Assembly: GCA_903845055.1 (NCBI GenBank)
Contig: CAIMWF010000040.1
Coordinates: 54,508-118,507, forward strand
Source: an uncultured Bacteroidales bacterium
GTDB taxonomy: Bacteria > Bacteroidota > Bacteroidia > Bacteroidales > FEN-979
DNA: 64,000 nt
Direction: 5' to 3'
Position numbers and translations under genes: made by a program. Within the stretch, counting starts at the first letter, position 1. Each line of letters starts with the position of its first letter. The notes beneath the pieces were generated by a model that was not told the DNA's origin, made no database searches, and saw nothing but the letters and a program-made list of their open reading frames with translations. Of the stretch, positions 1 to 64,000 are shown piece after piece.

Positions 1-60
1 ACAGGCAATGGGAAACAGGCAATAGGAAACAGGCAATAGGAAACAGGCAATAGGCAATAA
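1..60. repeat. short tandem repeat array, units GGCAATA / GGAAACA (14-bp double unit)
   Basis: aggcaataggaaacaggcaataggaaacaggcaataggcaata read directly; array may extend left of the window. Confidence 0.9.
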
Positions 61-104
61 AAAACACCAGCATTCAGGGTATTCAACTTTCCTCATCAAA
101 CTCC

Positions 105-213
105 CACATCCCCAATTTTCACATCCCCCAAATTTTCACATCCCCAAATCCCCAAATCCCCAAATCCTCAAATCTTCACATCCCCAAATCCTCAAATCCC
201 CACATCCTCAAAT
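105..213. repeat. degenerate tandem array of CCCCAAAT / CCTCAAAT / TTCACATC octamers
   Basis: cacatccccaaatccccaaatccccaaatcctcaaatc... ends at 213, directly against the stop codon (214-216) of the next gene. Confidence 0.85.
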
Positions 214-1269
214 TTACTTCAGCCTCACATTCCCGAATTCGCTGTGAACGGTGACCTTCTGCGACGGATTGTCGCCACCGCCGATGTTCCCGCGGTAGAT
301 ATTTTCGGTTGAGGAGGTCGACCGAAACGAGAACCGGGCCTTTTCGGATGGAAATTCGAGGTTGCAGAATTTCAGTTCCGCATCCAGGGTATACCTGGCC
401 TGGTCGCTGAGTCCGACGGTGACATTTCCGTATTTGTTACGGATGTTGACCGAGGTAAAATCGGCCGGCATTTCGCGCACTTCGCAGCTGCCATACTGGA
501 TGTCCAGGTTCAGGCTCTGGTCGATCCTCCGGATGCGGATGTCGGAAAACTTCGACCGTGAATCGACCGCCGAAGAACGCTCCATGTCCAGTTTCCCTCC
601 TTCAAAGGCGACGTTGAGGGCGACGATCTTTTCGGCGTCAAGGTCCGAAAACTTTGAATCAAGCCTGAGGCTCCCCGCATAATCGAGATGCATCTCCGAA
701 TATTTCAGCGAAACCACGGCGCCCTTCATCCAGTTGACACGGGCTTTGCCGAACTTAATGTCGAGGGTGTTGTCGGAATTTGCCAGCTTTTTAGCCTCCA
801 GGTTCCCGTAGCCAAGGGTGATCTTCGTTTTCCCCTGCGTTTCGTTTACGAAAATATCGCCGAACTTGTTGGTCAGATCAAGGCTGGCGCCTACCGGCAT
901 GCTGATGACATAATCGATTGAAAATTTTCCCTTCCCCTGCCCCCTCGAATCCTGGAGGTTTGTGGTGGCTTTAACAGCGGTTGGTGAATCGGTGAAATCG
1001 ACCGTGATCTGCCTGAGTATCCGGTCGGCCTCCTCCTGGTCAGACGCCGTGACCGTGATTGTCACTTCAATGGAAATGCTGTTTTTTTCCCAGTTGGTGC
1101 ATTGCACCCTGCCAAAACGGTTGCTCACGGTAAGCAGCGGATCGGCAGTGACGGCAAACTCCTTTTTTATCTTCTTCGTGAATTCATCGTTTGCCTTAAC
1201 ACCCCTGATCCCGAGCAGGAAGATGAACATCAGGGTAAAGAATACTATTTTCAGCGTGGTTTTCATCAT
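214..1269 (-). CDS. DUF4097-like (putative adhesin) family protein
   Basis: 351 aa, N-terminal hydrophobic segment, repeated beta-strand pattern (KFGDIFVNE, GYGNLEAKKL, KYGNVTVGL); follows sigma/anti-sigma genes. Confidence 0.7.
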   Translation of the reverse strand: MMKTTLKIVFFTLMFIFLLGIRGVKANDEFTKKIKKEFAVTADPLLTVSNRFGRVQCTNWEKNSISIEVTITVTASDQEEADRILRQITVDFTDSPTAVKATTNLQDSRGQGKGKFSIDYVISMPVGASLDLTNKFGDIFVNETQGKTKITLGYGNLEAKKLANSDNTLDIKFGKARVNWMKGAVVSLKYSEMHLDYAGSLRLDSKFSDLDAEKIVALNVAFEGGKLDMERSSAVDSRSKFSDIRIRRIDQSLNLDIQYGSCEVREMPADFTSVNIRNKYGNVTVGLSDQARYTLDAELKFCNLEFPSEKARFSFRSTSSTENIYRGNIGGGDNPSQKVTVHSEFGNVRLK

Positions 1270-1285
1270 TTCAGGTATTAACAGG

Positions 1286-1822
1286 TTAATTCTTTTGTGA
1301 CAATTGTCCGACCATCGCTTTCACAACGCTCTCCTTCATCTGCTGGTTCTGGACGATTGCATCGAGGATCCGTTCGTTGCCGGGATCGGCAGCCAGCATG
1401 GATCGGAGTTCGTCCGTGGAAGCGTCAAGATTCTTTATTTCAGCCAGTACCGATGCGCTGATGATCCCCGACCCGGGATGGGCGGTTGCCAGTTCTTTCA
1501 GGGTTCCAAGTTGTTTATTTGTTTGATTGTCATAATATTGTATGGCTTCCTTTATTTCGGCCGGAAGCTCTGCCGTTGCCTGGCCGGCCACAACCAGCCG
1601 GCGAATGGCCTGGCCTGCAAAGTCGAATACGAAAACGGTTACGGTGATCAGCAGCAGGATGAGGGCCGCAATCCTGAGCATCGTAAAACGGCTGATGCCC
1701 GCAGTCGCGCGCGCCGTCCCTGCGGCAAGGCGCTGTTCAAAACGGTCAAAATGGCCGGGATCGGGGTCTGCTGAATCGAATTCATCCCGGTGGTCCAACA
1801 TGTATTTTTCAAGGTCTTTCAT
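1286..1822 (-). CDS. putative membrane anti-sigma factor / hypothetical protein
   Basis: 178 aa, one TM segment (MLRIAALILLLITVTVFVF), directly downstream of an ECF sigma gene. Confidence 0.6.
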   Translation of the reverse strand: MKDLEKYMLDHRDEFDSADPDPGHFDRFEQRLAAGTARATAGISRFTMLRIAALILLLITVTVFVFDFAGQAIRRLVVAGQATAELPAEIKEAIQYYDNQTNKQLGTLKELATAHPGSGIISASVLAEIKNLDASTDELRSMLAADPGNERILDAIVQNQQMKESVVKAMVGQLSQKN

Positions 1823-1824
1823 GC

Positions 1825-2394
1825 TCAGTTCGTGCTAAATGCGTGCCTGTTGTTTCCCTTCAGCATCCCGGCCAGTTTCTGGCGGGCACGGGAATACCGC
1901 GTCCGTGACAGCTGGTTCGAAATGTTCAGAATCTGCGATATCTCCTCATGGTCGTATCCCTCGAGTAAAAAGAGGGAAAGGATCACCCGGCAGTCGCCGG
2001 GAAGCTGCGAAATCGCCCGCTTCACCTCCGCCACCTGGTATAGGGTTTCATCTTCATGGTCATCTTCCTGCTCCTCCGGAAGGTCAATCCCATTCTCCTC
2101 GATGGAAAGGGTCTCTTTGGTCTTCCGCAGGGAATCGAGCGAACGGTTGATCACGATCCTCTTCAGCCATGACCCGAAACTTCCTTCGCCGGTGTAACTG
2201 TCCAGCCGCTGAAACGCATCAAGGAAAGATTCCTGCATGATATCCTCGGCTTCCGCCGAATTGTTCACGATCCTCAGGCTGGTGTTGTACATGGCTTTGT
2301 AATATCTTTTATAAATCTCGTACTGGGCATTCCGGTGGCCGGCCCTGCAGGCATCGATCAGTTCCTGGTGAATATGGATGTACCGGTTTTCCAA
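1825..2394 (-). CDS. RNA polymerase ECF-type sigma-70 factor
   Basis: sigma region 2 (AEDIMQESFLDAFQRLDSYTGEGSFGSWLKRIVINRSLDSLR) and region 4 (LPGDCRVILSLFLLEGYDHEEISQIL). Confidence 0.93.
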   Translation of the reverse strand: MENRYIHIHQELIDACRAGHRNAQYEIYKRYYKAMYNTSLRIVNNSAEAEDIMQESFLDAFQRLDSYTGEGSFGSWLKRIVINRSLDSLRKTKETLSIEENGIDLPEEQEDDHEDETLYQVAEVKRAISQLPGDCRVILSLFLLEGYDHEEISQILNISNQLSRTRYSRARQKLAGMLKGNNRHAFSTN

Positions 2395-2469
2395 ATCCGC
2401 AAATTTTAGCCAATTGACTCGGCAGTTTTTGAAATGTTACAGGGAAAACTTAAAATTATTACAAATTTC

Positions 2470-2542
2470 CGGCAATTTACGATATACGATCTACGATTTA
2501 CGATTTTTAAAGTGACGAGTGACGAATGACGTGTGACGAATG
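2470..2542. repeat. composite heptamer array (ACGATTT)n-(GTGACGA)n
   Basis: tttacgatatacgatctacgatttacgatttttaaagtgacgagtgacgaatgacgtgtgacgaatgac. Confidence 0.9.
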
Positions 2543-2588
2543 ACCGGTGAACTGTCATGTTTCGCTTTGGAGAGTGCCGGCAATTCGC

Positions 2589-2596
2589 TATTTTTG
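2589..2596 (+). promoter_or_regulatory. Bacteroidota-type -7 box TATTTTTG with TTTG 19 nt upstream
   Basis: TTTG-N19-TATTTTTG six nt before ATG 2603; matches the TTTG/TAnnTTTG consensus. Confidence 0.65.
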
Positions 2597-2602
2597 CCGT
2601 TG

Positions 2603-3490
2603 ATGAAAAGGATCCGGCTACCGGTATATTTTTATGCGCTCACCGCCATGCTCTTCTGGGGCATGTCGTTTATATGGAGTTCGGTTTTACTGAAATATTA
2701 CGAACCGGTGACCATCATTTTCATCCGGCTGATCATTTCCTCTGTCCTGCTGTTCGCATTCATACGCGTTGCTGGCGCCCGTGAAAGGATCGACCGGGGC
2801 GACTACCTGCTGATCTTTCTTTCGGCACTGTTCAATCCTTTCCTCTATTTCCTGGGTGAAAATTACGGGCTGAAATTCTCGACGCCCACCATTGCCGCTG
2901 TCATCATTGCCACCATCCCCGTATTTTCTCCGCTGGTGGCATACCTCAGTTTCAGGGAAAAGCTGACCCCGATCAACTTCGTCGGGATCGCCGTTTCATT
3001 TGCGGGGGTCGTCATGATCCTGGTCAACCGGTCGTTCGAACTGGCAGCAGATCCCCGCGGGGTCCTTTTCCTGTTCGCGGCGGTTTTTGCAGCCCTGCTC
3101 TATTCCGTCACCCTGCGCAAACTTACCGGGAAGTATTCGGCCGTTCTTATCGTTGCCGTTCAGAACCTCATCGGTGTTTTTCTTTTCCTGCCGCTGTTCC
3201 TGGTCTTCGAATACAAATCCACCATGGCTGTCCCCCTCAACGGGGAGATCATCTCGTCGATGCTCCTGCTCGCCGTTTTCGCCTCCTCCCTTTCGTTCGT
3301 CTTTTTCGCCCATTCAGTCAAATTACTGGGAATCAGCAAGACCAATATTTTTTCCAACCTCATCCCGGTCTTCACCGCGCTGTTTTCCTATTTCCTTCTT
3401 TCAGAGTCTTTTTCACTGCATAAGATTATCGGGGTTTTGATCGTCATCGGCGGTGTTTACCTCTCGGAAAGAACGAAAAAGCGGGCTTAG
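2603..3490 (+). CDS. EamA/DMT-family transporter
   Basis: ten-TM hydrophobic protein, MKRIRLPVYFYALTAMLFWGMSFIWSS; the track start at 2540 lies in the repeat array, so Met at 2603 is preferred. Confidence 0.85.
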   Translation: MKRIRLPVYFYALTAMLFWGMSFIWSSVLLKYYEPVTIIFIRLIISSVLLFAFIRVAGARERIDRGDYLLIFLSALFNPFLYFLGENYGLKFSTPTIAAVIIATIPVFSPLVAYLSFREKLTPINFVGIAVSFAGVVMILVNRSFELAADPRGVLFLFAAVFAALLYSVTLRKLTGKYSAVLIVAVQNLIGVFLFLPLFLVFEYKSTMAVPLNGEIISSMLLLAVFASSLSFVFFAHSVKLLGISKTNIFSNLIPVFTALFSYFLLSESFSLHKIIGVLIVIGGVYLSERTKKRA

Positions 3491-3506
3491 GCCGGGCTAA
3501 TTTTCG

Positions 3507-3514
3507 TACCTTTG
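3507..3514 (+). promoter_or_regulatory. -7 box TACCTTTG upstream of hydG
   Basis: matches TAnnTTTG, 24 nt before ATG 3539. Confidence 0.5.
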
Positions 3515-3538
3515 CGACGATATTAAAGTCAACATTTC

Positions 3539-4975
3539 ATGATTTTCAGACCCGAGAAATTAAAGATAAAAGATCAGCGAATGAAACCCTTCATCGATGC
3601 TGACGAAATATGGGGATATATCAATGCCACCCCCGCCACCAAAGAAAAGGTGCGGGAGGTGATTGCCAAATCGCTTGACAAAAACCGGTTGACCCTGGAG
3701 GAGACTGCTGTTCTCATCAATGCATCGGATCCTGAACTGATAGAAGAGATCAAACAGGGAGCGCGAACCCTCAAGGAACGGGTTTACGGCCAGCGCATCG
3801 TGCTGTTTGCCCCGCTTTATGTGGGCAATCTTTGCACGAACAACTGCGTCTATTGCGGCTTTAAGGCTTCCAACAAACAACTCAAACGGGTCACTCTCAA
3901 CGAGGAGGACCTTATTGCCCAGGTGAAGGCGCTGGAGGATACCGGCCAGAAACGGCTGATCCTGGTTTACGGGGAACACCCGAAATATGATGCGAAATTC
4001 ATCGCCGATTCGGTGAGAACCGTTTATTCGGTCAGGAGCGGACCCGGCGAGATCAGGCGGGTCAACATCAATGCCGCCCCCATGGATATCGATGGCTTCC
4101 GCATGGTCAAGGATGCGAAGATCGGCACCTACCAGATCTTCCAGGAGACTTACCACGAAGAGACCTATGCAAAGGTTCACATGGGCGGCATGAAACGGAA
4201 TTACGAATGGCGTCTCACCGCCCTCGACCGCGCCCAGGAGGCCGGCATCGACGACGTGGGAATCGGAGCGCTGTTCGGACTCTACGACTGGCGGTTCGAA
4301 GTTCTGTCGCTGGTTCGTCACACCAACCACTTTGAAGCGGTTTACAATGTCGGTCCCCACACCATCTCCTTCCCGAGGATACAGTATGCCTCGCAGCTGA
4401 ACATCGACGGCACCCACCTGGTGACCGACGAACAGTTCACCCGCCTGGTGGCCATCCTGCGGCTTGCCGTGCCCTATACCGGGCTGATCCTGACGGCGCG
4501 CGAGCCGGCGGCGATTCGCGATGAGATCATGCAGTTCGGCGTTTCACAGATCGACGGCGGCACGAACATTGAAATGGGCGGTTATGCTAAGAAAAAAGAA
4601 AAGGAAAACGAGGAACAGGACATTGATCTCGAGCAATTCCAGATCAACGACAACCGCACCCTGAACGAGATCATGGACGAGCTGATTGCGAACAAGTACA
4701 TCCCGTCCTTCTGCACGGCCTGTTACCGGCTGGGCCGCACCGGGGAACATTTCATGGAGTTTTCGGTCCCCGGCTTCATCAAGCGGTTTTGCCAGCCGAA
4801 TGCCATCATGACCCTCGTGGAATACCTCGAGGATTATGCCCCGCCCGAAACAAAGGCAAGGGGATACGAACTGGTCAGCGAAAAGCTCGATGAAATCGAG
4901 GATCCGGCCTTCAAAGCAAACCTGCTCGACAAAATCGGGCAGCTCAAGGCGGGTAAACGTGATTTATATTTCTGA
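3539..4975 (+). CDS. hydG: [FeFe] hydrogenase H-cluster radical SAM maturase HydG
   Basis: CTNNCVYC (CX3CX2C radical SAM) plus C-terminal CTAC-X22-C (CX2CX22C auxiliary cluster), which separates HydG from ThiH; start may be the internal Met at 3581. Confidence 0.93.
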   Translation: MIFRPEKLKIKDQRMKPFIDADEIWGYINATPATKEKVREVIAKSLDKNRLTLEETAVLINASDPELIEEIKQGARTLKERVYGQRIVLFAPLYVGNLCTNNCVYCGFKASNKQLKRVTLNEEDLIAQVKALEDTGQKRLILVYGEHPKYDAKFIADSVRTVYSVRSGPGEIRRVNINAAPMDIDGFRMVKDAKIGTYQIFQETYHEETYAKVHMGGMKRNYEWRLTALDRAQEAGIDDVGIGALFGLYDWRFEVLSLVRHTNHFEAVYNVGPHTISFPRIQYASQLNIDGTHLVTDEQFTRLVAILRLAVPYTGLILTAREPAAIRDEIMQFGVSQIDGGTNIEMGGYAKKKEKENEEQDIDLEQFQINDNRTLNEIMDELIANKYIPSFCTACYRLGRTGEHFMEFSVPGFIKRFCQPNAIMTLVEYLEDYAPPETKARGYELVSEKLDEIEDPAFKANLLDKIGQLKAGKRDLYF

Positions 4976-4987
4976 AAACAACACCAT

Positions 4988-5245
4988 ATGAAAGAGGTCA
5001 GAATCATCGGTTTACTGATCACCGATCGCATCAAGGAAGCCGGACTTACGCAGAAAGCCCTCACGAAATACGCCCATGTGATCAAATCGCGGCTCGGGTT
5101 TCACGAGGTAACCGAGGATGTATGCAGCCGCGTCGGCGTCATCATCCTGCAACTTGCCGGCAACCCGGAGGATTGCGGCAAACTTGAATCGGAACTTGCC
5201 CAGATCCGCGGGCTCGAGGTTCAGCGGATGATTTTCGGACTTTAG
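4988..5245 (+). CDS. TM1266-family iron-only hydrogenase system putative regulator (copy 1)
   Basis: 85 aa ACT-like, KSRLGFHEVTEDVCSRVGVIILQLAG; 12 nt after hydG. Confidence 0.82.
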   Translation: MKEVRIIGLLITDRIKEAGLTQKALTKYAHVIKSRLGFHEVTEDVCSRVGVIILQLAGNPEDCGKLESELAQIRGLEVQRMIFGL

Positions 5246-5305
5246 GATATTTCCGGATTAAAAAACCCTCCCGGTCTTGCCGCCGGGATTTAAAGCTTTG
5301 ATAAT

Positions 5306-5566
5306 ATGACAAAAGAAATCTGGATTCTCGGTATCCATGTTACCGACAGGGTGAACAAAGTCGATGAACTTCAGCCGATCCTGACCAAGTTTGGCTGCAC
5401 CATCAAAACCCGTCTCGGACTGCACGAAGTGACAGATGACTTTTGTTCACGAACCGGGCTGATCCTGCTCGAACTCACCGGCAGCCGTGAAGAATTCCTG
5501 AAGCTGGAAAACGAACTGCTTAAAATCGACGGCCTTGAAGTAAAAAAGATGGTCTTTGCCGAGTAG
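5306..5566 (+). CDS. TM1266-family iron-only hydrogenase system putative regulator (copy 2)
   Basis: 86 aa, KTRLGLHEVTDDFCSRTGLILLELTG; paralogous to the preceding gene. Confidence 0.82.
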   Translation: MTKEIWILGIHVTDRVNKVDELQPILTKFGCTIKTRLGLHEVTDDFCSRTGLILLELTGSREEFLKLENELLKIDGLEVKKMVFAE

Positions 5567-5618
5567 TCATTCGTCACTCGTCACTTCAAAATCGTAAATC
5601 GTAAATCGTAAATCGTAA
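5567..5618. repeat. composite heptamer array (TCATTCG/TCACTCG)n-(AAATCGT)n filling a convergent intergenic gap
   Basis: all 52 nt between stop 5566(+) and stop 5619(-) are tcattcgtcactcgtcacttcaaaatcgtaaatcgtaaatcgtaaatcgtaa. Confidence 0.95.
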
Positions 5619-6563
5619 TTATACAAGCGTGACCCTCGTCCCCCCATTGTCAATCCCCAGCATGGTGGTCTTGGTGATGATGGTATCCTTTCCTGAATGT
5701 TCCACAAAATGAATGGCGGCCCGCACCTTTGGGCCCATGCTGCCTTCGGGGAATTGTCCCTCTTCGAGGTAGCGCTTGGCTTCGGCGATGGTCATGCGGT
5801 CGAGCGACTGTTCCTGCGGCGTGTTGAAATTGATGCACACCTTGGGAACATCGGTGAGGATGAAGAACTTGTCGGCGTTGATCTGTGATGCAAGCAAAGC
5901 CGAGGCCAGGTCCTTGTCGATGACGGCATCGATCCCCTGCAATTTGTTGGGGGCCACGTAAAATACCGGGATGCCGCCGCCGCCCACGGCAATGGCGATC
6001 TGCCCGCCGCGTGCAATTTTTTCAATGGTCTTTTTGTTGATGATCACCAGTGGCGTGGGCGATGCAACCACCTTGCGCCAGCCGCGCCCGCGCGGGTCTT
6101 CCTTGAAAAATGCGCCGGTTTCCTTCGCCATGGCATCGGCCTCCGCCTTTGAATAATAGGGTCCGACGGGCTTGGTCGGTTTTGTAAACGCGGGATCATC
6201 CTTGTTCACCAGCACCTGCGTGGTGATGGTGATGATGTCGCGCTCCATGTCGTGGATCTCCAGGACATTTTTAAGCTGCTGTTCAATAATGTAACCGATG
6301 AAGCCCTGGGAATATGCGACGCAGATGTCGAGCGGCATCTCCGGGATCCCGAACATCTTGAAACCAGCCGAATTGGCAAGCATGATGTTCCCGACCTGCG
6401 GACCGTTGCCATGGGTGATCACGATGTTGTATTCGCGTTTGAGCAGCTTCACCAGGCTCTCGGCCGTGGCGTTTGCATTTTCCTCCTGTTCGTCAATGGT
6501 TCCTTTCTGATCGCCGCGCAAAAGGGCGTTGCCTCCAAGGGCTACTACAGCAAGCTTTTTCAT
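5619..6563 (-). CDS. arcC: carbamate kinase
   Basis: MKKLAVVALGGNALLRGDQKGT, THGNGPQVGN, IAVGGGGIPVFY, FILTDVPKVCINF. Confidence 0.94.
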   Translation of the reverse strand: MKKLAVVALGGNALLRGDQKGTIDEQEENANATAESLVKLLKREYNIVITHGNGPQVGNIMLANSAGFKMFGIPEMPLDICVAYSQGFIGYIIEQQLKNVLEIHDMERDIITITTQVLVNKDDPAFTKPTKPVGPYYSKAEADAMAKETGAFFKEDPRGRGWRKVVASPTPLVIINKKTIEKIARGGQIAIAVGGGGIPVFYVAPNKLQGIDAVIDKDLASALLASQINADKFFILTDVPKVCINFNTPQEQSLDRMTIAEAKRYLEEGQFPEGSMGPKVRAAIHFVEHSGKDTIITKTTMLGIDNGGTRVTLV

Positions 6564-6584
6564 AGGTCGTAATTAATAAGGTGG

Positions 6585-6592
6585 CAAAAATA
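6585..6592 (-). promoter_or_regulatory. -7 box TATTTTTG for arcC
   Basis: reverse complement of caaaaata, about 22 nt upstream of the arcC start. Confidence 0.5.
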
Positions 6593-6629
6593 GAAAAAAA
6601 TTCCGATCTTTAAGTACCTTCGCCCCCGG

Positions 6630-7532
6630 ATGAAAGCCCAGAAAAAAGCCTATTTCTATGCCTTCGCAGCCATCGGCTGCTGGTCGACCATCGGCTCGGC
6701 CTTCAAACTCACGCTGCGGGTCATGAGCCCGCTGGAACTCCTGTTTTACTCATCGTTCACAGCCTGTGTCGTTTTGTTGTCAATCCTGGTGGTGCAGGGC
6801 AAACTGCCTTTGCTGAAACAGGTCACGGCCCGTCAACTGGCGCATTCAGCCCTGCTGGGGCTGCTCAATCCGTTTCTTTACTACATCGTCCTGCTCAGGG
6901 GATACGACATCCTTCCCGCCCAGGAGGCCGGCACGCTGAATTATATCTGGCCGCTCATCCTGGTGTTGCTCTCCATCCCCATGCTGAAGCAGAAGATCAG
7001 CCTTATGAGCATTTTCGCCATCCTCACCAGTTTTGCCGGCATCCTGATCATCGCCAGCCACCGGGAGGCCGCGGTGCGTCCCGGCGGACCTGCACAAACG
7101 GGCGCCCTGCTGCATGCCACCGGTGTGGCCCTTGCCGTGGGAAGCGCCTTTTTCTGGGCGCTCTACTGGATTCTCAACATCCGCGACCGCAGGGAAGCGG
7201 TGAGCAAACTTTTCCTGAACTTTTTCTTTGGATTCTTCTATACCGCTGTTGTCATGGCCCTTGCCGGGCATTACCGCCTTCCCCCCTGGCAGGGCATCGG
7301 GGGTGCCGTTTATATCGGCCTGTTCGAGATGGGCATCACTTTCGTGCTCTGGCTCAACGCGCTGAAACACTCTGTAACCACTGCAAAGGTCTCCAACCTC
7401 ATCTACCTCTCCCCCTTCATCTCCCTGGTCATCATTCACTTCACCGTGGGCGAGACGATCTATCTCTCCACCATCGCAGGACTGGTTTTCCTGGTGACCG
7501 GGATCATATGGCAACAATACCTGAAGCATTAA
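6630..7532 (+). CDS. EamA/DMT-family transporter
   Basis: 300 aa, about ten TM segments, MKAQKKAYFYAFAAIGCWSTIGSAFKL. Confidence 0.85.
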   Translation: MKAQKKAYFYAFAAIGCWSTIGSAFKLTLRVMSPLELLFYSSFTACVVLLSILVVQGKLPLLKQVTARQLAHSALLGLLNPFLYYIVLLRGYDILPAQEAGTLNYIWPLILVLLSIPMLKQKISLMSIFAILTSFAGILIIASHREAAVRPGGPAQTGALLHATGVALAVGSAFFWALYWILNIRDRREAVSKLFLNFFFGFFYTAVVMALAGHYRLPPWQGIGGAVYIGLFEMGITFVLWLNALKHSVTTAKVSNLIYLSPFISLVIIHFTVGETIYLSTIAGLVFLVTGIIWQQYLKH

Positions 7533-7769
7533 CAACGACCATCATGCCTTCCACCGGTCCAGGCTGCCCCCGGACCAGCTTTCCTGAACCTTCCATAATT
7601 ACACATACGGTTACCCTGTATTTTTCCTTTGAATTGAAAAATGAAAGATGATTTTACATAAATTTGACTGATTCGGAGGTGATTTTCTTGTCTTTCTATT
7701 ATGTTCTCTTGTATTTCTCATGTGCCCTTATATTTCTCTTATAAAGTCTTGTAATAGCGGATAAAAAGA

Positions 7770-8471
7770 ATGAATACCGCACTTCGTACTACATGTTTGC
7801 ATCAGGGTCATACGGTGATGATGTTGGCTGTGCTGTCATGCCTGGCCTGGGGATGCACGAAACACCGGGAAACCAACAGCCCGTTCATCGCATCTTTCAC
7901 GGCTACCATTAACAAGGCTGCATTTTCGTGTGTACAATCGGCCGGGTACCGCCTGACCGGGGGAGTAAGTTTCATGGATCATCTCAACGGCACTGATTCA
8001 GCCGGGTTATCCCTGGAATCCTCTCTTCTGAAAACCAGGTTCGTACCCGACACCTCCAGGCAAAATACCGTGGCTGTCTTTGTTATCAGTCACATCCCCG
8101 ACGACAGTCTCAGCCCCGGGGCAGTGGTTCCTGTCCCGGAACACACCTTCCGGAGAATTCTCTCTGTTGGGAAATACGGGTATACTTACATGCCCTCCGT
8201 CAAAGGTGGAATAATCGTGGCCTGGTATGACGCAAACGGAAAAAAATGGGCTACCGGGATTGACGACCAGGCGGATACCATCCCCGGCAGGCTGCCCGAT
8301 TACACCCGGAATTATTTTACGGTAACATTCAGCCAGTCTGTGACCGTGGTTCCCGGAACTTACATTTACCGGCAGGAGGTTCACATGACCTTTAACTGCT
8401 GGGTTTATGATGGAGGGGGCGACAGCCTGCACATTGAAAATGCGAAATTCAATACCATCTTTTCCTATTGA
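7770..8471 (+). CDS. hypothetical secreted protein / putative lipoprotein
   Basis: 233 aa, signal-like N-terminus with possible lipobox (SCLAWGC). Confidence 0.55.
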   Translation: MNTALRTTCLHQGHTVMMLAVLSCLAWGCTKHRETNSPFIASFTATINKAAFSCVQSAGYRLTGGVSFMDHLNGTDSAGLSLESSLLKTRFVPDTSRQNTVAVFVISHIPDDSLSPGAVVPVPEHTFRRILSVGKYGYTYMPSVKGGIIVAWYDANGKKWATGIDDQADTIPGRLPDYTRNYFTVTFSQSVTVVPGTYIYRQEVHMTFNCWVYDGGGDSLHIENAKFNTIFSY

Positions 8472-8508
8472 CGGGTGACCGGGAAGCATTCAGCACAGGT
8501 TTCTGTGT

Positions 8509-11223
8509 CTACGCTTCCCGCTTCCGCAGGAAAGAGATGCCAAACCAGAGGATCCCCAGGATGACCAGGGTGGCGAGCGCATAAACCACGGCCGTAAACC
8601 ATGACAGGTGCGGGATCATCGCACCATGGCCATTCATGGAGGTTCCGGATGGCATCATCAGCAGGGGGCCGGCAATGATCACGGCAAGGGCTGCCGCCGG
8701 GGCGATGATCTTCGGTACCAGTTCACCGGCCTGTCGCAGCATGCTTTTGGGTAATCCGAACGTTTTTACGTCGAACCTGCGCAGCCGCAGGCTGTTGGTC
8801 ACCACGAAAATGGAGCTGAAGGCCATGGCTCCTGCCGCGAACATCGGACTGAAGAGACCGGAGGCGGCGATGGGTATCAGGGCGACATTATAGAAAAGGG
8901 CCCAGATGAGGTTCTGCACAATCGTCTGAAAAGTTCCGCGCGACAGGGAGATCGCGTACCCGACGCCGCGCAGGTCGCCGCTGATGAGGGTAATCCCGGC
9001 TGCGGCCATGGCCACGTCGGTTCCTGTGCCGATGGCAATGCCCACATCCGCCTGTGCGAGGGCGGGCGCATCGTTGATGCCGTCGCCGACCATGGCCACG
9101 ATGCTTCCGGGTGCTCCGCCCGTGAGTCCCGCCTGCATGTTCCTGATGGCATCGGCCTTTCCCCCCGGCAATACTTCTGCAATGACCCGGGTGATGCCGA
9201 CCTGTTGCGCAATGGCCCCGGCGGCATTGCTGTTGTCTCCCGTGATCATCACCACCTCCAGCCCGAGTTTCTGCATTGCTGCGATGGCCTCCCCCGAACC
9301 GGGTTTGACGGTGTCGGCAACGGCGATCACGCCGATGACCAGTGGTTTGCCGGCAGCCATCGTTTTCTCATCCGTTCCGGGGAGGGTCTCTTTTCCAACC
9401 GCAACGATCATCACGGTCTTTCCACCTTCCTGAAGTTTTGTTATTGTTCCGGCAACCCCTGTCGTGTCGATCCCTTCAAGGCTCATCATCCTCGGGTTGC
9501 CGATCACAACGGTTTCGTCGCCGATGAGGGCGCGTACCCCCATCCCGCTGACCGCTTTAAAGTTGGCAGGCACCTGCAGTTCCATTGCCTTTTCCTTCGC
9601 CGACCTGACCACGGCCCTGCCCAGCGGGTGCTCCGACCCCTGTTCGGCGGAGGCCGCGATCAGCAATACCCTGTCGGTGCTGCATCCCGGTAGGGCAACT
9701 ACATCCGTCACTTCGGGCTCCCCGAGGGTAATCGTGCCGGTTTTATCAAGTACCACCACGTTTATCTTGCCGGCTCGTTCGAGGGTCTCACTGTTTTTAA
9801 AAAGGATGCCGCTCCGTGCTCCGCGCGTGGTGCCGACCATGATGGCGGTAGGCGTTGCAAGCCCGATGGCGCAGGGACAGGCGATGACCAGCACGGCAAT
9901 GGCATTCATGAGGGCGCCCGGCCATTCGCCATGGGAAACGACCAGCCAGCCGAAGAAAGTCATCATTGCCAGGGCGACGATCACAGGGACAAAATATTTA
10001 CCGATCTCATCCGACAGTTTCTGGATGGGCGCCTTGCTGGCCTGGGCCTCCTGTACCATGCGGACAATCTGTGAAAGGGTGGTGTTCTTCCCCACCCGGG
10101 TGGCTTCGAACCTGATCAGCCCTTCGCGGTTGATGGTGGCCCCGGTCACGTCGTCGCCGGGACCTTTCGTAACCGGCATCGATTCGCCGGTGATCATCGA
10201 TTCATCAAATGCAGAATGTCCTTCACTGATGATACCGTCAACGGGCACGCGCGCGCCGGGACGCACCACAAGCAGGTCGCCCACGACCACCTGGCCGATA
10301 CTGATCTCCGCCTCAACGCCTTCGTGGATGACACAGGCCGAGGTAGCGTTCAGCCCCATCAGGGCCTTCAGGGCATCGGAGGTCCTGCCCTTTGCCCGGG
10401 CCTCCAGGAATTTTCCGACCCGGATCAACGTAATGATGGCGGCACTTGTTTCGTAAAACAGGTATGGGCTGCTGAAAAAACCCAGGGTGACAAACAGGCT
10501 TGAAAAAAAGGCCACGGATGAACCGAGCATGATGAGGACATCCATGTTGGCGCTGCCCGACCGCAGGCTTTTCCAGGCGCCTGCATAAAACTGCCATCCC
10601 ACCACAAACTGCACGATGGTGGCCATGAAGAGCATGGCATACTGGTCGTACCGGGTGCCGGGGAAACCAAAGTCGCGTGCCATGCTGATGGTGACAAGTG
10701 GCAGGGTAAAGACCAGGCCGGTGATCATCAGCTGTTTCTGGTGCTTCAGCACCCCGGCCCTTACCGTTGCCTCCACATCTTCCCCTTCGTCCGAATCCTC
10801 CGCCCCGACCGGTTCAAAGCCGGCCCTGCGCATCACGCCGGCCAGCTCGGCGATCCCCGTCATGCCGGGGATGAATTCAAAGGATACCCGTTCAGAAGCA
10901 TAGCTCGCACTTGCCGATAGCACTCCGTTTTGCCTGGCAAGCAGCTTTTCGAGAGCCAGCGCATCCGAATGATCATGCAGCCCCAGGACCGGCAGGTCGG
11001 TTTTGCCGGTGGCAATGCCGAAACCAATACGCTTTACAACGGCGATGATCTCCTGCTCGGTGAGTTTTGACGGGTCGATGTCGGCGGTCAGTTTCTCACC
11101 CGTAAGGTCCACATTGACACCGGATATACCCTGCAGCTTGCTGACATTCCGTTCAATGTTGGCCGCACAGTTGGTGCACGACATGCCGGTCACAGGCATT
11201 ACGATGTGTTTAACCGCGGTCAT
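8509..11223 (-). CDS. copA: copper-translocating P1B-type ATPase
   Basis: HMA motif GMSCTNC, CPC motif ([13 protein letters not shown]), [21 protein letters not shown]; start set at [11 protein letters not shown] (11223). Confidence 0.93.
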
Positions 11224-11281
11224 CTTAAATTGGTTTCCACAAAGATCGGAATTATCCGGCCATCCTTTGTAAATTTGCGGC

Positions 11282-12604
11282 ATGAAATTCAAATCTGTCG
11301 CTTTTCACCATTTCGGCTGCAAGGTCAATTTTGCCGAGGCCTCCTCCCTTTCGAGGAAGTTTAAGGATGTCGGGGTGGATGTTCGCGATTTTCATGAGCA
11401 GGCCGACGTCTACGTGATCAGTACCTGCGTGGTGACCGCTGTTGCCGAGAAAAAATGCAGGGCGGCCATCCGGCAGGCCCACAAACTGAACCCGGAAGCC
11501 AGGATCGCGGTCATCGGCTGCTTTTCCGAGCTTAAACCCGGGGAACTTCAGCAAATGGAAGGGGTGGACCTGGTACTCGGACATTCCGGGAAGTTTCGCC
11601 TGTTCGAGGAGCTTGAAAACCTGGATCATGCGGGCGAGCCCGGAACCATTAAACATCACGGGCATGATTATCACGGCGGGGGAATACCCGAAACCCGCGG
11701 TGAACACGATGTTTTTGTCCCCTCTTTTTCCTATGGCGACCGTACCCGCTCCTTCCTCAAGATCCAGGACGGATGCGACTATTACTGCACCTATTGCACC
11801 ATCCCACTGGCAAGGGGCCGGAGTCGCAGCGACACCATTGCGAATACCCTTAAAAACACAAGGGAAATCATTGAAAACGATATCAGGGAGATCATCCTTA
11901 CGGGAGTAAACATCGGCGATTTCGGCCGGCAGAACGGTGAGAGTTTTGCCGGGCTGGTAGAGGCCCTGGATAAAGTTGAAGGAATTTCAAGGATCAGGAT
12001 CTCCTCCATTGAGCCCGATCTTCTGACCAACCGTATCATCGAAATCATTGCCCGATCTGGGAATTTCCTGCCCCATTTCCACATTCCGCTGCAGTCGGGC
12101 TGCAATAAAACCCTGAAGGCCATGCACAGGAAATATACGAGGGAGCTTTACCGCGAACGCGTTGAAAAAATCCGTTCGCTGATGCCCCTTGCCTGTATTG
12201 CCGCTGATGTGATTACGGGGTTTCCCGGCGAAACCGACGAAGATTTCGATGAAACCTATACCTTCCTGAAAGAGCTCGACATCTCCTACCTCCACGTATT
12301 CACCTATTCGAAGCGTGACAACACCCTCGCGGCAAAAATGGCCGGACCTGTTGCTGATAAGGTCAAAAAAGAGAGGAGCGAACGGCTTCACCAGCTTTCT
12401 GATGAAAAAAAGAGAGCCTTTTACAATAAAAACACAGGCAGGGAAGTCCGGGTATTGTTTGAATCGGACAACAGCAGCGGGTTCATGCATGGCTTTTCCG
12501 GGAATTATCTCAGGGTGAGGCGTCCCTACGACCCGGCCCTCGTAAACCAGGTGGTGACGGTGAAGCTGGAGCAGCTGACGGACGAACCGGAATTTATCAT
12601 CTGA
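11282..12604 (+). CDS. mtaB: tRNA (t6A37) methylthiotransferase MtaB family
   Basis: [13 protein letters not shown], radical [34 protein letters not shown]-terminal TRAM-like region. Confidence 0.9.
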
Positions 12605-12619
12605 TCATACAATCAAGAA

Positions 12620-13417
12620 ATGGACATCGAAAAACTTACACGGAACGTGTGCGACTTGTCGCTGGAGGTCGGGGAATTCCTGAAGAAGGAGGTATCGAAA
12701 CTGAAGAACACCGATATCCAGGTCAAGGGAATCCACAATTTCGTAACCTATGTCGACCAGGAGTCGGAACGGCGCATCGTCGACCGGCTTTCATCCCTGC
12801 TACCCGGCAGCGGTTTTATCGCCGAAGAGAACCCGGCGCTGATGCCCGGGGATTTCACCTGGGTGATCGATCCGCTCGACGGGACCACCAACTTCATCCA
12901 TGGCGTTCCCCTTTACTGCATCAGCATCGGGCTGATGCACGAGGGCGAAACCATCCTGGGGGTGGTTTACGAGCCCAACCTGGGCGAATGCTTTTATGCG
13001 TGGAAAGGTGGGCCGGCATATATGAACCGCGAAATCATCCGGGTTTCGGCAACTCCCGCCATTGGGGACGGACTGTTCGCCACCGGGTTTCCCTATTACG
13101 ATTACAGCCGGCTCGACGACTACCTGGCCATTTTCAGGCACCTTCTTCAAAACTCCCATGGCGTGCGCCGGCTGGGATCCGCAGCGGCCGACCTGGCCTA
13201 TGTTGCCTGCGGCCGTTATGACGGTTTTTATGAATACGGACTCAGTCCGTGGGATGTCAATGCAGGGGCGCTCATCGTAAAACAGGCCGGGGGCATGGTA
13301 ACTGATTTTGGTGGCACAGAAAATTATATCTTTGGAAAACAAATCATCGCTGCAAACAACTCATTATATACTGAATTTCTCAAACTATTTACTGCATGGA
13401 AACAAGAATCGAATTAA
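12620..13417 (+). CDS. inositol monophosphatase family protein
   Basis: [45 protein letters not shown]. Confidence 0.92.
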
Positions 13418-13905
13418 TCCAGGGAGACATTACCAAGCTTAAGGTTGACGCCATTGTCAATGCCGCGAATCCATCCCTGCTGGGAGGCGGAGGCGTCGAC
13501 GGGGCCATCCATCATGCTGCGGGCCCCGGCCTGCTGGAGGTTTGTCAGCTGCTGGGCGGCTGCAAAACAGGCGAAGCCAAGATCACCCGGGGTTACAAAC
13601 TGCCGGCCCAGTTCGTGATCCATACCGTGGGACCCGTTTGGGGTGTCGGCGACCGGAACGAAGCAGCACTGCTGGCGAGTTGTTACAGGAAAAGCCTGGC
13701 GCAGGCTACCGTACACGATTGCAAAACCGTTGCCTTCCCGAACATCTCTACCGGGATTTATCATTTCCCGAAGGAACTGGCAGCCGAAATCGCCATCACC
13801 GAGGTAAAAAACTATCTTGCGGCCAATGCCGTTCCTGCAAAGGTCATTTTTGCCTGTTATGATGATGAGAACTTCGCAATATACCAGGCACTGCTCAACC
13901 AGTAA
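13396..13905 (+). CDS. macro domain protein (O-acetyl-ADP-ribose deacetylase-like)
   Basis: [51 protein letters not shown]; overlaps the preceding gene by 22 nt. Confidence 0.92.
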
Positions 13906-13975
13906 ACAGGGGCGTTCATCGATTTGTTATCACTATTGCCGGCGCTAACCGTATTTTTGGGTACCGGTTTCAAGC

Positions 13976-16423
13976 ATGAAAAAATATCTCCTGCTCTGTT
14001 TTTGCATTCTTACCAGTTTACCTGGCTTCGCCCAGCCGTCGAAGAAAAGCATCATGGCCATTCCAGTATCCCAGGCGCCGAAGATCGACGGGATCCTCGA
14101 TGAAGCGGTATGGCAGTCGGCGCCCGTCGCCACCGATTTTATCCAGCGCATGCCGTATGTCGGCCAGCCGGCACTGTTCCAGACCGAGGTAAGGTACCTG
14201 TACGACAACACAGGTCTGTATATCGGCGCCACCCTGTTCGACCCCCACCCCGACAGCATCCCCATGCAGACCGGGCTGCGCGACGCAAACAATCTCAATG
14301 CCGACAACTTCATTGTCATCCTGAGCCCCTTCAACGATGGGTTAAACGCTTTTTGTTTCATGGTTTATTCATCCGATGTGCAGGTTGACTTCAAACTGTC
14401 GGGCAGCAACGGGAATGATGATTACACCTGGGATGCGGTGTGGACCAGCAAGGCACGGCGCAATGAAAAGGGATGGGTGGTGGAGATGAAGATTCCCTAC
14501 TCGGCCATCAGGTTTCCCAAGAAGGAGGTGCAGGAATGGGGCCTCAACTGCCAGCGCAGCATCTACCGATTCAGGGAACTGGACACCTGGAATTTCATTG
14601 ATGCCAAGGTTTCGGGATTTGTCAACCAGTCGGGGGTGCTTACCGGGATCAGGGATGTGAAACCACCCCTGCGGCTTTCGGTATCGCCCTACCTTTCGGG
14701 ATATGTACAGAACAGTCCCGGCTCGAAGGATTACGACTTCTCCTATAATTTTGGGGCCGACCTGAAATATGGACTGAACGAAAGTTTTACCCTCGACATG
14801 ACCCTGGTGCCCGATTTCGGGCAGGTGCCGTCCGACGACAAAATATACAATTTCTCCCCCTTCGAGATCAAATACAACGAAAAACGCCAGTTTTTCACGG
14901 AAGGCACGGAACTTTTCAACAAGGGGGGCGTTTTTTATTCGAGAAGGATCGGATCGACGCCCCGCGGGTACAGCAGTGTTGACACCCTGGTTCATGAGCA
15001 TGAAAAGGTATCGGAAAACCCGACCCAGACCAAGCTCATCAATGCAACCAAGATATCGGGACGCACGAGCGGCGGGCTGGGGATCGGGATTTTCAACGCC
15101 ATGTCGGCCAACACCTGGGCCACCCTCGTGGATACGTTGACCGGGAAGACCCGGCGCGTGCTTACCCAGGGATTTACCAACTACAACACCCTGGTACTCG
15201 ACCAGAACCTGAAAAACAATTCCTATATCGATTTTCTCAATACGAATTACTACATCCCGACCGCCGGATATACCGCCAATGTCACCGGTACCGCCTTCAA
15301 GTTCGCCAACAAACGATACACGTACTCACTGAGTGGCGATGCCTTCGTGAGCCAGAAATATTACAGCCACAACAGTCCCGACCTGGGTTACCATTATTCC
15401 CTCTCCTTCGGGAAAATTTCAGGCAATTTCAGGTATTATTATACCCAGCTGCTGGAGACCAAAAATTACGATCCCAACGACATGGGGTTCAACCAGATAA
15501 ACAATAAATTCAACAATGCCATCATCCTCGAATACAACAAATTTTCGCCGTTCTGGAAGGTGTTGAACTGGTACAACAGCCTGCAGATCATATACAACTG
15601 CCTGTTTGATGGTCTGAAATACTCCGTCCTTGTCGCTCATGCCGAAACCAGCACCACCACCCTGAAACATTTCAGCCTGGGGGCAACCGCAGAGGTACAG
15701 CCGGTCACCGGGCGCGATTATTACGAACCAAGGGTTGCCGGCTGGATGTATATTACGCCGGCATCGGAATACCTCAATTTATGGATATCGACCGATTACC
15801 GCAAGACCCTTGCCCTCGATGCCTCAGCCGGCGCTTATAATGCATCCGCCATTCAATGCTCGGGATTTTCCTTCACCTTTGAACCCAGGTTACGGTTATC
15901 GAACAGGATCATGCTCCAGTATCACCTGCTCTATGAAAAACTCCTGAACGACCAGGGATTTGTAAAGGATTCCCTTAACAATGCAGGGAACACCGTTATC
16001 CTGTTCGGCCGTCGCGACAGGACCACCATCACCAACATCCTTGAAGGGAACTTCATGTTAACCAGCACTATGAGCATCAACCTGAGGGCACGGCATTACT
16101 GGGTGTCGGCACCTTACTTTTCATTTTCGGAACTGCAGCGCGGCGGAACCCTTGTACCGGTCGTTTACACGGGCGACCCCGATGTCAATTACAATCTCTT
16201 CAACCTCGACTTCAGCTATACCTGGAATTTCGCCCCCGGCAGCCAGGTCACTCTGATGTGGAAAAATGCAATTTCCTCTTTAAACAACAACATCGATCCC
16301 AACTTCTTCCGCAACCTGGATCATACCCTTGCCGACCCCGCATCCAACAGTTTCTCCATCAGGCTGCTGTATTACCTGGATGCACAGTATTTCAGAAAAA
16401 AAGGGGTAAAAAATCCCGCGTAA
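13976..16423 (+). CDS. DUF5916 / carbohydrate-binding family 9-like outer-membrane protein
   Basis: IDGILDEAVWQSAPVATDFIQ, VRYLYDNTGLYIGATLFD, beta-barrel-like C-terminus. Confidence 0.82.
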   Translation: MKKYLLLCFCILTSLPGFAQPSKKSIMAIPVSQAPKIDGILDEAVWQSAPVATDFIQRMPYVGQPALFQTEVRYLYDNTGLYIGATLFDPHPDSIPMQTGLRDANNLNADNFIVILSPFNDGLNAFCFMVYSSDVQVDFKLSGSNGNDDYTWDAVWTSKARRNEKGWVVEMKIPYSAIRFPKKEVQEWGLNCQRSIYRFRELDTWNFIDAKVSGFVNQSGVLTGIRDVKPPLRLSVSPYLSGYVQNSPGSKDYDFSYNFGADLKYGLNESFTLDMTLVPDFGQVPSDDKIYNFSPFEIKYNEKRQFFTEGTELFNKGGVFYSRRIGSTPRGYSSVDTLVHEHEKVSENPTQTKLINATKISGRTSGGLGIGIFNAMSANTWATLVDTLTGKTRRVLTQGFTNYNTLVLDQNLKNNSYIDFLNTNYYIPTAGYTANVTGTAFKFANKRYTYSLSGDAFVSQKYYSHNSPDLGYHYSLSFGKISGNFRYYYTQLLETKNYDPNDMGFNQINNKFNNAIILEYNKFSPFWKVLNWYNSLQIIYNCLFDGLKYSVLVAHAETSTTTLKHFSLGATAEVQPVTGRDYYEPRVAGWMYITPASEYLNLWISTDYRKTLALDASAGAYNASAIQCSGFSFTFEPRLRLSNRIMLQYHLLYEKLLNDQGFVKDSLNNAGNTVILFGRRDRTTITNILEGNFMLTSTMSINLRARHYWVSAPYFSFSELQRGGTLVPVVYTGDPDVNYNLFNLDFSYTWNFAPGSQVTLMWKNAISSLNNNIDPNFFRNLDHTLADPASNSFSIRLLYYLDAQYFRKKGVKNPA

Positions 16424-16448
16424 CGGCTGTGCCGGCTTCCCCCGGCAA

Positions 16449-17306
16449 TTATCCGATCACGATCTTGCGGGTGACCATCCGGCCCGACCGCTGCAAAATT
16501 TTAACGATGTACAGGCCTGCAGGCAGTGAAGTGGTATTTACAACCTGGCGCGTACTTTCATGCATGTTTTGATTCAGTACCGTCATTCCGCCGGCATTCA
16601 AAAGTGAAACGGAGACCACCGGTTCGCTGCTTTCGATGATGAGTTCGCCTCGTACGGGGTTGGGATAAATACAGACGGTCGCGGGCACTGAATTGTTCAC
16701 GGCCGACATCACCTGTTTCCCTGTGATGTAGATATCGTCAATTTTGTCTATCCCGGCTGATGTAACAAGGGCGCCAACAGAATTGGTGTCGGAGGTCATG
16801 ACCCACTGAAGCCACAGGGAGGACTGGTTGGCACAGGTATCGGGCAGGGGAATGCTGTCGAGAACCCCGTTGGTCCAGTTGTTGGCCGTGACAATGGTTG
16901 TGCCCGGCACATCCTTCCATGTTCCGCCGGTGCCAATCCGGTACCTTACCACGAAATCGCGGGGGCCGGGATTGTTGCCCCCCGACTGCTGTTTTGAGGA
17001 TAGCTTCAGGTGATCGAAGTTCACGGTGGAGATCCCGATGACCCAGCTTTTGGTCATCGCACCGTTGTCCCAGCCAGTTGCCTGCGCCGCCTTGGTGGTC
17101 AGGCCGTTCTTCGAAAAATCGATAGCGCTTGTTCCTCCTTCGGTGTGGATCGCTTTCGTCAGGTTCGCAGGGATCCCGCCGTCGGCAAGGCTGTCTGACG
17201 GGGTCCCGGTAGGGAAGGTCCATTTAGCGACCACGGTCTGCCCGGTTGTTGCAAGGGCCCCAAACAATGCAATTGCTATAAATGCTTTTGTAAATATCCT
17301 TTTCAT
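16449..17306 (-). CDS. T9SS type A sorting domain-containing protein
   Basis: C-terminal CIYPNPVRGELIIES...LPAGLYIVKILQRSGRMVTRKIVIG. Confidence 0.85.
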   Translation of the reverse strand: MKRIFTKAFIAIALFGALATTGQTVVAKWTFPTGTPSDSLADGGIPANLTKAIHTEGGTSAIDFSKNGLTTKAAQATGWDNGAMTKSWVIGISTVNFDHLKLSSKQQSGGNNPGPRDFVVRYRIGTGGTWKDVPGTTIVTANNWTNGVLDSIPLPDTCANQSSLWLQWVMTSDTNSVGALVTSAGIDKIDDIYITGKQVMSAVNNSVPATVCIYPNPVRGELIIESSEPVVSVSLLNAGGMTVLNQNMHESTRQVVNTTSLPAGLYIVKILQRSGRMVTRKIVIG

Positions 17307-17409
17307 ACGATGTGGTTTTGAATGTTCAACTGGTTGCTATCTCTGTTCGTGAAAAATCAATGAATCTCCATTCCCCGGATGAACTGTTCCTGGCGTCTCC
17401 CTTCCCCTG

Positions 17410-19554
17410 TTATACCTTTGCAAAACGGTAAGCCACGCTAACCATGAAGAACCTTCCCGGTGAGAGGTTTCCCTTGGAATCGCAGTACCGGGTGTTGAAA
17501 ACATCCTGCACCACGCAACCCAGGTTAAGCCTGTTGAAAAATGTATGCCCGGCCTTCAGGTCGAATATTTTATACCCGGGCGTTTGCGTCGTATTCTGAT
17601 CATCACTCCACTGCGGGTCCCGGTAATTGAAGGTGAGTGAAGTCTGGACAAACCTGTTGTTCCAGAACAGCCCTGCCGAAAACTGGTTACGCGGCACTTC
17701 CATGATGAATTTCCCCGTAAGGTCAACATCCCCGGTGCCGGCGGCAAAGGAGGTGATCGTCGAATAATTCCAGGCGTAATTCGCCACCAGGTTCACTTTG
17801 CTGAAAACCTGCCACTGCAGCGACATTTCCGTACCGATGATGTGCGCGCGGCTGACATTCCGGCGTTTGATGATCGGCTTGTCCTTGTCGCCGCCGGTAT
17901 TGATGCTGTCGCCGGTATTGACGAAATACTGGAAATCATGCCCGATGCAATAATAGGCCGAGGGGTGAAAGGAAAACCCGGGAAATATCTGCCAGTCGCA
18001 CCCGATCTCGAAATTATCCAGGGTTTCCGGTTTCAGCTGGGGGTTGGCCAGTTTGAATCCCTTGGTGACATTTCCGTTCTTGCACATGTCGTCGAGCATG
18101 GGAGGCCGGAAGCCTTCCGAAACGAGTCCGTAGAAACTGAACGTTTTGCTGGCCAGGTATTTGATCCCGAGTTTGGGACTTACCGCATGCCAGTTCTGAT
18201 CGGAAAATGCGGTCGGGTATTTTGCCATGAAGGAGGTAAGGGTGGATGGATCGGAGATGATAAAAGAGCCATCGTAAAAGCGGGCCAGGTCGAACCTCAG
18301 GCCGGCAAGCACGATGATCTTTTCATGCAGCGTGTGCCACTCGTACTCCCCGAAAAGGGCGTAGAAATCCATCTTCCCCCGGTTGGTCAGGATGTCGGTG
18401 GAGGTGTAATAGGTATCATTGCCACGGACGCTTCCGCTGCGCAGGTCGAGACCGATGGTGTAGGTCATTCCGTGTTTTCCGTTCAGGGTGAGGTTCGACC
18501 AGAAACCGGCATCGATGCGCCTTGAATCGGTGGTGAACAGGCTGTATTTGTTTCCCTTTTTGGCCGCCAGCGATTCGCTGAGCCGGTGGTAGAACTCATC
18601 CTGGTAAAAGGCGCTCACCAGCAGGCTGGCCCCGTTGAATTTGTTGTTGCTCGTAACACGTATGGCATTGGTAGGATATTCGTTATATCCCCCGTCCGGC
18701 TCGAAAACCCGGAACCCGTCGCCCCGCTTGTCGTTGTAGTAACTGTATTCAATTTCGGTGTAGCTTTTCCGCCCGTACAGGTAACCTGCCTTGCCCGAAA
18801 CAAGGTATTCCAGGAGCGATGTTTTGATGTCATTGCTGTCGCGGGTCGATTCGGGTACCATGATGTAACCGGCTCCCTGCCTGTAAAACCCGTTCAGGAG
18901 GAAATAAAACCCGCTGTTTTCGTTACCTGTTTTCCCGCCAAGCGAAAACAGGCCGCCGGCCGTTCCGTAAGTTCCCGCAAAGGCTTTTACCAGGCCCTGG
19001 AGTTTCGCCACAGGCCGCGTGGAGATAAGGTTGATGACGCCCGCCATGGCATTGCCTCCGTAGACCGAAGAGGTGGGACCTTTTGCCACCTCGACCCGGT
19101 CGAGGAATTCAGGAATGATGCGGTTCCAGTTGATGCCTCCGCCATCGGCCTTGTTGAGCGGCACCCCGTCGAGCAGAACGAGTACACGGGGGGTCCCGTT
19201 CAGGCCGCGCATGGTGATGCTGGCATTCTTTGAAAATATGCCGTTGACCCGGTCGGTGTTCATCCCGGGGATCATTTCAAGCAGTCCGTCGGAATTGCAG
19301 GCGGGCATCCGGTCGATTTCGGTAGCAGTGACGGCGTTGAGCCTCACCGGCACCTCCTCCATCGCCCTACTGGTGCGGGTTGCCGTTATAAACAGCTCGG
19401 GGAGCTGGTTGGTCCAGGCCCTGCCTGCGGTATCCTTCCTGATGGTATCGTTTGTGGCGGCATGTACCGTCGTCAACCCGGCAAAGATGAACAGGAGCAC
19501 TGACCGGCAGGACAGAAAAGAAAAGACGGTAACTGTTTTGGTTTTCATCTTCAT
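17410..19554 (-). CDS. TonB-dependent receptor
   Basis: plug domain ITMRGLNGTPRVLVLLDGVPLNKADGGGINWNRIIPEFLDRVEVAKGPTSSVYGGNAMAGVINLIS and C-terminal beta-barrel. Confidence 0.93.
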   Translation of the reverse strand: MKMKTKTVTVFSFLSCRSVLLFIFAGLTTVHAATNDTIRKDTAGRAWTNQLPELFITATRTSRAMEEVPVRLNAVTATEIDRMPACNSDGLLEMIPGMNTDRVNGIFSKNASITMRGLNGTPRVLVLLDGVPLNKADGGGINWNRIIPEFLDRVEVAKGPTSSVYGGNAMAGVINLISTRPVAKLQGLVKAFAGTYGTAGGLFSLGGKTGNENSGFYFLLNGFYRQGAGYIMVPESTRDSNDIKTSLLEYLVSGKAGYLYGRKSYTEIEYSYYNDKRGDGFRVFEPDGGYNEYPTNAIRVTSNNKFNGASLLVSAFYQDEFYHRLSESLAAKKGNKYSLFTTDSRRIDAGFWSNLTLNGKHGMTYTIGLDLRSGSVRGNDTYYTSTDILTNRGKMDFYALFGEYEWHTLHEKIIVLAGLRFDLARFYDGSFIISDPSTLTSFMAKYPTAFSDQNWHAVSPKLGIKYLASKTFSFYGLVSEGFRPPMLDDMCKNGNVTKGFKLANPQLKPETLDNFEIGCDWQIFPGFSFHPSAYYCIGHDFQYFVNTGDSINTGGDKDKPIIKRRNVSRAHIIGTEMSLQWQVFSKVNLVANYAWNYSTITSFAAGTGDVDLTGKFIMEVPRNQFSAGLFWNNRFVQTSLTFNYRDPQWSDDQNTTQTPGYKIFDLKAGHTFFNRLNLGCVVQDVFNTRYCDSKGNLSPGRFFMVSVAYRFAKV

Positions 19555-19564
19555 TATTGCCGCG

Positions 19565-20509
19565 TTATTCCTGTATTTTCACAGTAAATTTCATCGTCCC
19601 GGCCGTGGTGCCCGAAAGGGTGGAGACTTTGATCAGCCCGAGTTTGCCGTCCGGACTTTTAAAGGCGACAACCATTCCGGGTGTGATGAATTTGGCCTTG
19701 CGCTTGCCGGCACTCGGATCATAGGCCGAAAGCAGGAGGCTGTCGTTGGCAGCAAGGTCGAAGGCCGCCGGCGAAACGGATGTGGTGTCATACCTTGTTT
19801 CGTTCCTGATGGTCCAGCCGGCAATTCCCTGCGTGCCGGTAAAAAAGCCGGGTGCCTCGGCTTCGGCAGGAGAGGCAAAGGTTCCCTGGTAAAGCCCGTA
19901 ATAATAGATCATGCCGATCAGCGGCTGGTTCATGAATGCCCCGCCGAGGGTAAATACCTGGCCGGAGGAAAAGGAGAAAAAACTTCCCGTGTCCGACCGC
20001 TCCTGTGCCCCGAGCGTGACATCGGGCAGCGTCCTGATCTTCCCCCATTTTGAATCGAGCGATTTTGTAAGAACAATCCTTGCACTGTCCGTCTGCCGGT
20101 TCCTGTCCATGATAAAAAAGGTCCAGGTTTCCACAGCCGAGGAGGTTTTGATGATGTCGACCGTATAGGTGAGCCGCGAACGGTTCATGCCGGTATCCAG
20201 GACGATTTTGGGCGAACCGTCGTTATACCTGATCGAAAAGTAGGTGATCCCGGCATCGTTCCCCCAGGCCTGGATGCCCACCCTTATTTTCTGCCCCGCC
20301 ACGATGACCGTGTCGTGCGTAGTGAATCCCGGATCGGCGATAAACTTCATGCCGGGCGGGATATGCGGTTCCTCCTTTTCCCGGCATGAAAGCAGCAGGA
20401 ACATTCCCAGCAGCATGATCAGGCTGGTAAGGCGGAGGAGGCCCGCATCATGTCGACATGTTGATATTTGCATATCGGTAATATTCGATGGGTTCATTTG
20501 CCGGATCAT
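19565..20509 (-). CDS. putative lipoprotein of unknown function
   Basis: lipobox-like LGMFLLLSCREKEEP; directly upstream of the TonB receptor gene. Confidence 0.65.
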   Translation of the reverse strand: MIRQMNPSNITDMQISTCRHDAGLLRLTSLIMLLGMFLLLSCREKEEPHIPPGMKFIADPGFTTHDTVIVAGQKIRVGIQAWGNDAGITYFSIRYNDGSPKIVLDTGMNRSRLTYTVDIIKTSSAVETWTFFIMDRNRQTDSARIVLTKSLDSKWGKIRTLPDVTLGAQERSDTGSFFSFSSGQVFTLGGAFMNQPLIGMIYYYGLYQGTFASPAEAEAPGFFTGTQGIAGWTIRNETRYDTTSVSPAAFDLAANDSLLLSAYDPSAGKRKAKFITPGMVVAFKSPDGKLGLIKVSTLSGTTAGTMKFTVKIQE

Positions 20510-20537
20510 TGCATTTTACATTCTCAACAGTAAAATT

Positions 20538-21113
20538 TCATGAATTCTTCTGCGCCAGGGTTAGTATCCCCGCTGCTGCCAGTCCGCCCGCGAGTCCGAA
20601 TGCCAGGTGCGTGATAACAGGATAAACCCAGCCGTTGCTGAAAGCGCCCATCGGCATGGTGAAAAAACAGGAAATTGTCAGACGGATCAAGGGGACCAGG
20701 ACCCAGCAGAGACCCGTGACTCCGGCGATGAGCCATGTTTTCGAAGTTTGTTTCGTCATGAAGGTGAAAACTGTGTCCATCATACATCCGGCCAGGATAT
20801 AATTGACGGCCATGAAAGGATCGTGGAACCCCGGTCCCGGCATCAGCAGCAGCATCGCGGCACCGGCGCAGGAGATGCTCGCACCGAAGGGCCATCGTGA
20901 CATTCCCCGGGCACTTACGACCAGCATAATGAAGAGAACGCCCTGTTTCCCGGGAAGGTGCATGGGCATGCGCAGTTTGCTGTGCAGGATAACCGCCACC
21001 ATGCCGACTGACAGCAGGAATATGAATTCGGCGGCTTTTGCGGCAAAGTCACCCGGAAATGCCCTTGATATAGTCTTTTGAAGCAGATTGGTACTCATAT
21101 GGTTCGTTTTCAT
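20538..21113 (-). CDS. multi-TM membrane protein (ECF S-component-like topology, unassigned)
   Basis: 191 aa, 5-6 hydrophobic segments; overlaps the 3' end of the upstream TiaS-like gene. Confidence 0.55.
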   Translation of the reverse strand: MKTNHMSTNLLQKTISRAFPGDFAAKAAEFIFLLSVGMVAVILHSKLRMPMHLPGKQGVLFIMLVVSARGMSRWPFGASISCAGAAMLLLMPGPGFHDPFMAVNYILAGCMMDTVFTFMTKQTSKTWLIAGVTGLCWVLVPLIRLTISCFFTMPMGAFSNGWVYPVITHLAFGLAGGLAAAGILTLAQKNS

Positions 21114-21786
21114 TAACTTTTTCAGCGATCAGCGTTATTTTCCCCCCGGCCATGACGGGCCTGCACCATTCGGTGATCCGGATAACGGCATCCTGACTGA
21201 TCCCGTCCAGGTTCTTTTCAACCACGCGGTCAATATCCACGATTTCGAGAAACTGGCGGATGGAGAAAACCCCGGTCGTTTCACGGAGATTGCGGGTCCA
21301 CAAAAGGCGGCCATCCTCCCCTCCTGCCCTGAGCCCCGCACCCGCCAGCGACCCGATCACACCGATCTTTGCATTTTTAAATCCTTCGAGGAAGATCCCG
21401 GTTCCACGGATCATGCTGTAGGCTTCATCCATGGTCAGCACCTCGGCCTTTGCCCGGCGGCCGTACGCAATAAGGGCAGGTGAAACCTCCTCCGCACGGG
21501 CAACGCACAACCCCACATCCGAATCAAAGGCGCTTTCGCGGACCAGGAAGGTGCGGCAATGATCGACTATCCGGTCAATACCGGCAAGTGCCTCCCCGGC
21601 CAGGCATGCGGAACTGTTGTGGGATGTGAACGGGATCCGCTTATCCACCAGCAGTTGATGACGCGTAATCGATTTAAGGTCGAACAGGCCTGCCGATATC
21701 AGCGAAAAGCCAAGCGATCTCGCCTGGAAGCCGGTTCCCCGGGTATCAAGGTTGTCGGTATCGTCGATGCCAATAAATATCTTCAC
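21049..21786 (-). CDS. TiaS (tRNA-Ile2 agmatinylcytidine synthetase) kinase-domain-like protein
   Basis: N-terminal MKIFIGIDDTDNLDTRGTGFQARSL and VIGSLAGAGLRAGGEDGR, resembling the TCKD of archaeal TiaS; no zinc-ribbon or OB region in 245 aa. Confidence 0.55.
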   Translation of the reverse strand: MKIFIGIDDTDNLDTRGTGFQARSLGFSLISAGLFDLKSITRHQLLVDKRIPFTSHNSSACLAGEALAGIDRIVDHCRTFLVRESAFDSDVGLCVARAEEVSPALIAYGRRAKAEVLTMDEAYSMIRGTGIFLEGFKNAKIGVIGSLAGAGLRAGGEDGRLLWTRNLRETTGVFSIRQFLEIVDIDRVVEKNLDGISQDAVIRITEWCRPVMAGGKITLIAEKVNENEPYEYQSASKDYIKGISG

Positions 21787-21870
21787 TCCGGGTCTTCAAT
21801 ATACCTGCAAAATAAAACAAATTATCGATGTGTCCGGAGGTGCATAACGAAGTTAGAAACGGTTTAAATT

Positions 21871-22003
21871 ACGAGTGACAAGTGACGAGTGACGAGTGAC
21901 GAATTGAATTTACGATTTACGAATTACGATTTACGATTTAAACTGCTTTGCCGGCGCAGAAGAAAATAGCTTACCGTCATTCGTCACTCGTCACTCGTCA
22001 TTA
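21871..22003. repeat. heptamer arrays (GTGACGA)n-(TTTACGA)n, then inverted (GTCACTC)n after about 36 nt
   Basis: acgagtgacaagtgacgagtgacgagtgacgaattgaatttacgatttacgaattacgatttacgattt...gtcattcgtcactcgtcactcgtcatta. Confidence 0.92.
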
Positions 22004-22032
22004 TAAAAAGCCTGCATATTCCCTTCCGGGGC

Positions 22033-23064
22033 TTATGCATGCAAAAAAACCTTATAGATCACGATTTCCAGCACCAGGCCAAGGATGAAGAGCATCCCGA
22101 AACGGCGGTTGAACAGGAAGGCGTAGGAAACAAGGTAGAGGGGCCATGCACCGGCGTCGTAACCTTCGGGAGCTGCAGATGGACGTGGTTTGGAAAATAT
22201 CCTAACCATCTTCACAAATTCCGGCACGGTAAGAAAAACGATCAGCATGGCATATCCCAGCTGGTGTGAGAGAACAAGCCAGAGCACAAGTGCATACTGC
22301 AGGGCCCAGCAGGTGAGGGTGAGATACCGCGAGATTTTTTCTCCGAGGATTACCGGCAGGGTACGCACCCCTTTGGCCTTGTCTTCGGCAAGTTTGTCGG
22401 TGTGTTTGCCCAGCAACACCGTGGTGGGTCCCAGTGCATAGACAAGGCTGATAATCCCGATCCAGTTATCCCAGTGTCCACCCGAAGTCACGAAATAGGT
22501 CCCGCCGATCATCAGGGGTCCCCACACGATGATCACCGAAAGCTCGCCAAGTCCGAAATATTTCAGCGGCCAGGTGTAAAACAGCAGGAAAAACAGCCCG
22601 GCACCCACGAGGTAAAGCGTTGAAATGCCCACCTGCCATGTGATCAGTAATCCCAGGGCAAGGGCGATCGCACCGGAAACATAGATATAGTTCATAAAGG
22701 CCCGCCTGGTCAGGAAGCCATGTTCCAGCGGGTGAGGGCCATAAAGTGAACGGTAGTAATTGTTGTGATCGATCCCCTTCCTGAAGTCGATAAGATCGTT
22801 CAGGAGGTTGTTTGTCGCATGGGCAAAAACAATCCCCACGACTGCTTCGGCAAAGATAACCCATGAAAATGAGCCCTGCCTGTAGGCGAGAAGCCCGCCG
22901 ATCACGCCGGCCGTGGCCGTCATGACGAAAACTGCGGCCCTGGTCGCTACAAGCCACCGGGAGATGATATCAAGATGCCCCCACTCTTCCTTCGAAATCC
23001 GGGGGATCACCTTTAACGCTTTGATCCACATTTTAATCATATATGCTGAGATTAGATGAAACAA
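22033..23064 (-). CDS. UbiA-family prenyltransferase (MenA-like)
   Basis: NNLLNDLIDFRKGID and DKLAEDKAKGVRTLPVILG Asp-rich motifs, multi-TM. Confidence 0.88.
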   Translation of the reverse strand: MFHLISAYMIKMWIKALKVIPRISKEEWGHLDIISRWLVATRAAVFVMTATAGVIGGLLAYRQGSFSWVIFAEAVVGIVFAHATNNLLNDLIDFRKGIDHNNYYRSLYGPHPLEHGFLTRRAFMNYIYVSGAIALALGLLITWQVGISTLYLVGAGLFFLLFYTWPLKYFGLGELSVIIVWGPLMIGGTYFVTSGGHWDNWIGIISLVYALGPTTVLLGKHTDKLAEDKAKGVRTLPVILGEKISRYLTLTCWALQYALVLWLVLSHQLGYAMLIVFLTVPEFVKMVRIFSKPRPSAAPEGYDAGAWPLYLVSYAFLFNRRFGMLFILGLVLEIVIYKVFLHA

Positions 23065-23076
23065 TAAAAGAACTGG

Positions 23077-24048
23077 TCATAAAAGATCGTTGCCGGGCCC
23101 TTTTTTCTCACCCCACGGGATGGGTACGCGGGTTACCGGGACCTGCTGTTTCTCAAAAAAGGCGTAGGTCGCTCGAAGATCGTGTGCAAAGCAAAGCAGG
23201 AAGCCTCCTCCTCCCGATCCGCAGAGCTTCAGTGAAAACATTCCTGTTGCCAATCCCTCACGCCAGCAGGGATGCAGATGTCCGGGAACCAATCCGGAGA
23301 GGGTTTCATGCTGGAATCCCGAAAGACTTCGGACAGCTTCCCGCAACGCATTATGATTTCCCTGGAGCAACTGGCCGATTGCCGTGTTTGTCAGCTGGAT
23401 CAGCCGCCGGCCATCGGGTGTGACCGCTCCTCCCGGGGCAAAATGGCGCAGGAAATCCCCGACGCGCGCGCCTGTGCTGCAGGGAATCCCTGAATCGATC
23501 AGCAGCAGGCCGCTCCCCCCGGAATCGGCATTTCCGGGAAAAGTTACGGTCGAGATGACGTTGTGTTGAATCTGCAACGGGCGGTCCAGGTAACTCACCA
23601 GCGGATCAAACCCGGAACTGGTTCCGTGGAAGAAAGACTCCATCGCGGCGAACCGCGAACGCAAAGCCTGCAGATCTTCTCCGTTCACATCGCCGGCAAA
23701 CGTCTCCCTGCCGGTAATGTAACGGTCAAAAACAGCAGCAGTGACGGCCCCCGAGCTTCCCATGCCATACCTTTCGGGGATGGTTGATGAAAGCCAGAGT
23801 CCCTCGTCCAGTTCCTTCCTGAAACGTTCAAGGAGGGGAATATCGGGAAACCCGTTGCCGGGGTTTGCCAGGAAACCGTGAAACTGCCTTAGTTCTCGGT
23901 TGCTTTGTGCCGCCTCCGGCGTGGGCCCTCCGGATTTTAATGCTGAACCAAAGAGATGCAGCGGAAGGCTGATCGCCGAAGAGCCGATCAGGATGGAATA
24001 CTCGCCAAAGAGCAACAGTTTGGCAGGAACTGTGAAGTGTCGGGTCAT
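23077..24048 (-). CDS. mevalonate kinase-like GHMP kinase
   Basis: MTRHFTVPAKLLLFGEYSILIGSSAISLPL, ERYGMGSSGAVTAAV, ESFFHGTSSGFDPLVSYLDRPL, KLCGSGGGGFLLCF; start at 24048 overlaps the upstream stop (ATGA). Confidence 0.82.
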   Translation of the reverse strand: MTRHFTVPAKLLLFGEYSILIGSSAISLPLHLFGSALKSGGPTPEAAQSNRELRQFHGFLANPGNGFPDIPLLERFRKELDEGLWLSSTIPERYGMGSSGAVTAAVFDRYITGRETFAGDVNGEDLQALRSRFAAMESFFHGTSSGFDPLVSYLDRPLQIQHNVISTVTFPGNADSGGSGLLLIDSGIPCSTGARVGDFLRHFAPGGAVTPDGRRLIQLTNTAIGQLLQGNHNALREAVRSLSGFQHETLSGLVPGHLHPCWREGLATGMFSLKLCGSGGGGFLLCFAHDLRATYAFFEKQQVPVTRVPIPWGEKKGPGNDLL

Positions 24049-25157
24049 TGTGGCACCTTTTCCAGGTCCATCCCCAGCTTTACCGGACCCGGACCACATT
24101 CATCATAAATCACCCGGCCGTCTTCGCAGAACGAGACAAGCACCTCATTGATAAAATGTTCAACAGGGCCTGCAGCATCCTTTGGGTAAAGCACATGCAC
24201 ATTTGCCCCGGCATCGAGGGTGAAAAAAACGGGCATGCCGCCTTTCCTGGCTTCCTGCACACGGTTGATGATCTCCATCGTCGCGGGCTTTACCAAGATA
24301 ATGGGAGGCATGGCGGTCATCAGCAGGGCATGAAGGGACAACGCCTCATTTTCGGAGACGGAAGCGACCTGTTCAAAATCGCCGCCTGCAAGGGCGCGCA
24401 GAAGCACACCGGTATTGACATTGGCCTGACGGATCCTGCCCTCAAGGTAAGGGTGACCGGGCATCGTTCCGTGCCCGATGGTACTTGAAACCTGTTTTTT
24501 GCCCGATGAAACAATCAGGATGGCATCGTGCATGGAGAGGAACACAGGATGCACACCCCTGCTGACATCGACCGCATGATCGTCGCCGGATGAGGGGACC
24601 AGGTTCGTTTTTCCCCACAGGGCAAAACCGCCGTACACCGACCGGCAGGCACTGCCGGATCCCATCCGCGATGCCTCCGAGGCCATCGCATCCCATTCGC
24701 AGGGAGAAGGTTTGGTGTGGGTCATTTGAACGGCAATATCGAGGAGACAAAGAGCAAATGCGCTCATTCCCGATGCCGATGAAGCAATACCAGCAGAATG
24801 CGGGAAGGTGTTTTCAGTCTCCGCGCGGATGGCAAGCCCGGAGAGACACGGGATGACGGGAACCAACTGTTCCAGCAACACTTTCATCTTCGGGACAAAG
24901 GGGTGGTCTGCCTCCCTGTTTACGGAAATCAACCCGGCAGGCTCCCCGCCGGGGGAGGCAGATAGCTTTGTCCGGGTAACAGCCTTGCTCAGGGTCATGC
25001 TCAGGGATGGATTCATGGGAACCTGCCCCTCCTTTTTGCCCCAGTATTTCACAAGCGCGATGTTCGAGGGACTCTGCCAACCGGCGCTGAAAGTACCTCC
25101 GGCAGGGGTGATGCACCCTTTTTCATTGAAATACCCGTGTATCATTCGCAGCGTCAT
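24045..25157 (-). CDS. diphosphomevalonate decarboxylase
   Basis: SPSNIALVKYWGKKEGQVPMNPSLSMTL, SAGIASSASGMSAFALCL, ASRMGSGSACRSVYGGFALW, FFTLDAGANVHVLYP. Confidence 0.92.
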   Translation of the reverse strand: MTLRMIHGYFNEKGCITPAGGTFSAGWQSPSNIALVKYWGKKEGQVPMNPSLSMTLSKAVTRTKLSASPGGEPAGLISVNREADHPFVPKMKVLLEQLVPVIPCLSGLAIRAETENTFPHSAGIASSASGMSAFALCLLDIAVQMTHTKPSPCEWDAMASEASRMGSGSACRSVYGGFALWGKTNLVPSSGDDHAVDVSRGVHPVFLSMHDAILIVSSGKKQVSSTIGHGTMPGHPYLEGRIRQANVNTGVLLRALAGGDFEQVASVSENEALSLHALLMTAMPPIILVKPATMEIINRVQEARKGGMPVFFTLDAGANVHVLYPKDAAGPVEHFINEVLVSFCEDGRVIYDECGPGPVKLGMDLEKVPQ

Positions 25158-26077
25158 GATACCGCTTTCAGGTCATTGAATCTGAAAATGTCGGAGAATC
25201 CCAGCTGTGTCAGGATCCTTTTTACTTCTCCGGGTTCGCTCCCGCTCACAAACATGGCAAAGTCGCCTCCCCACGCCCCAAGCGACTTGACCGTGCCCGG
25301 GAAAGTCGGGAACCTCCTGGCGATTGGCTCGCGTTTCATGATGGTGCTCAGCACCGATTCATGTTCTTCAACAAGAAGGAAAAGTTCATCATATGTTTTT
25401 GCGTTGCATATCAAGGTTGACAGTTCTGAAACATGATCGACCTCTTTGCTGGTGTGACTGAAATTTGCCAGGAAATTCGTCACCTCCATTTCGGTATTTT
25501 TCTTGAAGCCAAGGTAAACAAACCAGGTATTTTCAACCATGGCCCTTCCGGGAAAGGCAGGCATTGTTTCGGGTTGACTGTCAACGAGCCTGTAAAAAAG
25601 CATGTCGCGGCTGCCCGCACAGGCTACATCATATCCCGAGCCGTTGGATGTCAGGGTATGGAGATCGTGCGGCTTCACTCCGGCCCATGATGCAACAAGG
25701 TAGCAAAGGGTTGAACTGCTTCCAAGTCCCCATTCCAGCGGGTAATTTGACCGGGTCTTTACCTTAAAACCCTTTCCCGAAACCAGGAACCACGGGTTTA
25801 ACTGCCTCGCGGCCAACAGGAGTGTTTTCAGTCTTTCGGCTATCTTGAGGTTCTCCGGTGTGAGCACCCTGAAGTTGCGGTTATCGAACCGGGCGGAAAA
25901 CCATTTGCCCGAGGGAGCATGACTCTCCCATTCGATGCCCGGTGTGTCGGTTTCTTCAACCTCCAGCGTCTGCCCGTATTTCAGCGGAAGGGCAAGGGCC
26001 GTTGCACCGGCGAGCACAAGGTACTCCCCTGCAACGAGGAGTTTCCCCCTGGCACTGTCATTAAACAGTTCGTTCAT
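25154..26077 (-). CDS. GYDIA-type GHMP kinase (probable phosphomevalonate kinase role)
   Basis: GKLLVAGEYLVLAGATALALPLKYGQ, WGLGSSSTLCYLVA, SNGSGYDVACAGS. Confidence 0.82.
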   Translation of the reverse strand: MNELFNDSARGKLLVAGEYLVLAGATALALPLKYGQTLEVEETDTPGIEWESHAPSGKWFSARFDNRNFRVLTPENLKIAERLKTLLLAARQLNPWFLVSGKGFKVKTRSNYPLEWGLGSSSTLCYLVASWAGVKPHDLHTLTSNGSGYDVACAGSRDMLFYRLVDSQPETMPAFPGRAMVENTWFVYLGFKKNTEMEVTNFLANFSHTSKEVDHVSELSTLICNAKTYDELFLLVEEHESVLSTIMKREPIARRFPTFPGTVKSLGAWGGDFAMFVSGSEPGEVKRILTQLGFSDIFRFNDLKAVS

Positions 26078-27377
26078 GAAGAAAATGTTTTACCGCGTTG
26101 AAGCTTACCTTCCTGTTGGCAAACCACAATTCCGCTTCATCCCTCATGACACCGTCGACATTGAGCATGTTGAGAATGTTTGAAAGGTGTAGCCGCATAT
26201 GGCCTTTCTGGATCCCTGTTGTAATCAGGCTCCGGATGGCGGCGAAGTTTGAGGCCAGTCCCACCGATGCAACAATGCCCATCAGTTCCTTGGCAGTTGG
26301 ATTTCCCAGTACTTCAAGCGAAAGCCGGGCAAGCGGATGAAGGTTGGTAATCCCTCCCACCGTGCCCACGGCCAGCGGGATGGTGAGCCCGATGGTGAGC
26401 TCATCCCCTTCCATGGTGCTCCAGCTGAGAGCCCGGTATTGCCCGTCGCGTGCGGCAAAGGCGTGCGCGGCGGCTTCGGCGGCCCGGTAATCGTTCCCGG
26501 TGGCCATCAGTACTGCATCCACACCGTTCATGATCCCCTTGTTGTGGGTCACTGCACGGGAAGGGTCGTTCCCGGCGATCCGGTAAGCAAGCAGCATCTT
26601 TTCGGCGAACACTTCAACGGGGAGGCGCTCGGCGATGGACCTGAAATGATCGATGGTGCAGGAAGCCTCCACCGTCACCGTACACTGTGGGGTGTAATTG
26701 CTCAGGATCGCCATGGCCACCTGGCATTTTTTTCCCTCCGGATCGTTGTCGACCGCGAAGAAAAGGTCAAGGGCCTCAGCCATGTCCTCCAGGCAGGTAT
26801 TGATAAAATTTGCACCCATGGAGTTGATGGTTTCCACCTTTAACTCGAGTTTGAACAGGTTGTCGGCAGTAACGGCTGCATCGAGCAGTTCCAGACTGAG
26901 AATGCCCCCGCCACGCCTGACCATATTGGATGTCAGTTTTTTGAGCCGTTCAAGCAAAAACAGTTTCAGCAGGTGCCAGCGCTCCCAGATATACTCAGGG
27001 TCGCCGAGCCAGGTAAAATAGACATGCCCGAGTTTGATGGTGGAGACACCGGTAACGCGGAATCCCCCGCACCCGGCCCAGAAACGGGCGCTGTGCGAGG
27101 CTGCTGCCACCACCGAGCTCTCCTCGATGGCCATCGGCACATGGTATACCTTACCATCGACCATCACGTTCGGAGCAATCCCGTATGGCGTGTGAAAACT
27201 GCTGATGGTGTTTTCACTCAGGTCGAGGAACTGGCTTCTCTCAGCTTCATCCTCCATCAGGAAACGTTCGAACCGTTCGCCCGCCAGCGAGGTTTCCTTG
27301 CATAACGCGGCAATAAAATTTCGCTTCTCCTCTTCGCTGAGCTTGGAAAAGCCATGAATAATCTGGTTGTTTATCAT
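26061..27377 (-). CDS. hydroxymethylglutaryl-CoA reductase (class II / degradative-like)
   Basis: GIAPNVMVDGKVYHVPMAIEESSVVAAAS, NSMGANFINTCLEDMAEAL, THNKGIMNGVDAV, GTVGGITNLHPLARLSLEVLG. Confidence 0.92.
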   Translation of the reverse strand: MINNQIIHGFSKLSEEEKRNFIAALCKETSLAGERFERFLMEDEAERSQFLDLSENTISSFHTPYGIAPNVMVDGKVYHVPMAIEESSVVAAASHSARFWAGCGGFRVTGVSTIKLGHVYFTWLGDPEYIWERWHLLKLFLLERLKKLTSNMVRRGGGILSLELLDAAVTADNLFKLELKVETINSMGANFINTCLEDMAEALDLFFAVDNDPEGKKCQVAMAILSNYTPQCTVTVEASCTIDHFRSIAERLPVEVFAEKMLLAYRIAGNDPSRAVTHNKGIMNGVDAVLMATGNDYRAAEAAAHAFAARDGQYRALSWSTMEGDELTIGLTIPLAVGTVGGITNLHPLARLSLEVLGNPTAKELMGIVASVGLASNFAAIRSLITTGIQKGHMRLHLSNILNMLNVDGVMRDEAELWFANRKVSFNAVKHFLHERTV

Positions 27378-28372
27378 CAGGTTCTTACTTTTAAAAATGC
27401 CCGGGCGAGTTTAAGACCGCTCACCTGGTCGGCTACATAACGCTGCAGTTCGGGATATTCTCCCGTTGCGTGCCGCAGGAAGCCGGAAGCCTGTCCAAAA
27501 ACACTTGTCAACGAACTTTTGGAAATAAAATAATACCCATCCAGGAAGGACCGGATCCCCCCTGAAATGATCAGTTGCCTGCATAACAGCGGCTCTCCTG
27601 CCTGTTCGAGGGCATTCACCGTGTCGAGCATTTCACCGGCTGTATGGCCCAGCAATGCCAGCGGACCAAAAAGCTCCTGTTTTTCAGGGTTGCCGCGGGC
27701 AAGTTCCACCTGTGCGAAATTGGTTCCGCCGAAGGCAGCGAATTCAATGGCCTCGAGGGGCAGGCACATCAGCCGCTTCAGGCTTTCAGGCCCCATTCCC
27801 TGGCCCACCTCTTTTACAATCACCTTCAGATTTGTAAGCGACATGAAAGCCTCAATGGACTCGATGGGCGGATGCCGGAGCACGTCTCCTTCCGTCTGCA
27901 GCCATTCCTGCAATGGGTTCACATGGATGATCAGCCCGTCGGCCCTCAGTTTCACAACCAGTTCGGCCAGCCGGTCCTGGCTCCCGGCCGACAGCATCTC
28001 CTCGAGCTGGACAATGCCGATATTGGCATAGAGCGGCAAGTCGTTCCCTATGACATCCCGCATGTTGAAATCATCAAAACAGGCCGGATGTTCCAGCAGG
28101 ATCCTGCATGAACCCAACCCCATGCCCATCCCGAATTCGCTGCATGCCTTTGCAAGGTTTGTGTTGATCGTCCGGGCAAGTTTCGTCCCGCCTGTCATGC
28201 TTGACACCCACATCGGAACCCGTAACCGTTTGCCAAGAAAGGTAAAAGGCTCTGTATCTCCACTGGTGTGAGATCCCAGCAACGGTTCATAAGTGAACCG
28301 GGTATCGCGGTGCAATGCATCGATGCGTGATGAAATGGCGAGGGCGATATGATCGTGTTTGCGTTGTTCCAT
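27377..28372 (-). CDS. fni: type 2 isopentenyl-diphosphate delta-isomerase
   Basis: RKHDHIALA, PMWVSSMTGGTKLARTIN, IHVNPLQEWLQTEGD, VIVKEVGQGMG, FAAFGGTNFAQVE. Confidence 0.92.
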   Translation of the reverse strand: MEQRKHDHIALAISSRIDALHRDTRFTYEPLLGSHTSGDTEPFTFLGKRLRVPMWVSSMTGGTKLARTINTNLAKACSEFGMGMGLGSCRILLEHPACFDDFNMRDVIGNDLPLYANIGIVQLEEMLSAGSQDRLAELVVKLRADGLIIHVNPLQEWLQTEGDVLRHPPIESIEAFMSLTNLKVIVKEVGQGMGPESLKRLMCLPLEAIEFAAFGGTNFAQVELARGNPEKQELFGPLALLGHTAGEMLDTVNALEQAGEPLLCRQLIISGGIRSFLDGYYFISKSSLTSVFGQASGFLRHATGEYPELQRYVADQVSGLKLARAFLKVRT

Positions 28373-28405
28373 AGGTTAGCTCCGGCTTTGGGAAGAGGGC
28401 GTTGC

Positions 28406-28470
28406 AATTTACGATTTACGATTTACGATTTTAAAAATGACAAGTGACAAGTGACAAATGAATGTGACAT
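28406..28470. repeat. composite heptamer array (ACGATTT)n-(GTGACAA)n
   Basis: aatttacgatttacgatttacgattttaaaaatgacaagtgacaagtgacaaatga. Confidence 0.92.
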
Positions 28471-28634
28471 ATGCCGTTCGTTCGTAATTATTTTTTGTTA
28501 TGATATTGTAAAAATTATTGTCCATCAAAACGGTTGTAAAGTTATGCAAATATTTCTTTTTAAGTATTGCGGTATCACATGTCCTGAATAAAAAAATCGA
28601 AACATTTATTCCGTCATCCCCTCCTGCAAATTCC

Positions 28635-28700
28635 AAATCGTAAATCGTAAATCGTAAATCGTAAATCCACTTGTCACTCGTCATTCGTCCCTCGTCATTC
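28635..28700. repeat. composite heptamer array (AAATCGT)n-(GTCACTC)n overlapping the 3' end of the MFS gene
   Basis: aaatcgtaaatcgtaaatcgtaaatcgtaaatccacttgtcactcgtcattcgtccctcgtcattc. Confidence 0.92.
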
Positions 28701-30009
28701 TTTCATGTCTCAGCAATATCATCATAAACGCCAGTCCTATGGCAAAAAAGATCCCGATGGCCAGCACCGAATAGCGCATGTTCCCCGTGATCGCCTCGAT
28801 GATCCCGAAGCTGAAGGTACCGGTCACGGTAGCCATCTTCTCCATCACGTCATAAAAACTGAAAAAGGAGGTGTGATCGGTGGTTGATTCGGGAAGCATT
28901 TTTGAATACGTTGAACGGGCAAGGGACTGTGAGCCGCCCATGACCAGGCCGATGAAGAGGGCAGTGATGATAAACCCGGCTGCATCGCTGATGAAATAAG
29001 CCCCGATGATGATCAGTATCCAGATGAAAATGGAAAGGACCAGGGCCTTCAGGTTGCCGATGCGGCCGGAGATCCTTGCGAAAAGCCACGCCCCGGCGAT
29101 GCCGACCAACTGGATCACCAGGATGGTGGGGATGAGGATGTTCTCCTTCAGCCCGAGTTCCTTCTCCCCATAGGTGGCAGCCATGAACATCGTGGTGAGC
29201 AGCCCCATCATGATAAAGAAGAAACCTGAAAGGTAGATGCTCAGCCTGAACGATTTGGATACCTGTTTGAATACGATCAGCAGTTCACGGTAACCATTGA
29301 TAATGACACTGCCGTGGTTGCTTCGTTTGCGGAAAGTATATTTCGGAAGCCTCGAGAAGGTGATCCTGGAAAAACCGATCCACCACAGGAAGACACTGAG
29401 GAATGACAGCCGGGCCGGCAATCCCGAACCCCCGGGGATCCCGAACCACGCAGGCCTCATGATGAGGCACAGGTTGAACAGCAGCAGCAGCACACTTCCC
29501 AGGTACCCCATCGAATACCCGCGGGCACTTACCCGGTCCTGGTCTTCGGGTTCGGCGATCACGGGCAGAAAGGAGTTGTAAAAAACGATGCTGCCGCCAT
29601 ATCCAAGGGTTCCCATCGCAAAGGCGATGATGCCGAATTCAATGTTCGACCGGTCGAAAAAGAAAAGAAGGCCGCACGAAAGCGCCCCGATCCATGTGAA
29701 TACCTCCATGAAGGCCTTGCGCCTCCCGGTATAGTCGGCCATCGAGGAGAAAAGGGGCGATGTGATCGCCATCACAAGGTAAGCGGCTGCAATCGCCCAC
29801 GAATAGAGGACTGTGTTGATGACCCGCGTACCGAAAAAACCGACCGTAAAGTCGCTGCCGTTCCGGGTGACGGTGTTGTAATAGATCGGGAATACCGTGG
29901 AAGAGATCGTAAGCTGGTAAACAGAGTTAGCCCAGTCGTACATGACCCATCCCCGGATAACTTTTTTATCGCCTTTCCGTATGGGCTGGACCTCTTTGCG
30001 TTTGAACAT
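28681..30009 (-). CDS. MFS transporter, UMF1/Atg22-like
   Basis: IRGWVMYDWANSVYQLTISSTVFPIYYN, FSSMADYTGRRKAFMEVFTWIGALSCGLLFF; 12 TM-like. Confidence 0.88.
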   Translation of the reverse strand: MFKRKEVQPIRKGDKKVIRGWVMYDWANSVYQLTISSTVFPIYYNTVTRNGSDFTVGFFGTRVINTVLYSWAIAAAYLVMAITSPLFSSMADYTGRRKAFMEVFTWIGALSCGLLFFFDRSNIEFGIIAFAMGTLGYGGSIVFYNSFLPVIAEPEDQDRVSARGYSMGYLGSVLLLLFNLCLIMRPAWFGIPGGSGLPARLSFLSVFLWWIGFSRITFSRLPKYTFRKRSNHGSVIINGYRELLIVFKQVSKSFRLSIYLSGFFFIMMGLLTTMFMAATYGEKELGLKENILIPTILVIQLVGIAGAWLFARISGRIGNLKALVLSIFIWILIIIGAYFISDAAGFIITALFIGLVMGGSQSLARSTYSKMLPESTTDHTSFFSFYDVMEKMATVTGTFSFGIIEAITGNMRYSVLAIGIFFAIGLAFMMILLRHERMTRDE

Positions 30010-30168
30010 CGTTACCCCGTGAATTTGAAAATGGGTGTTTCCCGGTTAATTTGCAAACATATGAAAATTTAACTGGAAAAACATCTGCAGCCGGGAGAAA
30101 GGAAGCGCCAAAACCGCCTGTACGCAAAACAGTCCATTATGTGGCGGCAGGATCCGGGGAACCGGCTC

Positions 30169-31197
30169 CTATTCAGGATCGGGATACCTTCCCGTCATCT
30201 GCCGTTCAATCATCCAGCCAGGGTACTCCGGAGCCAGGGCACTGACCTTTTCAAGTTTCAGAAGGTCGTCATCCGTCAACTGCAAACGGGTTGCGTCGAT
30301 GTTATCCTTCAACTGGTCCGTATGTTTTGCCCCGATGATGACGCTCGTCACCACCGGCCGGGTGAGCAGCCATGCAAGGGCAACCTGTGCAACCGAAACC
30401 TGGTGTATGCCGGCAACCTCTGCCATGACATCGATAACATCCCATGCCTTTTCCTTGTTGACCGGAGGGAAATCAAATGCATCGCGGCGGCTGCTGCCGG
30501 CTTTCTGCTTCTCACGGGTGTATTTTCCCGACAGCAGCCCGCCGGCAAGCGGGCTCCATGGCATCAGGCCCAATCCTTCGCTCAGCGCCATGGGAACGAT
30601 CTCGCGCTCGACGTCGCGGCTGGCGATGGTGTAGTAATTCTGCAGGGCGACGAATGGCGACCAGCCCATCATCCTGGCATGATCGTTTGCCTTCATCACC
30701 ATCCAGGCGGGGTGGTTGCTGATCCCGATGTATCTTACCTTGCCGGCGCGCACCACATCTTCGAGCCCGCGCATGGTCTCCTCGAGCGGGGTGATGGGAT
30801 CGACCCCGTGAATATATAGCAGGTCAATGTGCGACATCCCCAGGCGTTCCAGGCTGTCGTCGACCGAGTCGCTGATGTGAAGCCGCGACAGGCCGACCTG
30901 GTTGGCCCCAGGCCCCATCCTCAGCCTGACCTTTGTGGCCAGCACCACCTGTTGCCGGCTGATCCCGAGCGAGGCCAGGGCCTTGCCGGTCATGATCTCC
31001 GATATGCCCTCAGAGTAGGCATTCGCCGTATCGATGAAGTTGATTCCCTGCTCAAAGGCAGCTTTTACAATCCCGGTCACCTCGTCCTGGGGCAGTTCAC
31101 CGATCGCTTTCCAGTATCCCTTGCCGCCAAAGGTCATGGCGCCGAGACACATTTCCGATACAAGAACCCCGGTCTTTCCTAAAGGTTTATATTTCAT
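30169..31197 (-). CDS. aldo/keto reductase
   Basis: MKYKPLGKTGVLVSEMCLGAMTFG, FIDTANAYSEGISEIMTGKAL, DLLYIHGVDPITPLEETM. Confidence 0.93.
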   Translation of the reverse strand: MKYKPLGKTGVLVSEMCLGAMTFGGKGYWKAIGELPQDEVTGIVKAAFEQGINFIDTANAYSEGISEIMTGKALASLGISRQQVVLATKVRLRMGPGANQVGLSRLHISDSVDDSLERLGMSHIDLLYIHGVDPITPLEETMRGLEDVVRAGKVRYIGISNHPAWMVMKANDHARMMGWSPFVALQNYYTIASRDVEREIVPMALSEGLGLMPWSPLAGGLLSGKYTREKQKAGSSRRDAFDFPPVNKEKAWDVIDVMAEVAGIHQVSVAQVALAWLLTRPVVTSVIIGAKHTDQLKDNIDATRLQLTDDDLLKLEKVSALAPEYPGWMIERQMTGRYPDPE

Positions 31198-31355
31198 ATG
31201 GTTTATGTTTTATTTATCGCAAAGGTACGGGATTCTACCGGCCGGTATTTTTAACCGGTGATATTTAACACAGATTTCACAATGGGGAATTAGATAACGG
31301 ATGCCGGGAAACCAGGAAAAGCGGAAGGGCTCGGGAACCCGGAACCTGCCAGGGA

Positions 31356-32417
31356 TCATCCCGCGCGCAGGAGGTGGTCGGCCAGAACCAGCGCGGCCAT
31401 GGCCTCCACGACCGGCAATGCCCGGGGCACAACACATACATCATGACGTCCCCGGCCCTGTACGATGGCCGGCTCACCCGCGGTGGTGACCGTTTCCTGG
31501 TCCGTCATCAGGGTTGAAACAGGTTTAAAGGCAACATGGAAGATGATCTCCTCCCCGTTTGAGATTCCTCCCTGGATTCCTCCCGAATAATTTGTGCGTG
31601 TTCTGATCGTACCGTTGTCGTTCCAGAAAATGTCATTATGTTCTGAGCCCTTCATCGCCGCGCCGCCAAAACCCGACCCGTACTCGAAGCCTTTCACCGC
31701 GTTGATGCTCAGCATGGCTTTGGCCAGGTCGGCCTGCAGTTTGTCGAACACCGGTTCCCCCAGTCCGGCAGGAACACCGGTAATGGAACAGGAAATCACC
31801 CCTCCCGTCGTGTCTCCGCTGGTTTTCAGCTCTTCAAGATACGCAAGCAATGCAGGATCATCCAGCCCGGAGGCAACTTTATGGTCACGGGGTTGTGCCG
31901 ACAAAACTTCCGCGGATGGGGCTGCAACCTGGAATTCGCCGATCCGGGTCACCCTGGCCCGGATGCCGACCCCATGGGTTCCAAGGAATATTTTCGCAAA
32001 GGCACCCGCGGCGACGCGCACGAGGGTTTCACGCGCAGAGGTGCGCCCGCCACCGCGGGGATCGCGGAAACCGTACTTCTGCTGCCAGGTGAAATCGCCA
32101 TGCGACGGACGGTAGAGATCCCCGAGATGGTCATAATCGGCCGGGCGCTGGTCCTGGTTACGAACCAGGAAGGCAATGGGGGCGCCGGTTGTTTTTCCCT
32201 GGTAGAGTCCGGAAAGAATTTCAAGGGTATCGTTTTCATCCCGGGCTGAAGCATAAAATGCCTGTCCCGGCCTGCGACGCGCGAGTTCTGACTGTATAAA
32301 ATCAAGATCTACCGGTATACCGGAGGGGTACCCGTCGAGCACCCCGCCGACGGCAATGCCGTGCGATTCACCAAAAGAGGTAAGCACGAGCGCTTTCCCA
32401 AAGGAGTTGCCGGCCAT
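31356..32417 (-). CDS. aroC: chorismate synthase
   Basis: GNSFGKALVLTSFGESHG, RDPRGGGRTSARETLVRVAAGAFAK, GSEHNDIF, NYSGGIQGGISNGEEI. Confidence 0.95.
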   Translation of the reverse strand: MAGNSFGKALVLTSFGESHGIAVGGVLDGYPSGIPVDLDFIQSELARRRPGQAFYASARDENDTLEILSGLYQGKTTGAPIAFLVRNQDQRPADYDHLGDLYRPSHGDFTWQQKYGFRDPRGGGRTSARETLVRVAAGAFAKIFLGTHGVGIRARVTRIGEFQVAAPSAEVLSAQPRDHKVASGLDDPALLAYLEELKTSGDTTGGVISCSITGVPAGLGEPVFDKLQADLAKAMLSINAVKGFEYGSGFGGAAMKGSEHNDIFWNDNGTIRTRTNYSGGIQGGISNGEEIIFHVAFKPVSTLMTDQETVTTAGEPAIVQGRGRHDVCVVPRALPVVEAMAALVLADHLLRAG

Positions 32418-32475
32418 AGGCGGATGGATGGAATAGGATAATATTTCGTTACGTAAAGCGCAACGCGTTACGTTT

Positions 32476-34764
32476 TTACGCTCCCTGCTGTTTCAGGATC
32501 TTCATCTTGGCCTCCAGTACCTTCAGTTCGCTCTTGGCTTTGCTGATCTTGTTCTCAAACTCCTCCTTTACAACGGAGGCGCTTTTTGACTTGGCAAAGA
32601 AACCGATGTTGTTCTCCCAGAGGATGATCTCTTCCTTCATCTTTGTGATTTTGGTGGCAAGGAATTCACGTTCCTTCCCGATCACGCGGCGGGCATTGGG
32701 ATCATTCTTCAGGTTGTCGAACTTGGCCTGGAAACTCACGGTGCTCATTTCAACTTCGCTGATCTTCAGCTTGTCAAGGTGTTCATTCACCAGGGTCCTG
32801 AATTCATTGTGCAGCTTGTCCTTCTCCTTCATCGGAACATGGCCGATCTCGGTCCATTCACGCTGGAAAGCCTTCAGGACATCCAGGTTGGCGCTTTTAT
32901 TATCACCGAACTGGTATTCCCTCAACCGGGTCATCAGGTCAAGCTTCTTGTTCAGGTTTTCGGTTTCGCTGGCCTGGATGGTGGAAAAATATCCCTGCTT
33001 TGCGTTGAAAAACTCATCGCAGGCGGTGCGGAAACGTTTCCATATCTTGTCGGAGTTTTTCTTCGGAACCGGCCCGATCTTTTTCCATTCGCCCTGAAGG
33101 CGGATGAGCTCGTTGGTGGTATTCTTCCAGTCGGTGCTGGTGTTAAGGGACTCAGCCTGCATGCACAGTTCAACCTTCAGGTTATAATTATGCATCTGCT
33201 GCTCTTTCAGCTTGTCGAAATAATCCTTTTTGTTGGCAAAGAATGAATCGAGGGCCGTTTTAAAACGGTTCCAGGTGTCGGTGTTGACCTTCTGAGGCAC
33301 CGGGCCTATGTTTTTCCATATCTTGAGAAGGTCGTTCACCTTGTTGGTGTTGTCCTGCCAGTCCTTGATCGATTCATTGGGCAAACCGAGAACGATTTCC
33401 GCCTGTTCGCACAGGGCCGTCTTGGTCTCCAGGTTTTTGTCCTGGTCCTCTTCGATCAGCGCATAATGCTCGCGGCGGCGGTCGTTGATTTTATCGGTGG
33501 CATTCTTGAACCGTTCCCAGATCTCCTCTTTTTTATCAGCGGGAACAGGGCCGAGTTCCTTCCATTCTTCGTGGTATTTCTGGAGCTTTTTAAATGACTT
33601 GATCACCGAAGTTTCGAGGAGAAGCTCCTCGGTCTTTTCGCACAGGGCAATCTTGGCCTCCAGGTTCTTACGCAGGTCGAGATCTTTGAGTTCCTTGTTC
33701 AGTTTTACCTTTTCAAAGAATTTCTCCACCAGGAAATGGTAGTTCTGCCAAAGGTTGTTGATCTCCGTGCGGGGAACCATGCCGATCTCTTTCCAGCGTT
33801 CCTGGAGCACCTTGAATTCATCGTAGGTCTTTTTCAGCGTCTCTTCCGAACTGATCAGCGCCTTTAATCCGTCGAGGATCTGGAATTTCTTCTTCAGGTT
33901 TTCCTGCTTGATCTTTTCCTGTTCCTCGGTATGACGGGCCTTGTTGGCCCTGTATATCGCAAAATATTCATTGAATTTCACATCCAGGCTGTCCTCTGGG
34001 AGTGCCTCTTCCTTCGGCGTGCCATCTTCCTGCACCTGTTCGTACTTCTCAAGGTTCTCCTCTTTCTTCTTCTTCAGGAAGGCTACCTTGATCAGGGCTA
34101 TCCGGGTTTTTACCGAATTGAAGTCAGGATCGTTGACTGCTTTTTCAAGCTGCTCGATCAGTTGTTCACGGGAAAAACTGTCGAAATTATTTTCTTCGTC
34201 CACCACAATGTGCTCGACATTCTCTTCCGTCACCTCATCCAGGTGTTCTTCGAGTGGTTCGTCAAGCAGCAGGTCGATGTGTTCTACGGCGGCGGGTCCG
34301 GCAACAGGGGGTTCGGCAGCGGGTGTTTCCGCGGCAGGTGCTGCAACAGGCGCTTCGGCAACGGGAGTTTCCGCAGCAACTTCGGCAGGCAGGTTCGTTT
34401 CAGCGATCGTTTCTTCCGTAATTTCAGGTTCGGGGATCACCACGGGGGCCTCCTCATGTTCAACGATTGCAGCAGGAACAGGCTCTTCAATCCCGGCGGC
34501 AGGCAGTTCAGCAATTTCAGTTGTGTCAATTTCCGCAGGGACCTCCTCCACCGCATCCGCGGTTTCCGTTGCGGCGGCTTCGGCAACCATTTCCGGTGCC
34601 GCGATTTCGTTCTCTGCTTGAAGGATTTCTTCGGTCTGATCTGAATCAGGTGGGACCATGGGGTTGATGTTATCCATTGCCTCGCCGGCAGTGGCAGCAA
34701 TCTCCTCCTGAACGGCCGGTTGCTCCGGTTCAGGATTCTGAGGGGTGTTTTTGGAATTTTCCAT
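32476..34764 (-). CDS. DUF349 domain-containing protein
   Basis: 762 aa; repeated W.e.g.vp/k.....W..f coiled-coil units after an A/E/P-rich N-terminal region of about 190 aa. Confidence 0.88.
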   Translation of the reverse strand: MENSKNTPQNPEPEQPAVQEEIAATAGEAMDNINPMVPPDSDQTEEILQAENEIAAPEMVAEAAATETADAVEEVPAEIDTTEIAELPAAGIEEPVPAAIVEHEEAPVVIPEPEITEETIAETNLPAEVAAETPVAEAPVAAPAAETPAAEPPVAGPAAVEHIDLLLDEPLEEHLDEVTEENVEHIVVDEENNFDSFSREQLIEQLEKAVNDPDFNSVKTRIALIKVAFLKKKKEENLEKYEQVQEDGTPKEEALPEDSLDVKFNEYFAIYRANKARHTEEQEKIKQENLKKKFQILDGLKALISSEETLKKTYDEFKVLQERWKEIGMVPRTEINNLWQNYHFLVEKFFEKVKLNKELKDLDLRKNLEAKIALCEKTEELLLETSVIKSFKKLQKYHEEWKELGPVPADKKEEIWERFKNATDKINDRRREHYALIEEDQDKNLETKTALCEQAEIVLGLPNESIKDWQDNTNKVNDLLKIWKNIGPVPQKVNTDTWNRFKTALDSFFANKKDYFDKLKEQQMHNYNLKVELCMQAESLNTSTDWKNTTNELIRLQGEWKKIGPVPKKNSDKIWKRFRTACDEFFNAKQGYFSTIQASETENLNKKLDLMTRLREYQFGDNKSANLDVLKAFQREWTEIGHVPMKEKDKLHNEFRTLVNEHLDKLKISEVEMSTVSFQAKFDNLKNDPNARRVIGKEREFLATKITKMKEEIILWENNIGFFAKSKSASVVKEEFENKISKAKSELKVLEAKMKILKQQGA

Positions 34765-34875
34765 TCTTAGTTAAAACCATTAATATAAATAACAATGAGT
34801 GTCCGACATTTGCCGGTTGAATTGGGTCAATAAGCGACAAAAATACGAATTATTTCTAAACCAACTAAATTTAGC

Positions 34876-37185
34876 TTATGGCATCGCCCTGCGATTGAAG
34901 AGGATATATCCGAAGTTGAAATTAAAGGTAAAATGATCGGGCATTTTGTCATAATAGTTCACCCCGATGCTGACCGGGCCGAGCGGACTGTTGTATACTA
35001 TTGAAGTGGAGCCCATGTAGGCCCGGTTACCGAATTGAGGCCCGTAGTAAGCCGAAAGGTCCGCGGGGTTCTGCAATATCTCCCGGTAAGGCTGGAACAC
35101 ATAACCCTCCAGCCGGTAAGCGATCTTCTTGTAGATCTTCACCACCATCTTGAGCCCCCCCGCGGCATAATTCATGGCTCGGAAAGGGGGCAGGAAATAG
35201 GTCTGTACCTCCGGCAGCGGCTGGAATGAAGAGGCATACAGCATGGTCGATATGTAGTTTGAGAAGAGGGGCTGGTTCGACAGGACCCCTTCGCCGAAAA
35301 ATCCGAACTTGACAGGCCCGAGCGAATTAAAATAGTTGTCGTAGGCGACCTGGAACTGGTACCAGTTGTGATACCTTGAAACAACCGCCTTGTTTACGGC
35401 GGTTGAACCGGGAACCATTCCCTCATGGCCCGTGACATATGACAATTTCATCATGAGCCGCACGCCGGCATCCGGGAACTGCTTGCGGTTCAAACTGTTC
35501 AGGTCAAAACAAAGCGAAGGGGCAATGAACCTGAAGGTGGTCAGATCAGAGGTATCAGAACGGGTAAAGGTATTCGACTGGTAATACTTCTTGCTGGTAA
35601 AGGCGTAGTTCATACCAAGCACCAGCTTTGAATCACTCGTGACGGGAAGCCCGGTGTGAAGGTCGCCGAAATATTCGGCTTCCAGGATGTAGTTGGGCGT
35701 TTTGTCATCAAAGAAAAAACTGGCGCTCATGAAGTAGTTGTAATGGTTGTAGGTATAGTTCAGGTCGAGAAACCAGGGGAGCTTTGAATTAAAATCGAAA
35801 CGGGCACCCATCTTCGCCGAACTGTAGACCTTTCCGAAATACCCATTGGCAAAGAACAGGAGCGCTTTCGACCAGAGGTACTTGTACTGAAGTTGCAGGA
35901 ATGCCTCGCTGGCATTTCCAAGGGAAAAGTTCCCGCCGAATTCCGCCCCGAAGCTGTTGGCTTTTTTCACATCAAGGAAGAGGTCGTAATAACCGGTCTG
36001 GTGGTTGAATCGCGCCACCGGGAAGATATTTTTGATGTAACCTTCGTCGATAAACCTGAAATATTCGTGGCGAAGTTCATCCACGGTTATCGTTTTCCGG
36101 CCGTGCTTCAGGATCTTCAGCACATAGGCCGTCTGCGTTTTGTTCAACCCGGCAATGTGAATGGAGTCAAAGAGAAGCACCCCTTTCTGTTTGTTGAACA
36201 TTTCACGGCGCCTGGCGATCTCCTCGCTGCTGATGCTGTCGCGCAAGAGTTTCCTGATCTCGGGGATCTTCCGCAGGGTGGCCTGGTAGCCGCTGTCGGC
36301 CAGCAGGGCGGTTTTTGAGAAATCAAGCAGGTTGATGGCGGGGATCGAAGGGACGATCATGACCGAACGCGGGTAGCTGATCGTATCGCTCTGGCGTTCC
36401 ATCAGCATGGTGAGCAGCTGTGAAATGATGTCGTCACGGTCGGGCTTTATATATCGCTGCGCCACCCTGCTGCCTATGATCACGTCGGGGTGAAATTCAT
36501 GCATGGCGACGTCACAGGGGAAATTATCATACATGCCGCCGTCGAACACCATTTTATCGTTGATCACTGCCGGGCTTAGGACCAGCGGCAGGCTCATCGA
36601 ACCGCGCACCGCCGCGTTCAGGTCGCCGCATCGCAGCACCATCTGTTGTGAGGAATCGATGTCGGAAACGACGCACCTGAAGGGGATCATCAGCCGGCTA
36701 AAATCGCCCGAGGCTACCGCATTCGATTGCGAAAGCATCTGCATCAGCTGGAAATCAATATCATATGTTTTTACGAACTGTGACGGGAGGATCGCCGACA
36801 AACGTTTTGTGAAATCAAAATTGGTTGTGATCAGCGATGCATTCGGGTCCTCCTTCCGGTAGTAGTATATGTATTTCTTATCCAGGATCCCTTCGGCCCA
36901 CTGCTGGAAGGCCCTGGAGTTCATAAGGGTTTCAATTTCGTCAAGTGAATACCCGCTGGCATACATGGCACCCACCACCGCCCCTATCGAGGTTCCCGTG
37001 ATGGAACTGATCGGGATGTGGTTCTCTTCAAGGGCGCGCAGCACGCCAATGTGCGCGCCCCCTCTCGCCCCGCCTCCCGAAAGCACGACAGCCACCCGCT
37101 GCGCTGCCACCGGGCGACAAAGGAACAGTGAAAAAACCAGGATATAGAATGAAATCAGGCCCGTCGTGCGGATTGAAAATTTCAT
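34876..37185 (-). CDS. patatin-like phospholipase fused to POTRA/BamA-like beta-barrel
   Basis: VVLSGGGARGGAHIGVLRALEE, GTSIGAVVGAMYASG, DGGMYDNFP; C-terminal GPVSIGVNYYDKMPDHFTFNFNFGYILFNRR. Confidence 0.88.
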   Translation of the reverse strand: MKFSIRTTGLISFYILVFSLFLCRPVAAQRVAVVLSGGGARGGAHIGVLRALEENHIPISSITGTSIGAVVGAMYASGYSLDEIETLMNSRAFQQWAEGILDKKYIYYYRKEDPNASLITTNFDFTKRLSAILPSQFVKTYDIDFQLMQMLSQSNAVASGDFSRLMIPFRCVVSDIDSSQQMVLRCGDLNAAVRGSMSLPLVLSPAVINDKMVFDGGMYDNFPCDVAMHEFHPDVIIGSRVAQRYIKPDRDDIISQLLTMLMERQSDTISYPRSVMIVPSIPAINLLDFSKTALLADSGYQATLRKIPEIRKLLRDSISSEEIARRREMFNKQKGVLLFDSIHIAGLNKTQTAYVLKILKHGRKTITVDELRHEYFRFIDEGYIKNIFPVARFNHQTGYYDLFLDVKKANSFGAEFGGNFSLGNASEAFLQLQYKYLWSKALLFFANGYFGKVYSSAKMGARFDFNSKLPWFLDLNYTYNHYNYFMSASFFFDDKTPNYILEAEYFGDLHTGLPVTSDSKLVLGMNYAFTSKKYYQSNTFTRSDTSDLTTFRFIAPSLCFDLNSLNRKQFPDAGVRLMMKLSYVTGHEGMVPGSTAVNKAVVSRYHNWYQFQVAYDNYFNSLGPVKFGFFGEGVLSNQPLFSNYISTMLYASSFQPLPEVQTYFLPPFRAMNYAAGGLKMVVKIYKKIAYRLEGYVFQPYREILQNPADLSAYYGPQFGNRAYMGSTSIVYNSPLGPVSIGVNYYDKMPDHFTFNFNFGYILFNRRAMP

Positions 37186-37187
37186 AA

Positions 37188-37205
37188 TGTCAAATCATTT
37201 TGACA
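37188..37205. promoter_or_regulatory. perfect inverted repeat TGTCAAA-TCAT-TTTGACA 2 nt upstream of the patatin start codon
   Basis: read directly. Confidence 0.45.
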
Positions 37206-37221
37206 GGAATTGCAGGCAATT

Positions 37222-38403
37222 TTAAACCTTGTCGAGCGCCTGGGCGAGGTCGGCAATGATATCCTCAACCTCTTCGATGCCAATGGAAAGCCGCACCAGT
37301 TCATCACTGATCCCGCCCTCTTTCTTGGCTGCAGCCGAAAGCTTGCTGTGGGTCATCGAAGCGGGATGCTGGATCAGGGTTTCAATACCTCCCAGGGAAA
37401 CGGCGAGTACACACAATTCAACACTGTCCATGAGCTTTTTGCCGGCCGTCAGCCCGCCCTTCAAACCGAAACTCATCATGGCGCCGGGTCCGCGCATCAG
37501 CTTTTTGCCCAGTTCATACTGGGGATGCGAGGCAAGTCCCGGGTAGATGATCCATTCAATCTTCGGGTGCGATTCAAGCCATTCGGCAACCTTGATGGCG
37601 TTTTCCTGGGCGCGGTCGATGCGGATGCCCAGTGTTTTCAACCCACGCCGGGTAAGAAATGCCTGGTGGGGATCCATGTTGCATCCCATGGTTACCATCA
37701 CGGGGCGGATTTTTTTATAATCGGCCTCGGTTTTGGTCACGATCACGCCGCCCACGATGTCGGCATGGCCGTTGAGGAATTTGGTCAGGGAATGCAGAAC
37801 GACATCTGCACCCAGGTCGAGCGGCAGCTGCAGATACGGGCTGCAGAAGGTATTGTCGACACATACGGGTATGTTCAGTTTGTGGGCGATCTCGCAGATG
37901 GCCGGGATGTCGGAAATGCCGATGGTCGGGTTGGCCGGCGTTTCAAGGTAGATGAGTGCCGTGTTCGGCCGGATGGCCGCCCTTACCTGTTCCAGGTCGG
38001 TGGTGTCGACATAGGTCGATTCGACTCCGAATTTTGCAAAAAGACCTTCGATGACCCCTCTCGCGGGACCATAAACGGCGTTGTGGCTCACAATGTGCTT
38101 CCCGGCCCCGAGATAGGCCATGTAAACCGTTGTCACCGCTCCCATACCCGAGGAACAGCCGATGCCGTCGAAGCCGTGTTCGAGCATGGCGATGGTCGTC
38201 TCGAGATCGCGGATGGTGGGATTCCCGATCCGGGTATAGATGTACCCGTCGCTTTCGCCTGCAAAACAGGCAGCACCGTGATCGGCGTTTTTAAAGGCAA
38301 AGGTGGATGTCTGGTAGATGGGTGTGATCACACTGCCCAGCGGGTCTTTGGCGCCGGCGCCGTGCACAAGACCTGAGTTGAAGCCTGAAGGTTTATGTTT
38401 CAT
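37222..38403 (-). CDS. Cys/Met metabolism PLP-dependent enzyme (cystathionine gamma-synthase/lyase family)
   Basis: [64 protein letters not shown]. Confidence 0.9.
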
Positions 38404-38431
38404 ATATGGTAGTTGTTATAGGTTTTAAGTT

Positions 38432-38562
38432 GAGCCGCACTGCTGTGCGGCTTTACATCGTGTATCCCGCAGAGCCGGCCTGCTGTGCGGCTTTACATCG
38501 TGTATCCCGCAGAGCCGCACCGTGGCGCCGCATCGCAATGCGGCTCCACGTGCGGTGTATCC
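38432..38562. repeat. three tandem copies of a 40-bp hairpin-containing unit (third degenerate)
   Basis: GAGCCGCACTGCTGTGCGGCTTTACATCGTGTATCCCGCA at 38432 and 38472 (one-residue shift), degenerate copy from 38512. Confidence 0.92.
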
Positions 38563-38575
38563 TTATCGGCGGGCC

Positions 38576-38971
38576 CTAGCCGCGGATGACGTTTATTTCG
38601 TTTTCGATGGCCGGGTTGAGGTGACGTTTCACGGCACAGAGCGATGCGGTTTTGATGACGGCAACGTCGTACTGTTCCGGGAAGTCGGCCGGCACATAGA
38701 TGTTCAGGATGAATTTAGAGATGGTCTTCTGCACGTTGTCATACTGGTAGTCCATGTTCAGGCGGACCTTCGAAGTGTCGATGCCGCGCTGGTCGCAAAA
38801 GCTTTTAACGTAAATCCCCGCACAGGTTCCAAGGGATGCAAGGAAGAGGCTGAAGGGTGTCGGAGCCGATCCCTCTCCTCCCGACTGCATGGACTGATCG
38901 GTGGAAACTGTAAACCCGTCTATATCGGCATTCACCTTCCTGGCACCGGTGTAATAGATCTCAATTGCCAT
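38576..38971 (-). CDS. OsmC family protein
   Basis: MAIEIYYTGARKVNADIDGFTVSTDQ, FLASLGTCAGIYVKSFCDQRGIDTS; start at 38971 preferred because a TACTTTTG box lies at 38990-38997. Confidence 0.88.
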   Translation of the reverse strand: MAIEIYYTGARKVNADIDGFTVSTDQSMQSGGEGSAPTPFSLFLASLGTCAGIYVKSFCDQRGIDTSKVRLNMDYQYDNVQKTISKFILNIYVPADFPEQYDVAVIKTASLCAVKRHLNPAIENEINVIRG

Positions 38972-38989
38972 AAATGCTGTTTTATGTTG

Positions 38990-38997
38990 CAAAAGTA
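38990..38997 (-). promoter_or_regulatory. -7 box TACTTTTG for osmC-family gene
   Basis: reverse complement of caaaagta; matches TAnnTTTG. Confidence 0.5.
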
Positions 38998-39121
38998 CTA
39001 TTTTATTGCCAGCTACGCATTCCTGCCGTTATTTTGAACGCAGAACCGGTTTATGGATGATTCTTTATCGAGTAATTCGCCGGAATTGTCGAAATAATTG
39101 GTAATATGTCGGAATTCTCAA

Positions 39122-39129
39122 TATTTTTG
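39122..39129 (+). promoter_or_regulatory. -7 box TATTTTTG with TTG 21 nt upstream, for the S41 protease gene
   Basis: read directly, 35 nt before the ATG. Confidence 0.5.
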
Positions 39130-39164
39130 TTTTTTATAAAAAAATCAACAAAATTTCAGATCTG

Positions 39165-42100
39165 ATGAAAAAACTCTCTTTGCTTTTTATGCTCCTCTTG
39201 TTGACTGGCGTGACCATGGCCCAGGATGAAGCGCGTTTGATGCGGTTTCCCGCAATGCATGGCAACCAGGTGGTGTTTACCTACGCCGGCGACCTTTATT
39301 CTGTTGATAAGGCAGGCGGACTTGCCAGGAAACTCACCAACGACGAAAACGGCTACGAAATGTTCGCCCGCTTTTCACCCGACGGCAAACAAATCGCATT
39401 TACGGGTCAGTATGACGGCAACACCGAAGTTTACCTGATCCCCGCGCAGGGAGGCGTTCCAAAAAGGATTACCTACACGGCAACCCTGAACAGGGATGAC
39501 ATTTCAGACCGCATGGGACCCAACAACATCGTCATGACCTGGAAAGACAACGAAAATATTGTTTACCGTTCACGCAAACAGACTTTTAATGATTTCAAAG
39601 GGCAGCTTTTCGTCGCAAGCACAAAGGGAGGTCTGTCCCAGGAACTGCCTCTCCCCTGCGGCGGGTTCTGCTGTTATTCCCCGGATAAATCCAAACTGGC
39701 CTACAACCGTGTTTTCCGCGAATTCCGCACCTGGAAGTATTACAAAGGCGGGATGGCCGACGAGATATGGATCTATGATTTCAAAAGCAAGGCAACGGAA
39801 AAAATCACCGACAATATTTACCAGGACATGTACCCGATGTGGAATGGCGACAAGATCTATTTCCTTTCGGAACGCGAACGGCCCACAAACCTCTATTGCT
39901 ACGATCTGAAATCAAAGGAGACCAAAAAGGTGACCGACTTCAAGGAGTTTGACATCAAGTTCCCTTCGCTGGGCGACAACGGGATCATCTTTGAAAACGG
40001 CGGATTCATCTATACCTTCGACTTTGCAACGGAGCAGACCCGGAAAATCACCATCCGCATTTCCGATGACTTTATCACGGGCCGCAACCAGCTGAAGGAT
40101 GCCAGTAAATTCGTAAATTCATTCTCCCCGTCGCCCGACGGGAAACGCATTGCCCTGGATGGCCGCGGCGATGTATGGACCATTCCCGCCAAAACGGGGA
40201 TCACCAGGAACCTGACTAATTCACCCGGTGCCCATGACCGTGACGTAGCCTGGTCGCCCGATGGAAAATATATCGCTTTCATCTCCGACATGAGCGGCGA
40301 AGATGAGATCTATATCCAGAAACAGGATGGCAGCGCGGCTCCTGTGGCCGTCACGAAAAATGCCGATACTTATAAGTACGCTGTCACCTGGTCGCCCGAC
40401 AGCAAAAAACTCTTGTGGGCCGACAAAATGCTCCGCCTGCAGTTTGTCGACATCGAATCCGGGGCAGTGACCCTCGTCGACAAGGCAACAACCTGGGAGA
40501 TGAACGATTACACCTGGTCCCCCGACAGCAAATGGATCGTGTATACCTTCCCCAACCGACACAGCACCTCGCGGATTTTCCTGTATGAACTGGCCTCAAA
40601 AACCAGGACACCGGTCACCGACATATGGTACGACGCAAGTGGCGGCAACATCAGCAGCGACGGTAAATACCTCTTTTTCACCTCCAACCGCGACTTCAAC
40701 CCCACCTACAGCTGGACTGAATGGAACCATTCATACAGTGATATGACCAGGGTTTATTTCGTAACCCTTGCCAAATCGACCAAAAATCCCTTCGCCCCCG
40801 AAAATGACGAGGTTGCTGTGAAGGATGAAAAGTCAGCAACCGATGCCAAACCTGAAGAAAAGGATGGCAAAAAAGAGGGTAAGAAAGCCGATAAAAAAGA
40901 TGACGGCAGTACCGAAGCAAAAAAAGATATCACCGTGAAAGTTGACCTCGACGGCATCATAGACCGCATCGTCGACCTGCCCATCGAAGCCGGATCATAC
41001 AACAACGTGAACTGCGTGGGCGACAATGTTTATTACCTGAAAGGCGGCAGGAGCGGCCACCCGGGCGGGCTGATGCTTTATAACCTCAAGGACCGCAAAG
41101 AATCGAACCTCGGGGAGGTCGGGAACTACGAAATCACCGCCGACCTTAAAAAAATGGTGGTAGGCGAGCGCAGCAGGTATAGCATCATCGATCTTCCCCA
41201 CGGTGGAAAGATCGAAGTGAAGGATTATGCTGACATGTCAAACATGAAGGTGATGGTCGACCTGAAAGCCGAATGGGCGCAAATCTACCATGAATCATGG
41301 CGCCAGATGAAGTACTTCCTTTACGATCCCAACATGCAGGGGGTCAACTGGCCGAACATCCAGAAAAAATATGAACCCCTGCTTGCCTATGTGAACAACC
41401 GCAACGACCTTACCTACATCATCGGCGAAATGATCGGGGAGATCAGCATCGGCCATTCATACGTGAGCGGCGGCGACAAGCCGGAACCGAAACGGGTGAA
41501 AATGGGATTGCTTGGCGCGAAGATCAGCCGCGACGAATCGGGCTATTACAGGATCGACAAAATTCTCAAGGGTGAAAACTGGACCTCCGAAGCCCGTTCA
41601 CCGCTCACCGAACTCGGTGTGGAGGCAAAAGAGGGTGATTTCATCATCGCCATCAACGGCAAGTCAACAAAGGAAATGAACGACATCAACGAAGCGCTGG
41701 TCAACAAGGCGGATGTGCAGGTTGAACTTACCCTTAACAGTTCCGCTTCCGAAACCGGCGCCCATAAGACGATCGTGGTTCCCACCGACAAGGAGGCCGG
41801 GCTCTATTATTACAACTGGGTCCAGAACAATATTAAAAAGGTCACCGATGCTTCCAACGGCGAGATCGGCTACATCCACATCCCCGACATGGGCGTGGAA
41901 GGACTGAATGAATTCGTGAAACATTTCTATCCCCAGCTCTCAAAACGCGCGCTGATCATCGACGACCGCGGCAACGGCGGGGGCAATGTTTCGCCCATGA
42001 TCATCGAACGGCTGAACAGGGAAATGACCATGATCGCCATGGCCCGTAACACCGTGGGTGCCCCCGGTCGCCTGGAGATGCAGTGGGGACCGAAGTGCAT

Positions 42101-42467
42101 TCTCATCGACAACTATTCCGCCTCCGACGGCGACCTTTTCCCCTACCAGTTCAAAAAACTGAAGATCGGCAAAGCCATCGGGAAACGCACCTGGGGAGGT
42201 GTCGTGGGTATCCGCGGCAGCCTGCCGTTCGTTGACGGCGGCCAGTTGATGCGTCCTGAATTCGCCCCTTACGACAACGAAGGCAAAAACTGGATCATCG
42301 AAGGACATGGCGTGGATCCCGACATCGCAGTCGACAACGACCCCGCAAAGGAATATGCCGGCGAAGACCAGCAGCTCAACCGGGCGGTCGACCAGATGAA
42401 GGAGGAGCTGAAATCGTGGCCGAAGGAACTTCCCGGGATGCCCCCCTTCCAGGATAAGACCAAATAA
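39165..42467 (+). CDS. S41 family peptidase, Tricorn-like (beta-propeller + PDZ + protease core)
   Basis: WD40-like repeats (FSPDGKQIAFTG, WSPDGKYIAFISD), PDZ-like segment, GNGGGNVSPMIIERL and DNYSASDGDLFPYQFK. Confidence 0.92.
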   Translation: MKKLSLLFMLLLLTGVTMAQDEARLMRFPAMHGNQVVFTYAGDLYSVDKAGGLARKLTNDENGYEMFARFSPDGKQIAFTGQYDGNTEVYLIPAQGGVPKRITYTATLNRDDISDRMGPNNIVMTWKDNENIVYRSRKQTFNDFKGQLFVASTKGGLSQELPLPCGGFCCYSPDKSKLAYNRVFREFRTWKYYKGGMADEIWIYDFKSKATEKITDNIYQDMYPMWNGDKIYFLSERERPTNLYCYDLKSKETKKVTDFKEFDIKFPSLGDNGIIFENGGFIYTFDFATEQTRKITIRISDDFITGRNQLKDASKFVNSFSPSPDGKRIALDGRGDVWTIPAKTGITRNLTNSPGAHDRDVAWSPDGKYIAFISDMSGEDEIYIQKQDGSAAPVAVTKNADTYKYAVTWSPDSKKLLWADKMLRLQFVDIESGAVTLVDKATTWEMNDYTWSPDSKWIVYTFPNRHSTSRIFLYELASKTRTPVTDIWYDASGGNISSDGKYLFFTSNRDFNPTYSWTEWNHSYSDMTRVYFVTLAKSTKNPFAPENDEVAVKDEKSATDAKPEEKDGKKEGKKADKKDDGSTEAKKDITVKVDLDGIIDRIVDLPIEAGSYNNVNCVGDNVYYLKGGRSGHPGGLMLYNLKDRKESNLGEVGNYEITADLKKMVVGERSRYSIIDLPHGGKIEVKDYADMSNMKVMVDLKAEWAQIYHESWRQMKYFLYDPNMQGVNWPNIQKKYEPLLAYVNNRNDLTYIIGEMIGEISIGHSYVSGGDKPEPKRVKMGLLGAKISRDESGYYRIDKILKGENWTSEARSPLTELGVEAKEGDFIIAINGKSTKEMNDINEALVNKADVQVELTLNSSASETGAHKTIVVPTDKEAGLYYYNWVQNNIKKVTDASNGEIGYIHIPDMGVEGLNEFVKHFYPQLSKRALIIDDRGNGGGNVSPMIIERLNREMTMIAMARNTVGAPGRLEMQWGPKCILIDNYSASDGDLFPYQFKKLKIGKAIGKRTWGGVVGIRGSLPFVDGGQLMRPEFAPYDNEGKNWIIEGHGVDPDIAVDNDPAKEYAGEDQQLNRAVDQMKEELKSWPKELPGMPPFQDKTK

Positions 42468-42491
42468 CCCGGCAATCACAACGATTGCTGA

Positions 42492-44459
42492 ATGATCAAC
42501 CCCGGAAAAAATAATAATCACAGGATCAGTGCCGCCGATACGGCACTGATCGCTGCGATTCTTGTTATCGGGGCGATCCTCCGCTTCTGGCGGCTGCACG
42601 ACATCCCCTTCACCTACGACGAATTCAGCGCGATTTTCAGGACGAACTTCTCAACTTTCGGCGAACTGATCGAAAAGGGGGTAAAGGTCGACACCCATCC
42701 CGCCGGTGTCCAGGTCTTTTTATTCTATCTTGTTAAATTTTTCGGCAGTTCGGAAGCGGTCGTAAAAACACCGTTCATTCTTTTCGGCCTGGTCTCCGTC
42801 TGGCTGGTATACCTGGTGGGCAAAGACTGGTTCAATTCCACCACGGGGCTGGTGTCGGCTGCATTCGTCTCCTTCCTGCAGTTCCCGGTAATGTACAGCC
42901 AGATCGCGCGGCCCTATGCGTCCGGCCTGTTTTTTTCGCTTCTGATGGTCTTTTTCTGGACGAAAGTCATCTTCCACCCGCAACGAAGGTATTATGCCAA
43001 CCTTGCCGGGTATGTGCTGGCAGGTGCACTGTGCACCTACAACCACCACTTCAGCCTGATGTTTGCCGCCATGGTGGCCGGGACTGGTTTGTTTTTCTGC
43101 CCCCGGCACCGCATGGTCCCTTACCTGGTGGCAGGCATCCTGATCGCACTTTTATATGTTCCCCACCTGTCGATTTTCTTTACCCAGCTGGGCATGGGGG
43201 GTGTGGAGGGATGGCTGCACAAACCGCGGTATGATTTCCTGCTGGATTTCATCCGCTATATTTTTCATTTCTCGGTGTTCGTTTACCTGCTGGTTTTCCT
43301 CCTCCTGAGCCTGCAGCTCTTATGGTGGGAAGGGACGGCCCCGAAAAGCCGGAAATTCATCATCATCTCGCTCCTCTGGTTCCTCCTGCCCTTCCTGGCC
43401 GGATTTTCCTATTCCATCTTCCGCAACGCAGTTTTACAGTATTCGGTACTTATCTTTTCATTCCCGTTCCTGTTTTTCATCCTCTTCGGTTATTTCACAA
43501 CCGCGAAACCGCTGCACAAGGTCATCCTGGTCACGCTCGTTGCAGCCATCGTCATTCCCTCCCTGGTGATGGAACGAAAGCATTATACCCTTTTTTACAC
43601 CTCCCCTTATCGTGCGCTCGTGGCGGAATCGAAGCGCGTGACCGATTCCCTGGGCCAATACAACTCCAAGGTCATCCTCGATACCAAGCAGGAGATCAAC
43701 CGGTACTACCTGGAAAAGCTGAATTGCCGCAACCTGCCGTTCGACGACCTGAAAGCCGTCGGGGGGAGAAACAGGCTGCTTGCCTGGCTCGGGCGCTGCA
43801 GGACAAACTACATCGCCTTCGGATGCATCTCTTCCTCCCTGCCCGAGAATTACCCGCTCATCCTCCAAAAATACCCGTACCTGGTGATGCACAAATCGTA
43901 TGTCGGAGGCGATTTCTACCTTTTCTCGAAGATCAGTCCGGTGAAAAAGCTGGATGAGTACTTTTATGCTGCCGTCAACACCTTCGAACCCTCCCTGCCC
44001 GAGTGGGGTTTTGTGAAGGAGTCCCAATGCACTGACTCTTTACCGATCGACGGGAAAAAGTCTTTCCATGCGCGCCCCGGCGCCGAATTCAGCCCGACCT
44101 TTTATGTGCCGCTGCACAACCTGATGCATACCGAAAATGATGTGATCGATGTTGCGGTCGACCTGCGCCTGCCGGTGGTTTTCCCGGCGGCCTGGCTGGT
44201 GGTCAGCGTGACCTCCGGAAAGAAGGTGATTTACTGGGATTCGACCCCTGTAAGCGATTACATATCCCCCGGCGGAACAGGACGGGTGTTTCATTCCCTC
44301 AGGCTCAGCGATACCGACCTGCGCCACCACGGGCTGATCCTGAAGGCCTTTCTCTGGAACCCGGTGAAATCGCCCTATGTCATGGATAACTTTTCCGTCA
44401 GGCTCAGAACCGGCAACCCGGTTTTATATGGGATATACAGGAAGGTGAGCCTTTATTGA
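42492..44459 (+). CDS. glycosyltransferase family 39-like membrane protein
   Basis: 655 aa multi-TM, FTYDEFSAIFRTNFSTFGELIEKGVKVDTHPAGVQVFLFYLVKFFG. Confidence 0.8.
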   Translation: MINPGKNNNHRISAADTALIAAILVIGAILRFWRLHDIPFTYDEFSAIFRTNFSTFGELIEKGVKVDTHPAGVQVFLFYLVKFFGSSEAVVKTPFILFGLVSVWLVYLVGKDWFNSTTGLVSAAFVSFLQFPVMYSQIARPYASGLFFSLLMVFFWTKVIFHPQRRYYANLAGYVLAGALCTYNHHFSLMFAAMVAGTGLFFCPRHRMVPYLVAGILIALLYVPHLSIFFTQLGMGGVEGWLHKPRYDFLLDFIRYIFHFSVFVYLLVFLLLSLQLLWWEGTAPKSRKFIIISLLWFLLPFLAGFSYSIFRNAVLQYSVLIFSFPFLFFILFGYFTTAKPLHKVILVTLVAAIVIPSLVMERKHYTLFYTSPYRALVAESKRVTDSLGQYNSKVILDTKQEINRYYLEKLNCRNLPFDDLKAVGGRNRLLAWLGRCRTNYIAFGCISSSLPENYPLILQKYPYLVMHKSYVGGDFYLFSKISPVKKLDEYFYAAVNTFEPSLPEWGFVKESQCTDSLPIDGKKSFHARPGAEFSPTFYVPLHNLMHTENDVIDVAVDLRLPVVFPAAWLVVSVTSGKKVIYWDSTPVSDYISPGGTGRVFHSLRLSDTDLRHHGLILKAFLWNPVKSPYVMDNFSVRLRTGNPVLYGIYRKVSLY

Positions 44460-44590
44460 GGAATGACGAGTGACGAGTGGCAATTTACGATTGACGAATT
44501 ACGATTGACGATATAACTGGTTGCCGGCCGGCGACCAATATTGCCTATTGCCAATTGCCCACTGCCTATTTCCTATTGCCTATTGCCTAA
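44460..44590. repeat. triple composite array: (GTGACGA)n, (ACGATTG)n, then (TATTGCC)n
   Basis: ggaatgacgagtgacgagtggcaatttacgattgacgaattacgattgacgat...tattgcctattgccaattgcccactgcctatttcctattgcctattgcc. Confidence 0.92.
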
Positions 44591-44620
44591 AGCCAGACCG
44601 ACCCCTCATGTTTTGAATAT

Positions 44621-44670
44621 GGCACAAACCCATCGGTAATGTTATTCGCAGACCATCCTATGGGTGAAGA
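44621..44670 (-). pseudogene. remnant of a T9SS-type C-terminal tail (duplicate of the end of the 45235..47073 gene)
   Basis: ggcacaaacccatcggtaatgttattcgcagaccatcctatgggtgaaga vs ggcataaagccatcggtgatgttattcgcggaccatcctctgggtgaaga at 45213-45262. Confidence 0.7.
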
Positions 44671-44890
44671 AAATGAATTGCCCCCTGCTTTAGCTGGGGG
44701 TTGAACAAGCCGGGATAACCATGGGCTTTAGCCCAAAACATTCAGTTTTGTCATTTTCCTTTCTCTGTTTTTCAATAAAGAAGAAAAATAGAAAAGTCTC
44801 TGCTGTTTCATCAGGGATTAAAAAATTGGGCTGAAGCCCAAGGTTATACTGCTATTCTCATCCACGACTTAAAAGTCGTGGCAATTAATG
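44671..44890. mobile_element. REPIN/BIME-like element: two inverted units, each with two palindromes
   Basis: left ATGAATTGCCCCCTGCTTTAGCTGGGGG...GATAACCATGGGCTTTAGCCCAAAAC; right (reverse complement) ATTAATTGCCACGACTTTTAAGTCGTGG...GTATAACCTTGGGCTTCAGCCCAATTTT. Confidence 0.7.
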
Positions 44891-45234
44891 ATCCTGCATA
44901 CAGGAGTATGAACAATCGAACATTCGATCAATGAACTGTGAAATCAGAACAGTTGCCGGGGGCAAAACTTCTGACTTCAAAAATCGTTGATCAATAACCG
45001 GTATTCAAATACGGGGAAGGATGTTCAGGAAGAAGTCCGCCGGAGGAGGTCATGTTTTCAGCGTCACAACAGCCATTTTCAAAAATGAACTCAATAAAAA
45101 TCAAGGCTTTTGGAGCACTTTTTTAAAGTGCGTAAAATAGGAAGATAAGGAATATTTCCCCGGAAAAGAGAAAAGGCACAAAAAAATTGCGCCCTTTCCT
45201 TGAAATTTCAAATGGCATAAAGCCATCGGTGATG

Positions 45235-47073
45235 TTATTCGCGGACCATCCTCTGGGTGAAGAGCTGGCCGTCGATGTTCACGGTGATAAGGTAGAAACC
45301 CTGCGCAAGGCTGCTGCAGTCGAGCGTGACGGCATGGGCGCCGGCAGCCATGCTGCCATTTTCGGAGTACATGACCTGGTTTCCTGCAAGGTTGGTGACC
45401 TTAACACTGACGCGACCCGTGCGGGCAAGGGAGATGTTGAAACTGGCCTTGCTGGTCACCGGGTTGGGATAAACCTGGCTCACCCGGGTTTCGTCAGAAA
45501 CAGCGTTGTTGTCGATACCGACCGGGAAGAAATCGGTCCCTGTAAGTTCGCGGTAGGTAACGCTGACATCATGCACCGGGATGGTGGTATCCTGGATGTT
45601 CGAGCCCGGCTGCGAAGAGGTCTGGAAGATCAGGGGGATGGTGCTGTTGTTCTTCACCCGTGCAGCAGTGGCTGGGTAGACGAACTCCTGGAAAATATAG
45701 AGAAACCCGGCGTTCCAGTCGACCATATCCCTGAAGGCATTCACGCTGTGTTTCAGAACCCGTCCCCAGATATGGCGGTAGTTCAGCGGTGTGGGATCGG
45801 GGTTGCCGACGGTGATGCCCGACCAGATGAAATAGATGTTCTGGGCAGGGTCGATGACGATGCGCGGGAAGGAGCTCAGCCCCACACCATATTTGGGAAA
45901 GCCCACAATTGAATCACCGGCCAGGTCGGTGGCCACATAACCAACCAGCTGATGGTGCGCATCCAGGGTATCCAGGTTGCTTAACCGGGTGGTATCGATG
46001 ACCGGCATGCTTTCATTCCAGTAAACCAGGCCATCGGTACCGGGGTAATAATACCGGCTTGTTCCGTCGCAGTTCACGCGCATCCTGCCAAAGGCAACAT
46101 GCGCCTTGCCTGTGTTGTCAAGCTGGATGGCTCCCGAACCATCGCTGCACCAGAAAACCGGCACCACGGTGGCGGTGGTTGACATTTTATAAGGGTTGTT
46201 GAAAAAAACCTTCTTGGTCCAGGTGGCGCCGTTGTCAAACGACTTCATGACGTAACCGTCCGACCAGCTGCCAACGACCACGAAAGCGATCGTGTCGCCG
46301 TGGGGTGCTGCCCAGGTGTAATCATCGCCTGTGTAACCTGATCCGTCGGCCGAAGTCATTCCCGGGAGGACGATCCCCTGTTTGTCCCAGGTGACACCAC
46401 CGTCAAGCGAGCGGAAATAGAGCAGTGCATCGCTCAGCCCCTGGTAGTTGGACTGGCCGATGGCAAGTACATGAACATACTGGTGGTTGCTGCCACTGGT
46501 GATGACACTGGGCCATAATAAGGCCGTAACGCCTGTGGGTCCTGTCGGGGCCGTGGATTGAGTCCACGCGCCGGTGCCTCTTACCGGGCGGGTGTTCATG
46601 ATCAGGGTTGCGGTTGAATTATGCGCGAAGTTGATCTCGCCGTTGCCGTTCCAAGGATTGACATTCGTCCAGCCGGTGCGGGTGGTTTCCACGCGTGCGG
46701 TCGGGGCTGCATTCCATGTCGTGCCATTGTAATAATTATATCCGGTTCCGCGGTCACTGTAACCGGCGGCGTCAAGCTCGCCATAGATCCAGGTGGCAGT
46801 AACCGCATTATCGGGCCACAGGTAGATGCGGCTCATGATGCAGCCGTTGGTCTGGTTGTCGTAACGGGAACCACCGATCACATCATCGGTCACATTTTTC
46901 GTACTGCTGACAGTGGTATTCGAGGTTTTGAGCGGCAGTTCAGCCTGCCCGTTGTATTTTTCTGACCTTACGGCCTTGTCCCGCAGGGAGCGGGAGATCA
47001 ATGCCCTGCCCGGTTGTGCAATTGCCGGAATCGTCAGGGTGACAATGATGAACGCCAGTAAAAGTTTCTTCAT
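45235..47073 (-). CDS. T9SS type A sorting domain-containing exported protein
   Basis: signal peptide-like MKKLLLAFIIVTLTIPAIAQ; C-terminal VYPNPVTSKASFNISLARTGRVSVKVTNLAGNQV...QGFYLITVNIDGQLFTQRMVRE. Confidence 0.88.
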   Translation of the reverse strand: MKKLLLAFIIVTLTIPAIAQPGRALISRSLRDKAVRSEKYNGQAELPLKTSNTTVSSTKNVTDDVIGGSRYDNQTNGCIMSRIYLWPDNAVTATWIYGELDAAGYSDRGTGYNYYNGTTWNAAPTARVETTRTGWTNVNPWNGNGEINFAHNSTATLIMNTRPVRGTGAWTQSTAPTGPTGVTALLWPSVITSGSNHQYVHVLAIGQSNYQGLSDALLYFRSLDGGVTWDKQGIVLPGMTSADGSGYTGDDYTWAAPHGDTIAFVVVGSWSDGYVMKSFDNGATWTKKVFFNNPYKMSTTATVVPVFWCSDGSGAIQLDNTGKAHVAFGRMRVNCDGTSRYYYPGTDGLVYWNESMPVIDTTRLSNLDTLDAHHQLVGYVATDLAGDSIVGFPKYGVGLSSFPRIVIDPAQNIYFIWSGITVGNPDPTPLNYRHIWGRVLKHSVNAFRDMVDWNAGFLYIFQEFVYPATAARVKNNSTIPLIFQTSSQPGSNIQDTTIPVHDVSVTYRELTGTDFFPVGIDNNAVSDETRVSQVYPNPVTSKASFNISLARTGRVSVKVTNLAGNQVMYSENGSMAAGAHAVTLDCSSLAQGFYLITVNIDGQLFTQRMVRE

Positions 47074-47196
47074 GGGTTTTTGGTTTAGGGTTTATGGTTC
47101 AAAGTTGGGTTACAAACTTAACAATAATTGTGTATGGATGAAAAAACAACCGGCGCTTTTTTTTTCGCACCACTGGTCCCCCTTTGCAAAGCCGCA

Positions 47197-48672
47197 CTAT
47201 CGCTCAATCTCGTTTCTTGTATAACCGAGTTTCAGCAGGTTTCCCGGCTCCAGGATGGTTTCAAGTTTTTCAGCCGGTAAAAGATTCAGCTCTATGTTCG
47301 CCCCGAAGATATCCATTCCCGTGCTTTTCATGATCCGGGCGAGTTCGGAGGCCTGGTGGTAGCCGATATAAGGGACCAGGGCGGTGGTAATCGACGGACT
47401 CCGGTACAACTGCTGCAGGCTCACCTCTGCATGAACGGTCAGACCGTCGAGCAGGTTCGTATCCAGGGTATCATCACAGGCTGTGAGCAGTTTAAGGCTG
47501 TCGATCAAAGCATGGCCGATGACCGGCAGGTAAGCGTTCAGTTCCAGGCACCCCTGCGCGCAGAGTGAACTGATGAGCTGGTCGTTGGCATAAATTTTAT
47601 GTGCGGCGCTGATGACGAATTCGGGGATGACCGGGTTGATCTTGCCGGGCATGATCGAACTCCCCACCTGGCATTGGGGGAGGGAGAGTGACGAAGTCCG
47701 AGTGACGAATGACGAAGTAAGGTCGGAGGATAGCAGGCGGATGTCGGAAACCATTTTTTCGAGGTTCACCGCGTGGGCTTTGAGGGTGGCGTGGACCTCG
47801 ACAAAGGAATCCAGGTTGCTGGTGGCGTCGGACAGGTTCTCGCTGCGGGTCAGGGGAAGCCCGGTGAGCTGCTGGAGGTGCCCGGCGGCCTCCATGATGA
47901 AATAACGGGGAACGGCCAATCCCGTGCCGATCGCACTTCCGCCGAGGTTGACCATTTTGATCCTTTCAAAGCATTTGGAAACACGCCACCAGTCGCGTGA
48001 AAGCGCTTCGCTGCAGGCACTGAACATGTTCCCGAAGGAGGTCGGCACTGCCTCCTGCATTTGCGTGTACCCGGGCCTGAGATCGTTCTGGTGGGTCACC
48101 TCGAGCTGTTCCATGGCAAACCTCAGGCGGTTGATCGTTTTTTCAAGACCCTGGAGCAGGAACATCACGGCCACCCTGAGGGAGGTGGGGATGACATCGT
48201 TGGTCGACTGGTAGATGTTTGCATCCTCGATCGGGTCGATGAGATGGTAACTGCCGGGGAGGGCGCCCAGTTTCAGCAGGGCGACATTGGTAATGATCTC
48301 GTTGACATTCATGTTGATGCTGGTACCCGCACCTCCCGAAACGGCGGGAACGATGAAGTGGTCGAAATGGTCCCCTTCGGCAACCTCCGCGGCTGCATGG
48401 ATGAGATGGGTCAGCCGGTCGGGATGACCGGCGTGATGCTCACCTTTTGCAACATCCGGCCCATGCCCGTGACCATACTTTTCTTCCATCGCTTTCGCAT
48501 ATGCATCCGCTGTCAGGTAGCAGGCTTTTTTCACCAGTCCGATGGCCCGGTACCATTCCGGGTGGAAGGGGGTCGTGTCGGGAAAATTTTTCCGTGCCCT
48601 GGCAGCATGAATCCCATACAGTGCATCTTCGGGCAATTCCATTTCACCAATAAAATCAATCTCTTTACGCAT
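47197..48672 (-). CDS. aspA: aspartate ammonia-lyase / fumarase-superfamily enzyme with atypical insertions
   Basis: GGAGTSINMNVNEI, STNDVIPTSLRVA, GSSIMPGKINPVIPE; start at MRKEIDFIGEMELPEDALYG (48672). Confidence 0.87.
   Translation of the reverse strand: MRKEIDFIGEMELPEDALYGIHAARARKNFPDTTPFHPEWYRAIGLVKKACYLTADAYAKAMEEKYGHGHGPDVAKGEHHAGHPDRLTHLIHAAAEVAEGDHFDHFIVPAVSGGAGTSINMNVNEIITNVALLKLGALPGSYHLIDPIEDANIYQSTNDVIPTSLRVAVMFLLQGLEKTINRLRFAMEQLEVTHQNDLRPGYTQMQEAVPTSFGNMFSACSEALSRDWWRVSKCFERIKMVNLGGSAIGTGLAVPRYFIMEAAGHLQQLTGLPLTRSENLSDATSNLDSFVEVHATLKAHAVNLEKMVSDIRLLSSDLTSSFVTRTSSLSLPQCQVGSSIMPGKINPVIPEFVISAAHKIYANDQLISSLCAQGCLELNAYLPVIGHALIDSLKLLTACDDTLDTNLLDGLTVHAEVSLQQLYRSPSITTALVPYIGYHQASELARIMKSTGMDIFGANIELNLLPAEKLETILEPGNLLKLGYTRNEIER
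47686..47719. repeat. GTGACGA-type heptamer array lying in frame inside aspA
   Basis: gagtgacgaagtccgagtgacgaatgacgaagt. Confidence 0.85.
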
Positions 48673-48912
48673 GACCTGCATTATTTTAAATTTTACGTTA
48701 CCCCAGCTTGTTAGGTTGGACTTCAACGGATTTTATGTAATTTTACGCAATAATACCGAATGATAAGGAAACTTGGGGAAAAATTATTTATCATCGTGAT
48801 GAATCACAATGATACCAAAAAAAGAATAAATACCGGTATCCCCGAATAATAAATAATTATCGGTTGCCGGGGTTTTGCATATTTTTGGAATTGCCAGGAA
48901 GGCTGAATACTT

Positions 48913-48957
48913 TAACCACGAAGGACCCAAAGAAATTACACGAAGGACACTAAGAAA
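48913..48957. repeat. CACGAAGGACAC-type degenerate repeat
   Basis: aaccacgaaggacccaaagaaattacacgaaggacactaagaaaa. Confidence 0.6.
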
Positions 48958-49247
48958 ATAATACCTGTTTTTCCTTGCGCTGGCAGGAAGGACACGCCTG
49001 CGGATTTTTTTTTATCAAACCGGGAAATACTGATATTTTAAAGACAAATCCCGCGTCAGTGGACAACCGACTCAGGACCTGCGGGAAATGATCCTGAAAA
49101 AAAGAAAAATCAGGCAACTATTCATTATATGACAGTGTCTTATGCAACAGTAACTTTATGGTGGTTTTCAACGTATAAAAGCAGATGCCCTGAATACCTT
49201 TTGCAGTGCATGTTTCGATCAACGATAATAAATTTTGATTTGCACCC

Positions 49248-52200
49248 ATGAGCAGAAAATATCGCGCCCGGATTATATTTTTCCTCGTCTGTTTCGTTCT
49301 GCCGGCTATCCATGTCCTGGCAGAGGGCTCCAAAGAGATCTACATCACCACCCACAACACGAGCCTATACCTGTGCAACGACTTCGCCGGCAAATGCAAC
49401 ACCACGCCTCCCTTCAACGGAAACCGCACGCAGTTTGCCATATACGGCTGCGCGGAAGTGGACCGGATGTACTTTGTAAAATTACACCTGTCGGAGGTGA
49501 TCTACCTGGGTTTTAACGGCAGCAACGCCGGCAACAACAACCACATCGTTTTCGAAATCAAGAACCTCGCCGGTACGGTCGTCTATCCCGAAACCACGCT
49601 GCCTGCTTCCGGAACCGGTTTTATCGCCAACATCGGCCAGGCCAGGGTCGGGCCGAACCAGATATACACCACGGGGGGATACACCGCCATCGACTTCCAC
49701 CCTGCCGACACCGGGATGTATTACATCGAATTCACCAAGAAAAACACCTCCAACACCGTTGTCACCGGGAATTTCAATATTGACTTCTTCGATGTTACCC
49801 TGTATGATACCGTCAGCCACCAAGTATACCCCGGCAGGCTCTATTCAAAATCGTGGCAGTTCCAGGAACAGTCGGGATGTTCGGCAAAGACCTATGTTTA
49901 TTCCAACGACAGCATCATCACCTCCTGCACCTTCAACAACCTGGGCGGCGGGGTGTGGGTGCAATACTGCAACCAGACCGGGTGTGCAAATACCGGCAAT
50001 TTCCCGGTTGACCGGAAATCCCTTTATAACCTCCAGGCATTGCTTCCTGAATTCAGGGTATTTTTAAATTTTCCCGATGTCACCCTCTTTCCGCCTGCCA
50101 CGGTGCTGGGCGCTGTGGTCGCCCCCCTGCCCTGGGGCGACCGAAACTGCCTTACGGGGCATGTCCTTTTTCATGTCAATGTGAACAAACCCGGCAAGGT
50201 AACGATCCTCCTTACCTTCGGGGGGGGCTATACCCCCATCACCCTCACCATCACCAACGCGGTGGTCGGGGAGAACATTTTCGACTGGAACGGCCTCGAC
50301 GGGGCCGGGCTTGCCGTTCCCAACAACACCTCCATCACCTTCACCGTGAGTTATATAAACGGCCTTACCAACCTGCCGCTTTACGATGTGGAGACAAACT
50401 CAAACGGGTTTACCATCAGCCTCGAAAGTCCGACCGGGGCGCAGGTGACCTCCTACTGGGACGACACGAACATCCCGGGCGGCATAAACAACTCCGTTAC
50501 CGGGTGCGCAACCCCACCCTGCCATTCATGGGGGAACAACTGGGGTAACCTGAACACGGTCAACACTTGGTGGTACAACGTATCCTCCTCCATCACGCAA
50601 CCCCCGATTTTCGAGTTCCGGAATCCCGGCACCCTGACCTTCCAGCAGACACCACCCCAAAATTACTGCGAAAACACTTCAGGCCACGTGTTTTCAGTGG
50701 CACTTGACCCCAATACCGATGTCTACCACTGGAGTTATACCCCTTCAACAGGTGTGACCCTCGTGCCCAGCGGCAACAGCGTTACCGTAAGTTTCGGGCC
50801 GGGTGCCACCTCGGGGACCCTCAGCGTTTACGGTACCAATACCAACTGCGCCACACAGGGCCCAACCTCAACGCTTGCCATTACCATCAGTGCTGCACCC
50901 CTGCCGGTCATCATAGGCCCGGGATCGGTGTGCGTCGGATCCACCGGGAATTCATATGCGACCCAGACCGGGATGACAGGATACTTCTGGACCATTTCTC
51001 CGGGGGGTACGATCAACAACGGCCAGGGAACCAGCGATGCCCACGTGACCTGGAACACACAAGGGGCAAATACCATTTCGGTATCCTACACCAACAGCAA
51101 CGGTTGTGCTGCGGCCTCCCCGACCTCCTTCCCGGTAACGGTTCATGCGCTCCCAACCCCTACCATCACAGGGCTGCCGAGTGTCTGTGAAGGAGCTTCA
51201 TCCATCACCTATACCACCGAAACGGGAATGTCGGGATACGTCTGGACCGTCTCTTCGGGTGCTACCACCACCGCCGGCGGCACAGGCTTCGACTTCATCA
51301 CGCTCACCTGGACCACTGCCGGGATCCACACGCTGTACGTCAATTACACCGACGGTTTCGGCTGTACCGCCCTTGTTCCCTCCCAGACGACTGTTACGGT
51401 AAACCAGCTTCCCAACGTGACCTTTACCTACAATACCCCGGGCAGTTGCTCCGGCGTGCCCCTGAACATCCAGCTTTCGTCGAATGTTGCCGGCGCCAGC
51501 TTCAGCTGGACCGCCACGGGCAGCTCGGGAAATGTCTCCCCGCAATTTACCGCGGGCACCGGCGACATCACCATCCCCTTCATCAATTCGGGAACCGCCA
51601 TCGAAAACGTGGTATTTTCGGTCGTTCCGTCTGCCGTTGGCTGCTCGCCGGGATCACCGTTCTTGTCCAACCCTGTCCCGATCTACCCGGTTCCCGATCT
51701 TATCGTAACCCCCGCCACCCTTACCGTATGTTCCAATGCCCAGGCCAGTATTTCCCTGAGTTCAGTTGTCCAGAACACGACCTATTCATGGACTGCTACC
51801 GGCGGTACCGGCATCACGCCGGCTACGGTGAACGGTGTCGGAAATATCGCTGAAACCTTCCAGAATTCCGGGAATACGCCCGCAACGGTCAGCTTCGCCA
51901 TCGTGCCTTCCGCCAATGGCTGCAGCAACAATGCCACGGTTCCCTACCTGCTTACCGTCAACCCGAAACCGGGGGTGGTATTCCCGCCCGTCCCGGCCAA
52001 CCCGCAAACCATCTGTTCGGGAACGGCTTCGGCAGCGGTCAACCTCCAGTCGACCGTCAGTTTGCCTGTCATCACCTATGCATGGACGGCAGCAGGTTTC
52101 GACCCGGTCAACCCGACCGGCAGCATCAACGGTTTTACCGCTTCGAACAGCGGCAACACCATCCCGGGTGAGACCATCACCAGCACCCTCCTCGGGCCGG

Positions 52201-54242
52201 GCGTGGTCAAATACGAGGTAACGGCAACCTTTACCAGTGGCGGGGCAACCTGCCCCGGTGATCCCTCCGAATACCAGGTCGTGGTGAACCCTGCCCCCAT
52301 CGTGTCGCTCACGCCGGTCAACCCGGTCGGCCAAACCATATGTTCAGGTACCAGCAGCACCGCCATCACCTTTTCTCCCAATGTCACCCCGGTATCCTAT
52401 GTGTGGCAGGCGGTCGAAGTGGTGGGGATCAATCCCCCCGTCATGAACGGGGTCTCCTCCTCCATCCCGGCACAGGTACTCACCGTGACCGGCGCGGTGC
52501 AGGGACATGTCAAGTACAAGGTCACCCCGACCTTCCTCGGCAGTGGCAGCAACTCCTGCCTGGGGGCCGATTCCTACTCCACCATTTTTGTGAACCCGCT
52601 CCCGTCGCCGCTGATCACCAGCACCTCGCCGCAAACGGTTTGCGAACTGCAGACCAACGTCCTCTATTCAACCCCGGCCATCGCGGGCAACTCCTATTCC
52701 TGGACCGTGACCGGCTCGGCATCCGTGACCAACGCAAATACCCATGCCGTTACAGTGAACTGGGGGCCCTATACCGCGTCGCCCGGCACCGTAACCGTTA
52801 CCGAAACGATCACCGCCACCGGCTGCCAGGTCACCACCCCCGCCTTCCCGGTGACCCTCCAGCAGCGGCCCGTGCCCACCCTGACCGGCACCCAGACCGT
52901 GTGCGACGGAACCTCCGGCGTGCTTTACCAGACCGAACCGCTCATGTCGAACTACACCTGGTCGATCGCCGGCGGATCGATCACCGCAGGCGGCGGAAAT
53001 GCGAGCAATACAGCTGTTGTTACCTGGAATACGCCCGGAGCCCAGTGGATCCAGGTGAATTATGTCAACGGGCTCGGATGCCCCGGTTTCCCGGCCAAAC
53101 AGATCACCGTTACGGTGAACCCGTTGCCGGTCTCCGCCATTTCGGAGGGACCCGGAGCGGTTTGCGACCAGCAGGCCCATAATTACAACACCGCAGCCGA
53201 TGCGGCTTCCACCTTTACATGGTCGGTCATTCCATCCGCCAGCGGGGCGGTGACCACCGGCCAGGGTACCAACGCCATCACCGTGGGATGGCTTGCAAGC
53301 GGGAATGCCACCCTGGCGCTCACCGTCACCAAAACCTCCAGCGGATGCTCCACCAGTTCAACCTACGCGGTACTGGTCCATCCCACCCCGGCGCCGGCTT
53401 TTTCGGCATGTTTCGACGTCAAGACCACCCTCAGCGCCAAAAAATTCACCCTGAAGGGCGGAACGCCATACCTCAACGGGCAGGGGGTGTATTCCGGCAA
53501 CCGGGTCAGCTACAACGCTGGTAGCGGGATGTATGAGTTTGATCCCTTCGGCGCAAGCACCGGGAATTACAACATTACCTACACCTATACCAACACCTTT
53601 GGCTGCGCAGCCTCCACCCCCGCCGTGACCATCACCGTATTCAGCAATGCCTTTGCCTGCAACGGCGATCTGACCGATGTCAGGGACGGCAAAAAATACA
53701 AGACCTCGCTGATCGGCGGGAAATGCTGGATGCGCGAGAATCTCGCCTACGGCACGGTGCTCGACCCGGCCATCCCACAAACCGACAACTGCATCAGCGA
53801 AAAATACTGCCTCACCACCGACCCCACCTGCACCACCTACGGCGGGCTTTACCAGTGGGATGAACTGCTTGCCTACGCCTCCACTTCGGCCGGGCAGGGC
53901 TTGTGCCCTCCCGAATGGCACATCCCCACCGAGGCCGAATGGCAGGCGATGATCGATGCGATCGTTGCCGGGGTCATCCCGCCCGTTGATGGTTTCGGCG
54001 GCAGTTTCCTCAAGGATAACTTCCTGAATCCTGGTTTCCGTGCCCTCACCAGCGGCATCTACTACCTGAACAACACCTGGGCCTTTACCTCCGGGACACT
54101 GACGGGAACCCAGTACTGGAGCTCAACCACCGCAACCCCCACCCGGGGCGTGGCAAGGGGTGTCAACCTCATCAACCCCAGCATTTCGAAATACCAGGGA
54201 AGCAGGGGGAATGCGTTTTCGGTGAGGTGCGTGAAGGATTAG
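49248..54242 (+). CDS. giant secreted PKD/Ig-like repeat protein with C-terminal FISUMP domain
   Basis: 1664 aa; repeated P.P.I.G...VC.G....Y.T..G...Y.W modules; C-terminal LTDVRDGKKYKTSLIGGKCWMRENLAYGT...YWSSTTATPTRGVARGVNL...FSVRCVKD. Confidence 0.87.
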   Translation: MSRKYRARIIFFLVCFVLPAIHVLAEGSKEIYITTHNTSLYLCNDFAGKCNTTPPFNGNRTQFAIYGCAEVDRMYFVKLHLSEVIYLGFNGSNAGNNNHIVFEIKNLAGTVVYPETTLPASGTGFIANIGQARVGPNQIYTTGGYTAIDFHPADTGMYYIEFTKKNTSNTVVTGNFNIDFFDVTLYDTVSHQVYPGRLYSKSWQFQEQSGCSAKTYVYSNDSIITSCTFNNLGGGVWVQYCNQTGCANTGNFPVDRKSLYNLQALLPEFRVFLNFPDVTLFPPATVLGAVVAPLPWGDRNCLTGHVLFHVNVNKPGKVTILLTFGGGYTPITLTITNAVVGENIFDWNGLDGAGLAVPNNTSITFTVSYINGLTNLPLYDVETNSNGFTISLESPTGAQVTSYWDDTNIPGGINNSVTGCATPPCHSWGNNWGNLNTVNTWWYNVSSSITQPPIFEFRNPGTLTFQQTPPQNYCENTSGHVFSVALDPNTDVYHWSYTPSTGVTLVPSGNSVTVSFGPGATSGTLSVYGTNTNCATQGPTSTLAITISAAPLPVIIGPGSVCVGSTGNSYATQTGMTGYFWTISPGGTINNGQGTSDAHVTWNTQGANTISVSYTNSNGCAAASPTSFPVTVHALPTPTITGLPSVCEGASSITYTTETGMSGYVWTVSSGATTTAGGTGFDFITLTWTTAGIHTLYVNYTDGFGCTALVPSQTTVTVNQLPNVTFTYNTPGSCSGVPLNIQLSSNVAGASFSWTATGSSGNVSPQFTAGTGDITIPFINSGTAIENVVFSVVPSAVGCSPGSPFLSNPVPIYPVPDLIVTPATLTVCSNAQASISLSSVVQNTTYSWTATGGTGITPATVNGVGNIAETFQNSGNTPATVSFAIVPSANGCSNNATVPYLLTVNPKPGVVFPPVPANPQTICSGTASAAVNLQSTVSLPVITYAWTAAGFDPVNPTGSINGFTASNSGNTIPGETITSTLLGPGVVKYEVTATFTSGGATCPGDPSEYQVVVNPAPIVSLTPVNPVGQTICSGTSSTAITFSPNVTPVSYVWQAVEVVGINPPVMNGVSSSIPAQVLTVTGAVQGHVKYKVTPTFLGSGSNSCLGADSYSTIFVNPLPSPLITSTSPQTVCELQTNVLYSTPAIAGNSYSWTVTGSASVTNANTHAVTVNWGPYTASPGTVTVTETITATGCQVTTPAFPVTLQQRPVPTLTGTQTVCDGTSGVLYQTEPLMSNYTWSIAGGSITAGGGNASNTAVVTWNTPGAQWIQVNYVNGLGCPGFPAKQITVTVNPLPVSAISEGPGAVCDQQAHNYNTAADAASTFTWSVIPSASGAVTTGQGTNAITVGWLASGNATLALTVTKTSSGCSTSSTYAVLVHPTPAPAFSACFDVKTTLSAKKFTLKGGTPYLNGQGVYSGNRVSYNAGSGMYEFDPFGASTGNYNITYTYTNTFGCAASTPAVTITVFSNAFACNGDLTDVRDGKKYKTSLIGGKCWMRENLAYGTVLDPAIPQTDNCISEKYCLTTDPTCTTYGGLYQWDELLAYASTSAGQGLCPPEWHIPTEAEWQAMIDAIVAGVIPPVDGFGGSFLKDNFLNPGFRALTSGIYYLNNTWAFTSGTLTGTQYWSSTTATPTRGVARGVNLINPSISKYQGSRGNAFSVRCVKD

Positions 54243-54276
54243 AGGTAGCGAGGTAGCGAGGTAGCGAGGTAGCGAA
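54243..54276. repeat. octamer array (AGGTAGCG)4
   Basis: aggtagcgaggtagcgaggtagcgaggtagcga directly after stop codon TAG 54240-54242. Confidence 0.95.
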
Positions 54277-54451
54277 ATTTTGAAGATAGACGGATGCTGC
54301 CTGCTTTTTATTGCCTGTTGCCTGAACAGGGTGTTCATTGAAAATTACTGCTTCCTTTGTTAGGGTATGAAAAAAATTGTACTTTTACAATGGGATATTT
54401 TACCTTAGCCGGTTATCGCGAAAATCATTCGTTCCTTTTGACCTTTTTTCT

Positions 54452-57400
54452 ATGAAAAAACACCTTTACCCATTCATTTTTCCCTGTCTTATTTTCCTGG
54501 TTTTCCTGAATGTTTTATTGGTTTCAACCGTCGCAAAGGGGCAGGCGAACGATACAACATTATCAGCCAAAGGTTTGAAACCTGTTGAAACGCTTACACC
54601 TGCTGAAACCGAAACACGAGGGGACACTGTTCCCTTTGTTGACGGGGTCCGGGTAGAACCCGATCCGTCGGTAAATATCCAGCCCTATGTGGAGACCGTC
54701 CGGCCCAGGCCGGCAACGAGCAATTATTATCTTGGAAAGCAGTTGGCGCCGGTTATGGATACTACCAATTTCTTTCACTACACGACCCCCCTGAACCTGG
54801 TTACTGCCTGCAATAACTCGGATTTTTCCTTAGGAAACTGGACCAACTGGATCGGATGTTATGGAACATTTTCAGGAAATCCCCCCGGTCAACCCATTGT
54901 ATTTGCACCATGCACCACTCCAGGATTCAGTTCTACCCGTCATGTCATCATGCCTATCAGCGGCTGGACGTATGATCCGTATATCGGTGGGACCTCATTA
55001 TCCACGGTATTTCCAGGGGAAACTCATTCTGCCCGACTTGGTGATGTTACTGGTGGCGGGCATGCGGAACAATTAAAATACAATGTTACGGTGAACTCAA
55101 GTAACTATCTTTTCGTTTACAGGTGGGCAGCGGTCCTTGAGTCATACGGGCATACACCACCCATGATGCCCAGGTTTACCCTGCAGGTTCAGGATCTAGC
55201 CGGGAACCCCCTGGGTGATTCCTGCGGCTATTATGAATATACAGCTCCGACCTGTGCTCCTCCCGGCCCGGGTTGTATTGTACCCATTGATTGGCAATAC
55301 CATCAATACAGTTCAAGTGTTAAGCTTTATTGGCATGATTGGACGACTGTAGCACTTGACCTTACTCCATTTCAATCCCTTGGGACCGTGCAAATTGTTT
55401 TCACTACCCGGGGATGTTCCCAATCAGCCCACAGGGGATATGCCTATATTTCAACCTATTGCAGTTCACTCATCGTACAAACTTCTCTCTGTATCGGTGC
55501 AACACAGGCAATCCTTACAGCCCCGCCGGGTTTTGCCACATATTTATGGAGTACCGGGGAAACGACTCCCTCCATAACTATTTTGAATCCGCTGGATGGC
55601 GACCAATTTTGGGTCGATGTCACGTCTAACAACGGATGTACCGCTCACATCACCAACGTACTTCATTTCACAACACCAATCGCTGCTTTTACACATGGAA
55701 GCGCCTGTGCCGGAATGTCCACCTCCTTCTTTGATCAAAGTACCATTAACCAGAACCAGATTGTAGGTTGGGACTGGGACTTTGGGGATGCATCTCCGAT
55801 TGATCACAACAAAAATCCGACGCATGTATTCGCAACCGGCAACACCTATAATGTAACGTTAACAGTACATTCAACGGAAGGATGTACAAATTCGGTTATG
55901 ATTCCGGTCCTGGTGAACCCGTTTCCTACAGTAAATACAGTGCCAAACCAGAACGTATGCAACCAGGATAATACAAATCCAATAACTTTTTCAAGTTCTC
56001 TTCCGGGCACTACCTACACCTGGACAAACAGCAATACAACGATCGGGCTGGCCGCAAGCGGCATTGGAGACCTGCCTGGTTTTACCGCTCTCAACACCAC
56101 AACTGCTCCCGTTGTCGCCACCATATCCGTGATTCCGAATCAAAATGGCTGTATCGGGCCTCCCTATAATTTTACAATTACAGTTAATCCGTTTCCGGTA
56201 TTGACAAACGGCCCGCACGCACCTGTCTGCTCGGGAGCACCTTTCAATGTCACCCTTACGTCAGGCACTGCGGGAGCTAATTTTACCTGGACAGCTTTCT
56301 GTACTCCTGTTGGTGCCGTGACCGGTTTTACAGGGACACAAGTTGTAAAGGTTACTGTAATCAACGATATACTTACGAATGTAACAACAGATCCTGCTAC
56401 CGTCACCTACCATATCACTCCATTTGCCAATGGTTGTACTGGAATTCCCTCTGATTACACAGTGACGGTTTACCCCAGTGTAGTGGTTACCAGTGCGGCA
56501 ACCGCCAATTGGTGCAGCGGTGTTTCCAATACCTACACCTCAACCTGCAGTACCACCACGCCTGTCCCGACCTATACGTGGACCAGGGCTTCGGTACCAG
56601 GGATCACCCCGGCCACCGGTGCCGGTAGTGGCGCCGCCATCACTGAAATGCTGACAAATTCTACCCCAGATCCGCTTATTGTCACTTACATAATCACCCC
56701 GACTGTGGGCGGCTGCACAGGAACCCCGAAAAATGTAGCTGTGACCGTTGACCCTCTTGCAATTGTCAGCAGCCAGGCTTCAGTTAAATGGTGCAACGGG
56801 ATGCCTAACACCTACAACATCACCAGCACCAGCACATCGCCCCCCCCTGCCTATGCATGGTCAAGGGCCGCCGTGGCCGGGATTTCGCCTGCAACTGCTG
56901 CGGGGACCACCGATTTCATTACCGAAACGCTCGTGAATTCAACCACCGAGCCGGTCGTGGTGCACTACCTGATCACCCCGTCGGTAAACGGCTGCACCGG
57001 GATTCCTTTCGACCTTTCGGTTACCGTCGATCCGACATCGGTTGTTACAAGCCCGGTTACCGCCAACTGGTGCAACAATGTGGCGAATACTTACAACATC
57101 ACCAGCAGCACAGTCTCCGCTTCGCTGACCCTTGCCTGGACCAGGGCCGCTGTGGCCGGGATTTCCAATCCATCCAACGCGGGCACAGGGGCCACGATTA
57201 CCGAAACCCTGGTGAACACCACAACCGATCCGGTGGTGGTTACTTACATGATCACACCAACGGTCGACAACTGCACCGGTATCCCGCTGGCGGTGAATGT
57301 TACCGTGAACCCCACGGCCGTCATCACCAGCCCGGCAACGGCAAACTACTGCAACGGCGTGACGATGACCTACAACATTACCAGCAACAGCACCACGCCT

Positions 57401-60400
57401 GCACCTAACTATGCATGGAGCAGGGCCGCCGTAGCGGGCATCCTCAACCCGGCAGGTTCCGGGGTTGGCTCCGCCATCACCGAAACCCTGGTCAACACAA
57501 CGACCGACCCCATCGTCGTCACCTACCTGATCACCCCCACGGTCAACAACTGCGACGGAACGGTGAAAAACGTACTGGTAACGGTGAACCCGACGGCCGT
57601 GATCACCAGCGCCCCCTCGGCCAACTGGTGCAACAACACCCCGAACACCTATAACATCACCAGCAGCAGCATTGCCCCACCGCCAGTCTTTACATGGAGC
57701 AGGGCGGCTGTTACCGGCATTTCGAACCTGGCAAATTCCGGAACAGGCAACGCCATCACCGAAACATTGGTCAATACAACCCCCGACCCGGTGGTTGTCT
57801 CCTATGTGATCACCCCGACGGTAAACGGCTGCGCGGGGACCCCTTCGACCATTTCTGTCACGGTCAACCCCACTTCGGTGGTTACCAGCCCCGCCACGGC
57901 CAACTGGTGCAACAACACCATGACGACATACAATATCCTGAGCAGCAGCTCCGCCCCGTTGCCAACCTTCGCTTGGAGCCGGGCCGTGGTTGCCGGGATT
58001 TCCAACGTTGCCGGCTCAGGCTCCGGGAACTCCATTTCCGAATCCCTCAACAACACAACGCCCAACCCGGTGATCGTCACCTACCTCATCACGCCGAACG
58101 TGAACGGGTGCAACGGAACCCCCTTCAACCTCCTGGTTACCGTTAACCCGACGGCCGTGATCACCAGCGCGGCGACTGCCAACTGGTGCAACGGCGCTTT
58201 GGGAACCTACAGCATCACCTCCGCCAGCACCACCCCTCCCCCCACCTATGCCTGGACCCGCGCGGCGGTTGCCGGCATCACCCCTGCCACGGGGGCAGGC
58301 ACGGGGAATTCGATCTCTGAAACCCTGACCAACGCAACCCCCGACCCGATCACGGTCAGTTACGTGATCACACCCACCGTCAATGGTTGCGACGGTACCG
58401 TGAAAACGATCGCAGTCACCGTCAATCCCACGGTCGTGATCACCAGCGCGGCAACCGCCAACTGGTGCAGCAACGTTGTAAACACCTATAATATCACCAG
58501 CAACAGCACAACCCCTCCACCGGGATATACCTGGACGCGGGCTGCGGTTCCCGGCATCACGCCTGCCACCGGCGCCGGTTCGGGAAATTCCATTTCGGAA
58601 ACCCTGGTGAATGCAACCACCGACCCCATCGCCGTGACCTACCAGGTCATCCCGGCTGTGAACGGCTGCCCGGGCACCACGAAAACGGTGACGGTCACCG
58701 TGAACCCGACCGCCGTCGTCACCAGCCCGGCCTTGGCCAACTGGTGCAACAATACCCCCTCCACATACAACATCACCAGTTCCAGCACCACGCCGCCACC
58801 GGTTTTTACCTGGACGCGGGGAGCCGTGGCAGGGATCACCCCGGCCATTGGCTCGGGGACGGGCAACTCCATCAATGAAACGCTTACGAACGGCACGCCC
58901 AACCCAATCGTTGTCAATTACGCGATTACCCCAACGGTAAACGGCTGCGCCGGCACGGTGTATAATGTGTCGGTTACCGTCAATCCCACAGCGGTGGTCA
59001 CCAGTACCGCCACTGCCAACTGGTGCAACAATCTCAGCAACACCTACAACATTACCAGCAGCACCACCTCCACAACACCGGTTTACGCCTGGTCAAGGGC
59101 GGCAATACCGGGGATCACCCCCGCAACAGCCTCCGGTTCAAGTGCCGCCATCACCGAGACGCTGGTCAATTCGACCACCGACCCGATCGTGGTGAACTAC
59201 GTGATCAACCTTTCCGTCAACGGATGCCCCGGAACCCAGCAAACCGTCGCCGTGACAGTCAACCCCACGGCGGTAATCACCAGCCCGGCGACCGCCAGCT
59301 GGTGCAACAATACCTCAAATACCTACAACATCCTCAGCAGCAGCACGACCCCTCCGCCAACCTATGCATGGTCAAGAGCCGTCGTGGCGGGGATCAGCAA
59401 CGGGGCGAATGCGGGCGCCGGCAACTTCATAACCGAAACCCTCAACAATACGACGCCTAACCCGGTCGCAGTGACCTATGTGATCACACCCACGGTTAAC
59501 AGCTGCGCCGGGACAACCAAAAACGTGGTGGTGACCGTCAACCCCACCGCCCTGATCACCAGCGCGGCAACCGCCAACTGGTGCAACAACGTGATGACCA
59601 CCTACAACATCCTCAGCAGCAGTACCACGCCGCCCCCCACCTACACCTGGACGCGCGCTGCAGTGACCGGTATTTCCAATGCCGCGGGTGCCGGAGCAGG
59701 ATCCTCCATTACCGAGGCCCTGGTCAACACCACCACCGATCCGGTGGCGGTTACCTATGTCATCACGCCCAGTGTCAATGGCTGCATCGGCACCATCCAG
59801 AATGTCGTCGTTACCGTAAACCCGACGGCGGTGATCACCAGCCCTGTCACAGCAAACTGGTGCAACAACGTCTCCAATTCCTATAACATTACCAGCAGCA
59901 GTTCCACGCCTCCCCCGGTATTTACCTGGACCAGGGCCGCGATGCCGGGAATCACCCCCGCAACCGGTGCCGGTACCGGTATAACCATCACCGAAACCCT
60001 GCTCAATGCAACCACCAATGCAATCGTGGTGACCTATGTGGTGACCCCCACGGTGAATGGCTGTGCAGGAACGTCCCAGAACGTTGCAGTAACGGTGAAC
60101 CCGTCGGCCATCATCACCAGCCCGGCGACTGCAAACTGGGCCAACAATGTATCGAACACCTATAATATCACCAGCAGCACAACCACACCCGTTCCCGTCT
60201 ATTCCTGGACCCGGGCGGCGGTTGCGGGGATCACCCCGGCCACCGGTGCAGGGGTGGGACCGGCAATCACCGAAACGCTGGACAATTCGACCACCAACCC
60301 CATCGTCGTTCATTATATCATCACGTTCACGGTCAACGGATGCCCGGGAACCACCTTCGACCTGGCTGTAACCGTGAATCCCACTTCGGCGATCACCAGC

Positions 60401-63400
60401 CCCCCGACCGCCAACTGGTGCAACAATACGACGAACACCTACAACATCACCAGCAGCACCGTACCCACCCCCGACTATTCGTGGACCCGGGCGGCCGTAC
60501 CGGGGATCTCGAATCCGCCGGGAGCCGGCATCGGCGCCACCATCACCGAAACCCTGGTAAACACCACACCCGATCCCGTGGTAGCGACCTACGTGATCAC
60601 ACCCTCCATTAACGGATTCCCGGGAACTCCGGCATTCGTGGCCGTAACCGTAAATCCCACCGCGGTGATCACCAGCCCGGCAACCGCCAACTGGTGCAAC
60701 AGCATACTGAACTCTTATAGTATCACGAGCAGCAGCACCCTCCCGCCGCCGGCCTATACCTGGACCAGGACCGCCGTAGCCGGGATCACCCCGGCAACAG
60801 GCTCAGGGACCGGGACGCCCCTCACCGAGACCCTGGTGAACGGGACGGTCAACCCGGTCGTGGTTTCCTACCTCATCACTCCTTCGGTGAACGGCTGCGA
60901 CGGGACCCCGAAAACCATCTCCGTCACCGTGAATCCGACGGCCGTCATCACCAGTCCGCCCACCGCCAACTGGTGCAACGGCATCCAGGGAACCTACAAC
61001 ATCACCAGCAGCAGCAACGCCCCCACACCCTCCTACTCATGGACAAGGGCTGCCATGCCGGGGATCACGCCGGCGACCGGGGCAGGCGCCTCCGCCACCA
61101 TCCAGGAGACCCTTACCAATGCAACCACCGACCCCATCGTGGTTCATTACCTGGTGACCCCGACGGTGAACAGCTGCACCGGGACCGTTTATGATGTAGC
61201 GGTTACGGTCAACCCGACGGCCGTGATCACCAGCGTCCCCACCGCCAACTGGTGTAACAGCGTCGTGAATACCTATAATGTGACCAGCAGCAGCGCCAAC
61301 CCGCCCCCGGCATATTCATGGACCAGGGCAGCCGTTGCAGGGATTACCCCGGCGACCGGCGCAGGGGCCGGCGCTGCGATCAGCGAAACGCTCATCAATT
61401 CAACCACCGACCCGATCGTGGTGAGTTATGTCATCACCCCCTCGGTGAATGGCTGTACCGGGACTCCAAAGACGATCAACGTTACGGTAAACCCGACTGC
61501 GGTGGTTACCAGCCCGGCGATTGCAAACTGGTGCAACAACACCTCCACCACCTATAACATTACGAGCAGCAGCACCACCCCGCCGCCAGTCTTTACCTGG
61601 ACCCGGGCTGCCGTGGCAGGGATCACACCGGCTACAGGCGCGGGCTCGGGCAACGCCATCACCGAAACACTTACAAATGCCACCACCGACCCGCTCGTGA
61701 TCAGCTACGTGGTCACCCCTACCGTGAACGGCTGCGCCGGAACACCGAAGAACATATCCGTAACGGTCAACCCGACGGCCGTGATCACCAGCCCCGCCAC
61801 CGTGGCATGGTGCAACAATGTCATGAACACCTACAACATCACCAGCAGCAGCACGGCTCCGCCCCCGGGATACAACTGGACCAGGGCCGTGGTGGCCGGC
61901 ATTTCGAATGCAGCAGGCGCAGGTGCAGGTAATTCCATCATCGAAACCCTTGTGAACACGACCACCGGCCCGGTGACGGTGACCTATGTGATCACCCCCA
62001 CGGTGAACGGCTGCACCGGCACAGTGAAAAATGTCGCTGTTACGGTCAACCCCACACCGCACCTGATGAACACGGCGCCGTTGCCCATCTGTTCGGCAGC
62101 CACCTTCAATGCAACGCTGCTACCCGATGTGACCGGCGGCAACTTTACCTGGACCGCCTCCTGTTCCCCCGCTGGTTCAGTCACCGGCTTTACCACACCC
62201 CAGCTTACCGGCACCACCACCATCAACGATGTGCTTACAAACTCCGTCAACATACCGGCAACCGTCACTTACGCAATAACACCCGCCGCAAACGGGTGTC
62301 TCGGGGCCGTGACAAACTATGCGGTCATCGTTTACCCGGTGCCCAACATCTCCTGCCTGGCGGGACAGTCCATATGTTCAGCCACTGCAACAGCCCCGGT
62401 TACCCTGAATTCAACGGTTACCGGCACGGTCTATTCCTGGTCGGCAGCCTGCCCGGTCGGCAGCGTGAATCCCTGCCCGGTAATTCCCGGCATCGCAAAC
62501 CCGATCCCGGCCACCAGTTTCACGAATGTGACCAACGTCCAGCAAACGGTGACCTATACCATCACCTCCGCTTATAACGGATGTCCCGGCACGACCACCA
62601 CCCACGTGGTGACGGTCAATCCAAACGCGACGGTGACCAACTGGCCGCTCGACCAGACCATTTGTTCCGGCGGCTCAAGCATCCAGGTTAATCTTACCTC
62701 GAATGTAACCGGGGCAACCTATGCATGGACCGCTTCGACTATCTCGCCCATTACAGGCTTTACAACGACCGGGAGTGACCACATCCCCATCCAGAACCTC
62801 TTCATCCCTCCCGGCAACACCGGGTTTGTGAACTACCATATCACCCCGATATTCACCAGCGGACCGACCTGCCCCGGGACCTCCGCCGACTACAAGATCA
62901 ACGTCAACCCATTGCCGACCCCGGTCATCAGCGGGAATACCCTTGTTTGTGAATTGCAGCCGAATGTCACCTATACCACCCCATCCGTTCCCGGTCATTC
63001 CTATCTCTGGAACGTAACAGGAGCATCCAGCGTGACCAATGCCACCACCAACACCGTGACGGTGACGTGGGGACCCTACACCGCTTCGCCTGGCACCCTG
63101 TCGGTGACCGAGACGATCGATGCAACCGGGTGCCTGCAAACCACCTCAACCTATTCGGTGACCCTACAGCAAAGGCCCATCCCCTCCCTGACGGGTCCGC
63201 AGACGGTTTGCGACCAGTCCTCGGGCAATGTATACCAGACCGAAGCGGGCATGTCAACCTACACCTGGTCCATCAACGGCGGCAGCATCATGACGGGCGG
63301 CGGAAACGGAAGCCCGACGGCCACCGTCACATGGAACACCCCGGGCACCCAGTGGATCCAGGTCAACTATGTCAACAGCCTCGGATGCCCCGGTTACCCG

Positions 63401-64000
63401 GCCAAACAGATCCCGGTCCTGGTCAATGTGCTGCCGACGGTGACCATCACCGAAGGCACCGGGCCGAACTGCGAAAGCGCCACCCACTCGTACGATGTTC
63501 CTCCCGACCCCCTGTGCTCCTATGCCTGGTCGATCGTACCGGCAGGACGGGGATTCATCTCCCTGGGACAGGGAACGAACAGCATCAATGTCGACTGGCA
63601 GACCGCCGGCGCGGCAACCATCGCGGTCACGGGGACCAACAATTCAACGACCTGCGTTGCATCTTCGACCCACCTGCTGACGATCCACCCGAAACCACTG
63701 CCAACCTTCACGCCCTGTTTCGACCAGATTACGACTTCGGGTGCGAAAAAGTTCATCCTGCGCGGCGCTTCCCCCATTCTTGCCGGCCAGGGCGTATTCT
63801 CGGGTGGCAGGGTGAGTTTTAACGCCCTCACCGGGAACTATGAATTTGATCCTTACGGGGCCGGGATCGGCAGTTACCCGATCACCTACACCTTCACCAA
63901 CAATTACGGATGCGTCAACAGCGCCGGGCCGGTTGCCATCAGCATTGTAAACAGCAGTTTCAGCTGCGGCGGACTCCTTACCGATGTCCGTGACGGCAAA
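54452..64000 (+). CDS. giant secreted PKD-like tandem-repeat protein, C-terminally truncated by the window edge (at least 3183 aa)
   Basis: ATG 54452 (MKKHLYPFIFPCLIFLVFLNVLLVS, signal peptide-like); no stop found when reading the frame to 64000; ends in LLTDVRDGK, the start of a FISUMP domain; absent from the ORF track because no stop is reached. Confidence 0.9.
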   Translation, partial: MKKHLYPFIFPCLIFLVFLNVLLVSTVAKGQANDTTLSAKGLKPVETLTPAETETRGDTVPFVDGVRVEPDPSVNIQPYVETVRPRPATSNYYLGKQLAPVMDTTNFFHYTTPLNLVTACNNSDFSLGNWTNWIGCYGTFSGNPPGQPIVFAPCTTPGFSSTRHVIMPISGWTYDPYIGGTSLSTVFPGETHSARLGDVTGGGHAEQLKYNVTVNSSNYLFVYRWAAVLESYGHTPPMMPRFTLQVQDLAGNPLGDSCGYYEYTAPTCAPPGPGCIVPIDWQYHQYSSSVKLYWHDWTTVALDLTPFQSLGTVQIVFTTRGCSQSAHRGYAYISTYCSSLIVQTSLCIGATQAILTAPPGFATYLWSTGETTPSITILNPLDGDQFWVDVTSNNGCTAHITNVLHFTTPIAAFTHGSACAGMSTSFFDQSTINQNQIVGWDWDFGDASPIDHNKNPTHVFATGNTYNVTLTVHSTEGCTNSVMIPVLVNPFPTVNTVPNQNVCNQDNTNPITFSSSLPGTTYTWTNSNTTIGLAASGIGDLPGFTALNTTTAPVVATISVIPNQNGCIGPPYNFTITVNPFPVLTNGPHAPVCSGAPFNVTLTSGTAGANFTWTAFCTPVGAVTGFTGTQVVKVTVINDILTNVTTDPATVTYHITPFANGCTGIPSDYTVTVYPSVVVTSAATANWCSGVSNTYTSTCSTTTPVPTYTWTRASVPGITPATGAGSGAAITEMLTNSTPDPLIVTYIITPTVGGCTGTPKNVAVTVDPLAIVSSQASVKWCNGMPNTYNITSTSTSPPPAYAWSRAAVAGISPATAAGTTDFITETLVNSTTEPVVVHYLITPSVNGCTGIPFDLSVTVDPTSVVTSPVTANWCNNVANTYNITSSTVSASLTLAWTRAAVAGISNPSNAGTGATITETLVNTTTDPVVVTYMITPTVDNCTGIPLAVNVTVNPTAVITSPATANYCNGVTMTYNITSNSTTPAPNYAWSRAAVAGILNPAGSGVGSAITETLVNTTTDPIVVTYLITPTVNNCDGTVKNVLVTVNPTAVITSAPSANWCNNTPNTYNITSSSIAPPPVFTWSRAAVTGISNLANSGTGNAITETLVNTTPDPVVVSYVITPTVNGCAGTPSTISVTVNPTSVVTSPATANWCNNTMTTYNILSSSSAPLPTFAWSRAVVAGISNVAGSGSGNSISESLNNTTPNPVIVTYLITPNVNGCNGTPFNLLVTVNPTAVITSAATANWCNGALGTYSITSASTTPPPTYAWTRAAVAGITPATGAGTGNSISETLTNATPDPITVSYVITPTVNGCDGTVKTIAVTVNPTVVITSAATANWCSNVVNTYNITSNSTTPPPGYTWTRAAVPGITPATGAGSGNSISETLVNATTDPIAVTYQVIPAVNGCPGTTKTVTVTVNPTAVVTSPALANWCNNTPSTYNITSSSTTPPPVFTWTRGAVAGITPAIGSGTGNSINETLTNGTPNPIVVNYAITPTVNGCAGTVYNVSVTVNPTAVVTSTATANWCNNLSNTYNITSSTTSTTPVYAWSRAAIPGITPATASGSSAAITETLVNSTTDPIVVNYVINLSVNGCPGTQQTVAVTVNPTAVITSPATASWCNNTSNTYNILSSSTTPPPTYAWSRAVVAGISNGANAGAGNFITETLNNTTPNPVAVTYVITPTVNSCAGTTKNVVVTVNPTALITSAATANWCNNVMTTYNILSSSTTPPPTYTWTRAAVTGISNAAGAGAGSSITEALVNTTTDPVAVTYVITPSVNGCIGTIQNVVVTVNPTAVITSPVTANWCNNVSNSYNITSSSSTPPPVFTWTRAAMPGITPATGAGTGITITETLLNATTNAIVVTYVVTPTVNGCAGTSQNVAVTVNPSAIITSPATANWANNVSNTYNITSSTTTPVPVYSWTRAAVAGITPATGAGVGPAITETLDNSTTNPIVVHYIITFTVNGCPGTTFDLAVTVNPTSAITSPPTANWCNNTTNTYNITSSTVPTPDYSWTRAAVPGISNPPGAGIGATITETLVNTTPDPVVATYVITPSINGFPGTPAFVAVTVNPTAVITSPATANWCNSILNSYSITSSSTLPPPAYTWTRTAVAGITPATGSGTGTPLTETLVNGTVNPVVVSYLITPSVNGCDGTPKTISVTVNPTAVITSPPTANWCNGIQGTYNITSSSNAPTPSYSWTRAAMPGITPATGAGASATIQETLTNATTDPIVVHYLVTPTVNSCTGTVYDVAVTVNPTAVITSVPTANWCNSVVNTYNVTSSSANPPPAYSWTRAAVAGITPATGAGAGAAISETLINSTTDPIVVSYVITPSVNGCTGTPKTINVTVNPTAVVTSPAIANWCNNTSTTYNITSSSTTPPPVFTWTRAAVAGITPATGAGSGNAITETLTNATTDPLVISYVVTPTVNGCAGTPKNISVTVNPTAVITSPATVAWCNNVMNTYNITSSSTAPPPGYNWTRAVVAGISNAAGAGAGNSIIETLVNTTTGPVTVTYVITPTVNGCTGTVKNVAVTVNPTPHLMNTAPLPICSAATFNATLLPDVTGGNFTWTASCSPAGSVTGFTTPQLTGTTTINDVLTNSVNIPATVTYAITPAANGCLGAVTNYAVIVYPVPNISCLAGQSICSATATAPVTLNSTVTGTVYSWSAACPVGSVNPCPVIPGIANPIPATSFTNVTNVQQTVTYTITSAYNGCPGTTTTHVVTVNPNATVTNWPLDQTICSGGSSIQVNLTSNVTGATYAWTASTISPITGFTTTGSDHIPIQNLFIPPGNTGFVNYHITPIFTSGPTCPGTSADYKINVNPLPTPVISGNTLVCELQPNVTYTTPSVPGHSYLWNVTGASSVTNATTNTVTVTWGPYTASPGTLSVTETIDATGCLQTTSTYSVTLQQRPIPSLTGPQTVCDQSSGNVYQTEAGMSTYTWSINGGSIMTGGGNGSPTATVTWNTPGTQWIQVNYVNSLGCPGYPAKQIPVLVNVLPTVTITEGTGPNCESATHSYDVPPDPLCSYAWSIVPAGRGFISLGQGTNSINVDWQTAGAATIAVTGTNNSTTCVASSTHLLTIHPKPLPTFTPCFDQITTSGAKKFILRGASPILAGQGVFSGGRVSFNALTGNYEFDPYGAGIGSYPITYTFTNNYGCVNSAGPVAISIVNSSFSCGGLLTDVRDGK
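56480..62060 (+). repeat. 20 tandem 93-aa (279-bp) protein repeats
   Basis: Trp (or Tyr, copy 4) codon of the [NK][WY][CA] motif at 56510, 56789, 57068, 57347, 57626, 57905, 58184, 58463, 58742, 59021, 59300, 59579, 59858, 60137, 60416, 60692, 60971, 61250, 61529, 61808; all spacings 279 except one of 276. Confidence 0.95.

Follow-up and report, generated by a model that had tools for sequence, protein, structure and literature searches.

Dispersed 7- and 8-bp tandem repeats occur in frame in a variable loop of an aspartase-like lyase and in other conserved enzymes of Bacteroidales

Arrays of short tandem units, 7 or 8 bp long and scattered through the genomes of a group of Bacteroidales, probably enter genes repeatedly and survive there only when they are stop-free, in frame and located in tolerant loops. 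We assign this reading a probability of about 0.8. The instance found in the 64,000-nucleotide stretch analyzed here (the window, which belongs to the genome designated G000) is a heptamer array inside a gene coding for an aspartase-like enzyme.

The gene, on the minus strand between positions 47197 and 48672, encodes 491 amino acids from the ATG at 48672 and belongs to the aspartase/fumarase superfamily. Its product matches Lyase_1 with an E value of 1e-54 and combines this fold with the GSSxMPxKxNP signature expected of AspA proteins. The best solved structural match is the aspartase of Bacillus sp. YM55-1 (1J3U, E 5e-84), and comparison with 1J3U and 3R6V gave about 35% identity and a TM-score of about 0.9. 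The name aspartase-like was adopted because the scores fall under the curated NCBIfam AspA cut-offs (438 vs 510 for PRK12273 and 361 vs 681 for TIGR00839). The signature, GSSIMPGKINP in this protein, forms the catalytic SS loop and is intact (47632–47664, minus strand). Two variable loops were delimited on the same strand: site 1 (48418–48474, residues ~67–85), where the confidence of the structural model is low, and site 2 (47680–47721, residues ~318–331), which is prone to insertions and contains the array.

The array occupies positions 47686–47719, in the loop that follows helix 288–315. On the plus strand it consists of four degenerate units, GTGACGA-AGTCCGA-GTGACGA-ATGACGA; the coding minus strand, ACTTCGTCATTCGTCACTCGGACTTCGTCA, reads TCGTCAT-TCGTCAC-TCGGACT-TCGTCAC, encodes SSFVTRTSSL (the in-frame translation of the segment being TSSFVTRTSS) and leaves the open reading frame uninterrupted. 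The first-pass annotation had placed a frame-keeping array at this location, in agreement with the sequence and the open frame, and had estimated that it makes the protein about 4 amino acids longer than a canonical aspartase, which fits a 4-residue gap with respect to 1J3U. Autocorrelation at period 7 was discarded as proof by itself, as it is unremarkable for a 34-base stretch across 64 kb. Since period 7 alone is too weak, family-specific and loop-specific tests were used instead. The pattern RTGACGAN7RTGACGARTGACGA had one match in the window and none in 100 shuffles, and the period-7 score inside the loop was equalled by 1 of 500 shuffles. The case for the array rests on its match to the heptamer family of its own genome, which is not a product of chance, plus the relatives described below. 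The age and origin of the array are uncertain because it is short and imperfect, one of its four units being AGTCCGA.

The heptamer GTGACGA is found 21 times in the window, where 7.7 occurrences are expected. In the complete 3.95-Mb assembly a three-unit TGACGAN array pattern had 173 matches and its reversed control had none. The earlier proposal that the array is one of a set of repeats scattered over intergenic regions is supported. A sample of 577 kb included 40 period-7 and 12 period-8 arrays, with an additional 24 at period 14 (2 × 7), while each of the other periods from 4 to 15 accounted for at most 4 arrays. Forty-five of the 52 period-7 and period-8 arrays lie outside open reading frames and about 7 lie inside. 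The genome thus conforms to the dispersed-heptamer class: tandem 7-bp units occur at many loci far over chance, mainly in intergenic regions, and inside open reading frames only in the stop-free sense. Every array internal to an open reading frame of at least 450 nt has the TCGTCAC sense. Whatever the frame, a GTGACGA array read in the sense direction encounters a TGA in no more than 21 nt, and the bias is therefore partly due to the stop codon contained in the opposite sense. Most of the long open reading frames that overlap arrays in G000 were discounted as genes, the array being located at their ends or the frames being antisense-like.

Several unit families coexist in this genome, including TGACGAR, ATTTACG, GAGGTAGC and AATTAAA, among others. 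Within the window, non-coding arrays (all recorded without strand) are present at 2475–2550 (ATTTACG-type and GTGACGA), 21871–22000 (GTGACGA, ATTTACG and inverted TCGTCAC) and 28407–28700 (ATTTACG and TGACAAG, then AAATCGT and TCGTCAC), and ATTGACG/TATTGCC arrays (44455–44589, also without strand) lie at and after the stop codon of the open reading frame at 42492–44459. A perfect octamer array of GAGGTAGC (54242–54275) begins at the stop codon of a 1664-amino acid open reading frame (49248–54242). Most array clusters, 34 of 44, are single arrays, and those with several are a minority. No shared flanking sequence or recurrent flanking k-mers were found around the arrays, and the idea of a shared carrier element was rejected. 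In the wider order, only 7 of 148 genomes contain exact three-unit ATTTACG arrays.

The comparison of orthologs, most of them from draft metagenome assemblies, showed a significant 7- or 8-mer array (≤1/500 shuffles) in the same loop in 13 of 17 species of the genus and in none of 7 relatives from other genera. The units differ among species: TCGTCAY in G000 and G004; TCACGCG in G001, G014 and G017, with a degenerate version in G002; AACTTACC in G016; CACCATTT in G015; GGGACRC in G010; GAAACGC accompanied by an octamer in G006 and G012; and AGTCAGC in G003, where the gene is a pseudogene. In G006 and G012 the site 1 loop is also filled with 8-mer and other repeats. The unit present in the loop is usually one of the units dispersed in the host genome (permutation p ~2.5e-5, uncorrected for relatedness). 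Among 30 genomes, AACTTACC was counted 103 times in G016, 106 in G010, 14 in G018 and 0 or 1 elsewhere, and CGGGACRC 365 times in G010, 27 in G004 and no more than twice in any other genome. An exception is G002, which has the degenerate TCACGCG-type loop, yet no three-unit TCACGCG array was found in its genome. All 15 genes of the genus that span both flanks of the loop maintain a single open frame, though units of 7 and 8 nucleotides are not multiples of 3. As judged from these alignments, the loop preceding GSSxMPxKxNP is a recurrent landing site, or hotspot, in the genus, so that the apparent oddity in one gene belongs to a broader pattern of tiny repeats entering genes. The suggestion that the repeats can move or expand into genes is supported by this comparison, which indicates both entry and turnover.

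The history of the loop differs from the one initially envisioned, in which the array had replaced a conserved SGPRxGL segment. The Bacillus sp. YM55-1 aspartase (1J3U, 3R6V) has SGPRAGLSEIVLP ahead of the signature, whereas the window enzyme and its array-free relatives have either SDxxGxxExxxP or an array at that segment. The array-free relatives in other genera read SD(L/I)xGxxExxxP, for example ASDLAGKKEIEIPQKQAGSS and SDLAGKKEIEIPQKQA, and since they already lack SGPRxGL, its loss is older than the array. The distance from RLLxSD to GSSIMP ranges from 13 to 66 amino acids in the genus and from 14 to 15 in the other measured genera of the family; it is 19 residues in this genome, 13 in G005 and 17 in G008. 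The last two are the nearest relatives in a PurL plus AspA tree and, because they have no array in the AspA loop, the array is best described as an addition of ~6 residues with respect to the sister G005, on top of the older change in the segment. Compared with array-free relatives in general, the loop of the window enzyme is ~5–6 residues longer. The TSSFVTRTSS residues were also looked for among the aligned orthologs from genomes without the repeat family, and none was seen to carry them. It is possible that an ancestral array, common to this lineage and the sister clade that bears TCACGCG, later disappeared from G005 and G008.

Other conserved enzymes have similar arrays. PurL is an essential enzyme of purine synthesis. 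In G000, its gene (L181, 1080–4811, minus strand) includes three in-frame arrays, one ATTTACG-type, one TCGTCAC-type and one of the octamer AATGGCGA, and the same three sites hold other units in relatives. Periodicity was detected at PurL site 1 in 20 of 29 genomes. At site 3, G000, G015 and G023 have related octamers, and in G013 sites 2 and 3 are periodic with their length retained. The PurL loops of G022 and G029 (L211 and L210) also hold other elements that look dispersed: a palindromic-type element, CTCACCCCC...CTCTCC...GGAGAGGGG, and a longer-unit repeat with GACGGGGCAT. The MeaB gene of G000 (L169, 1533–2660, minus strand) has an ATTTACG array, translated as LTIYDLRFTN, just upstream of the P-loop. 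In UvrA of the sister genus g8, in-frame arrays are located between the ABC signature and Walker B, where the spacers measure 110 and 57 residues in G030 vs 19 in the genus of the window, and the array-encoded extra reaches up to ~90 residues. Long fused UvrA proteins of G030 (L131, 10217–15439) and G036 (L136, 3–5093) carry heptamer arrays in both halves. In the genus to which the window belongs, the UvrA spacers that were read have 19 amino acids and contain no array. In the sampled loci, picked in part for carrying these genes, 84 arrays internal to open reading frames were detected at periods 7 and 8 vs 2 at periods 5, 10, 11 and 13.

The properties of the aspartase-like enzyme bear on whether the array damages or serves the protein. 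Outside the loops, core dN/dS with respect to relatives is ~0.05–0.12, with dS near saturation, and in the closest pair, G012 and G006, it is 0.12 in the core vs ~1.1 in loop 2. The GGAGTSINMN, QSTND, TQMQEAVP and GSSIMPGKxNP motifs are conserved. The AlphaFold2 model of the window enzyme has a mean pLDDT of 85.6; the 606-amino acid G012 enzyme was modeled with a high-scoring core and with values under 50 for the stretches that the arrays encode. The idea that the enzyme is newly defective is not supported, given strong purifying selection on the core, intact signature and catalytic residues and a confident predicted fold, and the window enzyme most likely still works with its lengthened loop. 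That the array is instead part of the loss of a decaying or newly defective gene is improbable. The gene is dispensable in the genus, with no AspA-like ortholog found in G009, G011 and G013 and a pseudogene in G003 (L066, ~750–1800) that has internal frameshifting deletions and a loop still repeat-like, so that decay could be occurring elsewhere; against this, the frame is intact and the catalytic motifs conserved in the window genome, dN/dS is low, and 11 of the 13 array-bearing species have an unbroken gene in a single frame, the other two being the G003 pseudogene and G010, where it is split between contigs. A selected function of the array-encoded loop, as a regulatory, binding or oligomer contact element and not merely a tolerated one, would be in line with its recurrence in most species of the genus beside the catalytic SS loop. 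We consider it unlikely, because loop sequence, unit and length (13–66 amino acids between the flanking motifs) differ freely, loop dN/dS is near 1 in the single close pair, the nearest relatives have no array and the longest case is predicted to be disordered.

The array, its frame, its family, the recurrence across species, the matching of units and the constraint on the core are read from the sequences themselves. According to the repeated-entry reading, arrays would arise at new sites, mostly intergenic, and a few would enter protein genes, where they would persist only when oriented without stops, with a net length that preserves the frame and at a loop able to tolerate them; a persisting array would then be translated as an extra flexible loop. 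New arrays would probably be copied from elsewhere in the same genome, perhaps by template switching or repair, which best explains the unit matching, and local slippage would afterwards alter their copy number. Slippage without any copying between loci, with arrays grown in place from chance seeds and unit likeness due to base composition, would account for the PurL site 3 octamers of G000, G015 and G023, which look vertically inherited and drifting, as well as for loops that turn periodic at constant length, like PurL sites 2 and 3 of G013. It is nonetheless a rather unlikely explanation, since exact unit families are found at many unrelated loci per genome and are nearly absent in sister species, the AspA unit matches the dispersed unit of the host beyond chance, and reversed-pattern controls of equal base composition are near zero. 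Misjoining of repeats inside genes during metagenome assembly could be suspected, as most genomes are draft MAGs and in G010 the two parts of the AspA gene lie on different contigs, divided within its GGGACRC array; such an artefact is, however, very improbable because independent assemblies from several projects place in-frame, stop-free arrays at identical codon positions, and misjoins are expected to break ~2/3 of the frames. A more ambitious proposal, possible but tentative, is that an active process writes species-specific 7–8-nt arrays at new sites, essential genes included, and swaps unit families over time, with the loops of core enzymes as its record. If true, the arrays would represent a novel type of dispersed element, one that is not palindromic and has no recognizable carrier.

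Some aspects of these arrays are already known from other bacteria, namely heptamer arrays, the orientation rule inside open reading frames and, in Rickettsia, in-frame selfish insertions. The Rickettsia palindromic elements (RPEs) are short dispersed repeats that interrupt unrelated metabolic genes without shifting their frame (Ogata et al. 2000, 2002, as reviewed in PMC10969869) and share with the window arrays this mode of insertion, apparently compatible with protein function. RPEs are palindromic, ~150 bp long and grouped in conserved families, whereas the arrays have 7–8-bp tandem units, no conserved surrounding element and, at any one site, a unit that changes by species. The arrays (in the AspA-like gene, PurL, UvrA and MeaB) thus resemble the RPE/MITE class in being inserted in frame into several conserved genes unrelated to one another, but the conserved ~100–150-bp palindrome with recognizable ends is absent. 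TAACTGA direct repeats from Beggiatoaceae, Cyanobacteria and Bacteroidetes (MacGregor 2015, PMC4679880) are likewise abundant, mainly intergenic heptamer tandem arrays, and inside open reading frames the orientation that carries the stop occurs only at the ends of genes (PMC4679880). Those located in open reading frames are found chiefly near the termini of proteins and in hypothetical ones, and a single unit sequence recurs across taxa (PMC4679880); here, in contrast, many units recurrently fill internal loops of conserved enzymes. G-rich heptameric repeats are known in Xanthomonas and Nostoc, and heptanucleotide repeats of Calothrix are cited in the same source; the Xanthomonas and Nostoc units form G-quadruplexes, and the accessible portion of that paper does not report recurrent occupation of enzyme loops (PMC4692102). 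No description of recurrent in-frame 7- or 8-mer occupation of the same conserved-enzyme loops was found in the literature searched, which was mostly without subscription papers.

The arrays show how, by a simple and repeatable route, non-coding repeats turn into parts of core enzymes of metabolism and repair, with different species serving as natural replicates at matching residues. Because unit sequences act as tags, dispersal, turnover and the structural tolerance of loops become directly measurable. They are also a warning for annotation, as repeats may be the source of length differences among enzymes of this kind. Repeats of a different size are present in the window as well: at 58136–61887, a 279-bp unit is repeated in tandem in ~13.5 copies with a 67% match.
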